From positions 1 through 64,000 of the forward strand of contig NZ_JAKZEY010000001.1 of NCBI RefSeq assembly GCF_022808955.1: a stretch of DNA of 64,000 nt, read 5' to 3'. Shown here in pieces: positions 1 through 64,000 of this stretch. This DNA comes from Anaerococcus sp. AGMB09787. GTDB taxonomy: Bacteria > Bacillota > Clostridia > Tissierellales > Peptoniphilaceae. The position numbers were made by a program, and so were the translations under genes. Numbering within the stretch: the first letter of the stretch is position 1; every line of letters starts with the position of its first letter. Under the pieces are notes generated by a model, which saw nothing but the letters and a program-made list of their open reading frames with translations, was not told where the DNA came from and made no database searches.

Positions 1-3
1 TAT

Positions 4-1428
4 ATGTACGACGCTATAATTATTGGTGGAGGAGTTACTGGCTCATCAGTAGCTTTTTATCTATCAAAAAATGAGGGAAAGTTTCTTTTATTAGAAAAAC
101 ATGAAGATGTTTGTTGTGAAACAAGTAAGGCAAATTCTGGAATTTGTCATGGTGGATATGATGCTCAGCCTGGAACAATGAAAGCAAAAATGAATGTAAA
201 GGGAAATCAGATGATGGAAGAACTTTCCAAAACTTTATCTTTTCCTTATAAAAAAATAGGAACATTGGTGCTTTGCCACAATAAAGAAAATTTTGGTGGT
301 TTAAAGGAGCTTTACAATTTTGGTATAGCAAATGGCGTTAAAGGAATGAAAATTATCTACAAAGACGAAATACTTGCTATGGAACCAAATGTAGAAGAGG
401 ATGTATATGCAGCCTTGTATTGTGCGGAAGCTGGAATTGTAGATCCATTTTTGATGAATATATCTTTTGCAGAAGTAGCCAATATGAATGGAGTAGAATT
501 TGAATTTAACAAAAAAGTTATTAATATAAGCAAAGAAGACAATCGTTGGTTAGTAGAAACTGAAGATGGTGAAATTTATCAAAGTAAAACCGTAATTAAT
601 TGTGCAGGTTTGTATTCTGATCAATTACATAATATGGTTTCTGACGATAAATTTACAATAAAAGCTAGAAGAGGAGAATATCTACTTTTAGATAAAGAAA
701 CAAAAGGATTTGTTAATCATGTAGTGTTTAATCTACCTACAAATAAAGGCAAGGGAATTTTGATCACACCGACAATAGATGATAATACACTTGTAGGACC
801 TACATCAGATTATATCGATGATAAGTCTGACACTAAATCTACTAGAGAGCACTTGGAAGAAGTTATAGAAAAATCAAATGATACAGTAAAAAATGTCCCT
901 GTTAATATGGTAATTACATCTTTTTCAGGAAATAGAGCTCATGAAGTTGGAGGAGATTTTATCTTACAGGAATCAGTAGAGGGATTTTTTGATTGTGTAG
1001 GTATAGAATCACCTGGACTCACCTCCGCACCTGCTATAGGAGAGTACATGGCAGGACTTGTAAAGGAAAAAATAAGCTTACTATCAAAAGAAAACTTTGA
1101 TACCAATAGAAAAGCGCTACCTAAAACTTCAGAAATGAGTCTTGAGGAACATGAAAATTTGATAAAAGAGAATCCTAAGTATGGAAGAATAATTTGCAGG
1201 TGTGAAAATGTAACTGAAGGTGAAATCATAGATGCTATAAATAGACCTCTCGGAGCAAGGAGTGTAGATGGAATTAAAAGAAGAGTTAGGGCTACAGCTG
1301 GAAGATGTCAAGGGGGATTTTGTCTTCCTAGAGTAATGGAAATTCTTTCTAGAGAACTTGGTATTGACTTTGAAGAAGTTACAAAAGGATCCAAAAAATC
1401 AAGATATTTGCAACAAAGGGTGAAATAG
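4..1428 (+). CDS. GlpA-like FAD-dependent glycerol-3-phosphate dehydrogenase family protein with BFD [2Fe-2S] domain
   Basis: A 474-residue flavoprotein of the GlpA/LhgO (DAO) family. The N-terminus has the dinucleotide-binding motif GGGVTGSSVA (residues 8-17). An FAD oxidase fold follows to about residue 370. The C-terminal 90 residues form a BFD-like [2Fe-2S] domain with the cysteine pattern CRC (near 397-399) and GRCQGGFC (near 432-439). Anaerobic GlpA enzymes oxidise glycerol-3-phosphate to dihydroxyacetone phosphate, but related family members act on 2-hydroxyglutarate or other hydroxyacids, so the substrate is inferred. It is followed after 9 bases by a second flavoprotein and then by a DUF1667 protein, a common clostridial trio. 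The ATG lies 3 bases inside the window, so its ribosome binding site and any promoter are out of view. Confidence 0.85.
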   Translation: MYDAIIIGGGVTGSSVAFYLSKNEGKFLLLEKHEDVCCETSKANSGICHGGYDAQPGTMKAKMNVKGNQMMEELSKTLSFPYKKIGTLVLCHNKENFGGLKELYNFGIANGVKGMKIIYKDEILAMEPNVEEDVYAALYCAEAGIVDPFLMNISFAEVANMNGVEFEFNKKVINISKEDNRWLVETEDGEIYQSKTVINCAGLYSDQLHNMVSDDKFTIKARRGEYLLLDKETKGFVNHVVFNLPTNKGKGILITPTIDDNTLVGPTSDYIDDKSDTKSTREHLEEVIEKSNDTVKNVPVNMVITSFSGNRAHEVGGDFILQESVEGFFDCVGIESPGLTSAPAIGEYMAGLVKEKISLLSKENFDTNRKALPKTSEMSLEEHENLIKENPKYGRIICRCENVTEGEIIDAINRPLGARSVDGIKRRVRATAGRCQGGFCLPRVMEILSRELGIDFEEVTKGSKKSRYLQQRVK

Positions 1429-1437
1429 GAGCTTAGT

Positions 1438-2697
1438 ATGAAAAATTATGACTTAGTAATAGTAGGTGGCGGACCTGCAGGACTTGGAGCAGCCGTAAAA
1501 GCTTATGATGAAGGTATAAAAAATATATTAATAGTTGAAAGAGATTTGGTTTTGGGCGGTATATTAAATCAATGTATTCATAACGGATTTGGTCTACATC
1601 GATTTGGTGAAGAATTGACAGGACCTGAGTATGCTCAAAGATTTATAGATCAAGTAAAACAAAGAGATATAGATGTATTATTGGATACAATTGTCTTAGA
1701 CATAAGTCCTGATAAAGAATTAACTCTAATGAATCAAATAAATGGTATGTTTACTATAGTACCAAAGGCAATAATACTCGCTATGGGTTGCAGAGAAAGA
1801 CCTAGGGGAGCCTTAAATATTCCAGGATCTCGTCCTGCAGGAGTATTTAGTGCAGGAACTGCTCAAAGAATGGTAAATATTGAAGGCTATATGCCAGGTA
1901 AAAAAGTAGTAATTTTAGGATCCGGAGATATAGGTCTTATAATGGCTAGAAGAATGACCTTAGAGGGAGCAAAAGTTCAATGTGTGGCAGAAATAATGCC
2001 ATATTCTGGAGGATTAAAAAGAAATATAGTTCAATGTCTAAATGACTATGATATTCCTTTGTATTTTTCAACAACAGTTTCGGAAATAGTTGGAAAAGAT
2101 AGGCTAGAGGGAGTTTATTTATCTAAAGTAGACGATAATATGAAAGTAATACCTGGCAGTGAAAAATATTTTGAATGTGATACCTTACTTCTTTCAGTAG
2201 GCTTGATTCCTGAAAATGAACTTTCAAAATCTGCTGGAGTAAAACTTGATAGAAAAACTAAAGGATCTGTAGTATCTGATAGACTTATGACATCAGTAGA
2301 TGGAATATTTGCTTGTGGTAATGTTCTTCATGTTCACGATCTTGTCGACTATGTTTCTGAAGAATCTGAAATTGCTGCAACGAATGCGGCAGCTTATATA
2401 AACGGACAATTAAAAGAAGCTAAAAGTCAAAAGGTAGAAGTAAAGGCTGGTACAGGAATATCCTATACTATACCTCAATACCTTCACTATGATACAATGC
2501 CTGAAAATTTAACTATAAGATTTAGAGTAAATGGAGTCTATGAAAAAAAGACAATTGCTCTTTATGTTGATGGAAGAGAGATAAAGAAAAGAAAGAAAAA
2601 AATCCTAGCTCCAGGCGAAATGGAAAAAATTGATTTAAATAAAGAGGATTTAAATCCTGAAATTTCAGAAATCGAGATTAAATTGGAGGAAATATGA
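1438..2697 (+). CDS. NAD(P)/FAD-dependent pyridine nucleotide-disulfide oxidoreductase, partner of the GlpA-like protein
   Basis: A 419-residue flavoprotein. The FAD motif GGGPAGLGAA is at residues 10-19, and a second nucleotide-binding motif GSGDIG is near residues 161-166. A C-terminal FACGN segment of the FAD-binding type follows. It begins 9 bases after the GlpA-like gene and overlaps the DUF1667 gene by 4 bases, so the three are surely co-translated. In characterised or predicted anaerobic glycerol-3-phosphate systems such a protein passes electrons from the GlpA-type subunit to NAD or another carrier; that role is inferred from context. The ATG is preceded by AGGAGCTTAGT, a good ribosome binding site. 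Confidence 0.85.
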   Translation: MKNYDLVIVGGGPAGLGAAVKAYDEGIKNILIVERDLVLGGILNQCIHNGFGLHRFGEELTGPEYAQRFIDQVKQRDIDVLLDTIVLDISPDKELTLMNQINGMFTIVPKAIILAMGCRERPRGALNIPGSRPAGVFSAGTAQRMVNIEGYMPGKKVVILGSGDIGLIMARRMTLEGAKVQCVAEIMPYSGGLKRNIVQCLNDYDIPLYFSTTVSEIVGKDRLEGVYLSKVDDNMKVIPGSEKYFECDTLLLSVGLIPENELSKSAGVKLDRKTKGSVVSDRLMTSVDGIFACGNVLHVHDLVDYVSEESEIAATNAAAYINGQLKEAKSQKVEVKAGTGISYTIPQYLHYDTMPENLTIRFRVNGVYEKKTIALYVDGREIKKRKKKILAPGEMEKIDLNKEDLNPEISEIEIKLEEI

Positions 2698-3056
2698 AAA
2701 AGAATTTTACATGCATAAATTGCCCCTTAGGCTGCCAAGTAGAAGTAACTTTAGACGAAAATAGAGAAATTTTAGATATCAGTGGAAATTCTTGTAAATT
2801 GGGTGAAAAATATGTAAGAAATGAAATTAAAAATCCAAGAAGAATGCTAACTTCAACAGTAAAACTTCTAGGTTCAAAATATTATTCAGTTCCTGTGAAA
2901 ACCAAAGAAGCAATTCCTAAAGATAAAATTTTTGCATGCATGAAAGAAATAAATGAGGTAGAAATAAAGGCACCTGTAAATGTAGGAGATATAGTAAAAA
3001 GAGATATTGCATCAACAGGAATAGACCTTGTAGCAACTGCAAACAGAACAAATTAA
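2694..3056 (+). CDS. DUF1667 cysteine-rich small redox protein
   Basis: A 120-residue protein matching the DUF1667 family. The N-terminus has clustered cysteines, CINCPLGC at residues 7-14 and a further Cys at about 33 (GNSCKLG). These look like metal or iron-sulfur ligands, so it may be a small electron carrier for the two upstream flavoproteins. The start overlaps the stop of the upstream gene in an ATGA arrangement. The biochemical function of DUF1667 is not established as far as I know. The assignment to the operon is firm, but the redox role is inferred from the cysteines and neighbours. Confidence 0.8.
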   Translation: MKKNFTCINCPLGCQVEVTLDENREILDISGNSCKLGEKYVRNEIKNPRRMLTSTVKLLGSKYYSVPVKTKEAIPKDKIFACMKEINEVEIKAPVNVGDIVKRDIASTGIDLVATANRTN

Positions 3057-3240
3057 AAAAGTCTATATTAATAAGCTGATCACATAAAGATCTGACTACT
3101 AATAAAGTAGAAATTATTAATAAGGATCTGTAATTATTGTGTGTATTAACCTAAATCCTGATGCAGGAGTAAGGGTTGATACCAAAATAAGAATTTTTCT
3201 TATCGAACTTTCCTTAATTGATTATTTAAATATTTTAAAA

Positions 3241-3278
3241 ATTAATCAGAGGCTAGAAATTTCTAACCTCTGATTAAT
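3241..3278. terminator. Bidirectional terminator-like hairpin
   Basis: A perfect 12-base stem ATTAATCAGAGG / CCTCTGATTAAT encloses a 14-base AT-rich loop. It lies between the convergent DUF1667 and cell-wall hydrolase genes, and A/T-rich runs flank it on both sides. The rest of 3057-3240 shows no gene. A small ATAAGAA/TTCTTAT inverted repeat near 3189-3204 is the only other structure I see there. Confidence 0.7.
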
Positions 3279-3311
3279 TAACTTTGTTAATTATTTTTTA
3301 CTATAGCAATT

Positions 3312-5090
3312 TTATTTTTTATACTTGTAAGTTTCGTTATTAGTTCCTCCTACAAGTCTATAGTATCTTACAGGTAGTCCACGTCCATCTCCCATATAGC
3401 CCTTTCTAGGGGTTATGCTTACACTATTTGGTGAATAAGACATGTGGATTATTGTATCATCTTGTTCATTTAGAATAAAGCCTGTGTGACCGTCAGCTCC
3501 TGCTGATGCTCCAGGGTAACCTGCCACGAATATATCTCCATATCTTATATCTGATTCGTCTATTTGATACATTACCTTACCCTCTGCTCCCAGTTTAAAT
3601 AGGGTTTCAGTATTTCCTATTGCAGCTCCTTTTTCCAAGAATCCACCGTAGATTAATGACCTATAAACAGCAGAAGAGCAATCAGCAGAGTAGTCTGATG
3701 TTCTTCCTTGCCAGCTCATATCATAGGTTAGACCTGCATTTCTTGCTGTAAACATCCATTCTATAGCCTTATCAACGCTCTTTGTAGAGTTTTCAACAGG
3801 CTTTGCTATTCCATTTTTGTCTACCTTATAGGTTATGCCCTTTTGGGTTATTTGTTTGTTTCCTGTTAGTCCATTTTCACTAAAGTAATAGAGAGTACCG
3901 TCTATATTCCAAATTCCTTCTTGGATATAGCCATTTTCATTGGTGTGGTATTTGTTACCCTTATAGTTTATCCAAGCATTCTTAGGGTTTATAGCTAGAC
4001 CCTTTTGGTTAACCTTGTAATATTTGCCATTTAGCATTACTTCCCTATTTTGAAGCATTATGCCATCTTTTTCAAAGATATAGTTATTGTTGTTTACATT
4101 TTGTAGGCCTTTAAGGATCTTGCCATCAGATCCTGTCCTATAGGTTTTACCATCTATGGCAAACCAGTAGTTTTTAGGATTTATAATCTTTCCTGTCTTA
4201 TCAGTCATAAATAATTGATCGTCATTGATAGTTTTTAGACTTGTATCAATAGCCCCATCCTTATCAAAGTTATAGTAGTCATCTCCTACCTTACTTATGC
4301 CCTTTAAGACTTTTCCGCTCTCATCTGTCCTATAAATTTTGCCATTAAAGCTTACCCAGCTATCTGTCTTGACTTGAAGTTCTCCATCTTCTCCTGCCTC
4401 ATAGTAGGTATCTTCATTGATTAGTTTTATATTTGTTTTTACTTGACCTTGACTATCGTAGTAATACTTTTTGCCATCTACTTCATTTATACCTTTTGTA
4501 TAGACTTCTTCTTCAAAGTTATTTTTATTTTCTTTGTCATTTTCTTGATATGATCCAGAATAATTATTGACTTTGGCTTTTACATAAGCATCTAAGTCAA
4601 AATCAGCATATTTGATGACATCTGAAGATTCTTCTTCACCCATACTATAAGTTGTGATCGATTTTTCTTCAGTGGCTTCTCTAGATTCTAGCTCTCCTTC
4701 TGATGCTGAATCTATCTTTTCTTCTGAATTTACCTCAGCAAAATCTTCTAGGGAATAGGTTGCGATAGTAAGAGTATCTTCTTTTTCAGAAGCTTCTAAT
4801 GTCTCGGCAGGAGTTTCTTCTTCATTTTCTTCTGCCTCTTCGCTTACTTTTTCTGTTAGATCTTCTTCATCTATATTTTGTAGGTTAAATACTTCATCAT
4901 CTAGGGAATAGGTTGAATAACCTACTATATCATTAACCTTAGTGTCATCGCTTGAATTTTCTAGATAATCCTTGGCATTCTCTTCGTTCTTGCTAATTTC
5001 TTCTTCAGCAAATACTTTTTCAATAGGTGCTAAAGTTGATGATAAGAAGAGAGTTGATGCAAGTAGTATAGTCTTGTTTAGTTTTCTCAT
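3312..5090 (-). CDS. Secreted cell-wall hydrolase: glucan/choline-binding-type repeats plus C-terminal Amidase_5-like peptidase domain
   Basis: A 592-residue exported protein. Residues 1-28 are a signal peptide ending VFAEEE. Residues 30-190 are low-complexity and acidic and carry three short copies of a (S/A/T)TYS(L/M) motif, at about 59, 110 and 147. Residues 195-435 are cell-wall-binding repeats of the form GKxYRTDxxGKxLKG. The last 150 residues resemble bacteriophage-type peptidoglycan amidohydrolases (NlpC/P60-like, Amidase_5). They have a likely catalytic Cys in SADCSSAVYRSL (about 471), a His in ADGHTGF (about 535) and a second polar position in IIHMSYS. It probably cleaves peptidoglycan peptides during growth or autolysis. 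It is monocistronic, with its own strong promoter. Confidence 0.8.
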   Translation of the reverse strand: MRKLNKTILLASTLFLSSTLAPIEKVFAEEEISKNEENAKDYLENSSDDTKVNDIVGYSTYSLDDEVFNLQNIDEEDLTEKVSEEAEENEEETPAETLEASEKEDTLTIATYSLEDFAEVNSEEKIDSASEGELESREATEEKSITTYSMGEEESSDVIKYADFDLDAYVKAKVNNYSGSYQENDKENKNNFEEEVYTKGINEVDGKKYYYDSQGQVKTNIKLINEDTYYEAGEDGELQVKTDSWVSFNGKIYRTDESGKVLKGISKVGDDYYNFDKDGAIDTSLKTINDDQLFMTDKTGKIINPKNYWFAIDGKTYRTGSDGKILKGLQNVNNNNYIFEKDGIMLQNREVMLNGKYYKVNQKGLAINPKNAWINYKGNKYHTNENGYIQEGIWNIDGTLYYFSENGLTGNKQITQKGITYKVDKNGIAKPVENSTKSVDKAIEWMFTARNAGLTYDMSWQGRTSDYSADCSSAVYRSLIYGGFLEKGAAIGNTETLFKLGAEGKVMYQIDESDIRYGDIFVAGYPGASAGADGHTGFILNEQDDTIIHMSYSPNSVSITPRKGYMGDGRGLPVRYYRLVGGTNNETYKYKK

Positions 5091-5162
5091 TAGTCCCCTC
5101 TATTATTACAATATGTTTACAATCTATAAGTCTATTATCTGAATTTTTTTCATTTCAAAATT

Positions 5163-5191
5163 ATTATAGACCAATTTCAGCAAAATTGCAA
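5163..5191 (-). promoter_or_regulatory. Sigma-A-type promoter of the cell-wall hydrolase
   Basis: On the minus strand, -35 TTGCAA (5186-5191), a 17-base spacer and a perfect -10 TATAAT (5163-5168) lie about 70 bases before the ATG at 5090. The remainder of 5192-5352 is AT-rich and shows no gene. Confidence 0.75.
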
Positions 5192-5352
5192 CAAAAAAGT
5201 TACATATTTTTGTTTTTTTGTAATAATTTCACCCTACCAAGACTTTACAGATATTTATCCAACTAGTATTTTTTAATTCTCGTATGTTTTAGCTCATCAA
5301 AAATCTTCAATTACAATTCTTGATTTCAGGACTAAGCTCATAAGTCTTCCTA

Positions 5353-6165
5353 TCAAAGAACACTCAACCTATTCTTATGGAAGTAATTGGTAAAGAATGT
5401 TTGTATAGATCCAATCAAGATATTTGCGATAGATCCCATAATCATAATCTTCCTAAAATTATCAGTCATTTGAGCCATCTCTACAGTAAGGCCATTAGCA
5501 CTTTCAGAACTTGTAATTGAGGCAGAAAATCCTAGCTCTATTGCCTTGTAACCAAAGAAGGAAAAGATTATAAAGAGAACTATGCTAATAAGGATATAGA
5601 CTAGGATAGGTCCAAATTTACCAAGGTCCTTGAAGGTCCTATCACTTCCTATAGTTATAGATGCTGTTATTCTACTTATTCCTGAAAATAAGGATGATAA
5701 AACGATCAAGACCATCAATCCTATATCCATTATTCTAAGCTCATAAAGTCCATCCCTTATGATGGCAAATAAGCTCCTAAGTCCTTCTATAGGTCCTTCT
5801 CCTGATGATAGACTCATAAAGATAAAGAATTCAACTACAAATAAGATTGCTAGTATTAGACTCATTACCATCATATTTATAATCCTTGATGAAGTTACCC
5901 CTGATGACTTTATAGGTAGTACATCATAAAAGGCTGCATTTTGTCCATAAAAGCTCTTATAATCATTGATTATGACCATAACCATAGATAAGGCAAAGGA
6001 TAAAAACATTGCCAAGATAGCAAAGGCTAGGATTATTTGCAAAAAGCTTGAGTCAAAACTCTTATTTAAAAAGTTCAAGATAATTGTCGCTAGAAAGGAT
6101 AGGATTACCCAAGGAAGGGCATCCCTCAAGTTTTCCTTTAATTGGTGTTTTAATAGCTTAATCAT
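5353..6165 (-). CDS. ABC-2 type transporter permease
   Basis: A 270-residue integral membrane protein with about six hydrophobic segments, for example near residues 18-30, 43-68, 92-115, 148-166, 188-208 and 238-258. It has no signal peptide. It overlaps the preceding ATPase gene by 4 bases and completes a GntR-ATPase-permease operon. In Firmicutes such YtrABC-like sets export antimicrobial or cell-envelope-active compounds or affect envelope stress, but the substrate cannot be read from the sequence. The start is supported by a GAGG ribosome binding site 8 bases upstream. Confidence 0.8.
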   Translation of the reverse strand: MIKLLKHQLKENLRDALPWVILSFLATIILNFLNKSFDSSFLQIILAFAILAMFLSFALSMVMVIINDYKSFYGQNAAFYDVLPIKSSGVTSSRIINMMVMSLILAILFVVEFFIFMSLSSGEGPIEGLRSLFAIIRDGLYELRIMDIGLMVLIVLSSLFSGISRITASITIGSDRTFKDLGKFGPILVYILISIVLFIIFSFFGYKAIELGFSASITSSESANGLTVEMAQMTDNFRKIMIMGSIANILIGSIQTFFTNYFHKNRLSVL

Positions 6166-6857
6166 TGAAATACCTCCTCAAAATATTCTTCTACTCCCAT
6201 CTTGTGGATTTCTCTTAGATCGTCTATAGACTCTTCTAGGATTATTTTTCCATCTGATAGGAAAACTACCTTGTCTAAGAGCCTTTCGATTTGGCTAATA
6301 AGGTGGGTTGATATTATCATTAGGCCATCATGGTCAAAATTATCAATGATAACATCTATAATCTTTTTTCTAGCTGCAGGGTCGATTCCACTCATAGGCT
6401 CATCTAAGAGGTAGAGGTCAGACTTCCTAGATAAAGATAGGGCAATTTGTACCTTATCCTTCATGCCCTTGGACATATTCTTTAGTTTCATATCCATATC
6501 AAGCTTGAAGTCGTTTATTATTTTCTCAAACTTTTCCCTAGAGAAATCTTCAAAAAATTCTCTATATAGCTTAGCTACTTGCTTTAAATTGTAGGAATCA
6601 TCCGAAGGCAAGTGGTCAGGTTGGTAGGACACCTTATTCTTGGTTATATAATTTGGCTCATCTCCTCCTATCCTTACCTCTCCCTTATAGTTTTTCTCAA
6701 GACCTGCCAGTATTCTAAGGAGGGTGGTCTTGCCCGAACCATTTGGTCCCAAGAGTCCTACTATCTCTCCCTTCTTTAGAGATAGATTTAATCCATCTAG
6801 AACCGGTTTTCTCTTGTAGGTCATTTTTAAATTATTAATCTCTAACATTCTTTCCAT
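6162..6857 (-). CDS. ABC transporter ATP-binding protein
   Basis: A 231-residue nucleotide-binding subunit. It has Walker A GPNGSGKTT (about 38-46), the signature region MSKGMKDK (about 128-135, a degenerate LSGGQ), Walker B DLYLLDEPMSG (about 146-156) and a switch His in ISTHLISQ. The first ATG overlaps the end of the regulator gene. A second ATG at 6848 gives a more usual N-terminus MLEINNLKMTY, so the first three residues are uncertain. It works with the downstream permease, and the upstream YtrA-type GntR regulator probably controls both. Confidence 0.85.
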   Translation of the reverse strand: MERMLEINNLKMTYKRKPVLDGLNLSLKKGEIVGLLGPNGSGKTTLLRILAGLEKNYKGEVRIGGDEPNYITKNKVSYQPDHLPSDDSYNLKQVAKLYREFFEDFSREKFEKIINDFKLDMDMKLKNMSKGMKDKVQIALSLSRKSDLYLLDEPMSGIDPAARKKIIDVIIDNFDHDGLMIISTHLISQIERLLDKVVFLSDGKIILEESIDDLREIHKMGVEEYFEEVFQ

Positions 6858-7201
6858 AAATTATCAATTCCTTTCAAGGCCCTCTCTTTTGATATTTTAA
6901 GGTCTTTGGCACTTTTTATAAAATCCCTACATATTATTTCAAAGGAATCATTTGACAGAGACCTTATTAGCTCCTCATCTTCTGTAACAAACCTACCCGA
7001 AGTCCTTTTGCTTCTGGCAAGCTCCTCTCTTTCTAGCTCCTGGAGGGCTCTCTGGACTGTATTAGGATTTACTCCATAGTCTTTGGCAAGTTGTCTAACA
7101 GAATCGAGTCTTTCTCCAGGAGCCCATACGCCACTTGATATCTTAGACTTAAAATCTTCCAATATTTGAAGATATATGGGCCTATCATTATCAAATTCCA
7201 T
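6842..7201 (-). CDS. GntR family transcriptional regulator, YtrA subfamily
   Basis: A 119-residue regulator with an N-terminal winged helix-turn-helix (residues about 5-75, including VRQLAKDYGVNPNTVQRAL) and only a short C-terminal helical tail, as in the YtrA subgroup. I chose the ATG at 7201 because AAAGGAG lies 5 bases before it. An upstream in-frame ATG at 7216 would place that Shine-Dalgarno inside the gene. It is the first gene of the ABC operon and probably represses it, relieved by a ligand or envelope stress. It overlaps the ATPase gene by 16 bases. Confidence 0.85.
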   Translation of the reverse strand: MEFDNDRPIYLQILEDFKSKISSGVWAPGERLDSVRQLAKDYGVNPNTVQRALQELEREELARSKRTSGRFVTEDEELIRSLSNDSFEIICRDFIKSAKDLKISKERALKGIDNLWKEC

Positions 7202-7236
7202 AGGAACTCCTTTCATTTGTATTTTTTTGTATCTTT

Positions 7237-7254
7237 GTATTAATCTCTTAGTAC
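7237..7254 (-). promoter_or_regulatory. Candidate GntR operator within the promoter of the ABC operon
   Basis: An 18-base imperfect palindrome, GTACTAA-GAGA-TTAATAC on the minus strand, with half-sites matching at 6 of 7 positions. It overlaps a plausible promoter (-35 TTGTAC about 7250-7255, 17-base spacer, weak -10 GATACA). GT-to-AC palindromes are typical of YtrA-type GntR operators, so autoregulation is likely. The remaining bases up to 7430 hold no gene that I can support. Confidence 0.55.
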
Positions 7255-7430
7255 AATGATATTATATATCCCTATTTTTATTTTTGCAAGTCTTTTTTGA
7301 AATTTTTAAAAAAATTTTATTAACGATTATAAACATAGGGTTTGCTTGGAGCTAGCAAGTAAAAGGATTGGGATTAAAAATTTGACCAATGAAAGATTTA
7401 TAAAGGTGGGAGAGGGAAATCTTCGCAATC

Positions 7431-7456
7431 AAAAAGCCCCAGATTAGTCTGGAGCT
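7431..7456 (-). terminator. Rho-independent terminator of the small membrane protein gene
   Basis: Read on the minus strand, the stem AGCTCCAG / CTGGGGCT with a 6-base loop is followed by TTTTTG. It sits just downstream of the gene ending at 7480. Confidence 0.75.
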
Positions 7457-7479
7457 AGATAGTAGTTGATATAAGTTTC

Positions 7480-7752
7480 TTAGATAAGAATATTTATAAG
7501 GATGGCAAGGACTACCATAAGGACAAAAGCTAGGGGGATGGTTATTCCTATCATCCTATCAGATCTAATTTTATTAAAGCTCTTGTTGGTAAGGTAGTAG
7601 GCTGATACAGAACTAAGGGTAACTACAGCAGCAAACAAGAATGTAAAGACTGTGTCAAAGCCTTTCATAAATATTCTTGAGATTAAAAATATAAGGGTTG
7701 GTGTGGATACATACAAGGCATACCAACCAAAGGACATGGACTTATTTTTCAT
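7480..7752 (-). CDS. Small three-helix membrane protein of unknown function
   Basis: A 90-residue hydrophobic protein with about three membrane segments (residues about 10-28, 35-52 and 68-90) and a basic loop NKSFNKIRSDR between the second and third. It has a clear ribosome binding site (AAAGGAAG) and its own terminator, so it is a real single-gene unit. I do not recognise a family. Its layout, with YYL-x-N-x-KSF before the last helix, resembles the small membrane protein at 50144-50425 and suggests they are paralogues. Confidence 0.6.
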   Translation of the reverse strand: MKNKSMSFGWYALYVSTPTLIFLISRIFMKGFDTVFTFLFAAVVTLSSVSAYYLTNKSFNKIRSDRMIGITIPLAFVLMVVLAILINILI

Positions 7753-7797
7753 AGCTTCTTCCTTTCTTTGTTATAAAATATCAGCTACAAGTTTTTA

Positions 7798-7823
7798 CAA
7801 AAAAAGAGAGGCTTAGCTCTCTT
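7798..7823 (-). terminator. Rho-independent terminator after the lipoprotein gene
   Basis: The minus-strand stem AAGAGAG / CTCTCTT is followed directly by a run of T residues. It closes the long gyrase-sigB-lipoprotein gene string. Confidence 0.75.
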
Positions 7824-7828
7824 CTTAA

Positions 7829-8779
7829 TTAGTTTCCTGGATACATGGTTGATGATCCTGGATACATTATTCCAATTTCGTTTATTATAAGACCTATGTC
7901 ACCAAAGCCTGTTTCTTCTAGTTTCTTTTGGGCCCTAGTGTAGGCTAGATCTATGTCAGAATTAGGAATTTGGCTTACTACGTCTGGATCAAATTCGTAT
8001 AGGTCTACTAGCATTTGTTTGAAGTCTTCGTAGTCCTTGTCGGATTGACCAAAGGTTAGGGTTTCTTGACTTGCTTCTTCTACTTGAGGAATCTCTCCAA
8101 GGAGGTCTTTTCCTACCATATTGGCATAGTCAGTGTAGTAGCCATCCTTCTTTTCTTGATAGGCTTTTTTGAAAGCTTCTTCTAAGCTTTTATCAGTAAT
8201 TTCGTTTACCTTTTCTTGGTTATAGCCTAGGCTAATTAGGTAATTTCTTTCATTTATGAATTTATCTGTAACCTTATCCTCGCTCTTTGGCCAGGAGTAT
8301 TTTACCTCAACGCTATCTAGAGGGAATTTCTTGGATAGGTCCTTGTAGTCCTTAGCTAATTCTTGGAAGATAAAGTCCTTTATATCCCAATAGCCTGTTT
8401 CTTCACTGGCCTTTTTGGCATCTGCATAGTATTTTTCTAGGTCTTCATCACTTAGCTTATCTAGGATAGCTTCATCGAATTGTCCAATTTCTACTATGGC
8501 ATCTCTTAGTTTGGCATGGTCAAGGTCTGTTGCCTTTTCTTCATTTTCTTCCTTGATTTCTTTTTCTTCTTTATTTTCTTCAGTGTCTGTATTTTCCTTA
8601 GTTTCTGTACTTTCTTGATCTTCTTTAGCTTCTTGCTTAGAAACTTCTAGGATTTCGCTAGATTCCAAAGCTTTTTCTATGGTTTGGTCAGATATATTTT
8701 GCCCTTCTCCTACTTGGTTGGCGCATCCACTAAGGGTTAATGCTAGTGCTAGAGCTGTGATTGTACTTTTAATTTTCAT
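7829..8779 (-). CDS. Repeat-containing lipoprotein of unknown function downstream of sigB
   Basis: A 316-residue exported lipoprotein. The N-terminus is a type II signal with lipobox LSGC (Cys 19). Residues 35-85 are an extremely Glu/Lys-rich linker. The rest contains three diverged copies of a roughly 45-residue helical unit, starting near residues 88, 174 and 250. Each follows a pattern like L(S/T)D-x-(D/S)L-x-x-(Y/A)-x-x-A-x-x-K, and the first and third also share ETG-x-x-DI. The gene begins 25 bases after sigB, with a good AAAGGAG site, and is followed by a terminator, so it is the last gene of the gyrase/sigB string. I do not recognise the family. Position suggests an envelope protein linked to the sigma-B-type response, which is only inference. 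Confidence 0.7.
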   Translation of the reverse strand: MKIKSTITALALALTLSGCANQVGEGQNISDQTIEKALESSEILEVSKQEAKEDQESTETKENTDTEENKEEKEIKEENEEKATDLDHAKLRDAIVEIGQFDEAILDKLSDEDLEKYYADAKKASEETGYWDIKDFIFQELAKDYKDLSKKFPLDSVEVKYSWPKSEDKVTDKFINERNYLISLGYNQEKVNEITDKSLEEAFKKAYQEKKDGYYTDYANMVGKDLLGEIPQVEEASQETLTFGQSDKDYEDFKQMLVDLYEFDPDVVSQIPNSDIDLAYTRAQKKLEETGFGDIGLIINEIGIMYPGSSTMYPGN

Positions 8780-8804
8780 ATAATCTCCTTTGTTTTACCA
8801 TACC

Positions 8805-9584
8805 TTATTGATGATCTTCTTTCATTTTTTCTATCTCTATGGAAAATTTTTGGATGATCTTTTTTTCAATCCTTGATACTGTCATTTGGCTAATAGATAG
8901 GGTATTTGCTATATCGACCTGGGTTCTGCCCTCATAGTAACGTAGTTGGAGGATCTCTTTTTCTAGGTCATTTAGTCTTTCCTTTGATTTTTCGATTATA
9001 TCTTGGAGTTCTACCGAATCGAAGTTCTTGTCTTCTTCTCCTACCATATCGGATAGGTCAACGGAGTTTTCTCCCTTTTGAACCTGGTATTTCATATCAA
9101 GGGATTGAGGTGAGTAGACCTTGCTAGCTTCCATGGCTTCAAGGATGTCTTCCTCATCTTCTCCCAAATAGTCTGCTATGTCCCTTACGGTTGGAGTCCT
9201 TTGGAGTTCTTGGGGAAGGACTTTCTTTGCATTATTTATTTTTTTGTAGAGGTTTTGGACCCTTCTTGGGACCTTTATAACCCAGCCCTTGTCTCTAAAG
9301 TATCTTTTGATCTCGCCCATAATAGTAGGGGTTGCAAAGGATGAGAAGGCAAAGCCCTTGGTAGGATCAAACCTTTCTACTGCATAGATTAGGCCAAGGC
9401 TTGCTACTTGATAGAGGTCATCCTTTTCTATACCCTTACCCAGGTACTTATTGGATAGGATATCTACTATATACATATTTTCTTCTATGAGCTTATCTCT
9501 TAGTTTTTTGTCACGGGTCTTGTAGTACTCCATGAATTTGTCATTGTCGGAGTCCTTCTTGCCTTGTTTTTTTGACTTGGCCAT
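8805..9584 (-). CDS. sigB: Sigma-B/F-type alternative RNA polymerase sigma factor
   Basis: A 259-residue sigma-70 family protein of the SigB/SigF/SigG type. Region 2 (about 25-100) includes DLYQVASLGLIYAVERFD and FSSFATPTIMGEIKRYFRD, which bind core enzyme and the -10 element. Region 3 runs from about 105 to 165. Region 4 (about 200-250) has a helix-turn-helix, TQVDIANTLSISQMTVSRIEKK. The ATG at 9584 overlaps the rsbW stop, and a GTG at 9587 is an alternative. Gene order rsbV-rsbW-sigB is that of sigB and spoIIA operons. SigB suits a general stress factor, and no sporulation genes are seen in the window. It appears co-transcribed with gyrA, an unusual setting. Confidence 0.85.
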   Translation of the reverse strand: MAKSKKQGKKDSDNDKFMEYYKTRDKKLRDKLIEENMYIVDILSNKYLGKGIEKDDLYQVASLGLIYAVERFDPTKGFAFSSFATPTIMGEIKRYFRDKGWVIKVPRRVQNLYKKINNAKKVLPQELQRTPTVRDIADYLGEDEEDILEAMEASKVYSPQSLDMKYQVQKGENSVDLSDMVGEEDKNFDSVELQDIIEKSKERLNDLEKEILQLRYYEGRTQVDIANTLSISQMTVSRIEKKIIQKFSIEIEKMKEDHQ

Positions 9585-9919
9585 CACTTAGTCCTTAGTA
9601 TTATGCTTATCTTTTCTTCAGATATTATACATTCATCTGCTAGTTCTTTTAGGATTAGATCTCTCATGGCATAGGCCTTCTCATCAAGGTCTCTATCCCT
9701 ACCATAGACATCGATTTTTAGTTCATCTTCTCCTAGGAAGTAGTCAATCCTTATGTCTTCTTGGTTGAGCTTGTAGTTTAGGGCTTCAGAAATTACCACC
9801 CTTATGTCTTCGATTTTTTCTATATCAAAGTCCATATCTGATGCTAGGGAGGATGTGAAGAGCCTTATTGATTTGATGTAGATGCTATTTGCTGGTACTT
9901 GTATGCTAATCTTATCCAT
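9584..9919 (-). CDS. rsbW: Anti-sigma factor RsbW/SpoIIAB-like serine kinase
   Basis: A 111-residue protein of the GHKL ATPase fold. The N-box region ISEALNYKLNQ matches the anti-sigma kinase helix, although the usual Glu-x-x-x-Asn Mg-binding pattern needs alignment. Family members bind and hold the sigma factor and phosphorylate the STAS antagonist. At 111 residues it is shorter than Bacillus RsbW (about 160) or SpoIIAB (about 146), and I do not see the canonical GTGLG glycine motif, so kinase activity is uncertain. The ATG at 9919 follows the rsbV stop by one base; a TTG at 9934 is an alternative. Confidence 0.75.
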   Translation of the reverse strand: MDKISIQVPANSIYIKSIRLFTSSLASDMDFDIEKIEDIRVVISEALNYKLNQEDIRIDYFLGEDELKIDVYGRDRDLDEKAYAMRDLILKELADECIISEEKISIILRTK

Positions 9920-9920
9920 C

Positions 9921-10226
9921 TTACACCATCTCAAATATTTCTGTTAGGTCTGTTATTTCAAAAAGTTTCTTGATATTATCCTTTGGATTTATTATCTTAA
10001 CTTTTTTGCCCTTTTCCTTGTTGTCATTATAGATTTTCATAAACATACCCAGGCCTGTTGAATCTAGGTAGTCTAGGTCTTCTATATCGATAACTATGTC
10101 TTTATTTTCTGGACTTATGTTATTTTCTATAAAGTCTCTGAAGTCTTCCTCTGAGTAGACATCAAGGTCCCCCTTGAGTCTTATTAGGATTTGTTCTTGG
10201 TTGTTTTCTAGATTTGCTTCAAACAT
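9921..10226 (-). CDS. rsbV: STAS-domain anti-sigma factor antagonist RsbV/SpoIIAA-like
   Basis: A 101-residue STAS protein. The phosphorylation-site region IEDLDYLDSTGLGMF (about residues 47-61) carries the expected DSTGLG, with Ser as the probable phospho-acceptor. In the unphosphorylated state such proteins bind the anti-sigma factor and release the sigma factor. Its ATG lies 1 base after the gyrA stop codon, so its translation is probably coupled to gyrA. It forms a partner-switching module with the next two genes. Confidence 0.85.
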   Translation of the reverse strand: MFEANLENNQEQILIRLKGDLDVYSEEDFRDFIENNISPENKDIVIDIEDLDYLDSTGLGMFMKIYNDNKEKGKKVKIINPKDNIKKLFEITDLTEIFEMV

Positions 10227-10227
10227 A

Positions 10228-12663
10228 TCATTCCTCTTCTTCCATGTTTGTGTACTTGGTAACAGCTATTATCCTATCCTTATCAGATGATAAATTCTTT
10301 AGCTTGACCCCTATGGTATTTCTGCCTGTTGTTGAAATATCACGGGCGCTAAGTCTAATCATATCGCCTGATAATGATACCATCATTATATCATTTTCTA
10401 AGTCTACCGGTAAAGTATCGACTAATTTTCCTGTTTTTTCTGTAACCTTGTGGCATTTGACTCCCTTACCACCCCTGTTTTGGCTCTTGAAGTTGTTCAA
10501 GGAAGTTTTTTTGCCGAAGCCGTTTTCAGTAACTACTAAGAGGTAGGTTTCATCTGCCCTGATGTTCATTGAGGTAACCTCGTCTCCTTCATTGAGGTTG
10601 ATTGACTTAACCCCTTGGGCTATCCTTCCCATGGACCTTATGTCAGAGGTACTAAATTGGATGCTCATACCACACTTGGTTGATATTATAAGGTCTTCTT
10701 CCTTGTCGATTTGCCTTACTGATATTAGCCTGTCTTTATCATTTAGGGAAATAGCTATGATGCCATTTTTCCTAATGTTGGTAAAGTTTTGGGCGTCTGT
10801 TTTCTTGATAAGACCATTCTTGGTTGCAAGGACTATTTGACTATCTTTTTTGAGTTCAGATAGGGTCATCATCTCCGCAATCCTCTCTCCTTGGTCAAGG
10901 TTAAGGATATTTATTATAGCTACCCCTCTGGATGTACGAGATCCTTCTGGAATTTCGTAGGCCTTTAGGGAGTAGACCTTACCTAGGGATGTAAAGAAGA
11001 GGAGGTCTTCATGGGTGTTGGTGGTTTGGATCTTCTTGATAAAGTCGCCTTCCTTGGTATTTCCTGCTGCTATACCCTTGCCTCCCCTATTTTGTACCTT
11101 GTAGGTATCTATAGGAAGTCTCTTGATATAGCCATCATTGGTTAGGCTTAGGAGGACATCTTCCTTTTCTATTAGCTCTTCTATTTCGAATTCTCCCTCA
11201 TCAGGGATAATCTTAGTGCGTCTGTCATCCCCATATTTTTCCTTAATCTCTTCCATCTCCTCTATGATTAGGTTGATTAAGGTTTCTTCTGAATTAAGGA
11301 TTTGCAACAGACCCCTAATTTTTTCTTCAAGGTCAGCATTTTCTGCATTTAGCTTATCGATTTCTAATCCTGATAGCCTCTTTAATTGCATGTCTAAGAT
11401 GGCTTGGGACTGCTTGTCAGTTAGGTCAAACCTATCATAGAAGATCTTCTTGATTTCGTCATTGTCGTATGAAGATCTAATAATTTTGATGATTTCATCT
11501 ATGTTATCTATGGCAATTATGAGTCCTTCAACTATGTGTTTTCTAGCACGGGCCTTGGATAGGTCGAAGTTGGTCCTTCTGGTTACTACTTCTTTTTGGA
11601 AGTCTATATAGTATTCTATAAGCTCTTTTAGGTTTAGAACCCTTGGAACTCCATCTACTAGGGCTAGGTTTATGATACCAAAGGTTGTCTCAAGTTGGGT
11701 GTACTTGTAGAGGTTGTTGAGGAGGATATTGGCATTGGAATCTCTCTTGACTTCAATTACTATCCTCATGCCCTTCCTATCAGATTCATCTCTAATATCA
11801 GATATGCCCTCAATCCTCTTTTCCTTTACTAGGTTGGCAATTTTTTCGATAAGTCTTGACTTATTTACTTGGTAAGGAATCTCTGAGACTACTATCCTTT
11901 GTCTATTTTTCTTGTATTGTTCAATCTGTGCCACAGCACGAATTTTAACCTTGCCACGGCCAGTTCTGTAGGCTTCCCTGATGCCTGACTTACCTAGAAT
12001 ATTTGCTCCTGTTGGAAAGTCTGGGCCTGGGATAATTTGGTTTAGTTCATCAATGCTGATGTCAGGATTTTTCATATAGGCTACACAGCCATCTATGGCT
12101 TCGACTAGGTTATGAGGAGCCATATTAGTAGCCATACCTACAGCTATACCGTTAGATCCATTTACCAAGAGGTTTGGAAATCTTGAAGGAAGGACTACCG
12201 GTTCTTCTTCCTCTTCATCGAAGTTGGGCATAAAGTCTACTGTGTCTTTTCCAATATCCCTTAGCATCTCCTTGGCGATCTTGCTCATCTTTACTTCTGT
12301 ATAACGCATGGCAGCAGGATCGTCACCATCTATTGAACCGAAGTTACCTTGACCTGTAGCCAAAGGATACCTGGTTGAGAAGTCTTGGGCGAGCCTTACT
12401 AGGGCATCGTATATAGCAGAGTCACCATGAGGGTGGTACTTACCCATTACATCACCTACTACCCTGGCTGACTTTCTAGTTGGCTTATCTGGATCAAGAC
12501 CCAGTCCTTCCATTCCGTAGAGGATTCTTCTATGAACAGGTTTTAGCCCATCCCTTACATCGGGTAGGGCCCTTGATACTATAACACTCATAGAATACTC
12601 TAGGTAGGAGTCCTTCATTTTTTGTTCAAGGTCTACATTAATAATATTATTGTATTCTGTCAT
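10228..12663 (-). CDS. gyrA: DNA gyrase subunit A
   Basis: An 811-residue GyrA of normal length. The N-terminal cleavage domain includes [21 protein letters not shown] and the catalytic Tyr in [11 protein letters not shown] (near residue 122). The C-terminal DNA-wrapping domain holds repeated blades and a GyrA-box-like QNRGGKG, seen twice. At the quinolone-resistance positions the Ser and Asp of [10 protein letters not shown] match the susceptible E. coli residues Ser83 and Asp87. With GyrB it introduces negative supercoils. It begins 9 bases after gyrB with a GGAGG site. Confidence 0.97.
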
Positions 12664-12671
12664 TTTGCCTC

Positions 12672-14573
12672 CTATACGTCAATGTTTGATACGTACTTGG
12701 CGTTTTCTTGGATAAAGTTACGTCTTGGTTCGACCTTCTCACCCATAAGTAGGGCAAAGGTATCGTCTGTGCTGGTTGATTCATTATCTTCTACAACCCT
12801 TAGTAAGACTCTATTATCTGGATCCATGGTTGTTTCCCAAAGTTGGTCTGCATTCATCTCACCAAGACCCTTATACCTGTTAATCTTGTATTTTACATCT
12901 TTGAGGTCTTTTATGATCCTATCTCTTTCTTCATCGCTATAAGCATACCTTTGGTGTTTGCCATAGGATATCTTATATAGAGGTGGTTGAGCTACATAGA
13001 CATGACCCTCATCAATTAGCTCTTTCATATATCTATAGAAGAAGGTTAGAAGGAGGGTCCTGATATGGGCCCCGTCGACATCGGCATCGGTCATGATGAT
13101 GATCTTGCCATAACGGAGCTTGGATATGTCAAATTCCTTACCTATTCCTGTACCAAAGGCTGTTATCATAGCCTTGATCTCTTCAGAGTTTAAAATCCTA
13201 TCAAGGTGGGCCTTTTCTACATTCATTATCTTTCCTCTAAGAGGTAGGATGGCTTGGATCCTATTGTCCCTACCTCCCTTAGCACTACCACCAGCTGAAT
13301 TACCTTCGACTATAAAGATTTCATTTTCACTTATGTCGGTTGATTGGCAGTCGGCGAGCTTACCTGGTAGGGTGGTTGAATCTAGGATAGATCTTTTTCT
13401 AGTAAGGTCCCTTGCCTTTCTAGCAGCCTCTCTTGCCCTTCTTGATGCTGTAGCCTTTTCTACTATGGCCTTGGCAGGCTTAGGATTTTCTTCTAGGAAG
13501 GCTGACATTTTTTGGGAAAAGAAGGCATCAACTGCTCCCCTTACTTCTGAGTTTCCAAGTTTGGCCTTGGTTTGGCCCTCAAATTGGGGTTCAGAGATTT
13601 TTACAGAGATTATAGCTGTAATTCCTTCTCTTATGTCTTCTCCTTGGAGGTTATCTTCGTTATCCTTAAGGAGGTTAAACTTTCTAGCATAGTCATTTAC
13701 AGACCTTGTTAGGGATGACCTAAAGCCGGAAAGGTGGGTACCTCCCTCAGGAGTCCTTATATTGTTGGCATAGGTTAGGATGTTTTCACTATAGCCGTCT
13801 GTATATTGGAAGCTTATTTCTACATCTATGTCTTCTTGCATACCTTCAAAGTGGGCTATATCTTCTGTTAGGGGAGTCTTGTTTCTGTTTAAATATTCTA
13901 CAAATTCCCTTACCCCTCCCTCATACTTGAAGGATTCAAAGAAGTCTTCCCTCTTATCTTCGAGGATTATTTCGACACCCTTATTGAGGAAGGCCATTTC
14001 CCTAAACCTATTTTCTAAGGTCTTCCTATCAAAAACTGTCGTATCGAAAATTTCTCCATCTGGCTTAAAGGTTATAGTTGTACCTGTTTCATTACTTTCT
14101 CCTAGGACTTCAAGCTCTGAAGTAACCTCTCCCCTAGAGAAGGTCATCCTATAGATATGGCCATCTCTTTTTACTATGGCTTCTAGGTATTCACTCAAGG
14201 CATTTACAACGCTGACACCTACCCCATGGAGGCCTCCAGAATATTGGTAGGCTGAATCATCAAACTTACCTCCAGCGTGGAGGACTGTAAGTACTGTTTC
14301 TAGGGTTGACTTGTGGGTTGTAGGATGTTCTTTGACAGGAATACCTGATCCATCATCTTCTACTGTTACAATATTATCTTCTGATATAGTAACTTTTATA
14401 TAATCACATCTACCGGCTAGGGCCTCATCTACAGAGTTATCTACCACCTCGTAAACTAGGTGGTGGAGACCTCTTTCACTGGTTGAGCCTATGTACATAC
14501 CAGGTCTTAGTCTAACAGGCTCCAAGCCCTCCAATACCTTGATATTTCCGGCATCATAATTTCTATCTTCCAT
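12672..14573 (-). CDS. gyrB: DNA gyrase subunit B
   Basis: A 633-residue GyrB. The GHKL ATPase domain has [13 protein letters not shown] and the glycine motif [15 protein letters not shown]. The TOPRIM domain has [11 protein letters not shown] and [20 protein letters not shown], and the tail has RYKGLGEM. The TOPRIM motif reads EGNSAGG where E. coli and B. subtilis have EGDSAGG, equivalent to the D426N change (see findings). I chose the ATG at 14573, one base after the recF stop, with AAGGAAT upstream; an upstream in-frame start at 14597 lies inside recF. Confidence 0.97.
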
Positions 14574-14574
14574 A

Positions 14575-15654
14575 TTATTCCTTTCTGATACTTCCATTTT
14601 TGATATAAGAAATTTTGGACTTATCTACATCTTCCAAGCTCTTTGTATTGGTTGCTGTAATTATTGTCTGATAGCCCCTTAGGTTATCTAGCAAAAATGT
14701 AGATCTCTTTTCATCAAGTTCAGAAAATACATCATCAAACAAGATTACTGCTTCATCCGATGTGGCTTCCTTGATTAGTTTTACTTCAGCGAGTCTTATA
14801 TTTAAAATAGCGCTCCTTTGCTGACCCTGAGAGGCAAAGCTCTTGGCTAGCCTATCATTTATAGTAATTTCTATATCATCCTTTTGGATGCCCCTTTGGG
14901 TTGACTTGATCTTTAAGTCGTCTGACCTAGACTTTTTAAAAATCTCCTCGTATTCTCCTAGGCTAGTCGCTTCTATATCAGCCTTGTAGGTGAGGGCAAG
15001 GACTTCCTTACCAGAGCTTAGGGCTAGGTGAAAGTCCCTAGCAAAACCATCTATAAGGCCAACAAACTTATTCCTTGCCTTATAAATCCTATATCCAAGC
15101 CTAGTGAGGGTCTTATCAAAGGCCTCAAGCTCTTCATTAAAATAAGAAGAATTTTGATACTTAAGGAGCTTATTACGCTGGTAAAGGAGTCTATCATAGT
15201 CTCGCTTGTTCTTCTTATAGGATGGGTCAACCCCCTCGATTATCTTATCGATTAACTCTCGCCTTAGACTTGGTCCTTCCTTTATAATCAAGAGGTCTTC
15301 TGGAGTAAAGAGGACTAATTTAAAAAGCGCTCTAAGATCTTTGTTCCTATCATACTTTACTCCATTTACAGAAATACTCTTATCCTTATCTGATACTTCT
15401 ATCTTAACTTCCTTAAAGGACCTCCCCTTTCTTATGGTGCCTTCAAGACTCATAGTGCTTTGCTTAAACCTAATGATATCCCTATCCCTAATCTTCTTAA
15501 AGGATGTGGCATTGGCTAGGTAGTAGACACTTTCTAAGAGGTTGGTCTTACCCTGGGCGTTATCTCCTATAAAAATATTTATGTCCTCATTAAATTCTAC
15601 ACTTTGGTAAAAATAATTTCTAAAGTTAACTAAGTTTAAATCTTTAATCCACAT
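14575..15654 (-). CDS. recF: DNA replication and repair protein RecF
   Basis: A 359-residue SMC-like ATPase that loads RecA at gaps and stalled forks. Walker A GDNAQGKTNLLES is near residues 30-42, the signature SFASQGQQRSAILNIRLAE near 270-288, and Walker B ILFDDVFSELDE near 305-316. The ATG shares its A with the yaaA stop (TAATG), so it is translationally coupled. It sits in the classic dnaN-yaaA-recF-gyrB order. Confidence 0.95.
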   Translation of the reverse strand: MWIKDLNLVNFRNYFYQSVEFNEDINIFIGDNAQGKTNLLESVYYLANATSFKKIRDRDIIRFKQSTMSLEGTIRKGRSFKEVKIEVSDKDKSISVNGVKYDRNKDLRALFKLVLFTPEDLLIIKEGPSLRRELIDKIIEGVDPSYKKNKRDYDRLLYQRNKLLKYQNSSYFNEELEAFDKTLTRLGYRIYKARNKFVGLIDGFARDFHLALSSGKEVLALTYKADIEATSLGEYEEIFKKSRSDDLKIKSTQRGIQKDDIEITINDRLAKSFASQGQQRSAILNIRLAEVKLIKEATSDEAVILFDDVFSELDEKRSTFLLDNLRGYQTIITATNTKSLEDVDKSKISYIKNGSIRKE

Positions 15655-15860
15655 TATACTATTGTAATTTCAATATCATCAAAGACGAGGACATCTCCCT
15701 TGTAGAGCTTCTTGCCTGGAACAAAGCAAGGCTGTCCATTTAGGATTACTCCTTCATCCTTTATAATATTTTTGGCAAGGCCTCCCGATGGGAGAATATT
15801 TGTAGCCTTAAGGAGGTCCTTTAGTCTTATCATATCACTTTCAAATTCTAATTTTTCCAT
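15654..15860 (-). CDS. yaaA: S4-domain RNA-binding protein YaaA
   Basis: A 68-residue S4-domain protein with the typical LKATNILPSGGLAKNII and GKKLYKGDVLVF segments. S4 domains bind structured RNA, and YaaA-like proteins are nearly always between dnaN and recF in Firmicutes, perhaps in ribosome assembly. The start is the ATG at 15860 with GAGGG upstream; a TTG at 15872 overlapping dnaN is less likely. Confidence 0.85.
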   Translation of the reverse strand: MEKLEFESDMIRLKDLLKATNILPSGGLAKNIIKDEGVILNGQPCFVPGKKLYKGDVLVFDDIEITIV

Positions 15861-15868
15861 TCTTTCCC

Positions 15869-16981
15869 TCAATTCGCTAGTCTAACTGGCAATACCAGGT
15901 AGGTAAAATCTTCATCCTCATAGGTAGAATCCTCAGGATAAATTAGGCAGGGACTTAGGGAAGATTTGAAGTTTAGCTTAATCTTTTCACTATCGCAAGC
16001 CTTGACCCCCTCTTCCATATACCTTGCATTGAAGGCAATCTTTAGGTCTTCTCCCTTTTGGTCAGTATCTATAACTTCCCTTACATCTCCTATTTCTGAG
16101 TTAGAAGATATAATCAAATGACCATCTTCAACATCGATCTTTATGAGGTTGGCCCTAGCTGAATCTGTCAAGACTTGGGCACGGTCTAGGGAGTTTATTA
16201 GCTCTCTTTTATCTAGGATAACACTTGTTTCTGATATATCATTTATAATATTCCTGTAGTCAATAAAGTTTTTATCAATTACCTTGCATTGCATTGTAGT
16301 AGATCCTGATACAAAGATTAGGTCATTATCCTTCCTATATAGGTCTGTTGTCCTATCATCTCCTACTATCCTCGACCACTCTAGTAGGGACCTCTTAGGG
16401 ATTATATATTCCCTGCCCTCATAGTCTGTTGGATAGTCGAGCCTTACCTTCTTTAGGGCTACCCTGTAGCCATCTAGGGCTACCATATTGAGGAAGGAGC
16501 CCTTTAGTTCAAAGAGTATTCCTGTCAAGGCAAGCTTGGTTTCATCTAGGCTTGTTGCAAATTCTGTTTGGCTAATAGACCTCTTTAGGATGTCATTGGC
16601 TATACTTATTGGCTCTGTTTCTGGAATGGTAAGATCGTTATTCTCATAGTAGTCGAAGGCTATTAGGTTGAAGTTTGAAGCCTTGCAGGAGATATTGATC
16701 TTGCCATTGGTATTTTCTATTATTACAAGGGAATTTGGAAGCTTTCTTACTATATTGGATATTAGGGAAGCCTTGACTACCATATCCCCTTCTTCATCAA
16801 CTATGGCCTCTGTAGAAGTTTTGATATAAATCTCACCATCGAAGGCCTTCAAGGTCAAGGTGTTGTCATGGGCTTCAAAGTATATTAATTCATGGGTCTG
16901 AATATTGGTACTCTTTGAGACAGCCTTGCTAGCTATATTGATGACATCTATTAATTCTTGTTGGTTTATTTTAAATTTCAT
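15869..16981 (-). CDS. dnaN: DNA polymerase III beta sliding clamp
   Basis: A 370-residue clamp with three repeated clamp domains and the characteristic C-terminus, YLVLPVRLAN (compare the usual LxLPVR(L/I)). It encircles DNA and tethers the replicative polymerase. It lies 279 bases downstream of dnaA, and that gap holds origin elements. The ATG is preceded by AAGGAGTAAAT. Confidence 0.96.
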   Translation of the reverse strand: MKFKINQQELIDVINIASKAVSKSTNIQTHELIYFEAHDNTLTLKAFDGEIYIKTSTEAIVDEEGDMVVKASLISNIVRKLPNSLVIIENTNGKINISCKASNFNLIAFDYYENNDLTIPETEPISIANDILKRSISQTEFATSLDETKLALTGILFELKGSFLNMVALDGYRVALKKVRLDYPTDYEGREYIIPKRSLLEWSRIVGDDRTTDLYRKDNDLIFVSGSTTMQCKVIDKNFIDYRNIINDISETSVILDKRELINSLDRAQVLTDSARANLIKIDVEDGHLIISSNSEIGDVREVIDTDQKGEDLKIAFNARYMEEGVKACDSEKIKLNFKSSLSPCLIYPEDSTYEDEDFTYLVLPVRLAN

Positions 16982-17063
16982 ATTTACTCCTTAAAGATTC
17001 TATCTAATTAAATATTTTTGATTCTTAGGAAGTGTGGCTCTCCCCTAAACTTTTATATATACT

Positions 17064-17102
17064 TAGTAGTAATAGTAGTAGGGGGAGTATATATGTGGAT
17101 AA
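17064..17102. other. DnaA-trio-like unwinding element of oriC with GC cluster and DnaA box
   Basis: On the plus strand the triplets TAG TAG TAA TAG TAG TAG (17064-17081) run into GGGGG, then after 8 bases TGTGGATAA (17094-17102), a perfect DnaA box in reverse. Read from the other strand this is box, C-rich cluster, then 3'-GAT-5' trios, the arrangement described for the Bacillus subtilis basal unwinding system. AT-rich TTTTATATATA lies just beyond at 17051-17061. Two more perfect boxes are at 17186-17194 and 17237-17245. Confidence 0.7.
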
Positions 17103-17185
17103 GTCCAAGAGATCTTTTAAATAAGTCAAAAATCCCTCGGGATTACTTGTGAGTATTTCAAGGATAAAATGGCATCTTTTCCACA

Positions 17186-17245
17186 TTATCCACAGATACT
17201 TTTCTTAAAATCCCAAATTTTAACTTATTAACATACTTATCCACA
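17186..17245 (+). other. Two DnaA boxes between dnaA and dnaN
   Basis: Perfect TTATCCACA at 17186-17194 and again at 17237-17245. With the inverted box at 17094 they make a three-box cluster in the 279-base dnaA-dnaN gap. Confidence 0.8.
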
Positions 17246-17260
17246 GACTTTTAAACAATA

Positions 17261-18640
17261 TTACTCTTTGATTTCCTTAATAATACTATCAATTTCTTCC
17301 TTAAAATCCGGATCTTCTTCGATTTGCTTGGAGATTTTTTCTATACCATGCATAATTGTTGTATGGTCCCTGTCAAAGGCATTAGATATTGTAACCAGGG
17401 AATCATCCAAAAGGTCCCTTGCCAAAAACATCGCTATTTGCCTAGGATTTACAATTTCCTTCTTGCGGCTCTTGCCCTTAAGTTCTGAAAGCTTGATATT
17501 GTACTTGTTAGCCACAAACTTTTGAATATCTTCAACTGAGATCCTCTTTCTATTATCCTTGGCTCTAGTTCCAACTCCCTTTATAGCATCATCTATAGTA
17601 ACAATCTCTCTATTATCACTTCTAGCATAAGCTATGGCTGTGGATAAGGCTCCCTCTAGGTCCCTTATGTTAGTGTCGATATTTTCTGCTATATAAAATA
17701 AGATTTCATTATCTATGTAGGCACCTAATTGGTCGAGCTTCTTTTGGAGGATGGCAACCCTTGTCTCAAAGTCAGGCTTACCTATATCAGCTATAATTCC
17801 CCAGGAGAATCTTGATACTAGCCTATCTTCGAGTTCCTTGATTTCCTTTGGTGGCCTATCTGAAGAAATTACTATTTGCTTACCCTTGTTGTAAAGTTCG
17901 TTGAAGGTGTTGAAAAATTCCTCCTGAGTACCCTCCTTGCCTGCTATAAATTGGATATCATCTATAAGGAGGATATCTACAGACCTGTATTTTTCCCTAA
18001 ATTTGGCGTTATTAGACCTACCGATTGATGAAATCATCTCATTGGTAAACTTCTCACTAGATAGGTACATAACATAGACATCATCCCTGTTTTTTAAAAT
18101 TTCATGGGCGATGGCCTGCATGAGGTGGGTCTTACCAAGTCCACTTTCCCCATAGATAAAGAGGGGATTGTAGAGTCTTGACTGGTTATGTGTGGATATA
18201 TTTTCAGCTACAGCCATACTAACCCCTAAGGCATATTGGTTGGACTTACCCTTTACAAAATTTTCAAAAATATTTTGATCTTCTAGGAGGGGTTTTGGAT
18301 AGGGTTTAACCTGGCTCATCCTCATTTGCCCGTTAGAATCATAATTTTTTCCTAGGGATAGGACTTCGTTATAATTATCTGCATCCCTAGGAATAATCTT
18401 AACCTCAAGCTTTTGACCTACCTTATTAGCTATATCATCCATGGCCTTTTGGAGGAGGGGGATCCATATTTTTTCAAAGATGAAATAGGTGTCCTTCTTT
18501 GGAATTTCAAGATAAAGGGTGTCATTGTAGAGATTTAGAGGCTTCAAAATATTTATCCATGTATCGAACTGGTTAGGCTCACTTACATACATTTTCATTT
18601 CATTTTTTAATTCACTAGTAATGTATTCTAAATTCGTCAT
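17261..18640 (-). CDS. dnaA: Chromosomal replication initiator DnaA
   Basis: A 459-residue AAA+ initiator. Domain I covers about residues 1-85. Walker A GESGLGKTHLMQAI is near 165-178, Walker B ILLIDDIQFI near 225-234, and sensor motifs follow. The C-terminal DNA-binding domain IV has the signature DHTTIMHGIEKI. It recognises TTATNCACA boxes, present on both sides of the gene. The ATG at 18640 has AAGGAAGG upstream; a GTG one codon earlier is possible. Confidence 0.97.
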   Translation of the reverse strand: MTNLEYITSELKNEMKMYVSEPNQFDTWINILKPLNLYNDTLYLEIPKKDTYFIFEKIWIPLLQKAMDDIANKVGQKLEVKIIPRDADNYNEVLSLGKNYDSNGQMRMSQVKPYPKPLLEDQNIFENFVKGKSNQYALGVSMAVAENISTHNQSRLYNPLFIYGESGLGKTHLMQAIAHEILKNRDDVYVMYLSSEKFTNEMISSIGRSNNAKFREKYRSVDILLIDDIQFIAGKEGTQEEFFNTFNELYNKGKQIVISSDRPPKEIKELEDRLVSRFSWGIIADIGKPDFETRVAILQKKLDQLGAYIDNEILFYIAENIDTNIRDLEGALSTAIAYARSDNREIVTIDDAIKGVGTRAKDNRKRISVEDIQKFVANKYNIKLSELKGKSRKKEIVNPRQIAMFLARDLLDDSLVTISNAFDRDHTTIMHGIEKISKQIEEDPDFKEEIDSIIKEIKE

Positions 18641-18643
18641 CAC

Positions 18644-19276
18644 TTAACCTTCCTTTAAAAGTTATGCACATTACTTAAAGACCAAAATATTAAAATTATT
18701 GGACCAAAAAGGAACTTATCCCCAAAAATAGGATAACTTGTGGATAACTTCTTTGTTGATAAGTTCATTGTTTAAAATTAAAGATTTTTAACGGCAAATT
18801 TTTAAAATTTTCTAAAAAAAATAATTTTATACACAAGACTCGTAAAAAAATCCTGTCATAATGAACTTATCCATATACTAATACACTGTCAATTATACTA
18901 TAAATAAGCGATTTGGGCAACTTATCCACAAAAACTTACAGAAAAAGATGAAAGTTAAAAGTCCTTAGAAAAATCCTGGGTGGATATGTGGATAAGTATG
19001 TGTATTTATTTAATTTCCCTCATATATTTTTGAAAAAGTTGGATTTTTCTTGAAATTTTTATAAAAATATCGACTCCAAGTAAAAGTTTATGCAGAGAAA
19101 TTAATGTTAATAACTTGTGGGTAAGTTTTTAATGCACAAAGATATCCAGATTGTATTATTATTTATATCACCCTTATTTTAATGGATATTTCTAAGAATA
19201 TATACAATTATTTTATTCATTTTAAAAATTTCCCCTTGTTTAGGTCTTTTTCCCGACTTTTAAAGGCTTATATATC
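18644..19276. other. Chromosomal replication origin (oriC), upstream DnaA-box cluster
   Basis: An AT-rich non-coding region between divergent dnaA and rpmH. Perfect TTATNCACA matches occur at 18662-18670, 18827-18835 and 18922-18930 on the plus strand, and at 18739-18747 and 18987-18995 on the minus strand. Near matches occur at 18867-18875 (TTATCCATA) and near 19116 (TGTGGGTAA). Genes on both sides run away from it. No open reading frame is credible here. Together with the dnaA-dnaN boxes it makes a bipartite origin, as in many Firmicutes. Confidence 0.9.
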
Positions 19277-19305
19277 TTGACATATTAGCTCAATTTCAAT
19301 ATAAT
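19277..19305 (+). promoter_or_regulatory. rpmH promoter
   Basis: -35 TTGACA (19277-19282), 17-base spacer, -10 TATAAT (19300-19305); both hexamers match consensus perfectly. The rpmH start codon is 33 bases further on. Confidence 0.9.
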
Positions 19306-19338
19306 ATAAAAAGTCATAAAAGATTAGGAGGTGTAAGC

Positions 19339-19473
19339 ATGAAGAGAACTTATCAACCAAACAGAAGAAAAAGATCTAAAGATCATGGCTTTAGAAAGAG
19401 AATGTCAACTCCGGGTGGTAGAAGAGTACTAAAAGCTAGAAGAAAGAAAAATAGAAAAAGATTATCTGCTTAG
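19339..19473 (+). CDS. rpmH: 50S ribosomal protein L34
   Basis: A 44-residue, highly basic protein starting [18 protein letters not shown] and containing the conserved [14 protein letters not shown] segment. AGGAGGTG lies 7 bases upstream of the ATG. It binds 23S rRNA in the large subunit. Position upstream of rnpA, and divergent from dnaA across oriC, is nearly universal. Confidence 0.97.
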
Positions 19474-19546
19474 TAATCTATATTAATAGCTTAGGGCCTT
19501 TTTATAAGGCTCTTTTAGATATGGGCTAAGCAAGAAGAAGTTTTAA

Positions 19547-19897
19547 ATGGAAAAGAGAATTAGTTTAAGAAAGCAGACAGACTTCCAAAGGGTCTACAAA
19601 AACAATAAGGCCTTCTATAATAGGGACTTTACTGTACTTATTAGGAAAAATGACCTTGATCACCCCAGGTTTGGATTTTCCATATCAAAGAAGGTGGGCA
19701 AGGCCCATATTAGAAATTACCTCAAAAGAAGGCTAAGGGAAATTGTTAGGATTAATTATTCTAATATCAATAGTGTAGATATCATAATTATTCCCAAGAA
19801 ACATACAGCAGATTTTACTTATGATAAGTTAAAGAGTTCTTTGGGTCATGTTTTGAGTAAGGCTTTCAAAAAGAAGATGATTTTTTATGTTAAATAA
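19547..19897 (+). CDS. rnpA: Ribonuclease P protein component
   Basis: A 116-residue basic protein with the RnpA signature region [17 protein letters not shown] (about residues 51-67, matching the RNR motif area). It is the protein cofactor of the RNase P ribozyme that matures tRNA 5' ends. It follows rpmH by 73 bases and overlaps yidD by 11 bases. Confidence 0.95.
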
Positions 19898-20102
19898 GAT
19901 TTTCATAAAGTTAATCAGATTTTATCAGTTATTTATTTCTCCACAGTTAGGACAATCAAAATGCAAGTTTTATCCGACTTGTTCCCAATATGCCTTAGAA
20001 GCTTTTAACAAGTATGGATTTTTCAAGGCTTTGTTTTTGTCAACGTGGAGAATTTTAAGATGTAATCCATTTTCTAAAGGTGGGTATGACCCACTTATTT
20101 AG
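19887..20102 (+). CDS. yidD: Membrane protein insertion efficiency factor YidD
   Basis: A 71-residue protein of the YidD family. It has an N-terminal amphipathic/hydrophobic helix followed by the conserved [15 protein letters not shown] and [15 protein letters not shown] motifs. It assists YidC-dependent insertion at the membrane. It overlaps the end of rnpA and lies 24 bases before yidC. Confidence 0.93.
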
Positions 20103-20126
20103 TGAGTATTAGTTTACGGAGTTAGT

Positions 20127-20894
20127 ATGTTAAATTTTTTAGCAGGTATTTTAGGAAAGCTGATGAGGCTCATATATGATTTTTTGAGTGCGAATTTTAC
20201 AGAGCCAGCAAGCATTAGTTTTTATGCAATATCTATTATCATTATGACCTTGCTTGTAAGTCTTTTGATAATACCAATGACTATTAGTCAACAAAAACAA
20301 GCAGAGATGGCTGAAACTTTTAAGCCAAAGATGGAAGAAGTCAAGAGAAAGTATGGCTATGATCAACAAATCATGCAACAAAAGATGCAAGAGCTATATA
20401 AAGAAGAGGGAGTAACTCCAGGAATGAGTGGCTGCCTTGTCATGATAGTTCAGCTTCTTATTATGCTAGGACTTTTTAGGATGATGAGCGATACTACCAA
20501 GTACGTTTTTCCTGAGGGTTTAAGTCATTTAAATACCAAATTTTTCTGGGTACCTAACTTAATTGAAAGAGATCCCTTATGGTACGGGCTTCCACTTTTA
20601 ACAAGTTTGTCTCAATTTGCAGTTCAACTTTTTTCAATGAAGACCAACCCACAAATGCAACAAAGTGCTGGTGCTATGGGAAGTATGAATACAATGTTCC
20701 TTATGATGCCACTACTTTATTTCTTCTTATTTAGGTCCCTTCCAGCAGGTCTACCATTGTACTACACATTGTCATCAGTATTTAGACTTATAATTATGGT
20801 AGCTATGCACATGTTTGGAAAAATCAAGAGATCGGAGTCAAAAGATGAAAAAGTCAATAGTAAAAACAGCAAAAACAACAAAAGAAGCAATTAG
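20127..20894 (+). CDS. yidC: Membrane protein insertase YidC/OxaA (SpoIIIJ type)
   Basis: A 255-residue insertase with about five membrane segments, matching the short Gram-positive form without the large periplasmic domain. Between the first two helices lies the cytoplasmic coiled-coil hairpin (about residues 55-90, MAETFKPKMEEVKRKYG), followed by GMSGCLVMIVQLLIMLGLF. I do not see a classical signal-peptide Cys at the N-terminus. The last 50 bases overlap the jag start region. Confidence 0.93.
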   Translation: MLNFLAGILGKLMRLIYDFLSANFTEPASISFYAISIIIMTLLVSLLIIPMTISQQKQAEMAETFKPKMEEVKRKYGYDQQIMQQKMQELYKEEGVTPGMSGCLVMIVQLLIMLGLFRMMSDTTKYVFPEGLSHLNTKFFWVPNLIERDPLWYGLPLLTSLSQFAVQLFSMKTNPQMQQSAGAMGSMNTMFLMMPLLYFFLFRSLPAGLPLYYTLSSVFRLIIMVAMHMFGKIKRSESKDEKVNSKNSKNNKRSN

Positions 20895-21693
20895 ACTAGC
20901 CCTTGAAGAGATAGGTAAGAGAGAAGATGAAGTAGAAGTTGAAGTTTTGGAAGAAGAATCTTCAGGATTTTTGGGTTTTATAGGTAGCAGAGACGCAGTT
21001 GTAAGGGTAAGCTACCAAGAAGATATCAAGGATGCCCTAGAAAACCTTGGTAAGGAAATAGAGAACACTCAGTTCTATGTAGACGAAGACAAGCAAGAAG
21101 TAAGGGTAGAAGATCCTATAGAAGTAGAAGATATAGAAGAAGATAAAGAAGAAACTATAATAGAAGAAGATCTTTCTAGTGATGAGGCTCCTGTTAGAAA
21201 GGAAAAATCAGAAGGCTTTGATAGGCAAAGGTCCAATATAGACAAGTACTATGAGGCCAAGGACTTCTTGGAAGCCATATTAAAGGCCATGCACTTTGAA
21301 GATGTTTCAGTTATAGGAAACCTTGAAGATAATATTATTAAGCTTGAAGCAAAGATAGACGAAAATGATACAGGTATAGCAATAGGTAAGGGAGGATCAA
21401 CTCTAGAAGCTATTGAACTACTTGTAGTAAAGGCTATTGATTCAAGAAGACATAATTTGAGAGTAAATATAGATATCAATAATTACAAGAGACGTAGGGA
21501 TGAAAAAATTGTAGAGCTTGCAAGAGATACTGCAATTAAGGTTCAAAGAAGCAAGAAACCATGGAATCTAAGGTATATGAATTCTTATGAAAGAAGACTT
21601 GCCCATGAGGAAGTATCTAAGCATAAGAACGTAACTAGCCACTCAGAGGGTAGCGAACCTAAGAGATACGTTGTAGTTGATTATGTAGAATAA
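20845..21693 (+). CDS. jag: RNA-binding cell-elongation regulator Jag (KhpB)
   Basis: A 282-residue protein with the three Jag parts. The Jag-N domain (about 1-50) contains the conserved TTKEAIRLALEEI and ESSGFLGFIGSRDAVV stretches. A long acidic linker follows (about 75-125). A KH domain has IAIGKGGSTLEAIELLV, and an R3H domain has MNSYERRLAHEEVSKH near the C-terminus. It binds RNA with KhpA. The ATG at 20845 was chosen because it gives the family N-terminus; CGGAG lies 8 bases upstream. Confidence 0.92.
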   Translation: MKKSIVKTAKTTKEAIRLALEEIGKREDEVEVEVLEEESSGFLGFIGSRDAVVRVSYQEDIKDALENLGKEIENTQFYVDEDKQEVRVEDPIEVEDIEEDKEETIIEEDLSSDEAPVRKEKSEGFDRQRSNIDKYYEAKDFLEAILKAMHFEDVSVIGNLEDNIIKLEAKIDENDTGIAIGKGGSTLEAIELLVVKAIDSRRHNLRVNIDINNYKRRRDEKIVELARDTAIKVQRSKKPWNLRYMNSYERRLAHEEVSKHKNVTSHSEGSEPKRYVVVDYVE

Positions 21694-21711
21694 GATAAAA
21701 TATAAAAAAAG

Positions 21712-21736
21712 AAGCTTGGATTTTATTCCAAGCTTT
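21712..21736. terminator. Bidirectional terminator between jag and the Na/Pi transporter
   Basis: The stem AAGCTTGG / CCAAGCTT, with an 8- to 9-base loop ATTTTATT, has T residues downstream and A residues upstream. It therefore serves both convergent genes. Confidence 0.85.
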
Positions 21737-21750
21737 TAAAATACCAAATT

Positions 21751-23427
21751 TTAGTCGGTAAATTTGCCATGTGGCTCTGTGTGGATTTTGATTGGGTTAG
21801 ATGTAATTCGGCCTATATTGTAGGCATGGTCTCCCATCCTTTCCATGGTTGAGATTATATCATTGAAGACATAGGTAGCCATATTTCTTATATTTTTACT
21901 GTTTTGAAGTCTCTTGTAGTGAGATTTTCTTAGACTTGTTTCCATTAGATCAAGAGCACCTTCATCTTCAATTAACTTTCTAAATTCACTTTGATCTTGA
22001 TTTTTGAAGACTTCAATACTCCTTATAAAGTTATTTATTACCATATCATACATGGCTTCAAGATCTGATAGTGCTTCACCATGATAAGGACTTTCTGATT
22101 CGTTAACTTCTTCAAAGTATTCACCTAGGTTTTGACCCAAGTCTGATATTCTTTCTACATTTATTTGGATTTGTAGAAGGTTTTGTACCTCTCCCTCTAT
22201 TTCAGTATAAGGTGTATTTTTTCCAAGTTTTAGTAGGTATGATTGAATCTTGGTATCTAGATCATTTACTATCTCTTCTGCTTGGTTAAGGTTGGCTAGG
22301 GCATTCTTATCCTTTTCTACTAGGAATTTTTTACCTTGTTTTACTGTCTCAAGGGCTATATTAGCTTCTTTTAAGATGGCTTCCTTTACTTGATCAATGG
22401 CACCTGATGGGAACTTGGTTATTAGGTCTTCATCAAGTTCTACGTCAGGTAAGTCTGCAAATAAGCTATCCTTTCCTGGAATGATCTTTCTAAGGAGTCT
22501 TGCTATTATCTTATTAAGTGGGGTAAAGATTAATACTCCGACGAAGTTATAAATGAAGTGGCCCATTGCTATAATCATGAGCTTGTTAGCACCTATTGCA
22601 TCTGCTAGAGCAAGGATTATATTCTTGTATGGCTCTAGGAATATCAAGAATACTACTGAAACTGATACGTTAAATAAGATATGGAAGACGGAAGCTCTCT
22701 TTGCTGATAGGGATCCTCCAACTGATGCCAATACAGCAGTGATACATGTACCGATATTAGCACCAAACATTAGTCCTAGGGCAACATTTATGTCAATAGC
22801 ACCTGAAGCATATAGGGATTGGGTAATACCTATAAAGGCAGATGATGATTGGATAAGGGCTGTGAGTAAGGCACCAGTTAGTACTGCAAATATTGGATTT
22901 TTGGCCATGCTGGCAACAAATTTATCAAAGCTTTCAATATTTTTAAGTTCTGCTAGGCTTGTTCCCATCATTTCTAGTCCGATAAATAATAGACCGAAAC
23001 CTATTAGGATTTCACCGAAGGACTTACTTTTTCTCTTAGATGAGAAGGTAAATAATATAACACCTATGAAAATAATAAAATAAGAAAGATATTCTAAGTT
23101 AAAGCCTATCAAAATAGAAGTTACTGTGGTACCTATATTTGCACCGAGGATAACTCCGATGGCTTGCTCTAGACTCATAACACCTGCCCTAATAAAGCTT
23201 ATGGTAATAACTGTTGTAGCAGATGATGATTGAATAAGACCGGTAATAATTACTCCGACCAAGACTCCCATAAGGGGATTGGACGTATATTTTTCAACAT
23301 ACTTTCTAAGTTTTGGTCCTGCAAAATTTGTTAGGGCATTTCCCATCAAGGATATACCATATAAGAAGATTGCAAGACCTCCTACTATGTAGTTCCATTG
23401 TAAAGAACCTAACGATTCTAACTGCAT
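21751..23427 (-). CDS. Na+/phosphate cotransporter family protein with PhoU-like domain
   Basis: A 558-residue protein. Residues 1-310 hold two inverted PNaS/NptA repeats with the QSSSA signature (GLIQSSSATTVITISFIRAGVM and ALLTALIQSSSAF), forming a sodium-coupled phosphate carrier. Residues about 340-550 are a cytoplasmic PhoU-like helical domain. This NptA-PhoU fusion is common in Firmicutes. It is a single gene inserted in reverse between jag and mnmE, which are usually adjacent. The ATG has AGGAGGAAAT upstream. Confidence 0.88.
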   Translation of the reverse strand: MQLESLGSLQWNYIVGGLAIFLYGISLMGNALTNFAGPKLRKYVEKYTSNPLMGVLVGVIITGLIQSSSATTVITISFIRAGVMSLEQAIGVILGANIGTTVTSILIGFNLEYLSYFIIFIGVILFTFSSKRKSKSFGEILIGFGLLFIGLEMMGTSLAELKNIESFDKFVASMAKNPIFAVLTGALLTALIQSSSAFIGITQSLYASGAIDINVALGLMFGANIGTCITAVLASVGGSLSAKRASVFHILFNVSVSVVFLIFLEPYKNIILALADAIGANKLMIIAMGHFIYNFVGVLIFTPLNKIIARLLRKIIPGKDSLFADLPDVELDEDLITKFPSGAIDQVKEAILKEANIALETVKQGKKFLVEKDKNALANLNQAEEIVNDLDTKIQSYLLKLGKNTPYTEIEGEVQNLLQIQINVERISDLGQNLGEYFEEVNESESPYHGEALSDLEAMYDMVINNFIRSIEVFKNQDQSEFRKLIEDEGALDLMETSLRKSHYKRLQNSKNIRNMATYVFNDIISTMERMGDHAYNIGRITSNPIKIHTEPHGKFTD

Positions 23428-23487
23428 ATTTCCTCCTAATTATAGTTCTTCTACTAATATATCATAAAAATTACTGTATATAAAGTT

Positions 23488-23505
23488 GGAAATTATAAAA
23501 TTTCC
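23488..23505 (-). promoter_or_regulatory. Palindromic operator candidate upstream of the Na/Pi transporter
   Basis: GGAAATT-ATAA-AATTTCC, a perfect 7-base inverted repeat with a 4-base spacer, about 60-80 bases before the transporter start and in its likely promoter region. The regulator is unknown. No PhoB-like direct repeats were seen. Confidence 0.4.
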
Positions 23506-23686
23506 TTAACAAATATAAGAATTAGATAAGTAAAGTCTAGTTAAAACCTATAATAAGGTAGCTTTAGATTAATTTTAGATTTTTGTTTAAGGATATATTA
23601 TCCTACTTAGAGGTTTGTATCATAAATATATAAGGAATAGAAAAATCATATTTTAACTATATAATCTTTTTAAGATATGATAAATG

Positions 23687-23714
23687 TTGACAAATAAGGA
23701 TTTTCTATTATAAT
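23687..23714 (+). promoter_or_regulatory. mnmE promoter
   Basis: Perfect -35 TTGACA (23687-23692) and -10 TATAAT (23709-23714) with a 16-base spacer, about 60 bases before the mnmE ATG. The 348-base gap from 23428 to 23775 otherwise holds the two sites listed on either side and AT-rich sequence. Confidence 0.88.
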
Positions 23715-23728
23715 TTTTATGTTACAGA

Positions 23729-23757
23729 CCACTAGTCAAAGTAGTGGATATTTTTTA
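23729..23757 (+). promoter_or_regulatory. Terminator-like hairpin in the mnmE leader
   Basis: CCACTA-GTCAAAG-TAGTGG is followed by ATATTTTTT, only about 8 bases after the expected transcription start and 18 bases before mnmE. No plus-strand gene lies directly upstream to be terminated, so it may attenuate mnmE. Confidence 0.5.
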
Positions 23758-23775
23758 TCATACTAAGGAGTATAT

Positions 23776-25143
23776 ATGGAAACTAGGACAATTGCAGCAA
23801 TCTCTACTCCATCCGGGACTGGTGGGATATCCATTGTTAGGATGAGTGGACCAAGATCCATTGAGATTATTAATAAAATTTTTAAGTCAATCAAGGGAAA
23901 ATCTATCGATAAGGACAAGGACAATAGAAGGATGGTCTATGGCAACATAGTAGAGCTCAATGGACAAGTAGTTGATGAAGTGATGGTTAACTTCATGAAG
24001 GGTCCCTACACCTACACCAGGGAAGATGTGTGTGAGATAAATTGCCACGGATCCTTTGTATCAGTCAAGAAAATTCTAAATTTATTATTAGACCTAGGTT
24101 GTGACCTAGCCGAGAGGGGAGAATTTACCAAGAGGGCCTTCCTTAATGGTAGGATTGACCTATCCCAAGCAGAGGCGGTCTTAGATATTATTAACGCTAG
24201 TAATGAACTAAGCCAAAAGGAAGGGATTAACCAATTAAAGGGGTCCTTACGAAGAAAAATCGACTCAATCAGAAAGGAGCTCCTAGAAGCCTTATCAAGG
24301 GTAGAGTATTCTATAAATTTTACAGAAGATGGGGAAGACCTAGCCCCTGATGAAATAATTTCCTTTATGGAAAGGGCCAAGGACCAAATAGATAGGCTAC
24401 TTAGGACATCAAATAAGGGAAAGATAGTAAAGGATGGGATCAATACATCTATTGTAGGTAAGCCTAATGTAGGTAAGTCTTCCCTCCTAAATGCCCTACT
24501 CGATGAAAATCGTGCCATAGTTACAGACATACCAGGGACAACCCGTGACCTTATAACAGAGTATATAAACCTGGGCGACTTTACCCTAAAGATAAATGAT
24601 ACTGCAGGCATTCGTGATACAGATGACCTAGTCGAAAAGATCGGGGTAGATAAGTCAATCGAGCTTATAGAAAATTCTGACCTAGTCATAGCCATCTTTG
24701 ATTCATCTAGGACCTTTGATAGGGAAGATGAGAAGATATTAGACCTTATCCAAGGTAAAAATGCCATAGTAATAGTAAATAAGAGTGATCTAGATGCTCA
24801 ATTTGACCTAGATATATTTGAAGATAAATTCCCAGTCATAAGGACTTCTATGATCAAGGAAGAAGGATTAGACGACCTTGAAAAAGAGATAACAACTATG
24901 TTTGATACCAAGGAGATTAATAGGGAGTCAGTTATTATAACCAATACCCGTCATGAGAGGCTCCTAGATGAAGCCTATGAGGACCTTAACCAATCCATAA
25001 ATGATATCAAGATTGGAATTCCCCTAGATGCCTGTGAAGTTGACCTAAGGAGGGCCTACGAAAAGCTAGGCCTAATTATTGGAGAGAGTGTTTCTGATGA
25101 GATAATGGATAAAGTATTCAAGGAGTTTTGTGTTGGAAAATAA
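23776..25143 (+). CDS. mnmE: tRNA modification GTPase MnmE
   Basis: A 455-residue protein. The N-terminal formyl-THF-binding-like domain (1-120) begins [20 protein letters not shown]. The inserted G domain has [28 protein letters not shown] and NKSD. The C-terminus ends in the invariant CxGK (FCVGK). With MnmG it installs the carboxymethylaminomethyl group on U34 of certain tRNAs. The AAGGAG site is 9 bases upstream, and the gene overlaps mnmG. Confidence 0.97.
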
Positions 25144-27031
25144 TTATAAATATAAGGCTGGGTCCTATGATGTAGTAGTTGTAGGAGCAGGCCATGCGGG
25201 ATGTGAGGCAGGTCTTGCTACAGCGAGACTTGGTCTAAAGACACTAGTCCTTACCACATCCATGGAAGCTGTTGCAGATATGCCATGTAATCCGAATATC
25301 GGAGGAACAGGCAAGGGACATATAGTTAGGGAGATAGATGCCCTAGGTGGACAAATGGCTCTTAATATAGATAAGACCTTTATACAATCTAGGATGCTAA
25401 ACACATCCAAGGGGCCAGCCGTACATTCCCTTAGGGTCCAAGCTGACAAAAGAAAGTACCACGAGGAGATGAAAAAGACCCTAGAAAACCAAGAAAATCT
25501 TGACCTCTTTGAGCAAGAAGTTGACAAGATAAACTACGAGGACGGGAAGATTGTTTCATGTGAAACAGTCCAAGGTGCTATCTATGAAACAAAGGCTATT
25601 ATAATAGCTACTGGTACCTACCTAAATGGAAAGATCCTTATAGGAGAATATGAGAAGACTTCTGGTCCTCACGGCCTCCAAGCTGCAACCTATTTGTCAG
25701 CTTGCCTTGAGGAAATGGGCTTTAAGCTAAGACGCTTTAAGACTGGAACTCCTGCCAGGGTTGATAGGAAGTCAATCAACTACGAGAAGACCGAAGTCCA
25801 AAGGGGAGATGAGGAAGTAATTCCATTTTCCTTCCTAAATGAAGGCGAAGATTTCTCTGACCGTAAGCAAGAAAATTGCTACCTAACCTATACCACCAAG
25901 GAAACCAAGGACATTATCATGGATAACCTCGATAGGTCACCGATTTATGGGGGCCACATCAAGGGGGTAGGACCTAGGTATTGCCCTTCTATAGAAGATA
26001 AGATGGTAAGATTTCCAGATAGGGATATCCACCAGGTCTTTATAGAACCAGAATCCCTATCTACAGATGAGATGTATATCCAAGGGGTCTCTTCATCCCT
26101 ACCCCAAGATGTTCAAATGGACTTCTACAAGACAATTATAGGCCTAGAAGATGTCAAAATCATGAGACCAGCCTATGCTATAGAATACGATATGATCGAT
26201 ACAAGAAGGCTCTATAGGACCCTAGAATCTAGGGACTATGAGGGACTTTACTTTGCTGGTCAAATCAACGGATCATCAGGCTATGAAGAAGCCGGTGGAC
26301 AAGGCCTTATAGCAGGAATAAACGCAGCCCTAAAGATTAAGGGAGAAGACCCACTTATACTTGATAGGTCAGATGCCTATATAGGGGTCCTAATAGATGA
26401 CCTAGTTACCAAGGGAACCGAAGAGCCTTATAGGATGATGACATCAAGGTGTGAGTACAGGCTAACCATGCGCCAAGATAATGCGGACCAAAGGCTCACG
26501 GAAAGGGCCTACAAGATAGGACTTGTAAGTGAAGAAAGATACCAAAAAATGTTAGCCAAAAGAGCTAACATTGATGGAGAAATCGAGAGGCTAAAATCAG
26601 TCGTCCTAACACCCAAAGAAGACATAAACGCCAAACTCATCGACCTTGGCTCAACCCCACTCAAAAACGCAATGAGCTTATATGACCTTATAAAAAGGCC
26701 AGAGCTAACCTATGAGGCCTTAGGAGTCTTTGATAAAGAAAGGCCAAGCCTTCCAAAGTTCCAACAAATAGAAGTCCAAAGCGAGATCAAATACGAGGGC
26801 TATATTAGAAAGCAAATGGCAGATATCGATAAGTTTAAGAAACTAGAAAAACAAAAATTGCCTAAGGATTTCGACTACTACAAGGTAAAGGGCCTAAAGA
26901 AGGAATCAGCTGAGAAATTAAACGACATCAAACCAGAATCAATTGGCCAAGCTTCAAGGATATCTGGAGTTTCCCCTGCTGATATCAATGTTTTGATGAT
27001 TAGACTAAAGACTGGAGAATTAGATGGATAA
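25130..27031 (+). CDS. mnmG: tRNA uridine-5-carboxymethylaminomethyl modification enzyme MnmG (GidA)
   Basis: A 633-residue FAD protein. The FAD motif [16 protein letters not shown] is near residues 15-30, followed by the GidA signature [11 protein letters not shown] and the [21 protein letters not shown] region. It partners MnmE. The reading frame opens with GTG at 25130, four bases after AGGAG. A TTG at 25133 is equally plausible, so the first residue is uncertain. The gene overlaps mnmE by 14 bases and rsmG by 8 bases, and its coding sequence contains a parS-like site. Confidence 0.96.
25552..25567. promoter_or_regulatory. parS-like site 1 (inside mnmG)
   Basis: TGTTTCATGTGAAACA, one base different from the canonical parS TGTTTCACGTGAAACA. 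It lies in the mnmG coding sequence. Confidence 0.7.
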
Positions 27032-27662
27032 GCAAAGAGCCTACCAAACCTATATAGACTACCTCCTTGAGGTAAATGCCCATACCAACCTTACAGCCAT
27101 TACCGATATAGAGGAAATTAAGCTAAAGCACTTCAAGGACTCTCTTACTGTAATAGACTATATAAATGAAGGGGAGAGGGTCCTTGATATAGGAGCAGGG
27201 CCTGGCTTTCCAGGTATCCCCCTAAGGATAGAAAAAGACTTCGACCTAACCCTGATTGACTCAGTCAACAAAAAAGTAAAGTTTATGAATGAAGTAATAG
27301 AAAAACTGGACCTCGATAAGGCTAGAGCCATCCACGTGAGGGCAGAAGACTATGCCAAGGACAAGCGTGAAGGCTTTGATGTGGTTGTATCAAGGGCTGT
27401 AGCCAATATGGCAACCCTAGCAGAATATGCACTTCCCTTTCTAAAACTTGGAGGAACCTTCATTGCCCTCAAAGGACCCAAGGCCTATGAAGAGCTAGAA
27501 GAAGCTAAAAATGCCATAAAGATCCTAGGGGGAGAGGTAGACCACATAGATAAGATCGACCTAGACGGTAATAAGAGGTTTAATATAATAGTAAAAAAAG
27601 TTAAAAAGACCAAGAAAATGTATCCAAGGGGAAAGAACCTACCAAAGAAAAACCCCCTATAA
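27024..27662 (+). CDS. rsmG: 16S rRNA (guanine527-N7)-methyltransferase RsmG (GidB)
   Basis: A 212-residue SAM-dependent methyltransferase. It has the family motif NLTAITD near residue 20, motif [16 protein letters not shown] (about 54-68) and [12 protein letters not shown]. It methylates G527 of 16S rRNA. It follows mnmG with an 8-base overlap and a GGAG site. The tail is Lys-rich. This mnmE-mnmG-rsmG order next to par genes is standard near oriC. Confidence 0.95.
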
Positions 27663-27679
27663 GAAAAGAGGAGTTCTAA

Positions 27680-28474
27680 ATGGAAGGCTTAGTAAGAAAA
27701 TTAAAGTTAATTGTATTTAGCGTATTATTTATCTTAGGATTTTATATCCTAGAGATAGGCTTGGCAGTTTTTGGCCTAGTGGGATTTGCTAGGAATGGCT
27801 ATAGCCTATCTGTAGTTTACCTTATGGCCCTAGTCCAAATCATAAAAATTTTTATACTATACTTCTTTATCAAAAAAAAAAGTAAGGGCTATGAGAAAAA
27901 ATATCAGATGGCATATATTAAAACTAAGCCTACTATCAGGCCCAAGGCTTTTCTTATAGGGCTTGGAGCCTATGGACTTGCTAATATAATCATGTCTACT
28001 ATATTAGCTCTATTTGGTAATACTCCACTAATTATAGAAAACATGGAGTTTTTAAATGAGGCCTTTGCTGCCAGTAGTTTATTAGAAAATATTGTATTAT
28101 ACATAGATATTATTATTTTGGCTCCTATAGTAGAAGAATTTATCTTTAGGGGGATCTATGCTGGAGAAGTAAGGAAGTACCTATCAATCAATGGGACAAT
28201 CTTTATGACAGCCCTAGCCTTTGGAATATTTCACATGAATATCTTACAAGGCATCAATGCCTTCTTCTTAGGTGGACTAATTACCTATTTCTACTTCCGT
28301 AGGGGAAATATTTATGAGGCCATTATAATCCATGCAACCAACAACCTCTTGGCCTCTCTGTCAGAAATAAGTGATTTAGTAAATAACATTACTATAATAG
28401 GAGGGTTAATAGGCTTATTCTTTACAATCAAAATCATAAGGGATATAGAAAGGTCCTATAAAAGTGTAAGCTAA
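27680..28474 (+). CDS. CPBP family intramembrane metalloprotease (CAAX protease-like)
   Basis: A 264-residue membrane protein with about seven hydrophobic segments. It has the CPBP (Abi) motifs EEFIFRG (about 154-160), FGIFHMN (about 180-186) and HATNN (about 213-217), which supply the Glu and His metal ligands. Family members process prenylated proteins or bacteriocins, or act in immunity; the substrate here is unknown. It starts 17 bases after rsmG with GAGGAG upstream, so it is probably co-transcribed. Confidence 0.85.
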   Translation: MEGLVRKLKLIVFSVLFILGFYILEIGLAVFGLVGFARNGYSLSVVYLMALVQIIKIFILYFFIKKKSKGYEKKYQMAYIKTKPTIRPKAFLIGLGAYGLANIIMSTILALFGNTPLIIENMEFLNEAFAASSLLENIVLYIDIIILAPIVEEFIFRGIYAGEVRKYLSINGTIFMTALAFGIFHMNILQGINAFFLGGLITYFYFRRGNIYEAIIIHATNNLLASLSEISDLVNNITIIGGLIGLFFTIKIIRDIERSYKSVS

Positions 28475-28517
28475 ACCTTACATCTTTTTTTAAATCTAGT
28501 ATATTTATAGAGAGTAA

Positions 28518-28533
28518 TGTTTCACGTGAAACA
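28518..28533. promoter_or_regulatory. parS site 2 (perfect), in the cinA leader
   Basis: TGTTTCACGTGAAACA, identical to the consensus ParB-binding parS. It lies in the 69-base gap before cinA, and its last base is the first base of the AGGAGG ribosome binding site. Confidence 0.95.
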
Positions 28534-28543
28534 GGAGGAATAT

Positions 28544-29764
28544 ATGGAAGCTTTAATATGTACAGTAGGTACAGAAATTTTGTTAGGAAATATAGTTGAT
28601 ACAAATTCACAATATATAGCTCAAGCTTTAACTAATTATGGGATTAACCTATATAAGATGGTAACAGTCGGAGACAATCATGATAGGTTATACAAGGTTC
28701 TTAAGGAAGCTGACGGTACTTATGACTATGTATTTTTGACAGGAGGCCTAGGACCAACTGCTGATGATATAACCAAGGAAGTGGTAACAGAAGTTGTGGG
28801 TAAGACCAATGACACCTTTGTAGATGAAAGGTCTTATCAAAAATTAGTCGAGTATTTTGATGGAAATGCCAAGGCTGTTGAGATTAATAAAAAGCAGGCA
28901 GTCTTTCCTAGGGGAGCTATAGTATTAGAAAATAATTTTGGCACTGCCCCAGGAGCTATAGTGAAGTCCGATAAGGGAACATCTTTCTTTATCCTACCTG
29001 GTCCTCCTCGTGAGATGAAACCTATGTTTAATGATGAAGCGAGTAAGTATATAGAAAAGCAAAGCCTTATCAAAAACCTAGTAGTAAGGACAGATATTTG
29101 GGGCGAATGGGACCTAGCGACTAGAGTCGACCTATCTGGGACTAATCCTACAATAAGTCCTTATGTAACAGATGATGGGCCAATCCTTAGAATATCTGCT
29201 AAGGGCGCTGATGAAAAAGAAGTCGACAGGCTCCTTGAAAAAGGCCTAGATCTTGTTAAAAAAGACCTTGATAAGCATATAATATCAATAGATGGATCTA
29301 CATCAGCCAAGGTCTTGGTAGACATACTCAAGGAGAAAAAGGAAAGGGTAGCGACGGCTGAATCAATAAGCGGGGGACTTATAGCTTCATCTATTGTCGA
29401 TATAGAAGGGGCAAGTGAAGTCTTAAAAGAATCCTACATCACTTATTCCAATGAGGCCAAGGAAAACATCCTCGATGTTTCACATGAAACAATAGAAAAG
29501 TATGATGTAGTAAGTGAGGAAGTGGCCAGAGAGATGGTCCAAGGATTAAGAAATATTACAGAGGCAGACCTCTGCCTAGCCACCACCGGCTATGCTCATT
29601 TAGGCATAGCCTACCTAGGCATTATGTATAAGGATAAAATTTTAGTAAAGAAGTTTAAAGCTAAGGGAGATAGGAACAAGGTCAGGAGGTTTATCAAAAA
29701 TCGAATCCTTGACCTAGCTGTAGTAATTATGAGGGGAGACTATGAAGGTAATTTCGATATTTAA
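28544..29764 (+). CDS. cinA: CinA family nicotinamide mononucleotide deamidase / competence-damage inducible protein
   Basis: A 406-residue two-domain protein. The N-terminal MoCF/COG1058 domain (1-170) has CTVGTEILLGNIVDTNSQ and FLTGGLGPTADD. The C-terminal NMN deamidase domain (about 250-400) has ATAESISGGLIASSIVDI and ATTGYAH. It recycles NMN to nicotinate mononucleotide and may hydrolyse ADP-ribose. I chose the ATG at 28544 with AGGAGG 5 bases before it. An earlier in-frame ATG at 28517 would start one base before parS and is unlikely. A parS-like site lies in the C-terminal half, and the gene overlaps parA by 23 bases. Confidence 0.92.
   Translation: MEALICTVGTEILLGNIVDTNSQYIAQALTNYGINLYKMVTVGDNHDRLYKVLKEADGTYDYVFLTGGLGPTADDITKEVVTEVVGKTNDTFVDERSYQKLVEYFDGNAKAVEINKKQAVFPRGAIVLENNFGTAPGAIVKSDKGTSFFILPGPPREMKPMFNDEASKYIEKQSLIKNLVVRTDIWGEWDLATRVDLSGTNPTISPYVTDDGPILRISAKGADEKEVDRLLEKGLDLVKKDLDKHIISIDGSTSAKVLVDILKEKKERVATAESISGGLIASSIVDIEGASEVLKESYITYSNEAKENILDVSHETIEKYDVVSEEVAREMVQGLRNITEADLCLATTGYAHLGIAYLGIMYKDKILVKKFKAKGDRNKVRRFIKNRILDLAVVIMRGDYEGNFDI
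29476..29491. promoter_or_regulatory. parS-like site 3 (inside cinA)
   Basis: TGTTTCACATGAAACA, one base different from canonical parS, in the cinA coding sequence about 270 bases before parA. Confidence 0.75.
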
Positions 29765-30665
29765 TCAAAAGGGAGGAGTAGGCAAGACTACTAGTGTAGT
29801 TAACCTTTCTGTTGCCCTGAAAGATCTAGGGAAAAATATCCTAGTAATAGATATGGACCCCCAAGCCAATACAAGTACAGGTCTAGGCTTTGACAAGGGA
29901 GAGATAGAAAACACTTCCTACGACCTCTTCTATGAGCATAGGTTATTTAAGGAAGAAAAAATTAAAGACCAAACTCAAGGCGAAAATACAGGGGAGGACC
30001 AAGATCCTCTTATAGAAAATTCAAATGAGGAAGGTAAAGAAAAAGAAGAGCCTGATGAAGAGATTACAAAAACAGAGGCAAAAATTGACTTTAATCCCTA
30101 TATAAAAAAGAGCGCATCGGGAGTAGATGTTATAGTTTCTGAAGCCAACTTATCAGGACTTGAGGTAGAGCTAGTTATGCTTGATGAGCTATCAAGGCTT
30201 AATATTTTGAAAGATTTAATAAATGATCTTAAAGAAAATAGGGACTATGATTATATTTTGATAGATTGTCCACCTTCCCTAGGACTCCTTTCAATTAATT
30301 CCCTGGTGGCATCTGATTCTATAATTATTCCTATCCAGGCAGAATACTATGCCCTAGAAGGGGTTAGTGAGCTAATGAATACCTATAGGCTAGTAAAGGA
30401 ATCCTTAAATAACAAGCTAAATATAGAGGGAGTATTACTTACTATGTTTGATAAGAATAACGACCTATCTTATGAAGTCCTAGAGGAGGTTAAGTCCTAT
30501 TTTAAAAGAAAGGTCTTTAAAATAATGATACCAAGGGATGTAAAGCTTGCCGAAGCCCCATCTTATGGGAAGTCAATTATTGAATATGACAAGGAGGCCA
30601 AGGGGGCTTTAACCTATAACCTCTTAGCAAAAGAGCTAATAGAAAAGGAGGATATTCTTGACTAG
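29742..30665 (+). CDS. parA: Chromosome partitioning ATPase ParA/Soj
   Basis: A 307-residue Walker-type ATPase. The N-terminal deviant Walker A is KGGVGKTTS (about 10-18), followed by DMDPQANTSTGLGF and later YILIDCPPSLGLLS. The usual length is about 255. The extra length is an acidic, low-complexity insertion at about residues 68-117 (runs such as EEGKEKEEPDEE) between the second motif and the ANLSGLEVEL segment. With ParB and parS it positions the origins. It begins 23 bases before the end of cinA with a GAGGGGAG site, and it overlaps parB by 8 bases. Confidence 0.95.
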   Translation: MKVISIFNQKGGVGKTTSVVNLSVALKDLGKNILVIDMDPQANTSTGLGFDKGEIENTSYDLFYEHRLFKEEKIKDQTQGENTGEDQDPLIENSNEEGKEKEEPDEEITKTEAKIDFNPYIKKSASGVDVIVSEANLSGLEVELVMLDELSRLNILKDLINDLKENRDYDYILIDCPPSLGLLSINSLVASDSIIIPIQAEYYALEGVSELMNTYRLVKESLNNKLNIEGVLLTMFDKNNDLSYEVLEEVKSYFKRKVFKIMIPRDVKLAEAPSYGKSIIEYDKEAKGALTYNLLAKELIEKEDILD

Positions 30666-31539
30666 TAGGAAGACTCTGGGTAGGGGCCTCCAAGCCCTCA
30701 TACCAGAAACAAGAGAAAGTGAAAATAATCCATCAAACAAAGAAACTATACAAAGTATACCAATAAATCAAATCGACCCAAGGGATGACCAACCCAGGCA
30801 AAACTTTGATGAGGAAGCAATAGATAGTCTAGCCCAATCTATCAAGGAATATGGCCTTCTAAATCCTATTGTTCTTACCAAAGCTAATGGCTCAGATAAG
30901 TATCAAATCCTTGCCGGGGAGAGAAGGTATAGGGCTTCCAAGAAATTAGGTCTAGATAAAATTGATGCAATTGTTAGAGTATATAACAAGAAGGATGTTG
31001 ATATCCTATCCTTGATAGAAAATATCCAAAGGGAAGACCTATCAGCCTATGAAGAAGCCCTAGCCTACAAAAAATTGGTCGATGACTTTGCTATGACCCA
31101 AGATGAAATAGCCAAGACCATGGGTAAATCTAGGTCCTATATAGCCAACACTCTAAGGCTTTTAAGCTTAAGAAAAAAAGAGATAGAGGCCCTAGAGGAT
31201 AAGAAGATTTCTTCATCCCAAGCGAGAACCCTCCTTTCTATAAAGGATGATAAAAAAAGGGATGAGGCCTTGGAAGGCTTTATAGGAAAGAAGATTAACA
31301 TTAGGGATGTAGAAAAACTAAATAAGACCAAGAGAAAAAAAAACAAGAAACAATCCAAATCTGGCCTATCTGATATAGACAAGATCCTGCTTGAAGACTA
31401 TGAGGAGAAATTCATGGAGAGGGTAGGCTCAAGGGTCAAGATTGACAAGGATGGTAATACCTACAAGCTAATTATTGATTGTTTCACAGTAGAGGATATA
31501 GAAAATATTTATTGGAGGCTAGGCCATGGGGATTCTTGA
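30658..31539 (+). CDS. parB: Chromosome partitioning protein ParB/Spo0J (CTP-dependent clamp)
   Basis: A 293-residue protein. The N-terminal segment KTLGRGLQALIPE is the ParA-interacting peptide. A ParB/Srx CTPase domain follows (about 38-130) with GERRYRASKKLGL and ENIQREDLSAYEEA (the GERRxRA and ENIQR motifs). The helix-turn-helix MTQDEIAKTMGKSRSYIANTL (about 150) recognises parS. A C-terminal dimer domain completes it. It starts at TTG (30658), six bases after AAAGGAGG. Four parS sites are nearby. Confidence 0.95.
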   Translation: MTSRKTLGRGLQALIPETRESENNPSNKETIQSIPINQIDPRDDQPRQNFDEEAIDSLAQSIKEYGLLNPIVLTKANGSDKYQILAGERRYRASKKLGLDKIDAIVRVYNKKDVDILSLIENIQREDLSAYEEALAYKKLVDDFAMTQDEIAKTMGKSRSYIANTLRLLSLRKKEIEALEDKKISSSQARTLLSIKDDKKRDEALEGFIGKKINIRDVEKLNKTKRKKNKKQSKSGLSDIDKILLEDYEEKFMERVGSRVKIDKDGNTYKLIIDCFTVEDIENIYWRLGHGDS

Positions 31540-32086
31540 TATGAGAGTGGATGACTTCTTAAAAGAAGTAAAGAAACCCACAGCCAACCCAGGTGGTGGG
31601 TCAGTAGTAATTCTAATTGGTCTTATGGGAGTCAATCTACTAAGGATGATGGATAAGAAGGACTACAAGGACCTTGAAGATGCTGGTAGTGTTTCACGTG
31701 AAACATTTAATAGAATTGAAGAAAAACTAAGGTTTTTGGTAGAAGAAGATATTAGAAAGACAAAAGACCTTATAGAATCTTTTAAGAACAATACTACAAA
31801 CGAAGACTTGTTTATAGAAGCAGCTAGGGTCCAAATGGACTTTGTTGATACTATCTTGGAGGCTATGGAAGAGTCAAGCTTTATCCTAAAAAATGGCAAG
31901 GAATCCACCCTATCAGATGGAGAAATTGCCCTAAATATAATGAGGGATAGTATTAATTCTGCCCTACCTACAATCAAGATCAACCTAGACAATACATCCT
32001 ATACCTATGATTATGAGGGAAAGCTAGGAGAGGCAAGCAGGCTTTATGAAGCAGATAAGAAAATTATAGAAGGAAGGTTAAAATGA
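31526..32086 (+). CDS. Cyclodeaminase/cyclohydrolase family protein (FTCD_C-like)
   Basis: A 186-residue helical protein matching the formimidoyltetrahydrofolate cyclodeaminase family (PF04961-like). It begins with DDFLKEVKKPTANPGGGSVV, in which the PGGGSV turn is typical. Family members act on formimino-THF or methenyl-THF, but catalysis here is untested. GGAGG 7 bases before the ATG at 31526 supports this start, within the last 14 bases of parB. A perfect parS lies inside the gene. Its place in the par operon is conserved in some Tissierellia and Clostridia as far as I recall, but its connection to segregation is unclear. Confidence 0.8.
   Translation: MGILDMRVDDFLKEVKKPTANPGGGSVVILIGLMGVNLLRMMDKKDYKDLEDAGSVSRETFNRIEEKLRFLVEEDIRKTKDLIESFKNNTTNEDLFIEAARVQMDFVDTILEAMEESSFILKNGKESTLSDGEIALNIMRDSINSALPTIKINLDNTSYTYDYEGKLGEASRLYEADKKIIEGRLK
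31690..31705. promoter_or_regulatory. parS site 4 (perfect), inside the cyclodeaminase-like gene
   Basis: TGTTTCACGTGAAACA, identical to canonical parS, in the coding sequence immediately after parB. Confidence 0.95.
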
Positions 32087-32556
32087 CAGTCGTATATGTG
32101 ATAATGGCTATAATGGCTATCTTTATAATAGCAGAACTTGGCTTAATAAAGTCAATGAATGATAAGATAAGAAGGCAAAAACAAAGGTATGACCACTTGC
32201 TTAGGGGCAACAATCCAGACCTTAACTTGGAGGAGCTATTAGTAGAGTTAAATAAGCAAATAGAACAATCCAACAAGGATATGAGAACCATAGACCAAAG
32301 GTCCCTAGATGCCAAGGATACAACCATGGGGGCAGTAAGCCATATGGCTATAGTTCATTTTGATGCCTTTGAGGGCCAAAGTGGGGGACTTTCCTTCTCC
32401 CTATGTCTTCTTGATAACTTCCACAATGGGATTGTCCTTACCTCCCTTTACTCAAATGATGGGTCCAATGTCTATGTCAAGGAGATAATAAATGGGTCCG
32501 CTGAGAAAGAGCTTTCAGATAGCGAAAAAAAAGCTATAGAAAAGGCCAAGGGTTAA
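32083..32556 (+). CDS. DUF4446 family membrane-anchored protein
   Basis: A 157-residue protein with one N-terminal membrane helix (residues 3-20), a coiled-coil stretch (about 25-75) and a small globular domain containing the DUF4446 core AIVHFDAFEGQSGGLSFSL. It overlaps the previous gene by 4 bases. DUF4446 genes often sit beside parB in Firmicutes. The function is unknown; the topology suggests a membrane-bound partner facing the cytoplasm. Confidence 0.8.
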   Translation: MTVVYVIMAIMAIFIIAELGLIKSMNDKIRRQKQRYDHLLRGNNPDLNLEELLVELNKQIEQSNKDMRTIDQRSLDAKDTTMGAVSHMAIVHFDAFEGQSGGLSFSLCLLDNFHNGIVLTSLYSNDGSNVYVKEIINGSAEKELSDSEKKAIEKAKG

Positions 32557-32640
32557 TATTTTAACAATAGTTAATCTTTTTCTTTATTAGGGTATACTAT
32601 AAATAAGAAAATAAGAATCGATATCCATAAGGAGGATTAA

Positions 32641-33621
32641 ATGGCTCAAGGTATAATCGAAAATGCGAGAGAATCAATCACAGGCAAGAATCTAAAAATT
32701 GTTTTACCAGAAGGTAATGACCCAAGAGTATTGGAAGCTGCTTTAAGACATAAGGAAGACGGAATATTGACTCCTATAGTCCTAGGTGATCAAGGAGAAA
32801 TCCAAAAAACAGCAGACCAAGCTGGATTAAAACTTGGAGACCTAAAGATCATTAACCCTAAATACTATGAAGGATTTGAAGAACTTGTAGATGCCTTCGT
32901 AGAAGCAAGAAAGGGCAAAACTACTAGAGAAGAAGCAGAATTCCTACTAAGAACCAACCCTAACTACTTCGGAGTACTTTTAGTTAAGACAGGACTAGTA
33001 GATGGAATGGTATCAGGTGCTCGTCATACAACTGGAGATACTATAAGACCTGCCCTACAAATCATTAGAACCAAACCTGGTGTAAAGAGAGTATCAGGTA
33101 TCATGGTAATGGTAAGCCCTGAAGGTAAGCAACTAATCTTTGCAGATACTGCTGTAAATATAACCCTAGAATCTGACGAATTGGCAGAAGTTGCAATAGA
33201 GACAGCTAAGAGCGCAGAGACCTTTGGTATAGACCCATACGTTGCCCTACTATCATTCTCAACTCATGGATCAGCCCACCACGACTTAGCTACAAAGGTA
33301 GCTAAGGCTAAGGAAGTTGCAAAACAACTTGCACCTGACCTAAGAGTTGATGGAGAAATCCAATTCGATGCTGCTATAGATCCTGAAACAGCTAAGCAAA
33401 AAGCTCCTGATTCAGAAGTAGCAGGTAAGGCAAATGTCTTTATTTTCCCTGACCTACAAGCAGGTAACATTGGCTACAAGATAGCTCAAAGACTTGGTGG
33501 TTATAAGGCTCTAGGCCCAATACTACAAGGACTAAACGCACCTGTTAATGACCTATCTAGAGGATGTAGTGCCCAAGATGTTTATGACATTTGTATGATT
33601 ACAGCATCTCAAGCATTATAA
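32641..33621 (+). CDS. pta: Phosphate acetyltransferase
   Basis: A 326-residue Pta of the short Firmicutes type. It has LPEGNDPRVLEAALRH at the N-terminus, the phosphate/CoA-site signature RPALQIIRTKPG, and the C-terminal PVNDLSRGCSAQDVYDI. It interconverts acetyl-CoA and acetyl-phosphate, allowing ATP formation with acetate kinase, which is not in the window. A strong AAGGAGG site is 6 bases upstream and a plausible -10 TATACT is about 45 bases before the start. It ends at a terminator, so it is probably monocistronic. Confidence 0.95.
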   Translation: MAQGIIENARESITGKNLKIVLPEGNDPRVLEAALRHKEDGILTPIVLGDQGEIQKTADQAGLKLGDLKIINPKYYEGFEELVDAFVEARKGKTTREEAEFLLRTNPNYFGVLLVKTGLVDGMVSGARHTTGDTIRPALQIIRTKPGVKRVSGIMVMVSPEGKQLIFADTAVNITLESDELAEVAIETAKSAETFGIDPYVALLSFSTHGSAHHDLATKVAKAKEVAKQLAPDLRVDGEIQFDAAIDPETAKQKAPDSEVAGKANVFIFPDLQAGNIGYKIAQRLGGYKALGPILQGLNAPVNDLSRGCSAQDVYDICMITASQAL

Positions 33622-33635
33622 AATTAAATTACAAG

Positions 33636-33660
33636 GCGGATCTTCGGACCCGCTTTTTTA
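33636..33660 (+). terminator. pta terminator
   Basis: Stem GCGGATC / GACCCGC with a TTCG tetraloop (one A-C mismatch), followed by T6. Confidence 0.85.
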
Positions 33661-33734
33661 TTAAGTAAAACCACTTTGGAAAAGTATATATAAATGGGTA
33701 TATATATAATAGACTTAAGAAATGAGGAGATATA

Positions 33735-34043
33735 ATGGAAAAATTAAATTCAAATGACTTTAGAAAAAACGTTGAAAGTGGAGAAGGCCTATGCTTGGTA
33801 GATTTTTCAGCTACTTGGTGTGGTCCATGTAAGATGCAAGCTCCAGTACTTGAAGAGCTTGAAGCAGAAAAAGGATACACAATCTACTCAGTAGATGTTG
33901 ACGAATCAAATGATATAGCCGGTCAATACAATGTAAATGCAGTTCCTTCATTAATGATCTTTGAAAATGGTAGACTAAAGGATACCCTAGTAGGTTTCCA
34001 TTCAAAAGAAGCTTTAATTGAAGCGATGGAAAAGTATAAATGA
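33735..34043 (+). CDS. trxA: Thioredoxin
   Basis: A 102-residue thioredoxin fold with the active site ATWCGPCKMQAP (about residues 29-40) and the cis-Pro loop NAVPSLMIF. It reduces protein disulfides. The terminal ATGA overlaps the reductase-like gene by 4 bases, so the two form an operon. GAGGAG lies 6 bases upstream, and a -10-like TATAAT lies near 33706. Confidence 0.95.
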   Translation: MEKLNSNDFRKNVESGEGLCLVDFSATWCGPCKMQAPVLEELEAEKGYTIYSVDVDESNDIAGQYNVNAVPSLMIFENGRLKDTLVGFHSKEALIEAMEKYK

Positions 34044-34903
34044 GATATGATTTAGCAGTAATCGGCGCAGGTCCTGCAGGGCTTAGCGCCGCTTTAAATG
34101 CAAGCATTAGAAATAAATCAGTAATAGTCTTTGGCAAGGCTCCAGACTCCCTAGTTAAGTCTAACTCAATTAAAAACTACCTAGGCTTTCCTGATGTAAA
34201 GGGCTTAGACCTATACAATAGCTTTAAAAAGACCCTAGAACCATATGAAATCGAATATATCGAAGAAAGGGTCCAAACAGTCTATGCCATGGGATCCTAC
34301 TTTGCTCTAGAGATGAAAGATGGAGAAATGATAGAAAGCTCTGCAGTGGTAGTAGCATCTGGGATAGATCTTGGTAAGGACCTAGAAAATGAAGAAAAAT
34401 TCTTTGCCAAGGGAGTTAACTACTGCGCAACCTGTGATGCAGCCTTATATAGGGGAAAGGATGTAGTAGTTATAGGCTATAACGAAGAAAGTGTCGAAGA
34501 AGCCAACTTCACAGCAGAGATAGTAGGAAGCTTAACATATGTTAATATGTACAAGGAAGGCATAAGCCTCAATGAAAAAATAAAAGTAATCGAGGGTGAA
34601 AAACCAATTGGCTTTGAGGGAGATGACAAGGCTAATACCCTAACCTTTAAGTCAGGAAAACAAATCAAGGCCGAAGGATTCTTTATAATAAGAGATTCAT
34701 CCAAACCTCAAAGACTCTTGCCATCAGTCAAGCTAAAAGATGAGCATATAGCTATAGATGATTTGATGCAAACCAATATAAAGGGTCTCTTTGCCTGTGG
34801 AGATATAGTAGGTAAGCCTTATCAAATAATGAAGGCAGTAGGTCAAGGTCAGGTGGCAGGCCTCGAAGCGAGCAAATATATAACAAGCTTAAAAAATAAA
34901 TAG
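34040..34903 (+). CDS. Thioredoxin reductase-like flavoprotein lacking NADPH motifs (possible ferredoxin-dependent FFTR)
   Basis: A 287-residue TrxB homologue, shorter than the usual 310-320. The FAD motif GAGPAG is at residues 9-14, the redox-active CATC at 129-132 and the C-terminal FAD contact LFACGDIVGKPYQI near the end. The second nucleotide motif, normally GGGxSA, is IGYNEES here, and the HRRxxFRA NADPH-phosphate motif is absent. That pattern resembles the ferredoxin-dependent flavin thioredoxin reductases known from clostridia. It is coupled to trxA. Confidence 0.8.
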   Translation: MRYDLAVIGAGPAGLSAALNASIRNKSVIVFGKAPDSLVKSNSIKNYLGFPDVKGLDLYNSFKKTLEPYEIEYIEERVQTVYAMGSYFALEMKDGEMIESSAVVVASGIDLGKDLENEEKFFAKGVNYCATCDAALYRGKDVVVIGYNEESVEEANFTAEIVGSLTYVNMYKEGISLNEKIKVIEGEKPIGFEGDDKANTLTFKSGKQIKAEGFFIIRDSSKPQRLLPSVKLKDEHIAIDDLMQTNIKGLFACGDIVGKPYQIMKAVGQGQVAGLEASKYITSLKNK

Positions 34904-35079
34904 AACTTTCTAGAGAAATATTTATAAATATTGTGATTTTTTAAAAAAATATAGTAAAATATATAAATCAATAAGATAAACAAGGATGAAAATTAAAGTT
35001 AAAATATAAATTGTTTATATTGAAAAAAATCTACTTATTTGTAAAATAATATTAGACACCAATATTTCTAGGAGGAAGT

Positions 35080-35553
35080 ATGAAAGAGAACAATAACGAA
35101 TTTTTTGAATATAACAATTCTATCTTCTCAATGATTAGAGAAATTTCCCATAAAATTGACTTGTTACTTCAAGATACGGCAAATGAATTAAAACTAACAC
35201 CTTTACAACTAAAGATGATTATAATTCTCTATGCCAACAAGAACAAGGAAGTTTCCATAGGTAACCTAGGTAAGGCTATAGGCATTACTGGAGGCAACAT
35301 ATCTAATATATGTAAGAGACTTGAGAAGCAAGGATTTGTAAAAAGAAAAAGAAGTGAAGAAGACGAGAGAGTAGTAAACGTTGTTTTAACTGAAGAGGGA
35401 GATAGGGCTGCCAAGATGGTCAATGATTACTTTACTAGACTAGGCAAGGAACTCCCTGATAAAGATGTAAATGTAAATCTAAAGACAATTGTAAAAGAAC
35501 TAGGAGCGCTAGACATACTACTTGACAAGTATATTTCTAGGAGTGGTTTATAG
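35080..35553 (+). CDS. MarR family transcriptional regulator
   Basis: A 157-residue winged-helix regulator. The recognition helix region GNLGKAIGITGGNISNICKRLEKQG (about 67-91 in family numbering) is followed by the wing KRSEEDERVVNVVLTEEG. The stop codon abuts the ftsH ATG (TAGATG), so it is co-transcribed with ftsH and may control the unit. AGGAGG lies 7 bases upstream. The 176-base gap before it is very AT-rich and probably holds the promoter, but I cannot pick one with confidence. Confidence 0.85.
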   Translation: MKENNNEFFEYNNSIFSMIREISHKIDLLLQDTANELKLTPLQLKMIIILYANKNKEVSIGNLGKAIGITGGNISNICKRLEKQGFVKRKRSEEDERVVNVVLTEEGDRAAKMVNDYFTRLGKELPDKDVNVNLKTIVKELGALDILLDKYISRSGL

Positions 35554-37542
35554 ATGAACAAAGGAAATCAAGGCAAGAAACCCCTATTATATTACTGGTT
35601 GATTGCCATTATTATATTTATAGTAATACACTTTGCTCTAAGTCCTATAGCAGGAGGAGAAGTCTCTAAGGAAGTAAGTTACAGTCAATTTGTTGATATG
35701 ATAGAAAATGACCAAGTAACTGAAGTATCAAGAGATGAACAGCAATATACCTTCAAAGCCAAGGTAGATAATGAAGAGAAAGTATTTACAACAGGCTTGT
35801 GGTTTGATAGTGACATCACAGATAGACTTCTTGAGGCAAAGCAAAGAAACGACAAATTAATATTTAGCCAAGAGATAAAAACAAGGATGAACCCTTACCT
35901 ATCACTCTTTATCTCATCTATCTTGCCTTTACTTTTGATTTGGGTAATCTTCTACTTCGCATCAAGGTCGCTCACAAAGACCATGGGTGGCAGAGGTGGA
36001 GCCGACTTCATGAACTTCGGAAAATCCAATGCAAAAGTCTATGTAGAAAACAAAACAGGCAAGACCTTTAAGGATGTAGCCGGTCAAGAGGAAGCCAAGG
36101 ATAGCTTAAACGAAGTAGTAGACTTCCTCCATAGCCCAGGCAAGTATAAAGAAATAGGAGCTAAGGTACCGAAGGGAATCCTCCTAATTGGACCTCCAGG
36201 AACTGGTAAGACCCTACTAGCCAAGGCAGTAGCAGGAGAAGCCAAAGTTCCATTCTTCTCAATATCAGGTTCAGAATTTGTTGAGATGTTCGTAGGTATG
36301 GGAGCAAGCAAGGTTCGTGACCTATTCAAACAAGCCAAAGAAAAAGCCCCATGTATAGTATTCATTGACGAAATTGATGCTATAGGTAAAAAACGTGACG
36401 TCTCAGGATATTCAGGAAATGATGAGAGGGAACAAACCCTAAACCAACTCCTAAACGAAATGGACGGATTTGATGCGACAGAAGGAGTAGTCCTATTAGC
36501 AGCAACCAACAGACCAGAAATCCTAGACCCAGCACTAACAAGGCCAGGGCGTTTCGATAGGAGAGTAGAAGTTGAACTACCTGACCTAAAAGGTCGTGAA
36601 GACATCCTAAAAGTTCACGCCAAAAACATAAAACGTGAAGAGGACATTGACTACAACGAAATAGCCAAGAGAACAGCAGGAACATCAGGTGCCGACCTTG
36701 CAAACATAGTAAACGAAGGTGCCTTGAGAGCTGTAAGAGAAAATCGTAATAAGCTAACCCAAGCAGACCTAGAAGAATCAATCGAAACAGTAATTGCAGG
36801 TCAACAAAAGAAAAATGCTGTAATAAGCGATGATCAAAAGAGAATCATAGCCTACCACGAAGTAGGCCACGCCCTAGTAGCAGCAATTCAAACCCAAAAA
36901 ACCCCTGTAACAAAAATCACCATAGTACCAAGAACTGGTGGCGCCCTTGGTTACACAATGACAGTAGACAAGGACGAAAAATATATAATGACCAAGCAAG
37001 AACTATTTGATGAAATAGTAACATTTACAGGTGGTAGGTCAGCAGAAGAGCTAATCTTCAATACCAAGACAACTGGAGCTTCAAACGATATAGAAAGAGC
37101 TACAGCCCTTGCTCGTAACATGGTAACAATCTATGGTATGGATGAAGACTTCGACTTCATGCAACTAGAACAAATCGAAGGAAGATACCTAGGTGGCCAA
37201 AGAAGAAGCATAGTAAGCGATGGAACAGGCAACAAGGTTGACCAAAAAGTTGCCCAAATCATATCTAAGGCCCACATGAGAGCAATCGAGATCCTCAAGG
37301 AAAACATAGACAAACTTCACGAAATATCAGACTTCTTACTAAAAGAAGAAACAATAACAGGTGAAGAATTTATGGAGATCCTAAACAGGGGAAAAGAAGA
37401 TCCAATCATAGATGATAACGACAACGACGAAGAAATAAAGCCAATAGGCGAAGATGAAATAGTAAACAAAAGAGATATCCCACCAGTAGACGATAGTCCA
37501 ACTGATCTGGGAGAAAATATAAGTAAGACCCAAGCTAGATAA
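35554..37542 (+). CDS. ftsH: ATP-dependent zinc metalloprotease FtsH
   Basis: A 662-residue membrane AAA+ protease. Two N-terminal membrane helices (about 12-30 and 110-132) flank an extracytoplasmic domain. The AAA module has [17 protein letters not shown], the pore FVGMG, Walker B IVFIDEID and the [22 protein letters not shown]. The protease site is YHEVGHAL, with a later zinc-ligand Asp region. It degrades unassembled membrane proteins and regulators. The C-terminal tail is acidic. Confidence 0.97.
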
Positions 37543-37557
37543 AGGCTTGGGTTTTTC
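37528..37557 (+). terminator. ftsH terminator overlapping the stop codon
   Basis: ACCCAAGC / GCTTGGGT stem with an 8-base loop, then TTTTTCT. The 5' arm lies in the last codons of ftsH. Confidence 0.85.
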
Positions 37558-37601
37558 TATGGGTTTATTAAGAAATTTTCAATTTATAAGTCTTGATATC
37601 C

Positions 37602-38315
37602 TTATTTGAAGTAGATCATACGCATTTCATCGACGTCCTTGATAGTCGTGTCCATTTCGAAGACTTCTTTGAAGGTTTTTTGGGTGAGGACTTCCTTGGA
37701 GCAACCTTCCTTGTATATTTTTTTGTCATTTATTAAAAGGATATGGTCGGCGAAGTGTTCTATGAGGCCGATTTGGTGGAGGCTTATGAGGGTTGTAAGC
37801 CTTAGGTCCTTGGAGAGGTCTCTTATTATTTTCATAATATCGTATTGGTTTTTGAGGTCTAGGGCTGATACTGGCTCATCTAGGAGGAGGACCTCAGGGT
37901 TTTTGATGAGGGCCTGACCTATAAAGACCTTTTGGACCTCGCCACCGCTTAGTTTATCTATGGACTTATCTCTAAAAGCATGTAGGTCTAAGAGGTCTAG
38001 GATTTTCTCGACATCTTCTTTGTCTTCCTTGCTAATTCTCAATGACAGGTCCTCTACCTTGCCAAGCAAGATAGTTTCATAGACAGAAAATCTTATCTTG
38101 GTCTTTATATTTTGGTTTAGGTAGGAGATCCTTGGGGAAGAGGTGATTTTCCCATCATAGGACTTAAGGCCTGCTAGGGCATTTAGGATGGTGGACTTGC
38201 CAGAGCCATTTCTTCCCATAAGGACATTTATCTTGGATGCTTCTAGGTCAAAGGATATATCATCTATTACATTTTTATCTTCATAGGATATGGTTAAATG
38301 CTCTGCCTTAATCAT
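37602..38315 (-). CDS. FecE-type ABC transporter ATP-binding protein, probable nickel/metal-chelate uptake
   Basis: A 237-residue ATPase of the iron-siderophore/cobalamin importer class. It has Walker A GRNGSGKSTIL (about 34-44), the signature KLSGGEVQKVF (about 122-132) and Walker B VLLLDEPVSALD (about 143-154). It overlaps the permease gene by 8 bases and has AGGAGG 4 bases upstream. It is the last gene of the lar-linked operon, so nickel or a nickel chelate is the likely cargo. That is inference from context; iron or cobalamin cannot be ruled out. Confidence 0.8.
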   Translation of the reverse strand: MIKAEHLTISYEDKNVIDDISFDLEASKINVLMGRNGSGKSTILNALAGLKSYDGKITSSPRISYLNQNIKTKIRFSVYETILLGKVEDLSLRISKEDKEDVEKILDLLDLHAFRDKSIDKLSGGEVQKVFIGQALIKNPEVLLLDEPVSALDLKNQYDIMKIIRDLSKDLRLTTLISLHQIGLIEHFADHILLINDKKIYKEGCSKEVLTQKTFKEVFEMDTTIKDVDEMRMIYFK

Positions 38316-39267
38316 ATTTCCTCCTTAGTAAAAAGATAAATATCAAAGGAAGGCCTAAAAGGGATGAGATGATTCCTATAGGTAAGATGGATCCTGGTCT
38401 TAGGGCCTTTGATAGAAGGGAGGATATTGTAAGAAGTATCCCACCAAGGATAGCTGCTCCTCCTAGATAGTACCTCTGATCTTCTCCAAAGGTCTTTCTT
38501 GCTAGGTGGGGAGCAATAATTCCTATAAAGCCGATGACCCCTGCAAAGGATACGGAAAGGGCACTAAGGACTGAGACTATTATGAAGGATTTAATCTTGA
38601 GGGTCTTTACGTCAACTCCTAAGGCCTTGGCCCTCTCTTCACCAAACCTAAGGGCTGTTAGCCTATGGCTATCCTTAAAGACTAGGATAAAGGCGAGTAT
38701 TAGAACAAGTCCTAGGAGGATAATTTGCTCCCACTTGGTGTTAGATACTGATCCAAAGAGCCAAAATACTATAGAAGATAAGGTTTCATCTGTGGATAGG
38801 TATTGGCTAAGGCTAGTTAGGGAATCAAAGAAAAATTTGACCGCAATACCAGCAAGGATCATGGAAGAAGTTTGGGCAAAGCTCTTTTTTGAGAAAAAGT
38901 ATACAAAGGCTATGGCGATTAGGGCAAAGCTTAGGGCTGCGAAGGGGATAATGGTAAGGGAAAATCCCAATAGCAAAAATAGGGCTGCCCCAAAGCCTGC
39001 AGCAGAGCTTACCCCCAGGGTAAAGGGACTAGCTAGGGGGTTATCTAATATAGTCTGCATGATAGCCCCACTAAGGCCCAAGATCATCCCCACGATAAGG
39101 CTTGTAGCCATTTCTGGTAGTCTTATATTAAAGAGGATGGTCCTTTGGAGGTCGCTAAGGGCTAGGATATCAGATATCCTAAGATCACTTGCCCCCACAA
39201 AGAGGTCCCAAAACCCTATAAGGATAGTTATAATAACTAGGCTTAAGATCTTTTTATTCTTACTCAT
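38308..39267 (-). CDS. FecCD-type ABC transporter permease
   Basis: A 319-residue permease of the BtuC/FecCD family with about ten hydrophobic segments and the family motifs GLSGAIMQTILDNPLASPFTLG and GVIGFIGIIAPHLARK. I chose the ATG at 39267, overlapping the binding-protein gene by 8 bases (TATGAGTAA). A start at 39291 would lie further inside that gene and lack a Shine-Dalgarno. It forms the channel for the adjacent lipoprotein and ATPase. Confidence 0.85.
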   Translation of the reverse strand: MSKNKKILSLVIITILIGFWDLFVGASDLRISDILALSDLQRTILFNIRLPEMATSLIVGMILGLSGAIMQTILDNPLASPFTLGVSSAAGFGAALFLLLGFSLTIIPFAALSFALIAIAFVYFFSKKSFAQTSSMILAGIAVKFFFDSLTSLSQYLSTDETLSSIVFWLFGSVSNTKWEQIILLGLVLILAFILVFKDSHRLTALRFGEERAKALGVDVKTLKIKSFIIVSVLSALSVSFAGVIGFIGIIAPHLARKTFGEDQRYYLGGAAILGGILLTISSLLSKALRPGSILPIGIISSLLGLPLIFIFLLRRKYD

Positions 39268-40399
39268 AGGATGCAAACCATGTTCCCTCAAGCTCTATTG
39301 GCATAAAGAGGTCATAGAATTCTTTGAGGTCAGCCTCAGGGTCTAGGTCCTTGAAGGCTTCTGGGTCAAAGATCTTGGCAAGTCTCTCGTAGGAATAGAA
39401 GTCGCTCATATCCCTTGCCATATTATGACATAGGGCATAGATTTTTTTGTTTTGGATAGCAGATAGCTTATCCCAGCCAGTCCTAGTCATGTATTTTGAG
39501 AGTTTATCCCTAATTTCATTATCGCTTACATCAAAGCCCATATGGAGGCTATCTTCCCTATCTAGCCAGGATGATCCAGTTATAACTATGATATCAGGGT
39601 CCTTGCTTAGGACAAATTCCTCAGCTACAGGGCTTGCCTCTTCATCTCCAAGAACATCACCTGCTATATTGTAGCCTCCTGCATCGTTAACCATCTTACC
39701 CCACATTTTTTCATTGCCGTAGGAATTGTCATAGGCAAGCTCACCACTATAACCAAGTTCTATGTAGACAGAAGGCTTATCTTCCTTATCTTTTATAGTA
39801 TTTCTTACTAGGTCTGTCTTTTCCTTGTAGAAAGAAATTAACTTTTCTAGGTTTTTATCAAGACCTGTTGCCTTGGCTATGATTTCTGTTGACTTTATGT
39901 GATCATCAAAGTCTTGGTTATGATAGTTGATATAAATTATTGGTATATCGATCTTATCTTCTATGGAATCAAGCTGAGCCTTATAGGATACAGGGGCTAT
40001 GATGCCATCAGCTCCTATGGATAAGATGTCTTCAACTGAGAAGTCATTATCAGCAAAGTCTGCTACTCTTTTTATCTTTTCAAGTTCTGGGATTTTCTCT
40101 ACTAGCCTGGTATATAAATCGTTCCTATTAATCTTAAGTCCATCATCCATAGCAGCAAGCTTGGTATGGAAGTTATCCTTGTCTAGGTAAAGCATGGTCA
40201 TAAGGGGACCACCTGAGCCTGACCCTTGGACTATGATATTTTCTAGGGGCTTATCTAGGCTAATCTTGCGGCCGAGGATATCTTCGATTTCGATTGAGCC
40301 TTGGGCATCTTCACTTTCTTTGTTGGTAGTAGATGAGCAAGATGTTATTATAAAGACAACAGCTAGCAGTAAAAATAATTTATTCAGATTTTTTTTCAT
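39260..40399 (-). CDS. ABC transporter substrate-binding lipoprotein (TroA/FecB-like fold)
   Basis: A 379-residue lipoprotein with a type II signal and lipobox ITSC (Cys about 21). The periplasmic-binding fold contains VEDILSIGADGIIAP and DPDIIVITGSSW, typical of metal-chelate/cobalamin binding proteins. The Met, His and Trp residues in its C-terminal half could contact a metal chelate. The ATG at 40399 has GGAG six bases upstream and overlaps the end of larC by 20 bases, so the transporter is firmly joined to the lar genes. The cargo is inferred to be nickel. Confidence 0.8.
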   Translation of the reverse strand: MKKNLNKLFLLLAVVFIITSCSSTTNKESEDAQGSIEIEDILGRKISLDKPLENIIVQGSGSGGPLMTMLYLDKDNFHTKLAAMDDGLKINRNDLYTRLVEKIPELEKIKRVADFADNDFSVEDILSIGADGIIAPVSYKAQLDSIEDKIDIPIIYINYHNQDFDDHIKSTEIIAKATGLDKNLEKLISFYKEKTDLVRNTIKDKEDKPSVYIELGYSGELAYDNSYGNEKMWGKMVNDAGGYNIAGDVLGDEEASPVAEEFVLSKDPDIIVITGSSWLDREDSLHMGFDVSDNEIRDKLSKYMTRTGWDKLSAIQNKKIYALCHNMARDMSDFYSYERLAKIFDPEAFKDLDPEADLKEFYDLFMPIELEGTWFASYE

Positions 40400-40814
40400 A
40401 CTCTTCTCCATATATTTTATCTAATTTTTTGAAGGCTTCTTTTATTGAAATATTGTCAGTTTTGGCGAGGTCTAGGGCTGATTGGTATTCTGGGTAGACG
40501 TAGGTTTTATCCTTGTGGAAGACCATCTTGTAGGTTAAGCTTATATCCTTGTAGTCAATATTTACAAAGTCTCTCTCTAGGATATCCCTAGACACTTCAA
40601 ACTTTCTAATCCCTATGCTTGTAGAGTTTTCGAAGATTATATCTTCAATAGTTTCGAGATTTTCTCTATCGCATAGGACAGAAAGCTTGTAGGCAGGGCG
40701 GTTTTTCTTCATATAGATAGGGGTATAGTAAACATCCCTAGCATAGTCCATAAGCTTATCCATAAGATAGCCTAGGAGCTCTCCACTACTATCATCTATA
40801 TTTGTTTCAGCCAA
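40380..40814 (-). CDS. larC2: LarC C-terminal part (LarC2), read by -1 frameshift from larC1
   Basis: A 144-residue frame holding the C-terminal half of the nickel-insertion protein LarC: AETNIDDSSGELLGYLMDKL and YYTPIYMKKNRPAYKL match the family core. The only nearby initiation codon is a TTG at 40814 with no good ribosome binding site. A -1 slip on the A9 run at the end of larC1 would join the frames as ...GKKK-SLILAETNIDD..., restoring the normal LarC sequence. The 5' and 3' frames therefore probably encode one fused LarC, with LarC1 as the unshifted product. Confidence 0.85.
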   Translation of the reverse strand: MAETNIDDSSGELLGYLMDKLMDYARDVYYTPIYMKKNRPAYKLSVLCDRENLETIEDIIFENSTSIGIRKFEVSRDILERDFVNIDYKDISLTYKMVFHKDKTYVYPEYQSALDLAKTDNISIKEAFKKLDKIYGEEYEKKSE

Positions 40815-40816
40815 GA

Positions 40817-41656
40817 TTAGGCTTTTTTTTTACCCTTAACTTCCATAACTCTCAAGATATTGGTAGACTTTTCAAAGTCCTTGTTACCTGCTCCAAGTCC
40901 TATCCTACCTATAGAAAATTCTCCTAGGGTATCTCCCTTATTGAAGTACTTAACAAGGGCCATGCCTGTTGGTGTAATGTGTTCACCATATTCGTCTATG
41001 ATGGATAGGCTAAGGTCGCTATCTCTAAGGATATTGGCAACTGCTGGTACAGGGACAGGCATATAGCCATGGGCACATTTTTGGAGGCCTACGCCCTCAT
41101 AGAGCTTGGAGAAATAAATATTCTCAACGCCTAGGTCTTCTAGGAGGACACAGGTACCCACTATATCGATTATGGAGTCGACTGCCCCTATCTCGTGGAA
41201 ATGGACTTCGTCCTTAGCTATACCATGGGCCTTGGATTCGGCTTCGGCTATGATATCAAAGATTCCCAAGGCATCGGTCTTGACCCTATCTGATAGGGAG
41301 GCAGAATTGATGATATTTTCTATGTCCTTGATATTCCTGTGGACATGGTTATGGTGGTGGTCGTGATGATGGTCATGGATGTGTTCGTGGTCATGGTGGT
41401 CTTCATGACTATGTTCATGGTCATGGTGGTGATGGTGTTGATGAGAATGCTCATGGTCTTCTCCCTCTAGGATAACATCAAAGTTATAGGCATCGATGCC
41501 ATTTTTCTTGACCCTATCAAAGACTAGCCTGTAGCCGTCTATCCCCAAGGCCCCTATGGCTTCTTCTAAGACTTCCTTAGATGCTCCTAGGTCAAGTAAG
41601 GCTCCTATAGTCATATCTCCTGCAATTCCTGAATACATTTCAAAATATAAGTCCAT
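40817..41656 (-). CDS. larC1: LarC N-terminal part (LarC1): nickel pincer cofactor CTP-dependent nickel insertion protein
   Basis: A 279-residue frame with the LarC N-terminal signature YFEMYSGIAGDMTIGALLDLG. A strongly His/Asp-rich metal-binding insert follows at about residues 68-106. HEIGAVDSIIDIVG and the THE-TPTGMALVKYF region come next. LarC inserts nickel into the pincer nucleotide with CTP. The frame ends KGKKKA-stop just after the slippery A9 run. The stop codon of larB overlaps this start by one base, so it is coupled. Confidence 0.88.
   Translation of the reverse strand: MDLYFEMYSGIAGDMTIGALLDLGASKEVLEEAIGALGIDGYRLVFDRVKKNGIDAYNFDVILEGEDHEHSHQHHHHHDHEHSHEDHHDHEHIHDHHHDHHHNHVHRNIKDIENIINSASLSDRVKTDALGIFDIIAEAESKAHGIAKDEVHFHEIGAVDSIIDIVGTCVLLEDLGVENIYFSKLYEGVGLQKCAHGYMPVPVPAVANILRDSDLSLSIIDEYGEHITPTGMALVKYFNKGDTLGEFSIGRIGLGAGNKDFEKSTNILRVMEVKGKKKA
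40823..40831 (-). other. Slippery A9 run for -1 ribosomal frameshifting in larC
   Basis: On the minus strand GGT AAA AAA AAA GCC TAA is the larC1 frame. A -1 slip within the A run reads ...AAA AGC CTA ATC TTG GCT GAA, giving KSLILAE, which fits LarC. A local AGCC/GGCT stem lies next to the run, and a longer AGCCTA/TAGGCT pairing with a GGAG/CTCC inner stem is possible about 45 bases on. A known parallel is the frameshifted larC1/larC2 of Lactiplantibacillus plantarum. Confidence 0.75.
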
Positions 41657-42402
41657 TATTTCTCCTCTATAAGTTTATTTATTTGGCAGGCAGCATAGGC
41701 TGCTCCGTAGCCATTGTCGATATTTACAACTGATATTCCTTCGGCACAAGTTGAAAGCATGGTCAAAAGGGCGCTTACCCCCTTAAAGGATGCCCCATAG
41801 CCAACGGAAGTTGGAACGGCTATGATTGGCTTATTGACAAGTCCTGCTATGACAGTACCTAGGGCGCCCTCCATGCCGGCTATGGCTATTATGACATTGG
41901 CCTTTCTTATTTCATCGATTTTGTTAATGAGCCTATGGAGGCCAGAGACACCAACATCATAGTGCCTATCGACCCTTGCTCCAAAAAATTCTGCTGTTAT
42001 GGCAGCTTCTTCTGCTACAAAGAGGTCTGCAGTCCCCCCTGTGCAGATGGCAATCCTTCCTATTTGCTCCCTTTCTTCAAAGTCTAGGGAGATAATCCTT
42101 GCGACCTTGTTGTAGGTAACCTGGTCAATCTCTTTTTTTACTAGCTTATATTGCTCTTCGCTGCACCTGGTTCCTATTACGCTTTGCCTTCTCTCGTAGA
42201 AGGCTTTAAAGATTTCAATTAGAGCAAAGTCTTCCTTTCCCTGGCAGAAGATGGTCTCAGGAAATCCCCTCCTATCCTTCCTTTGGAAGTCAAGCTTGGC
42301 TATATCAATATCCTTAAAGTTAAAGTCCTTGAGGTAGGCTAATCCCTCATCTATGGACATGATTCCGGCCTTTATTTTTTCTAAAAATTCTCTATCTTTC
42401 AT
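41656..42402 (-). CDS. larB: Nickel pincer cofactor biosynthesis protein LarB (NaAD carboxylase/hydrolase)
   Basis: A 248-residue protein of the AIR-carboxylase-like LarB family. The C-terminal half has GMEGALGTVIAGLVNKPIIAVP, SVGYGASFKGVSALLTML and NIDNGYGAAYAA, which form the carboxylase core. In LarB the enzyme carboxylates nicotinic acid adenine dinucleotide and releases AMP, giving the biscarboxylic pyridinium mononucleotide. The ATG at 42402 overlaps larE by 4 bases (ATGA); an in-frame ATG at 42414 is the alternative. Its substrate NaAD connects it to the NAD pathway. Confidence 0.9.
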   Translation of the reverse strand: MKDREFLEKIKAGIMSIDEGLAYLKDFNFKDIDIAKLDFQRKDRRGFPETIFCQGKEDFALIEIFKAFYERRQSVIGTRCSEEQYKLVKKEIDQVTYNKVARIISLDFEEREQIGRIAICTGGTADLFVAEEAAITAEFFGARVDRHYDVGVSGLHRLINKIDEIRKANVIIAIAGMEGALGTVIAGLVNKPIIAVPTSVGYGASFKGVSALLTMLSTCAEGISVVNIDNGYGAAYAACQINKLIEEK

Positions 42403-43253
42403 TGGGCCAACCATGGGTTAAGTTCAACCTTATCCTTATCTTCTAGGACTTCATCCATTGACCCTGACCTGTAGCCTTCTAGGTCAAGGTTTATATAGGT
42501 AAAGCCAAGGTCTTTTAGCCCCCTAGTGATGGTGTCGAGATTTTCCATAACTATAGGGAAGTCCTTCCTTTCGACTTCGATCCTTGTATTATCTCCATAT
42601 AGCCTAATCCTTACGTTCTTGATGCCTAGATCCTTAATAAGGGCCTCCCCCTTATCTATAGCATCGAGCATCTGGGTGTTGATTCTACTATTGTAGGGAA
42701 ATCTTGTTGCAAGGCAGGGAGATGATGGTCTCTTGTAGACTGATATGCCTAGTTCTTTGGCATAGTCCCTTACCATTTCTTTACTAAAGCCCGCTTCCTT
42801 CAAGAGGGAAACTACGCCCTTGTCGTGGAGGGCCTTGAGTCCTGGTCTAAAGACCTTGTAGTCATCTAGGTTTGACCCATCAAGGACATACCTATAGCCT
42901 AGCTTATCCTTTAGCTTGAAGGCCTCTTCAAAGAGGAAGCTCTTACAATGGTAGCACCTGTCTATGGGATTATTGAGGATAGCCTCATTATCAAAGACAG
43001 ATATATCTGCCTCATAGAGTTTAACCTTCATTTCCCTAGCGAGGTTTTGGGCATTTTCTAGGTCCCCATTTGGACTTGTCTCTGTCTTATAGATTATAGC
43101 GACAATATCGTTTTCGTCTTTCCTATACAAGCTTGCAAGTTTTAGAATTAGAGATGAGTCGACTCCACCAGAGAAGGCAAGGACAGCTCCCCCCTCCAGG
43201 TGATCTCTTACAAGCTGGTTTAATTTTTCTTTCTTACTTTCGTAATCTTCCAT
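42399..43253 (-). CDS. larE: ATP-dependent sulfur transferase LarE, three-cysteine type
   Basis: A 284-residue PP-loop protein with SGGVDSS at residues 28-34. Cys 180 in RPSSPCLATRFPY is the counterpart of the sacrificial sulfur donor Cys 176 of L. plantarum LarE. It also has a CYHC pair at residues 100 and 103. Three-cysteine LarE proteins can bind a [4Fe-4S] cluster and may turn over catalytically. It adds the two thiocarboxylate sulfurs of the pincer cofactor. The ATG at 43253 has AAAGGG upstream. It is the first gene of the lar-transporter operon. Confidence 0.9.
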   Translation of the reverse strand: MEDYESKKEKLNQLVRDHLEGGAVLAFSGGVDSSLILKLASLYRKDENDIVAIIYKTETSPNGDLENAQNLAREMKVKLYEADISVFDNEAILNNPIDRCYHCKSFLFEEAFKLKDKLGYRYVLDGSNLDDYKVFRPGLKALHDKGVVSLLKEAGFSKEMVRDYAKELGISVYKRPSSPCLATRFPYNSRINTQMLDAIDKGEALIKDLGIKNVRIRLYGDNTRIEVERKDFPIVMENLDTITRGLKDLGFTYINLDLEGYRSGSMDEVLEDKDKVELNPWLAQ

Positions 43254-43299
43254 ATTTACCCTTTCTAATATAAACAAAATAAAAGGGCTTGCTAAAATC

Positions 43300-43326
43300 C
43301 ATTAGCTCCATTACATAGATCTAATG
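43300..43326 (-). promoter_or_regulatory. Spaced inverted repeat at the lar operon promoter
   Basis: CATTAG-N15-CTAATG, perfect 6-base arms, about 50-75 bases before larE. It overlaps a candidate promoter on the minus strand (TTGTTA, then TGTAAT with a 19-base spacer). Widely spaced palindromes are typical of NikR-like nickel repressors, but no such regulator gene is in the window. Confidence 0.4.
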
Positions 43327-43452
43327 ATTTACTTTAACAAACCTTCATGATTTTTTACTAAATTTTACAGCTTCATGCTTATTTTATAATAGCACAAAAA
43401 AAATTTATGGTCAATAAAATTATGTGTTAGAATAGTAACTAAGGAGATGGAT

Positions 43453-43875
43453 ATGAATATAGTAGTTGTAGATGGCCAAGGGGGATCAATCGGTGCCTCT
43501 TTGGTAGAAAAAATTAAAAATAGAAATAAGAGTGTTAAGGTCTGTGGCTTGGGTGTTAATTACTTTGCCAGCAAGGCCATGAAAAGATCTGGGGCAGATA
43601 TAACAGCCACAGGGGAAAATGCCATAAAGGTCAATGCCAAAGACTGTGACTTTATCCTAGGGACCACAGGAATAATGATAGCAAATTCTCTCCAAGGGGA
43701 GATTAGCCCAAAGATTGCCAAGGCCTTAGCCAAGTCAGATGCCACAAAAATTTTGATTCCCTTTGATTGTTCCAACACAATCATCATAGGAAGCTCGGAT
43801 AAGAGCCTAGAAGAAAACATAGACAGGGCTGTGGATAAACTCTTTGAACAAATGGCAAATAAAAAAGCCTTATAA
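43453..43875 (+). CDS. DUF3842 family protein
   Basis: A 140-residue small Rossmann-like protein with the family N-terminus NIVVVDGQGGSIGASLVEK and later FDCSNTIIIGSSD. The ATG at 43453 lies 6 bases after AAGGAG; a first ATG at 43447 abuts it and is unlikely. It runs divergently from larE, sharing a 199-base promoter region. A weak promoter (TTATGG, 17 bases, TAGAAT) lies about 25 bases before it. The biochemical role of DUF3842 is unknown; the GGSIG loop could bind a nucleotide. Confidence 0.8.
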   Translation: MNIVVVDGQGGSIGASLVEKIKNRNKSVKVCGLGVNYFASKAMKRSGADITATGENAIKVNAKDCDFILGTTGIMIANSLQGEISPKIAKALAKSDATKILIPFDCSNTIIIGSSDKSLEENIDRAVDKLFEQMANKKAL

Positions 43876-44006
43876 TAAGGCCCTATGTAAATAGCCCCCA
43901 AAAGGAGCTATACATAAACAATGTATCTCAGTGTTAACGATACTTGTAATGCATAATTATTGTACTTAAATATCAGAAAATTTCAATTTAGAAGAAAGTA
44001 GGACTT

Positions 44007-44990
44007 ATGGAAAACAAAGGAAAAAAATTGATAGCTTTAGCCATTACTGTCCTTGTAGTAATGGTGGCGGCCTTTAGCAAGGATATAGTAGCGAAAGAAG
44101 AAATAAAAGAAAACAAATACCTAGATCAAATGATGGATATGTCCCTTATGAGGCAAGAAGTTCTCCAAGGATCTAACCAAAATCAAAAGATACAAATCGT
44201 AGAAGTAAATGGCCTAATCCAATCAGGCTATACTAATGACTTGATAGTCAAAGACCTAAAGGATGCAAAAGAAGATGAGAGTGTAAAAGGGGTTATCCTC
44301 AAGGTAAATTCACCAGGTGGCTCTGTCTACGCATCAGAGAAAATAGCAAATCAAGTAAAAAAGCTAAAAAATGCTGGCAAGCCAATCTATACAGTTATGG
44401 AAGAGTTTGCAGCTAGTGGGGGCTACTACATATCAGCTCCAACAGATAAAATCTATGCATCAAATGAAACCTGGACTGGATCAATCGGTGTAATAATATC
44501 TACCTATTCATTTGGTGGACTTTTTGAAAAATATGGCATCAAGGAGCAAAATATAACCTCAGGATCCCTAAAGGATGCCGGAAGCTCAGGCCATGATATG
44601 AGGGAAGATGAGAAAAAATACTACCAAGGCCTAGTTGATAGTGCTTACGAAAGATTTGTAGACCTAGTAGCAGATGGAAGGAAGATGAGCAAGAGAGATA
44701 TCAGGAAACTTGCCGATGGTAGGGTCTATGATGGGGCCCAAGCCTTAAAAAACGGTCTAATAGATGAGATAGGAGATTTGGATAAGGCCATAGGAGCTAT
44801 GACAAGCGACTTAAAATTAGAAGATCCCCTAGTTATCAAAAACCAAGGTAGCGCTGGACTCTTTGGCTCTATCTTTTCTAAAATATCCGATTTGAAAAAC
44901 TCTTCCAAGTCAGATCTTCAGATCTTAAATGAGATGGTCAAGGACAATGAGCCTAGGCCAATGTATCTAATGGGAGGCTACCATGAGTGA
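44007..44990 (+). CDS. sppA: Signal peptide peptidase SppA (S49 family)
   Basis: A 327-residue membrane-anchored serine protease. One N-terminal membrane helix is followed by VNSPGGSVYASEKIANQV. The catalytic Ser is in FAASGGYYISAP (about residue 137) and the general-base Lys in SGSLKDAGSSG (about 189). It degrades signal peptides left in the membrane. It overlaps the following RDD gene by 8 bases. The 131-base gap before it holds an imperfect hairpin near 43883-43913 and no gene. Confidence 0.92.
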   Translation: MENKGKKLIALAITVLVVMVAAFSKDIVAKEEIKENKYLDQMMDMSLMRQEVLQGSNQNQKIQIVEVNGLIQSGYTNDLIVKDLKDAKEDESVKGVILKVNSPGGSVYASEKIANQVKKLKNAGKPIYTVMEEFAASGGYYISAPTDKIYASNETWTGSIGVIISTYSFGGLFEKYGIKEQNITSGSLKDAGSSGHDMREDEKKYYQGLVDSAYERFVDLVADGRKMSKRDIRKLADGRVYDGAQALKNGLIDEIGDLDKAIGAMTSDLKLEDPLVIKNQGSAGLFGSIFSKISDLKNSSKSDLQILNEMVKDNEPRPMYLMGGYHE

Positions 44991-45462
44991 GCTTAATACC
45001 TATGAGAATAAAGTTAAGGAAAGGGACTACAAATTTGCTTATGGAGGATTTTTCCTTAGGCTCATAGCCTATTTGATAGATATCTTGGTAATAGCTTCTA
45101 TTTTCCAAATAGTAAGTGCTATGGTCTATATCGATCCAGACCTAAACTTTTTTGGCATTCCTATAAGGGCCTTGGTGAAGCTTGGTATAACTTTGCTTTA
45201 CTTCTTTCTAATGACCTATATCACCAAAGGGAGGACTCTAGGAAAATTTATCCTGGGTCTTAGAGTAATATCTCTTACATCTGATAGGCTAAGCCTATCT
45301 CAAATTTTCCTAAGGGAAGTCTGTGGGAGGTTTGTCCAAGACAAGATCAAAATCCTCTACCTCTTTGTAGGAATTTCTCCCAAGAAGCAAAGCGTCTTTG
45401 ATATGCTCCTAGATACGACAGTGGTCAAAGAAAATATTTTTAAGGCCTTGTATGAAAAATAA
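44983..45462 (+). CDS. RDD family membrane protein
   Basis: A 159-residue protein with about three membrane helices. The RDD signature is visible as FFLRLIAYLIDILV near residue 24 (Arg and Asp in helix 1) and as TKGRTLGKFILGLRV. Some RDD proteins transport or regulate ions and osmolytes; no specific function is assigned. It is co-transcribed with sppA. Confidence 0.8.
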   Translation: MSELNTYENKVKERDYKFAYGGFFLRLIAYLIDILVIASIFQIVSAMVYIDPDLNFFGIPIRALVKLGITLLYFFLMTYITKGRTLGKFILGLRVISLTSDRLSLSQIFLREVCGRFVQDKIKILYLFVGISPKKQSVFDMLLDTTVVKENIFKALYEK

Positions 45463-45485
45463 AATCAAAAAATATTTCTAAAAAT

Positions 45486-45528
45486 CGCCCTGATTTGCTA
45501 AAATAAGCTCTTTAGGGTGGTTTTTCTT
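45486..45528 (+). terminator. Terminator after the RDD gene
   Basis: CGCCCT / AGGGTG arms (one G-T pair) with a roughly 22-base loop, followed by TTTTTC. Confidence 0.55.
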
Positions 45529-45541
45529 TTTCTTTTAAAAA

Positions 45542-45557
45542 CCACAATATATGGTAT
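45542..45557. promoter_or_regulatory. NrdR box 1 upstream of nrdA
   Basis: CCACAATATATGGTAT matches 13 of 16 positions of the NrdR consensus ACACWATATATWGTGT. It overlaps a likely -10 TATGAT (45555-45560). Confidence 0.75.
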
Positions 45558-45582
45558 GATAATAAGCGTAGCAATTAAAAAA

Positions 45583-45598
45583 ATACTATATATTGTAT
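45583..45598. promoter_or_regulatory. NrdR box 2 upstream of nrdA
   Basis: ATACTATATATTGTAT matches 14 of 16 consensus positions. It lies 41 bases (about four helical turns) from box 1. Confidence 0.8.
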
Positions 45599-45661
45599 TA
45601 TCAAAGATTATTAATAGTGAAGATTATTAAGATAGATTTATAAATTATCAAGGGAGGCCTT

Positions 45662-48190
45662 ATGGAAATTATTAAGAGAGATGGGAAGAAAGTAGAATTT
45701 GAAAGGTCCAAGATTGAAGTAGCCATAGCAAAGGCCTTCAACTCAGTTGGATCCATGATTAGTAAAGAAGACCTAGAAGAAATATCAGCTAAGATAGTAG
45801 AGACTATCAAGAATAAGTATCCAGCAGAACACGTGGTTACAGTAGAAGAAGTCCAAGACCTAGTCGAGCTGACCCTCATTGATGAGAAATACTATAGGGA
45901 AGTCAAATCCTATATCCTCTATCGAGCCAAGCACAATATGGATAGGAAGGTCATAGGGGACTTTGCTGAATACATTACCGACAAAAAAATTATTGATCTT
46001 ATATCCAAGATCCAAGACGAATTTGACAACCAAAGATACCCAATAGAATCTCTCTTCTTTAAATTTGAGTCCTTTCTAAAGCAAAATATGAATGAGGAAG
46101 ACACCCTAGAGGCTCTAGTTAGGGCAGCAAGCGAGCTAACTAGCAAGGAAGCTCCTGATTGGGAGATAATTGCAGCTAGGTTTATGATGTATGAGATTAA
46201 TAGGGAAATCGAGGCCAATGAGCAAAGGTATGACCTGGTAGATTTTAAGTCAAAGATTAAGTTCTTGACAGAAAAAAACCTCTACGGTCCTTATATCCTA
46301 GACAATTATTCAAGCGAAGATATAGATGAGCTTGAAAAATATATGGACTTTACTAGGGATGATATCTTTACCTACTCAGGCTTAGATTTAGTTAGGAAGA
46401 GATACCTTATCAAAAACCATAGGGGAGATATATTGGAGAGAGTCCAAGAGATGTTTATGGGCATAGCCATGCACCTAGCCATACCAGAAAAGGACAGGGT
46501 GGCCTTTGCCAAGAGAGTCTACGACATCCTATCAACCCTTAGGGCAACCATGGCAACCCCAACCATGACCAATGCCAGAAAGCCTTACAACCAACTATCT
46601 TCTTGCTTTGTGGACACAGTTCCAGACACCCTCAAGGGAATTTACAGGTCCATAACTAACTTCGCAGAAGTATCCAAGCATGGTGGAGGCATGGGCCTAT
46701 ACTTTGGTAAGGTCAGAGCCAATGGATCAGATATAAGGGGCTTTGAAGGAGTGGCAGGTGGAGTTATCCGTTGGATAAGACTTGCTAACGACACAGCAGT
46801 AGCAGTAGATCAACTTGGAGTTAGACAAGGGGCAGTGGCAGTCTACCTTGATATATGGCATAAGGATATACCAGAGTTCTTGACATTAAGAACCAATAAC
46901 GGTGATGATAGGATGAAGGCCCACGATGTATTTCCAGCGATATGCGTACCAGACCTCTTTTGGAAACTATGTAGAGATGATATAAATGCTGATTGGCATA
47001 TGTTTGATCCCCATGAAGTTGTCAAAAAATATGGAAGAGCCCTAGAAGATACCTATGGAGAAGAATTCGAAGACTTCTACAAGAAGCTAGTAGAAGATAG
47101 GGAAATCTCAAGAAGGGTGATGAAGGTAAAGGATCTAGTAAGACTTATTATAAAGTCCCTAACAGAAACGGGAACACCTTTTGTCTTCAATAGAGATATA
47201 GTAAATAGGATGAACCCTAACAAGCACAAGGGAATCATCTATTCATCAAACCTCTGCACAGAAATTGCCCAAAACATGAGTCCTTCTGAAACCATCTCTA
47301 CAGAGATAGTAGATGAAAATGGGGATAAGGTAATAGTAAATAAAACCAAGCCTGGGGACTTCGTTGAGTGTAACTTAGCAAGTATAACCCTAGGAAAGGT
47401 CGATGTAAACAATGAGGCAGAGCTTGAAGAAACAGTCAGAACCATAGTAAGGGCCCTAGACAACGTAATTGACCTCAACTACTACCCAACCCCTTATGCA
47501 CAAGTAACCAACAAAAAATACAGGGCAATTGGCCTTGGTACTAGTGGCTACCACCACATGCTAGTACAAAATGACATCAGATGGCAAGACGAAGAAGCCC
47601 ATAGCAAATTTGTAGACAGGGTCTATGAGGACATAAACTACTACGCCATCAAAGAATCTGTACAAATCGCCAAGGAAAAAGGATCCTACGACTACTTTGA
47701 AGGATCTGATTGGCAAAGCGGAGCCTACTTCGACCTAAGGGACTACAAGTCAGAGAGGTGGAATAAACTAAGAGAAGAGATCAAAGAAGCTGGCCTAAGA
47801 AATGGCTACCTAATGGCCATAGCCCCAACCGGATCCACATCAATCATATCAGGCACCAGTGCTGGAGTAGACCCTATCATGAATAGGTACTTCATAGAAG
47901 AAAAGAAGGGCGCCATAGTACCAAGAGTTGCACCAGGCCTTACAACCAAGACCTTCTGGCTCTACGAAAATGCCCACGACATTGACCAAAACATCTCAAT
48001 GAGAATGGCAGGAGTAAGGCAAAGGCACATAGACCAAGCCCAAAGCGTCAATATCTATATAACAACCAACTTCACCATGAGACAACTACTAAACATCTAT
48101 ATAACAGCTTGGGAATCAGGAGTTAAATCCATCTACTATGTAAGAGGAAAATCACTAGAAGTCAAAGAATGCGACTCCTGCGCAAGCTAA
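45662..48190 (+). CDS. nrdA: Class I ribonucleoside-diphosphate reductase, alpha subunit
   Basis: An 842-residue reductase. The N-terminal ATP-cone (about 1-95) begins MEIIKRDGKKVEFERSKIE. The active-site motifs are QLSSCFVDTVPD (first redox Cys), YSSNLCTEIAQN (substrate-binding Asn-Cys-Glu) and DFVECNLASITLG (second redox Cys). The C-terminus ends in CDSCAS, the pair reduced by thioredoxin. With NrdB it makes deoxynucleotides in an oxygen-dependent way. NrdR boxes precede it and a terminator follows. GGGAGG lies 4 bases upstream. Confidence 0.93.
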   Translation: MEIIKRDGKKVEFERSKIEVAIAKAFNSVGSMISKEDLEEISAKIVETIKNKYPAEHVVTVEEVQDLVELTLIDEKYYREVKSYILYRAKHNMDRKVIGDFAEYITDKKIIDLISKIQDEFDNQRYPIESLFFKFESFLKQNMNEEDTLEALVRAASELTSKEAPDWEIIAARFMMYEINREIEANEQRYDLVDFKSKIKFLTEKNLYGPYILDNYSSEDIDELEKYMDFTRDDIFTYSGLDLVRKRYLIKNHRGDILERVQEMFMGIAMHLAIPEKDRVAFAKRVYDILSTLRATMATPTMTNARKPYNQLSSCFVDTVPDTLKGIYRSITNFAEVSKHGGGMGLYFGKVRANGSDIRGFEGVAGGVIRWIRLANDTAVAVDQLGVRQGAVAVYLDIWHKDIPEFLTLRTNNGDDRMKAHDVFPAICVPDLFWKLCRDDINADWHMFDPHEVVKKYGRALEDTYGEEFEDFYKKLVEDREISRRVMKVKDLVRLIIKSLTETGTPFVFNRDIVNRMNPNKHKGIIYSSNLCTEIAQNMSPSETISTEIVDENGDKVIVNKTKPGDFVECNLASITLGKVDVNNEAELEETVRTIVRALDNVIDLNYYPTPYAQVTNKKYRAIGLGTSGYHHMLVQNDIRWQDEEAHSKFVDRVYEDINYYAIKESVQIAKEKGSYDYFEGSDWQSGAYFDLRDYKSERWNKLREEIKEAGLRNGYLMAIAPTGSTSIISGTSAGVDPIMNRYFIEEKKGAIVPRVAPGLTTKTFWLYENAHDIDQNISMRMAGVRQRHIDQAQSVNIYITTNFTMRQLLNIYITAWESGVKSIYYVRGKSLEVKECDSCAS

Positions 48191-48198
48191 AAGAGAGG

Positions 48199-48225
48199 CT
48201 GATCACGAGAGTGGTCGGTTTTTTC
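48199..48225 (+). terminator. nrdA terminator
   Basis: CTGATCAC / GTGGTCGG stem with a GAGA loop and a T6 tract. It separates nrdA from the next gene and nrdB. Confidence 0.85.
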
Positions 48226-48460
48226 TTTAATAAATTTTAGGATAACTTCTCTAGTTTCATAATATAAGATATAAATCATCTAAATAGAAATTATTATCTC
48301 AATAGGAAAATGAATAACTAAGTTAATAAATTATTGACTTTTTTTCGAGGAATGATAAAGTGAAGGTACAAAGAAATCGTTCTTATATATGGTGAGTTAA
48401 TAGATAATTTATGTATTAGTATATGAAACTTCTCGCACAGGATAGGTTAAGGAGGTCATA

Positions 48461-48808
48461 ATGAAGTTATATTCAACTGGGTTAATGGGGATTCTTGCAA
48501 GTGTAATTTCGCTTGTAGCAGGTATTCAGATAAATGAAAAATTCAATATTACAAACCCTTATGTATTTTGGATAGGACAGATAGTATTTCCTATAATTTT
48601 TATTGGAGCGCTCCTATATGCTTTATCTTCTTGGGATAAGAAATCAAATTTTCCTAAAATGAGGCTTTACCAGTCAATTATTATATTTATATTGATGTAT
48701 GCTATTGCCTTTATTGGGTCTAAGTATTCTCTTATCCTAATACTAATGGTTGGCATAACAGAAAATTACTTTACTAGGAAAAGAGCTAATTTAATAATAA
48801 CCAAGTAA
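48461..48808 (+). CDS. Small membrane protein of unknown function between nrdA and nrdB
   Basis: A 115-residue protein with three or four hydrophobic segments (about 8-22, 32-55, 70-90 and 92-105). A good AAGGAGG site is 5 bases upstream. A plausible promoter (TTGACT, 16 bases, TAAAGT) lies near 48332-48359. I do not recognise a family. It has its own promoter and terminator, so it is probably not part of the reductase system even though it lies between its two genes. Upstream bases 48226-48460 are otherwise AT-rich without a gene. Confidence 0.6.
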   Translation: MKLYSTGLMGILASVISLVAGIQINEKFNITNPYVFWIGQIVFPIIFIGALLYALSSWDKKSNFPKMRLYQSIIIFILMYAIAFIGSKYSLILILMVGITENYFTRKRANLIITK

Positions 48809-48877
48809 GAAACTTTAGTATCTAATACTTGGATTTGTAATTTTTCTAGGCTGATAAAAATTAATAAGAAGACCAAG

Positions 48878-48926
48878 TCATCAAGTGCAAGTAATAGTCA
48901 AGTTTGCTTGGTATTGATGATTTTTT
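48878..48926 (+). terminator. Possible terminator after the small membrane protein
   Basis: TCATCAA (48878-48884) pairs with TTGATGA (48914-48920), followed by TTTTTT. The loop is long (29 bases), and an alternative ACCAAG/CTTGGT pairing competes with it. Confidence 0.45.
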
Positions 48927-49025
48927 ATTATGTAAGGATAAGTAAATTCGTATAAAGAAATGCTACACTCCTAGATGATATTTTTTATTGTGATATAATA
49001 GAAATATATAACACAAGGAGGGCTT

Positions 49026-50084
49026 ATGGAAAATAGTAAAAAGACAAGAGTTAAGAAACGTGGAATTTTCAATGAAAATGGAGATATCAATCTCGCTGAT
49101 AGAAAAATTATCCAAGGTAATACTACCAACCTCAACGACTTTAATAATATAAAATATACATGGACATCAGACTGGTATAGGCAGGCGATGAATAATTTTT
49201 GGATACCTGAAGAGATTAATTTGAATCAAGACATCAAAGATTATAGGAAATTGGACCAATATGAAAAAGATGCCTATGATAGGATATTATCTTTCCTAAC
49301 CTACCTAGATAGTATCCAGACAGCCAATCTACCTAACCTACAATCCTATATTACAGCAAATGAAATCAACCTTTGCTTATCAATCCAAACCTACCAAGAA
49401 TCAATCCATTCCCAATCATATTCTTATATCTTAGATACAATTTGTTCCCCTGAGGAAAGGACTAGGATCTTGTACCTTTGGAAGGAAGATGACCACCTCC
49501 TAAAGAGAAATAAGTTTATAGGAGAGATATACAATGATTTCCTAGAAAAAAATGACGAATTTAACTTTATGAAGGTCCTAATAGCTAATTATATCCTAGA
49601 AGGTATCTACTTCTATTCAGGATTTTCCTTCTTCTACAACCTAGGAAGAAATGGCAAGATGCCTGGTACTGTCCAAGAAATTCGCTATATAAATAGGGAT
49701 GAGAACACCCACCTCTGGCTCTTTAGGTCCCTAATAAATGACCTCAAGAATGAAAGGGAAGACCTCTTTACAGATGACCTTATGGAATATTATAGGGATA
49801 TGCTAAAGGAGGGAGTTGAGCAAGAGATAGCCTGGGGCAAGTATGCTATTGGCAATAATATTTCAGGACTCAATGAAAAAATGATTGAGGATTATATCAA
49901 ATACCTAGGTAACCTTAGGGCGACAGGACTTGGACTAAGGCCACTCTATGATGGCTATAAGGAGATACCAGAGTCTATGAAGTGGGTAGATGAGTATTCA
50001 GACCCTAACCAAGTAAAGACAGACTTCTTCGAGGCTAAGGTAACAGCTTATTCTAAATCATCTATTATAGAAGATGACCTATAA
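49026..50084 (+). CDS. nrdB: Class I ribonucleotide reductase, beta (radical) subunit
   Basis: A 352-residue ferritin-like subunit. Ligands expected for the diiron site are visible: Asp in FLTYLDSIQ, Glu and His in YQESIHSQSY, Glu in ILEGIYFY, and Glu and His in RDENTHLW. The Tyr of SQSYSY fits the radical Tyr122 of E. coli. It therefore looks like a classical oxygen-activated enzyme and not a manganese-only or radical-less variant. It has a separate -10 TATAAT near 48998 and a terminator, so it is transcribed apart from nrdA. Confidence 0.92.
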   Translation: MENSKKTRVKKRGIFNENGDINLADRKIIQGNTTNLNDFNNIKYTWTSDWYRQAMNNFWIPEEINLNQDIKDYRKLDQYEKDAYDRILSFLTYLDSIQTANLPNLQSYITANEINLCLSIQTYQESIHSQSYSYILDTICSPEERTRILYLWKEDDHLLKRNKFIGEIYNDFLEKNDEFNFMKVLIANYILEGIYFYSGFSFFYNLGRNGKMPGTVQEIRYINRDENTHLWLFRSLINDLKNEREDLFTDDLMEYYRDMLKEGVEQEIAWGKYAIGNNISGLNEKMIEDYIKYLGNLRATGLGLRPLYDGYKEIPESMKWVDEYSDPNQVKTDFFEAKVTAYSKSSIIEDDL

Positions 50085-50100
50085 AATAATAAAAGATAAA

Positions 50101-50143
50101 ACATGAACAGGGTTTAGTAATTGACCTAGTTCATGTTTTTTTA
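50101..50143. terminator. Terminator between nrdB and the convergent small gene
   Basis: ACATGAAC / GTTCATGT arms with an internal GG/CC pair, followed by T7. It may serve both strands. Confidence 0.8.
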
Positions 50144-50425
50144 TTAGCTAAAAATCATAGCTACAAGCAAGAGAGCAAAGGCTAGGGTAAAGAAGAGGCC
50201 TGTTGATGCAAAGGAGATTTCAGCCATCTTGCTACCATCTACCCTAGCAAAGGACTTGCCATTTAATAAATAGTAAACCAGGCTTTCGTATAGGGCAAGC
50301 CCAGTCATTACAAGGATAATGAAAGATATTTTGATTGGGCCCTTAATCAGGACTTGAGAACCAATAGCAAATAAACCAATCAAGATATCGATTAAGTACA
50401 AATAAAGGATAGAGTATTTTTTCAT
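50144..50425 (-). CDS. Small three- or four-helix membrane protein of unknown function
   Basis: A 93-residue hydrophobic protein. The ATG at 50425 has AAGGAGG 5 bases upstream, so the longer upstream frame to 50470 is rejected. Hydrophobic segments lie at about 5-22, 28-48 and 70-92. The loop after YYLLNGKSF resembles YYLTNKSF of the protein at 7480-7752, suggesting the two are distant paralogues. No known family is recognised. Confidence 0.6.
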   Translation of the reverse strand: MKKYSILYLYLIDILIGLFAIGSQVLIKGPIKISFIILVMTGLALYESLVYYLLNGKSFARVDGSKMAEISFASTGLFFTLAFALLLVAMIFS

Positions 50426-50539
50426 GGTTGCCTCCTTTTTATCTTTAGACTCTAATATATATATAATCAAGTAATTAGATAAATATCCTTGATGGAGGGT
50501 ATTAGATTAAAGAATTACATAATTTATCCATAATTTTAT

Positions 50540-50562
50540 TATATAGTTATAATAACTATATA
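50540..50562. promoter_or_regulatory. Perfect 23-base palindrome before the DUF1836 gene
   Basis: Arms TATATAGTTAT and ATAACTATATA around a single central A, 9 bases before the ATG at 50572 and overlapping its ribosome-binding region. A -10-like TATAAT lies within it. It is probably an operator, perhaps for autoregulation by the DUF1836 protein. Confidence 0.6.
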
Positions 50563-50571
50563 GGAGATTTT

Positions 50572-51105
50572 ATGAAGGAATTAAGTGAAATTTTAGAATT
50601 TAAATGCCCTTATTGGGAGGACTTGCCTGATGAGGGCCTTATGAGTAGGGAGGTTGTGGAATATATAAACGATACTCTGGAGCCAATTTTTTTGGACAGC
50701 GGGGTCATAACACCTACCATGATTCAAAATTATTCTAAGTGGAAGCTTCTTCCTGAGATTAAGGGAAGGAAGTACGACAGGGTCCGTATAGCCATGCTCA
50801 TAGTGATAAGTGTCTACAAGAATATCCTAGATATAAACGGGGTAAAGGCAGGGATTAATCTTCAATTAAAGATAATGAGTATTGATAAGTCCTATAACAT
50901 CTTTGCAGAGTCCCTAAACAAGGCCATCGAGAGAACCTTTGAGGGCAGCCTCGAGGAGAAGTTTACTTTAAGGCAAATCACTATGGAAAATTATGAAACT
51001 GGGGTAGACCTAGTTGCTCACGCCTTTGCCTTTAAACTAATGGCCAAGCTTATATTAAAATACGGAGGATACCTGACCCTAAAGGAGGAAGATCAAGATG
51101 AATAA
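50572..51105 (+). CDS. DUF1836 domain protein (MerR-like putative regulator)
   Basis: A 177-residue protein of the DUF1836 family. The central part SGVITPTMIQNYSKWKLLP and RVRIAMLIVISVYKNIL resembles a MerR-type helix-turn-helix with a helical effector region. It precedes degV with an 8-base overlap, a frequent pair in Firmicutes. A regulatory role is inferred from the fold; it may bind the palindrome in its own promoter. AGGAG is 7 bases upstream of the ATG. Confidence 0.8.
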   Translation: MKELSEILEFKCPYWEDLPDEGLMSREVVEYINDTLEPIFLDSGVITPTMIQNYSKWKLLPEIKGRKYDRVRIAMLIVISVYKNILDINGVKAGINLQLKIMSIDKSYNIFAESLNKAIERTFEGSLEEKFTLRQITMENYETGVDLVAHAFAFKLMAKLILKYGGYLTLKEEDQDE

Positions 51106-51949
51106 GGTAGCAATAGTCGCTGATACTAGCCATGATATGACTTTTGAGATGGCAGAGAAATATAATATAGAGCTAATCCCCTACAAGCTTCATATGGGGG
51201 ATAAGGAATACAAGGACCAAGTTGATATATCTTCTAGGGACTTTTATAAGAGGATGGAGGAAGAGGACTTTCTAAAAACATCAATCCCATCTGTAAATGA
51301 CCTCAAGGAAGTCTTAGATAGGCTAGAAGAAGAGGGATACACAGATGCTATTATATTAACTGCATCAGATAAGGTAACTGGCATGTATAATATGTCTTCC
51401 ATGCTAGGGAAGGATTATGACAAGATGAGAGTCCATGTTATAAATACTGACCAAATAGCATCACCTCTTGCCATCCTCGATATATACGCAAGTGAGCTTA
51501 GGGATAAGGGTATGAGTGCCTATGAGATAGTAAAGGAGATTAAGAGGGTCTTGCCTCAAATAAGTGTCTTTGCCCTCTTTAGAACCCTAAAATATGTTAT
51601 CAAGGGAGGAAGGTTTAATAAGTATGCCGGTATGTTTGGCATGCTCCTTGGTATAAAACCCCTCCTAGCCCTCCAAAATGGCGAAGTTACTGTAATGGAG
51701 AAGACTAGAGGGGATAAGAAGAGCCTCCAAGCCCTAGTAGATGCCGTTGTAGAAAAAATAGGGACAGCAAAGAGGTATAGGATGTCAATTTTTTCCGGTA
51801 ATAATGACAAGGAGCTTAAGCTTTTAAAGAAGATGCTTAAGGAAAAAATTCAAAATGCCGAGTTTTATATAGAAACAGAACTAACCCCAGTTCTTGGAGT
51901 CCACGCTGGACCTAGGTCAATTGGAGCTAGTGTAATAATTTTGGATTAG
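51098..51949 (+). CDS. DegV family fatty-acid-binding protein
   Basis: A 283-residue DegV protein. The N-terminal VAIVADTSHDMTFEMAEKY and SIPSVNDLKEVLDRL (the TSxPS-like loop), together with the C-terminal GVHAGPRSIGASVI, match the family. DegV/FakB proteins present fatty acids to FakA kinase for phospholipid synthesis; which fatty acid is unknown. FakA is not in the window. Confidence 0.9.
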   Translation: MNKVAIVADTSHDMTFEMAEKYNIELIPYKLHMGDKEYKDQVDISSRDFYKRMEEEDFLKTSIPSVNDLKEVLDRLEEEGYTDAIILTASDKVTGMYNMSSMLGKDYDKMRVHVINTDQIASPLAILDIYASELRDKGMSAYEIVKEIKRVLPQISVFALFRTLKYVIKGGRFNKYAGMFGMLLGIKPLLALQNGEVTVMEKTRGDKKSLQALVDAVVEKIGTAKRYRMSIFSGNNDKELKLLKKMLKEKIQNAEFYIETELTPVLGVHAGPRSIGASVIILD

Positions 51950-52023
51950 GGGAATAATTATTAGGTGATTTTATAAATTATAGCTTGTGGATAAAGGAAG
52001 AGCTGATAATTTTCTTACAAGTC

Positions 52024-52052
52024 TTGACTTTATTTGAAGCATAGAATAAGAT
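52024..52052 (+). promoter_or_regulatory. Promoter of the T-box leader
   Basis: -35 TTGACT (52024-52029), 17-base spacer, -10 TAAGAT (52047-52052). The transcription start is predicted near 52059. Confidence 0.65.
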
Positions 52053-52058
52053 ATTAGA

Positions 52059-52312
52059 GATATTAAATGCAAAAAGAAGAGTAGTTTATCGAATCGATTA
52101 AAGAGAGCTTAGTTGTGGTGAGATAAGTAGAGATTTTATAAATGAAGATGGCCTTTTGATTGTTGGTTGCCGAATAATTAAGTAACCAGGGGTATGCCCC
52201 TTATAGCAGAAGCTATTGGTAGATAGCTAGTGAGTCTATTAGTGTGAGCTAGTAGAAAATTAAGGTGGTAACACGAGTCTTCGTCCTTATGGCGGGGGCT
52301 CTTTTTATTTTG
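52059..52312 (+). promoter_or_regulatory. T-box riboswitch leader of homoserine dehydrogenase
   Basis: The T-box sequence AAGGTGGTAACACG (52262-52275) is followed by a terminator, GAGTCTTCGTC / GGCGGGGGCTC then TTTTT (52275-52306). Stem I conserved bases are seen (AAGAGAG near 52103; GTGGTGAGATAAG near 52116-52128), as is an AGGGG/CCCCT hairpin near 52188-52201. In the 3' side of stem I, GAAG-ATG-GCC (codon at 52148-52150) suggests an AUG (Met) specifier; this is inference. The UGGU bulge fits a tRNA with discriminator A. The 1950-2023 part of the 392-base gap holds no gene. Confidence 0.85.
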
Positions 52313-52341
52313 AGATTAAAAGATAGAAAGAGGAGGAACAA

Positions 52342-53277
52342 ATGATAAATGTTGCTTTGATAGGATATGGTACTGTTAACTCAGGCTTTAGAGAGATATT
52401 TGAAGAGAAGAGAGCCGAAATAGAAGAAGCTGTAGATGATCAGATAAAGATTAAGAAGATTGTAGTCAAGCACCCAGAAAAACATGAGGATATTAAAAAC
52501 CTACTGGTAGATAGGATAGAGGATATCATAGATGATGAGGAAATCGACCTGGTCATAGAGGCTACAGGTGAAGTAGGGCCTATAGAAGAAGATATAAAGA
52601 AATTATTGGAGAAAAAGAATCTCATAACATCAAATAAGGCCCTGGTATCTAAAAATTTTGAAGAATTTGAAGCCATAGCCAAAAAATACAAGAGGAAGTT
52701 TAGGTTCGATGCAGCAGTAGGGGGAGCTGTCCCTACTATAGAAAACCTCTACACTATAAGAACCCTCAATGATGTAAAGAGAGTAAGTGGGATTTTTAAT
52801 GGGTCCTGTAACTTTGTCCTATCCAAGATGGAAGAAGGGATAGATTTTGATACGGCAGTCAAAGAAGCTCAAAAACTTGGCTTTGCAGAACTTGATCCAT
52901 CAAATGATATAGATGGACTCGATTCAATGAGAAAGCTTAGACTTGCTGCGAGCATCCTTTTTAATAAACCTATAAAAGAAGAAAATATAGACCTGGAAGG
53001 AATAAGAAAGATTACTAACGAGGACATAGAAGAAGCCAAGGCTAATAAGCAAAGATACAAATTAATAGCCTATGGAGATGATGAGGGAACCTATAGGGTA
53101 AGACCAGAACTTGTCGATATAGACTCAAATTTTGGCAAGATAAAAGATAACGAAAATATCTTCCAAATAGAAACTTCCAATGCCAAGATCCTAACCTTTA
53201 TAGGTCCTGGAGCAGGCAAGAGGGAAACAGGCTTTGCCATATTAAACGACTTTTTAAATATCTATAGGATAAGATAG
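52342..53277 (+). CDS. hom: Homoserine dehydrogenase, short form without ACT domain
   Basis: A 311-residue enzyme. It has the N-terminal NAD(P) motif IGYGTVNSG, the dehydrogenase core TSNKALVS and GAVPTIENL, and the catalytic region ELDPSNDIDGLDSMRKL with its Lys. It reduces aspartate semialdehyde to homoserine, towards threonine and methionine. Most Firmicutes forms are over 400 residues with a C-terminal ACT domain; that regulatory domain is missing here. Control is probably by the T-box instead of by threonine binding. Confidence 0.9.
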   Translation: MINVALIGYGTVNSGFREIFEEKRAEIEEAVDDQIKIKKIVVKHPEKHEDIKNLLVDRIEDIIDDEEIDLVIEATGEVGPIEEDIKKLLEKKNLITSNKALVSKNFEEFEAIAKKYKRKFRFDAAVGGAVPTIENLYTIRTLNDVKRVSGIFNGSCNFVLSKMEEGIDFDTAVKEAQKLGFAELDPSNDIDGLDSMRKLRLAASILFNKPIKEENIDLEGIRKITNEDIEEAKANKQRYKLIAYGDDEGTYRVRPELVDIDSNFGKIKDNENIFQIETSNAKILTFIGPGAGKRETGFAILNDFLNIYRIR

Positions 53278-53305
53278 TAAAAATTTAATTAGAATATCGA
53301 ATTAT

Positions 53306-53339
53306 CCGTGACCTACTCATATGTCGGCTCACGGTTTTT
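53306..53339 (+). terminator. hom terminator
   Basis: CCGTGA / TCACGG stem with a 17-base loop and a TTTTTC tract. Confidence 0.8.
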
Positions 53340-53472
53340 CTTTGGAAAAATAATTAAAAATGATTTAAAATATAAAAACTCCATTTACATTTTTAGCTAA
53401 TAATGTATAATTCTTATGTGAATTTTACATAGATTTTACATGGTCTATTTAATAATTTAACATAGTTAGGAG

Positions 53473-56037
53473 GTGTCTAAAGTTAAAAGTAAAAGAAATA
53501 TTAGAATCTTTTCACTTGTAATATCTTTGGTGGTTGTACTTTTTTTACAAGCCTTCATAAAGAATTTTTCCTTTAAGGTTATTACAAATGGTGAGATTAC
53601 TATTGAAGAAAATTCATTGAATAGTGTTAATTCAGATAAATTTAAGATTAATTCGATAAAGATTGGTAATGAACTCGTTAAATTAGATGAGGCAGACATC
53701 AAGGGATGGGAGATGGCAGATAATGATAGTGGCTACCCTATCGAAACACTTGATGGTAGTGAGGAGAATTATATAAAATTTAAGCCTCCTTTTAAGCTCT
53801 TATTCCAAAAAATGACTCTTGATTTTGAAACAGGTCCCAAGTATTCAGAGGGGACTATCAGGTACCTAGATAACCATGTAACTACCATGTATGCCAATGA
53901 TATAGATAAGGAGTCCTATGTTGATATATATTATCCAGGATATTTATCTGTTGGCATCCAAGTTCTTTTGGCTATCCTTGCTGTGATATTTTTTGGAGAG
54001 TTTCTATATAGGGTTATCGATAAGTTTATAAACCAAGGCTTTGACAAGGAGATGATTTTTGGCCTAGTCAAGGATTATAGCCTTAATTTTATAATCCTAG
54101 GGGTGGGGCTTTTTGTTATGTTTATAATCAAGAAAATGCTCTTGAAGGATGGATGGTTTACTATTTTTGATACTCCCTACACCTTCAATGACATTATAGC
54201 CCTCCTAGGCATGGTATTTTTGGCATCCCTAGGCCTTAAGAATATCTATAAGAATAAAAGAAAAGCGAGAACTTTATCCCTTGTAAACTGGTTTTTATTT
54301 ATAATAAATCCCCTAGTAAGTTTCTATATCCTAGAAGCAGCCTACAATCCTAATTTTCAAGAAATAGAATGGGGATTTGTCCTAATTAATACCCTAATCC
54401 TATTGTTGATCCAGGTATTTTTGTATGTGATAGTAAGAAAGAAGAGGATAGTTATGTTTATCATCCTCCTCCTATCCATATCCTTTGGTATAGCCAATGA
54501 CTTCCTATATATATTGAGGGATTCGCCACTTATCCCAGCCTTCCTAGGTTCACTAGGGGTTGCGGCAGATGTGGCAAAGGGAACGGTCTTGAATGTAAAC
54601 CCAAGCTCCATTGAGGCCTTTGCCTATGCTATTATATGGATCTTGGTAATCCTATCAGTCAAGGAAGATAAGGTAAATCTTAAGCTAAAGACCTATGCCA
54701 AGCAAGTAGGAGGATCCCTAGTGGCCTTTACCCTTATCTTTGTCTTAAGTGTTAGTTACTTTATAAAACAAAGTGATGTTGGAGTTAGCTTATGGAGACC
54801 ATCAAGGACTTACTATGTTGAGGGGGCAGTATATAGCTTTTATAGGATATTGGCCAAGCAAATCTTAACTGCTCCAGACGGCTACGACAAGGACGAAGTA
54901 GAAGAAACCCTCGAAGCCTACTACAACAAGGAAGTAGCGACCAAAGAAGGACCAAAACCAAATATAATTATGATCCAATCAGAAGCCTTGGCAGATTACT
55001 ATGGCAAGGGCAATATAAAAATGAACAGAGACCCCATAGAATTCCAAAGGTCCCTTAGCGAAAATACCATTCAAGGTAATACCTATGTGTCAGTCTTAGG
55101 TGGAGGAACAGTAAACTCAGAATATGAGGCACTAACCTCTATACCTCTAACCTTCTTCCCACTAGGAGCCTATCCTTTCCAACAATATGTCAAGGAAGGC
55201 CACACATCTATAGGTAGGGTTTTGCAAGATCAGGGCTATGAAACCTTTATAACCCACCCTAACAAGCCTACCAACTACTCAAGGCAAGAGGCTTGGCCTA
55301 ACCTAGGTTTCAATAACTTGGCCTTTATGCCAGACTATGACCAAACTAGGAAGAACTTTACAGGCCATGACTATTTGAAGGACTCTGTGGTATATGACTT
55401 CATTAAGGAAAAATATCAAAACAAGGGCGATAGACCTCTATTTTCCTATATAGTAACCATGCAAAACCATGGAGGCTACTTTACTAATGCCAAGGGAGCC
55501 TTAAAAATCGAGAATGATACCAAGGGAGATGACAAGGGGGCAAATGACTATATAAACTTAGTCAAATCATCTGATGATGCCTTTAGGGACTTGGTAACTT
55601 TCTTTGAAAACTATGATGAGCCAACCATAATATGCATATTTGGAGACCACCAACCTCAAAACTATGCAGGCTTTATGGACCTCATAAAGTCTGGTGGAGA
55701 TTATGATAATTCAGATATCTTCTATACCCCACTAACTATCTGGGCCAACTATGATATAGAAGAAGAAAGGGATGTAAATATATCCCTAAACTACCTAGCT
55801 CCTTACCTCCTTGAGAAGGCAGGAGGGGTAAAACTTTCAGCCTACCACAAATATGCCCTAGAGATGAAGGAGGACTACCCAATCCTTACAACTAAGCAAA
55901 TCTATGACAAAAAGGGTAGGGAAGTGAGTGAAGATAGTGAATTTATGGAGAGAAATAAGAAGCTAAACTCACTAATCTATTATGAAATAAAACAGGGAGA
56001 TATGGCATCAAAATACTTTGATCAAGCTTCCAAATAA
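53473..56037 (+). CDS. LTA synthase family sulfatase-like membrane protein
   Basis: An 854-residue alkaline-phosphatase-superfamily enzyme. About seven membrane helices fill residues 10-440. The extracellular domain (about 485-760) has KPNIIMIQSEALADYYG, the likely Thr nucleophile in LGGGTVNSEYEALTS, and metal-site FGDHQPQ. It probably polymerises or transfers glycerol phosphate or a similar group to a cell-surface polymer. The start is odd: the only canonical in-frame codon before the first helix is GTG at 53473, directly inside AGGAGGTG, so the true initiation codon is uncertain. Confidence 0.85.
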   Translation: MSKVKSKRNIRIFSLVISLVVVLFLQAFIKNFSFKVITNGEITIEENSLNSVNSDKFKINSIKIGNELVKLDEADIKGWEMADNDSGYPIETLDGSEENYIKFKPPFKLLFQKMTLDFETGPKYSEGTIRYLDNHVTTMYANDIDKESYVDIYYPGYLSVGIQVLLAILAVIFFGEFLYRVIDKFINQGFDKEMIFGLVKDYSLNFIILGVGLFVMFIIKKMLLKDGWFTIFDTPYTFNDIIALLGMVFLASLGLKNIYKNKRKARTLSLVNWFLFIINPLVSFYILEAAYNPNFQEIEWGFVLINTLILLLIQVFLYVIVRKKRIVMFIILLLSISFGIANDFLYILRDSPLIPAFLGSLGVAADVAKGTVLNVNPSSIEAFAYAIIWILVILSVKEDKVNLKLKTYAKQVGGSLVAFTLIFVLSVSYFIKQSDVGVSLWRPSRTYYVEGAVYSFYRILAKQILTAPDGYDKDEVEETLEAYYNKEVATKEGPKPNIIMIQSEALADYYGKGNIKMNRDPIEFQRSLSENTIQGNTYVSVLGGGTVNSEYEALTSIPLTFFPLGAYPFQQYVKEGHTSIGRVLQDQGYETFITHPNKPTNYSRQEAWPNLGFNNLAFMPDYDQTRKNFTGHDYLKDSVVYDFIKEKYQNKGDRPLFSYIVTMQNHGGYFTNAKGALKIENDTKGDDKGANDYINLVKSSDDAFRDLVTFFENYDEPTIICIFGDHQPQNYAGFMDLIKSGGDYDNSDIFYTPLTIWANYDIEEERDVNISLNYLAPYLLEKAGGVKLSAYHKYALEMKEDYPILTTKQIYDKKGREVSEDSEFMERNKKLNSLIYYEIKQGDMASKYFDQASK

Positions 56038-56038
56038 A

Positions 56039-56087
56039 TAAAAGCTCTGTGTCGGGGAGATTCCCTTGGACATAGAGCTTTCTTTTT
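56039..56087. terminator. Bidirectional terminator between LTA-synthase-like gene and niaR
   Basis: AAAGCTCTGTGTC / GACATAGAGCTTT (13-base stem with one G-T pair), flanked by T tracts on both strands. Confidence 0.85.
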
Positions 56088-56604
56088 AAGAAATTTCTTT
56101 GATTAGATAATTTTTTTGGGTCAATTCCTCTATTACTTCCTTTAAGATCTCTTCGTTTTGAGCCTTTAGGGTATGGAAGTGGTAGTCTGAGGTTAGTTTT
56201 TTGAGTGGGGAGCTTTCTCCACTTTCTAGTCTTTGCAAAAATTTCTTGATATCCCTCCTAGATTTTATCTTCAAATCAGCCCTTATCTTCCCGTAGATAT
56301 TGTGGTAGACAAAGACATCGACTACCTCTGCACCCAGGTCTACAATAGTTTGAAGTTCTTCTTCTATTTCCTTATCTGAATGGTAGACCTGGATAACCTT
56401 ATTGGGAAGGTCATCTTTTATAAGCTTATAGCCCCTGTTGGTAGATATTATATTATTCTCTTCTGCCTTGAGGACTGCTATGTCTTGGACTATAACCTGT
56501 CTTGATAGGGAAAAATGTTTTGCAAGGTCAGATCCACTTACAGGCTTGTCGGACTCTTCTAGGATTTTGAGGATTTCAGCCTGCCTTTTCTTTACCTTGC
56601 TCAT
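56086..56604 (-). CDS. niaR: Niacin-responsive repressor NiaR (HTH_11 plus 3H domain)
   Basis: A 172-residue regulator. The N-terminal helix-turn-helix (about 5-55, SGSDLAKHFSLSRQVIVQDI) is followed by a 3H domain (about 75-165) containing the three conserved His residues in VYHSD, VYHNIYG and DYHFHTL. NiaR proteins repress NAD synthesis and niacin uptake when niacin is present. It is the last gene of nadA-nadB-nadC-niaR, and probably represses it. Confidence 0.9.
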   Translation of the reverse strand: MSKVKKRQAEILKILEESDKPVSGSDLAKHFSLSRQVIVQDIAVLKAEENNIISTNRGYKLIKDDLPNKVIQVYHSDKEIEEELQTIVDLGAEVVDVFVYHNIYGKIRADLKIKSRRDIKKFLQRLESGESSPLKKLTSDYHFHTLKAQNEEILKEVIEELTQKNYLIKEIS

Positions 56605-56606
56605 AC

Positions 56607-57461
56607 TTACACATACCTTAAATTCTTCATTGATATATCCAAGGGATTTGCCATATAAGTTATGGCACCACTTGATAGGAAATCTACATCAAGTCCCCTG
56701 TACCTGTCTATATTTTCCTTAGTAATATTGCCAGATATTTCGATTATGGCTTTATTGCCTATAATTTGGCAGGCTTTTTTTATAGTGTCTATATCCATAT
56801 TATCAAGCATTATTATATCGGCCCCCTCATCAATAGCTTCTTTGACTTGGTCAAGGCTTTCGACTTCAATTTCGATTTTTTTGACGAAGGGTTTGTAGTC
56901 TCTTGCGTAGTGGATAGCATTTTTTATGCCACCACTTGCAGCTATATGGTTATCCTTTAGCATAATTAGGTCTGAGAGATTAAACCTATGGTTCTCTCCG
57001 CCTCCGATTTTGACTGCATATTTTTCGAAGATCCTCATATTGGGTGTTGTCTTTCTAGTGTCCAAGACTTTTATATTTGGATCATTTAGCTTTGCTATGG
57101 TTTGGTGAGTGTAGGTTGCAATCCCTGACATCCTTTGGAGGTAGTTTAGGGCAACTCTTTCACCTGATAATAGGGTAGATATATTCCCGTAGACTATAGC
57201 AACTTCGCTGCCTTTTTTTACAAAATCACCATCTTCGTATTTTTTGTCTATTCTAATATTTTCATCCAATAATTCAAAACAATAGTGGAAGATATCTATC
57301 CCACAGAGGATACCGTCTTCTTTCATAATAACTGATACTGCTGCATCCCTATCTTCCCTATAGATGGCCTTGGTGGAGATATCTTCTACTGGAATATCTT
57401 CTTTTAAGGCACTAATCAAATATTGGTTGACTTCATACTTGTGAAGTTTTGCTTTTCTCAT
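56607..57461 (-). CDS. nadC: Nicotinate-nucleotide pyrophosphorylase (quinolinate phosphoribosyltransferase)
   Basis: A 284-residue enzyme with LLSGERVALNYLQRMSGIATYT, VLDTRKTTPNMR, the catalytic GGGENHRFNLSDLIMLKDNHI segment and LDNM near the C-terminus. It turns quinolinate and PRPP into NaMN. The ATG overlaps nadB by 29 bases. The NaMN it yields leads on to NaAD, the substrate of LarB. Confidence 0.95.
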   Translation of the reverse strand: MRKAKLHKYEVNQYLISALKEDIPVEDISTKAIYREDRDAAVSVIMKEDGILCGIDIFHYCFELLDENIRIDKKYEDGDFVKKGSEVAIVYGNISTLLSGERVALNYLQRMSGIATYTHQTIAKLNDPNIKVLDTRKTTPNMRIFEKYAVKIGGGENHRFNLSDLIMLKDNHIAASGGIKNAIHYARDYKPFVKKIEIEVESLDQVKEAIDEGADIIMLDNMDIDTIKKACQIIGNKAIIEISGNITKENIDRYRGLDVDFLSSGAITYMANPLDISMKNLRYV

Positions 57462-58701
57462 CTTCTCTAATCCTCTCTTCTATATTTTTCTTAACCTTAT
57501 CAAAGTCAATACTAGACCAGGCTAGATCATAGATCCTAGGGAAATCTATCTTGCTTATATTTATTGCCTTAGCACATCTCTTGCCAAAGACTACAGACTC
57601 TAACAAGGAATTACTAGCTAGCCTATTTTGTCCGTGGACTCCTGTACAGGCTACTTCACCTACTGCATAGAGGTTTTCTATATTGGTTCTTGCATCTAGG
57701 TCAACCCTTATACCACCCATGGTATAGTGGAAGGCAGGAACTATTGGAACTAGATCTCTTCTTGGATCATATCCAAGCTCCCTTAGATGGTTGGTAATAT
57801 TTGGAAATCTCTCATCTATATCTAGTTTAATAGTAGAAAAGTCTATAAATTCATATTTGACCTTTTCCCTTTTCATCTCCTCAAGGATAGCACTGCTTAC
57901 CACATCTCTTGGCCTAAGCTCATCAGTGAATCTTTCTTTCTTGTGATTAAGTAAGACAGCACCTTCTCCCCTGACTGATTCTGATATCAAAAACCTCCTA
58001 TCGGAATTATCTTCGTAGAGGGCGGTTGGGTGGATTTGAATATAGGAGATATCTTTTAGGTCGATACCTTTGTCTATGGCAAGGCCCACCCCATCTCCAC
58101 ATATATGTCTAAAGTTTGTTGTATTTTCAAATAGTCCTCCCAAGCCACCACAAGCAAGGATGGTGAAGTTGGCATAGATATTAAAATTTGTCTTGTTACT
58201 TGCACTAACCCCGTATATCTTTCCATCTCTAATCAAGAGGTCATTACACCTGGTATCTTCTAAAATTTTTATATTTGGACGGATTTTTGCTTCAGCAATC
58301 AAGGCATCCATTATAAACTTACCCGTTTGGTCTTCGCAATACCTTATTCTATTTACTGAATGGGCTCCCTCCCTTGTTAAAAGGAGATTTCCTTGGGCGT
58401 CTCTTGAGAAAGGAACCCCATATTTTTCTAAGCTGGCTATGGCAGCTCTTGATTCGTCTACCAGGGTATCGACAGCAGACCTAGTATTCTTGTAGTGACC
58501 AGCCCTTAAGGTATCTTCTATATATCTTTCTCTATCAGTCTCATCGAGGAGGGCAGATATTCCTCCTTGGGCCAGGTAGGAGTTAGAATCTTCTAGGCGT
58601 TTTTTTGTTAGCAAAATAATTTTTTTACTTTGATCTATTTCTAAGGCACTTATTAGACCAGCGACACCACTGCCTATAATTATTACATCACTTTCCATCA
58701 T
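57433..58701 (-). CDS. nadB: L-aspartate oxidase
   Basis: A 422-residue FAD enzyme of the succinate-dehydrogenase flavoprotein class. The FAD motif GSGVAGLISALE is followed by SNSYLAQGGISALLDETD, GREGAHSVNRI-like DREGAHSVNRIRY and GQNRLASNSLLESVVFG. It oxidises aspartate to iminoaspartate; in anaerobes fumarate may be the electron acceptor. It is shorter than E. coli NadB (540), lacking most of the C-terminal helical domain. It overlaps nadA by 4 bases. Confidence 0.93.
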   Translation of the reverse strand: MMESDVIIIGSGVAGLISALEIDQSKKIILLTKKRLEDSNSYLAQGGISALLDETDRERYIEDTLRAGHYKNTRSAVDTLVDESRAAIASLEKYGVPFSRDAQGNLLLTREGAHSVNRIRYCEDQTGKFIMDALIAEAKIRPNIKILEDTRCNDLLIRDGKIYGVSASNKTNFNIYANFTILACGGLGGLFENTTNFRHICGDGVGLAIDKGIDLKDISYIQIHPTALYEDNSDRRFLISESVRGEGAVLLNHKKERFTDELRPRDVVSSAILEEMKREKVKYEFIDFSTIKLDIDERFPNITNHLRELGYDPRRDLVPIVPAFHYTMGGIRVDLDARTNIENLYAVGEVACTGVHGQNRLASNSLLESVVFGKRCAKAINISKIDFPRIYDLAWSSIDFDKVKKNIEERIREDEKSKTSQV

Positions 58702-59600
58702 TTACCTAACTCAAGCATCCTTTCTAAGGGCTTTAAGGCCTTTTGCCTCAAGTCCTCATCTATTTTTACTTCGTTGAAGGGATCATCCATACAAGTTAGG
58801 AGGTCTTCCTTCTTGTGCATATTCATATTAAGGCAAGTTAGCTTGTCTAGGAAATAGAAGGTCTTATCTGGATTTAGCCTCTCTAACTCATACCTAATAG
58901 CCTTGACAGTTACTACAATAAATTCATCTGCGCTAGACTTGGAAGCTTCGTTTATGATCCCCTTGGTTGAACCTATATAGTCGCTTAGGTCTAAGACCTC
59001 TCTTTTGCATTCTGGATGTGCCAAGACTTTTGCCCTAGGATGGAGGTCCTTTAGGGCTAGGAGATCTTCCTTACTTATTTGATTGTGCCTAGGACAAGCT
59101 CCTTTATTAAAAATAAAGTTCTTATCTGGAAGCTCCTCGCTAACATAAGCTCCTAGGTTCTTATCAGGTATAAAGAAAATATTCTTTTCCTTTAGTTTCT
59201 TACATATTTTAGCGGCGTTAGAAGAAGTTACACAAACATCTGATAGGGCCTTGGTTTCGATTGTAGAATTGACATAGGTTACTACAGCCAGGTCATCATA
59301 CTTATTTCTCATATCTACAATATCTTTTTCATTGGCCATATGGGCCATAGGACAATCAGCTAGCCAATTTAGGTTGTAGACCTTCTTATCTGGATTTAAT
59401 GTTTTTATAGTTTCTCCCATAAAGTAAACACCAGCCATGATAATTCTCTTGTTAGTTAGCTCCCTGCCCTTTTGGGCTAGATAAAAGGAATCACCAACAT
59501 AGTCTGCTAGAGCTTGGATTTCTTCATCTACATAATAATGTGCAAGGATTGCCACATCTTTTTCTTTCTTTAAAGCATTTAATTTATCAGTAAAATTCAT
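58698..59600 (-). CDS. nadA: Quinolinate synthase A
   Basis: A 300-residue [4Fe-4S] enzyme that condenses iminoaspartate with DHAP. Motifs include AHYYVDEEIQALADYVGDS and the cluster Cys residues in SDVCVTSSNA, AHPECKREVL-like PECKRE and the C-terminal DKLTCLNMNMHKKEDLLTC. The ATG at 59600 has AAGGGGG 5 bases upstream. An extended frame to 59636 is rejected because it precedes that Shine-Dalgarno. First gene of the NAD operon. Confidence 0.94.
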   Translation of the reverse strand: MNFTDKLNALKKEKDVAILAHYYVDEEIQALADYVGDSFYLAQKGRELTNKRIIMAGVYFMGETIKTLNPDKKVYNLNWLADCPMAHMANEKDIVDMRNKYDDLAVVTYVNSTIETKALSDVCVTSSNAAKICKKLKEKNIFFIPDKNLGAYVSEELPDKNFIFNKGACPRHNQISKEDLLALKDLHPRAKVLAHPECKREVLDLSDYIGSTKGIINEASKSSADEFIVVTVKAIRYELERLNPDKTFYFLDKLTCLNMNMHKKEDLLTCMDDPFNEVKIDEDLRQKALKPLERMLELGK

Positions 59601-59610
59601 TATGTCCCCC

Positions 59611-59655
59611 TTTTTACTTAGTAAAAATGATAACACAAAATATTACATCTGACAA
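59611..59655 (-). promoter_or_regulatory. nadA promoter with adjacent palindrome
   Basis: On the minus strand: -35 TTGTCA (59650-59655), 17-base spacer, -10 TATCAT (59627-59632). Immediately downstream TTTTTACTAAGTAAAAA (59611-59627) is a palindrome with a single odd central base. It may be the NiaR operator. A direct repeat GACAAGACAA overlaps the -35. Confidence 0.65.
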
Positions 59656-59755
59656 GACAATAAAAAATAGACCATAACCTCACTAAATTGACTATGATCT
59701 TAAATAATTGATAAATACTACAAGTCTGAGTGAACTACTAGGATCAGAATCTCTC

Positions 59756-60859
59756 TTAATTCATTAACTTTAGATAAAAATCACTTAGGTACTTGGTGGT
59801 TTCTTTTATATCAAAGCCAGCGTTCTTTATCACTTGGGACATATCAGATCTTTCGTAAGGGAGGGCGGCATCGATGGCCTTAACCCATGGGTCTACCCCC
59901 TTATCTATAGGGATAAATTCTACAAGGTTAGTTAGTTTTGACCTCCTATCAATAGTATCAGCTAAGAGGGTCTTTAGTCCAGCTGTCTGGGCCTCTATGG
60001 AGGATATGGCCATGCCCTCATAGAGTGATGGGAGGACAAAGATATCCACTGCTTGGAGAATTTCGTTAACATTTCCGACTGAGCCCATAAAGTTTACTTT
60101 GTCGTTTAGTCCGTAGCTACTTACTTTATTTTCTATATCCTTCCTTAGTTCTCCTTCTCCTAGCAAGACTAGCCTGTATGAAGGGTCTTCTTCTACTAAG
60201 TTTTTGAAGATATCTATAAGAAAAGTGTGGTTTTTGACCTTGTTAAATCTTGCAACGTGGCCGATTACTTTTTTACCTTCTAAGTCTAGGTCTTTTCTAA
60301 ATTTTGCCCTAATTCTTGGATTATGAGTGTATTTTTCTATATCTATACCATTTTTTATAACTATAAATTCTTCGCCATCATTTTTTTCATCACCGAACAT
60401 CCACTTACCTGCATCATTGGAACAGGCAAAGTGGTAGTCGCTTTTTTCATAGATATTGTTATTTAATAGTCCCATTATTTGACCCTTATAACCCTTTATG
60501 TGGCGGGTGTTGTGGCTATGGGCTATGGCAATCCTACCATTAGCTCTAACAGTGCTCATTATGATAGACATGATAGATTCCTTGTGACAGTGGACTATCT
60601 TGTATTCAGGGTGATCCTTCAATAACTTATTCCAAGAACTTTTGTAGCTGACATGATTTATGAGTCGATAGGGAGCTAGCCTATAGATTTTGCCACCCAT
60701 GGACCTTATTTCTTTTTCGTAAGCACCCTCTTCTTCGTGGTGGACTAGGAAGTCAAACTGGATTTTCTCCCTATCTATCTTCCTATAAATATTCATAACT
60801 AGGGTCTCTGCCCCACCCCTATTTAGGGTTCCAAAAACGTGTAGTATTCTAATTGTCAT
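59756..60859 (-). CDS. GT4 family glycosyltransferase
   Basis: A 367-residue GT-B glycosyltransferase. The N-terminal GTLNRGGAETLVM loop, the middle VIGHVARFNKVKNHTFLI and the donor-binding PSLYEGMAISSIEAQTAG (E-x7-E motif) match family GT4 of the EpsF type. The acceptor is unknown, perhaps a surface polysaccharide or glycolipid. It begins 11 bases after the lipoprotein gene with AGGAG upstream, so the two are probably co-transcribed. A gap of 119 bases to nadA separates it from the NAD operon. Confidence 0.85.
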   Translation of the reverse strand: MTIRILHVFGTLNRGGAETLVMNIYRKIDREKIQFDFLVHHEEEGAYEKEIRSMGGKIYRLAPYRLINHVSYKSSWNKLLKDHPEYKIVHCHKESIMSIIMSTVRANGRIAIAHSHNTRHIKGYKGQIMGLLNNNIYEKSDYHFACSNDAGKWMFGDEKNDGEEFIVIKNGIDIEKYTHNPRIRAKFRKDLDLEGKKVIGHVARFNKVKNHTFLIDIFKNLVEEDPSYRLVLLGEGELRKDIENKVSSYGLNDKVNFMGSVGNVNEILQAVDIFVLPSLYEGMAISSIEAQTAGLKTLLADTIDRRSKLTNLVEFIPIDKGVDPWVKAIDAALPYERSDMSQVIKNAGFDIKETTKYLSDFYLKLMN

Positions 60860-60870
60860 ATAAATATCTC

Positions 60871-62019
60871 CTAATTTTGTTCTATACTTTGTATTATTGA
60901 ATTGCTCATCAGATTTGTTTTATTAGATTCTGCCATAGGGCCTAGGACAAAAAAAGTAATAAAATAATCCTTGCTTTCTACTACAAATTTATCTCCATCC
61001 AATGTAAAATTAGGCATATACATCCTAGCCTTGCTTCTTACATAAGAAAGCCCGTTTTTCTCGCCAAATTCTAACTTAGATCCTGTTACAATATTTTCAG
61101 AGTAGACAAGGCCACGGTAGTCTAGGTTAAAGACATCCATGATATCCCTATCTTCCTTGTCAAATGCTATAGTGATTATTTTTGATACCATATCCCCTTC
61201 CTTTTTGACAGAGAAACTGTTTAAGTTTTCCTTACTATGGTCAAGTAGGAAGTTTTCTGGGATCTTGCTACTTATCTTACCCAGCTTGATAGACTTTGTT
61301 GCAAAGATATCCATATAGGAATCATAAGTTCTAAAGGACTTTTGGATGTCTATAGGGTCATCATCTATTCTAAAGGCTCCCGTCAAGATATCTTCCATCA
61401 AGTAAGGTGAGGCTTGGGAGAGGGAGGGGTCCTCATAGATTGTAAAGTGGATCATAGACCCAGGAGTACCTATCAGAAAATGTGTCATTTGGTACTTATC
61501 CCCTTGGCTTACAAAATAGGCACTTTCAACATTGGATAATTTGTTATTAACCACCTCACTTAGGAGTTTTTCATCTGGATTTCTCTTGTTAAGGAGTATC
61601 TTGGTCGCATCATATATGTCGCTTTCTTGGAGGATTTCCATATCCTTAACTTCCTTAAGGGAGATATAGATGCTATATGAGTCACTGTAGGGAAAGTCTA
61701 TGTAGTAGGTATCCCCATCTGAAAAAACCTGGCAGCGGCTAGGAATTCTTATATTTAGTCCACTTAGCTCGATTAGCCTTCCGTAGTCAAGATTTGCTAG
61801 CTCACTTTCCCTATAGGCTTCGTCGTTTTTACTCTTGATTTCTGTAGGAAAGTCTAGACCCTGGGAAGACCTATTTAGGGAAGTATCCACTGATAGACCT
61901 AGTTTTTCCAAAGGATAGGCGAGATTTGTATTTGGATGTGTATTTGCTTCTTGGCCCATATTTATTCCACAAGATGATAGGAGAATAAGGATAGCCGCTA
62001 GTAATAAATTTTTAATCAT
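60871..62019 (-). CDS. Lipoprotein of unknown function
   Basis: A 382-residue exported lipoprotein with lipobox LSSC at about residues 14-17. The rest is a soluble, mixed alpha/beta sequence without repeats or recognisable motifs. Related proteins of unknown function in Firmicutes are likely, but I recognise none. It is the first of two genes with the glycosyltransferase. The 85-base gap to the divergent V-ATPase genes holds TAGTATACTA, a 10-base palindrome. Confidence 0.6.
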   Translation of the reverse strand: MIKNLLLAAILILLSSCGINMGQEANTHPNTNLAYPLEKLGLSVDTSLNRSSQGLDFPTEIKSKNDEAYRESELANLDYGRLIELSGLNIRIPSRCQVFSDGDTYYIDFPYSDSYSIYISLKEVKDMEILQESDIYDATKILLNKRNPDEKLLSEVVNNKLSNVESAYFVSQGDKYQMTHFLIGTPGSMIHFTIYEDPSLSQASPYLMEDILTGAFRIDDDPIDIQKSFRTYDSYMDIFATKSIKLGKISSKIPENFLLDHSKENLNSFSVKKEGDMVSKIITIAFDKEDRDIMDVFNLDYRGLVYSENIVTGSKLEFGEKNGLSYVRSKARMYMPNFTLDGDKFVVESKDYFITFFVLGPMAESNKTNLMSNSIIQSIEQN

Positions 62020-62104
62020 AACTTTCCCTTTTTTTAATTGTAGTATACTACTATATATTCATATTTTATGATATAATTTAATATATGGCAATAGGGGGTG
62101 AAAG

Positions 62105-62428
62105 ATGGCGCAAGATATGCTTGAGAAAGTCCAAGAAGCCGAACGAGAGGCTAAAGAGACTGTTGAAAAGGCAAAAATAAAGGCTCGTGAAATCGTTGAT
62201 AAGTCAAGAACTGACAGCGAATCCGAGTACAAAAATATTGTTAGGGATGCAAAAGAAAAATCTCAAAAGATTTTGGATGAAGCCTATGACCTTGCTAAGC
62301 AAGAAAAACAGCCAATTATAGATGAGGCAGAGGCTTATGCTAAACAAATCAAAGAAATCGACCCAAGTCGTATCAAAGAGATTGTAAAATCCCTTAAGGA
62401 GGAGATTGTAGAAAATGGCAATAGTTAA
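62105..62428 (+). CDS. V-type ATP synthase subunit H (AhaH/NtpG-like stalk coiled coil)
   Basis: A 107-residue, almost fully helical, charged coiled coil (residues 5-90), consistent with the peripheral-stalk subunit of archaeal/V-type ATP synthases in bacteria. GGGGGTG lies 4 bases upstream of the ATG, and a -10 TATAAT is at 62072-62077. It overlaps the subunit I gene by 14 bases. As the first gene of the V-ATPase operon it couples to a Na+ or H+ translocating complex. Confidence 0.8.
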   Translation: MAQDMLEKVQEAEREAKETVEKAKIKAREIVDKSRTDSESEYKNIVRDAKEKSQKILDEAYDLAKQEKQPIIDEAEAYAKQIKEIDPSRIKEIVKSLKEEIVENGNS

Positions 62429-64000
62429 AATGAATAAGTTTAACCTGTTAGCCTTTAAATCAGATATTTCGGATCTTCTTGATATTCTCCAAGGATTTAA
62501 CTATGTACACTTTAATGACCTTAAAAGCGATGACGAAAGCATAGATGAGGTTTCAAATTCTAAAGCACTTTCTGATATAGATAGCAAGATAGACAGGGTC
62601 AATTATGCTACTGATCTTGTAAGAAGGGCAATGAGTAAGGCAGATGTCGATATTGACGATGATTTTGCTGAATACTCCCTAGAAGATGTTATCAAACAGG
62701 GAGAGAACTTTGACTTTGATCTTATTTATGATAAGTTAAGGAAACTTGCTTATGAGAAGGAAGAGCTAAATGGAGAAAAAAACGACCTAGCTAACAAGAT
62801 CAAGACTCTAAGGCCTTGGCAAGATATAGGGGTCAACCTAAATGACCTATATGAGTCTGAGAGGGTTTTTGTAGAAACTGGGACTATAGCAAGTCAATTC
62901 TATGAGGATCTTAGAAAGACGATGGTCCAAAAGTCTTTGGATGAGTCCCTTGTAATGAAGGTCTATGAGGAAGATAAAACAGCCTATTTGATTTGTCTAT
63001 CCACCAAGGAAGAAGAAAATGACTTTGTCGAACTTCTAAGAGAATATGGTTATAGCAGGGTTAGAGTTAATTCAAAGGGTTTTATTAAAGATCAGATACT
63101 TGATCTAAGTGAGGCTTATAAGCTTAAGGAAAAAGATCTCGGAAATGTTGAGAAAAAGATTTTAGATTTTGGAAGATACCTAAAGGATTTTAATATCTAC
63201 CAGGCCTACCTACTAAATATGAGAAAAAAAGAAGAATCAAATGAATTTTTCTTAGCTACAGATCAAATGAATCTCATAGAAGGTTATATACCAAGCGATT
63301 ATAATGATCAATTTGTAGCCGACCTTGATGAAGCTTTGGGGGAAAGCTATATTGTTGATATTAATGAGGCTGATAAGGACGATAGTGATGTTCCAATTAT
63401 CCTCAAGAATAATAAGTTGGTTGATCCTTATGAAGAAGTTGTCAAAACTTATTCTCTACCTAAGTATAATGAACTAGATCCATCATCTGTGGTTGCAGTA
63501 TTCTATACTATATTTACAGGTTTTATGATCGGGGACTTGGGTTATGGTCTGCTTGCAGTAATAGGAATATTAGCCCTATTTAAGTTAAAGAAATTCCCTA
63601 AGGAAACTGAGAAGATGCTAAGGCTATTTTTGAGGATTTCTGTATCAGCCTGTGTATTTGGCTTTATATTCGGATCAGTTTTTGGAGGAATAGTCGATGT
63701 ACCATTTGGTTGGATCGATACCCAAAGTGATATAGGTACTCTTATAACCCTATCCTTGGTAATAGGAGGTATAGCACTTTTTGCTGCTCTAGGAGTCAAG
63801 GGATATATGCACTTTCGTGATGGAAAGCCTCTAGATGCTTTCTATGATGTAGGCTTTATATATATGACTGTTGGTGGAGCTATAGTGTTTTTCTTGAAGG
63901 GATCAAATATAGCTAAGTGGATAATGGTTATAGGAATAGTCGGTATATTCTTATTTGCAGGTAGAGCTGCCAAGGGTATAGGAGCAAGGCTTGGATCAGG
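62415..64000 (+). CDS. ntpI: V-type ATP synthase subunit I, partial (runs off the window)
   Basis: An open frame from ATG 62415 continues to the last base with about 528 residues and no stop. The N-terminus MAIVKMNKFNLLAFKSDIS leads into a long cytoplasmic coiled-coil part. From about residue 365 hydrophobic segments begin (FYTIFTGFMIGDLGYG, FLRISVSACVFGFIFG) as in subunit I/a, whose membrane half forms the ion channel with the c-ring. The usual length is about 650, so roughly 120 residues are missing. Confidence 0.88.
   Translation, partial: MAIVKMNKFNLLAFKSDISDLLDILQGFNYVHFNDLKSDDESIDEVSNSKALSDIDSKIDRVNYATDLVRRAMSKADVDIDDDFAEYSLEDVIKQGENFDFDLIYDKLRKLAYEKEELNGEKNDLANKIKTLRPWQDIGVNLNDLYESERVFVETGTIASQFYEDLRKTMVQKSLDESLVMKVYEEDKTAYLICLSTKEEENDFVELLREYGYSRVRVNSKGFIKDQILDLSEAYKLKEKDLGNVEKKILDFGRYLKDFNIYQAYLLNMRKKEESNEFFLATDQMNLIEGYIPSDYNDQFVADLDEALGESYIVDINEADKDDSDVPIILKNNKLVDPYEEVVKTYSLPKYNELDPSSVVAVFYTIFTGFMIGDLGYGLLAVIGILALFKLKKFPKETEKMLRLFLRISVSACVFGFIFGSVFGGIVDVPFGWIDTQSDIGTLITLSLVIGGIALFAALGVKGYMHFRDGKPLDAFYDVGFIYMTVGGAIVFFLKGSNIAKWIMVIGIVGIFLFAGRAAKGIGARLGS

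Follow-up and report, generated by a model that had tools for sequence, protein, structure and literature searches.

The larC gene of Anaerococcus sp. AGMB09787 is written in two overlapping frames, and comparison with its relatives argues strongly for a single gene whose expression involves a conserved -1 recoding event. We are confident that some recoding event would join the two halves, and we lean, by a modest degree, towards the ribosome as the main slipper at the site. The Anaerococcus larC site is a new, well-conserved case of the recoding already described for the DUF111 family, and one suspicious gene break has led to a genus-wide recoding site. For annotation pipelines this means that larC should here be called neither a pseudogene nor two genes.

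The larC junction in the window

In the window, meaning the whole stretch of 64,000 nucleotides that was analysed, larC lies on the minus strand as larC1 (41656-40817) followed, in the -1 frame, by larC2, which extends to 40380. The larC1 frame (40817..41656) is the zero frame; it encodes the 279 amino acid N-terminal part of LarC, including a His-rich stretch, and ends GGT AAA AAA AAA GCC TAA, with the TAA stop at 40817-40819. The larC2 frame (40380..40829) encodes the C-terminal part and is without an ATG start ahead of a conserved NIDD motif. The putative slip site (40823..40831, minus strand) consists of nine A's, preceded by a T at 40832, that are read AAA AAA AAA in the zero frame and contain A_AAA_AAA, which is an in-frame X_XXY_YYZ heptamer as expected of -1 programmed ribosomal frameshifting. 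The run also has the length, about 8-9 residues or more, expected of programmed transcriptional realignment, with nine A's in 16 of 17 Anaerococcus genes and ten in one. Upstream, the -1 frame is closed right at the run by a TAA made of the T and the first two A's, while downstream of the nine A's it reads KKSLILAETNIDD, and a -1 slip on A_AAA_AAA would give exactly the continuation of the LarC family. The frames, the nine A's, the end of larC1 and the junction peptide had been described in the earlier note, and the sequence confirms them. Nine-A runs by themselves are not unusual, a non-A base followed by nine A's being found 33 times in this genome of 2.0 Mb; the argument for the larC site rests on its position, frame and conservation and not on the rarity of such runs.

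The two halves are LarC, both scoring above the family cut-offs of PF01969 and of the NCBIfam models. The larC1 frame matches PF01969 (positions 1-234) with 277.7 bits (cut-off 22.1, E 2.1e-82) and the LarC1 model TIGR00299 with 194.4 bits (cut-off 90, E 1.1e-57), and the larC2 frame matches PF01969 (positions 248-373) with 134.1 bits (cut-off 22.1, E 9.2e-39) and the LarC2 model NF052512 with 124.2 bits (cut-off 50, E 2.8e-36). On the solved LarC structure 12bi (414 residues) the best-matching stretch of the larC1 piece covers residues 86-250 and the larC2 piece covers 266-401; LarC2 by itself has been solved as structure 6bwo. The junction thus probably falls in a link between domains.

Conservation of the split

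The source genome groups with Anaerococcus, and LarC was found in 17 of the 31 Anaerococcus genomes. Sixteen of these 17 are split at the identical spot, T-A9-NNN-TAR, where exactly one codon separates the run from the stop, a TAA or a TAG. The T precedes the run in all 17 although its codon encodes six different residues (G, P, C, S, T or D), and the protein sequence therefore does not explain its fixation; the corresponding log10 P of -7.45 assumes independent species and is overstated, the species being related. Similar purifying selection acts on the larC1 and larC2 halves, with dN/dS of 0.05-0.13 in both for six pairs of species (A. marasmi is a member of one pair). This conservation and the similar selection strongly support the view of the earlier note that the slip is functional and not an error. 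That note had also proposed to compare relatives for eight or ten A's giving one continuous frame: the nine-A run holds in 16 of the 17, and the exception, A. marasmi (G007), does have ten A's and a single frame of 432 amino acids. Either one base changed recently or the run was miscounted, since the gene keeps the T and a now idle TAA context and the species stands alone within the clade of A9 split species in the tree.

Beyond the genus, LarC was found in 57 of 130 genomes in the family search and in 95 of 249 in the order search. Adjacent out-of-frame halves occur in 38 genomes of the order, and all 38 junctions were read: 37 are -1 transitions at runs of 9-11 A's, and the remaining one (G227) is +1 or -2 at eight A's. 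Our full table of 54 split sites comprises 16 from Anaerococcus, 5 others from the same family, 17 others from the same order and 16 selected sites of the class, the last taken from 8 places among the matches listed for the 176 LarC-bearing genomes of the class search and from a set of 20 genomes. Left out were loci with no upstream half (L038, L039), with the second half not found (L040, L151, L152, L156) or with a masked N at the junction (L150), as well as, being unresolved, L186, L191-L194, L196 and L198-L201. The run counts nine A's at 40 sites, ten at seven, eleven at one, eight at one and seven at five. The shift is -1 at 53 of the 54 sites even though run phase and flanking codons vary among them, and the single exception, the eight-A site of G227 (L148), may reflect either an error of assembly or another kind of slip. 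An in-frame A_AAA_AAN heptamer is present at every one of the 54, which is automatic in any phase for runs of at least nine A's and not so for the five A7 sites. The preceding T is found at 45 of the 54 and is thus fixed in Anaerococcus, not everywhere.

The five A7 sites (L155, L158, L181, L183 and L184) form one family that reads TTA or TCA AAA AAA TAG, with the stop directly after the heptamer. A C-rich/G-rich inverted repeat is visible just downstream in all five, with a predicted hairpin in four, and this family is a different design of the same recoding.

Split and fused layouts of larC interchanged repeatedly. In a quick tree of 99 rows (54 split, 45 continuous) with SH-aLRT support only, 14 state changes are needed, at least nine of them forced by well-supported branches; the count cannot tell gain from loss, and the 45 continuous genes are a fetched subset. 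Even two genomes of one genus, G085 and G086, differ in their state. Such a natural series of sites (A7, A9, A10 and A11, in relatives with either layout, sometimes inside a single genus) should be useful for parting ribosomal from transcriptional slippage. In four genomes of the order (G039 with locus L038, G041 with L039, G126 with L040, and G170 on contig C36), distant LarC2-like and then LarC1-like halves are found in reversed order as apparently separate genes, so that the two halves can occur apart, at any rate in distant homologues.

How the halves could be joined

If the ribosome is the agent, most ribosomes would read GGT AAA AAA AAA GCC TAA and release LarC1, while a fraction would slip back by one base with two Lys-tRNAs on A_AAA_AAA and continue in the -1 frame. 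The product of the slip would be full-length LarC, a nickel insertase whose action completes the nickel-pincer cofactor used by LarA. We infer from the comparison of sequences that slippage would occur in this organism and that the ribosome would be its agent, and the same applies to the slip rate and to any role of LarC1 alone. The A run by itself seems sufficient for the slip, because no conserved downstream RNA structure was found.

The earlier note had pointed to downstream pairing of AGCCTA with TAGGCT and of GGAG with CTCC, which is possible in the source sequence and is not conserved. The stem is complete only in the source species; 128 of 170 cells are pairable across the 17 species, but a shift of the 3' arm by one position leaves 114 pairable. 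Among the 17, the second outer-helix pair fails in 8 and the last inner-helix pair in 14. RNAalifold gave no consensus structure (energy 0.0) for the 60-90 nt downstream in the 17 Anaerococcus, the downstream fold z averaged +0.21 with a standard error of 0.22, and Rfam returned no match at E 0.5 in 37500-43600. A stimulatory downstream structure, common though not obligatory for -1 programmed ribosomal frameshifting, was not found in these searches. In the 54-site set the mean downstream energy z is 0.42 for the 16 Anaerococcus sites, 0.09 for the 32 other sites with at least nine A's, and -0.45 (standard error 0.41) for the five A7 sites, whose flanks have a G+C content of 0.52 versus 0.38 and 0.31. 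A single A9 larC site, L140 (G157), has a downstream z of -4.58, the lowest of the 54. Upstream of the run, GGAG lies within 25 bases in 7 of the 17 Anaerococcus species, and no fixed block resembling a ribosome-binding site was found among them.

The reading frames could also be explained without any slip. A homopolymer sequencing error or a decayed gene is conceivable in that long A runs invite errors and the run of A. marasmi counts ten, but 16 species agree on nine A's in separate assemblies and both halves are under strong purifying selection, which makes this explanation extremely improbable. We also consider it very unlikely that LarC1 and LarC2 are two separate associating proteins, with larC2 translated from a weak start close to the overlap through translational coupling. 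NCBIfam does hold separate LarC1 and LarC2 models, LarC2 alone has its own structure, the reversed halves in four genomes of the order are apparently separate, downstream initiation was reported alongside frameshifting in some experiments (PMC3711429), and larC1 and larC2 products with neighbouring locus numbers are reported from an Anaerobutyricum proteome (PMC7702098), which fits two proteins or one fusion. Yet the earlier note had described larC2 as having no proper start, and this stands: a start codon (ATG, GTG or TTG) ahead of NIDD is absent in 14 of the 17 Anaerococcus and is a TTG in the other three, one being the source genome, and the next ATG comes only at codon 16-37. Furthermore, coupling does not require the conserved A9, the preceding T or the stop, and in A. 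marasmi and many other members of the order LarC is encoded as a single fused chain.

If the halves are joined by slippage, RNA polymerase may be responsible instead of the ribosome: slipping on the nine A's, it would produce some transcripts with ten, translated without a shift into full LarC, while A9 transcripts would give LarC1, as in the T. thermophilus dnaX kind of slippage. We regard this as a serious rival, though the less likely of the two. The run is kept at nine or more A's in 48 of the 53 -1 sites across three phases, where the heptamer needs only seven; this suggests that the length of the run itself counts, as it does in polymerase slippage. The hybrid of about 9-10 bp and the efficient slippage reported on nine A's in bacteria (PMC5009743; PMC1088944) agree with a polymerase, as does the absence of conserved structure. 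T. thermophilus dnaX likewise has nine sense-strand A's with a stop close by and two products according to the same two sources, with the difference that its zero frame leads to the full product, whereas the full product of Anaerococcus larC needs the shift. Insertion is moreover said to be favoured over deletion on A runs, which would give the observed -1 direction (PMC6260861), and a polymerase bias of this kind could yield the same skew among orthologous sites. Against the polymerase stands the direction itself, 53 to 1, since orthologues are described as sharing one shift direction when the ribosome frameshifts, which need not hold for transcriptional realignment (PMC3711429). So does the existence of A7 sites, the E. 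coli enzyme being reported to slip less on A than on T and to need more than seven A's (PMC6260861). Nor is there any sign of a cost of long A runs in the window, where the 58 coding frames hold 6 runs of at least eight A's against 6.4 in synonymous shuffles, and 3 of at least nine against 1.5, so that such runs are not depleted. The exclusive use of AAA as Lys codon in the run was tried as a discriminator between ribosome and polymerase and fails: tRNA-Lys(CUU) is present beside tRNA-Lys(UUU), so AAG could be poorly slippery too, and one further conserved Lys column (C2 codon 129) is likewise AAA in 17 of 17. The ribosome is favoured because the direction is fixed despite differing run phase and flanking codons, and because the A7 sites hold the heptamer although seven A's are short for polymerase slippage. 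Since 5 of the 45 continuous larC genes fetched still carry at least nine A's at the corresponding spot, one could also imagine a two-way slippage switch, in which gain or loss of a single A turns A9 split alleles of this lineage into A10 fused ones and back, each kind yielding a mix of full LarC and the His-rich LarC1, the latter acting alone as a nickel store or brake, with the ratio set not by the ribosome but by the polymerase through its nine-A hybrid length; we think this unlikely.

According to the earlier note, the larC gene of L. plantarum is known to use a frameshift, and Anaerococcus larC is the same gene with the same LarC1/LarC2 split. In the part of PMC3496567 that names larC1 and larC2 as two L. 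plantarum genes, frameshifting goes unmentioned. Among the papers listed by the literature searches, none dealt with larC frameshifting under that name and none with Anaerococcus and ribosomal frameshifting. LarC belongs to the Ni_insertion family PF01969 (PMC13329287), which is DUF111 (PMC8170915), and DUF111 was one of four new families for which programmed frameshifting was confirmed in the GeneTack study of Antonov et al. (2013), where frameshifting reached as much as 39% in an E. coli reporter (PMC3711429). That reporter measured protein and, as described there, does not separate ribosome from polymerase; the main text of the study contains no occurrence of Anaerococcus. The GeneTack DUF111 cluster resembles our case in protein family and in having two annotated ORFs with a fusion existing elsewhere, and the conserved -1 transition at an A-rich heptamer that marks DUF111 recoding is likewise found here (-1 in 53 of 54, heptamer in 54 of 54). 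A magnesium chelatase cluster of the same study, distinct from LarC as a protein, is also a metal chelatase gene with a -1 shift on an A run, and its efficiency rises with the run, from 10% at 7 A's to 40% at 9 and 63% at 11 (PMC3711429).

Nickel-pincer context and neighbouring genes

Directly upstream of larC1 on the minus strand lies larB (41656..42414; NF033503, E 1.5e-87), preceded by larE (42399..43277, minus strand; TIGR00268, E 8.7e-79), which encodes the sacrificial sulfur transferase. With LarA-family proteins also in the genome, larC stands in the setting expected of the nickel-pincer nucleotide pathway. All 17 Anaerococcus loci have a larB match in the fetched larC flank. Of the 31 Anaerococcus genomes, 13 encode LarA-family proteins, and every one of these is among the 17 that bear LarC (chance 1.2e-5 if independent), the four with LarC and no LarA-family match being G008, G009, G012 and G023. 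Given this co-occurrence and the two LarA-family matches in the source genome, the cofactor is probably made and used in the source organism. The gene raises the question of why a nickel insertase stays half-truncated, and it is speculation that LarC1 alone, with its His-rich stretch, has a role of its own.

An FecCD-type ABC transporter (binding lipoprotein, permease and ATPase; 37602-40411, minus strand) follows larC; its gene for the binding protein, in the longest frame (start 40411), overlaps with larC2 at the latter's end. At 13 of the 17 Anaerococcus loci, the flank of about 1.5 kb fetched with larC encodes a related binding protein. The substrate of the transporter may be nickel, free or in a complex.

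A second T-A9 site (L245; G000:C18:7873-7882, minus strand) turned up in the source genome when 27 of its 30 fetched A9 loci were examined; here a 137-codon frame runs into the nine A's and a 79-codon frame leads onward. The two frames hit phrog_709 and phrog_3033, neither of which has a known function, and Pfam gave one match below cut-off for one piece and none for the other. The site resembles a prophage tail-chaperone frameshift pair.
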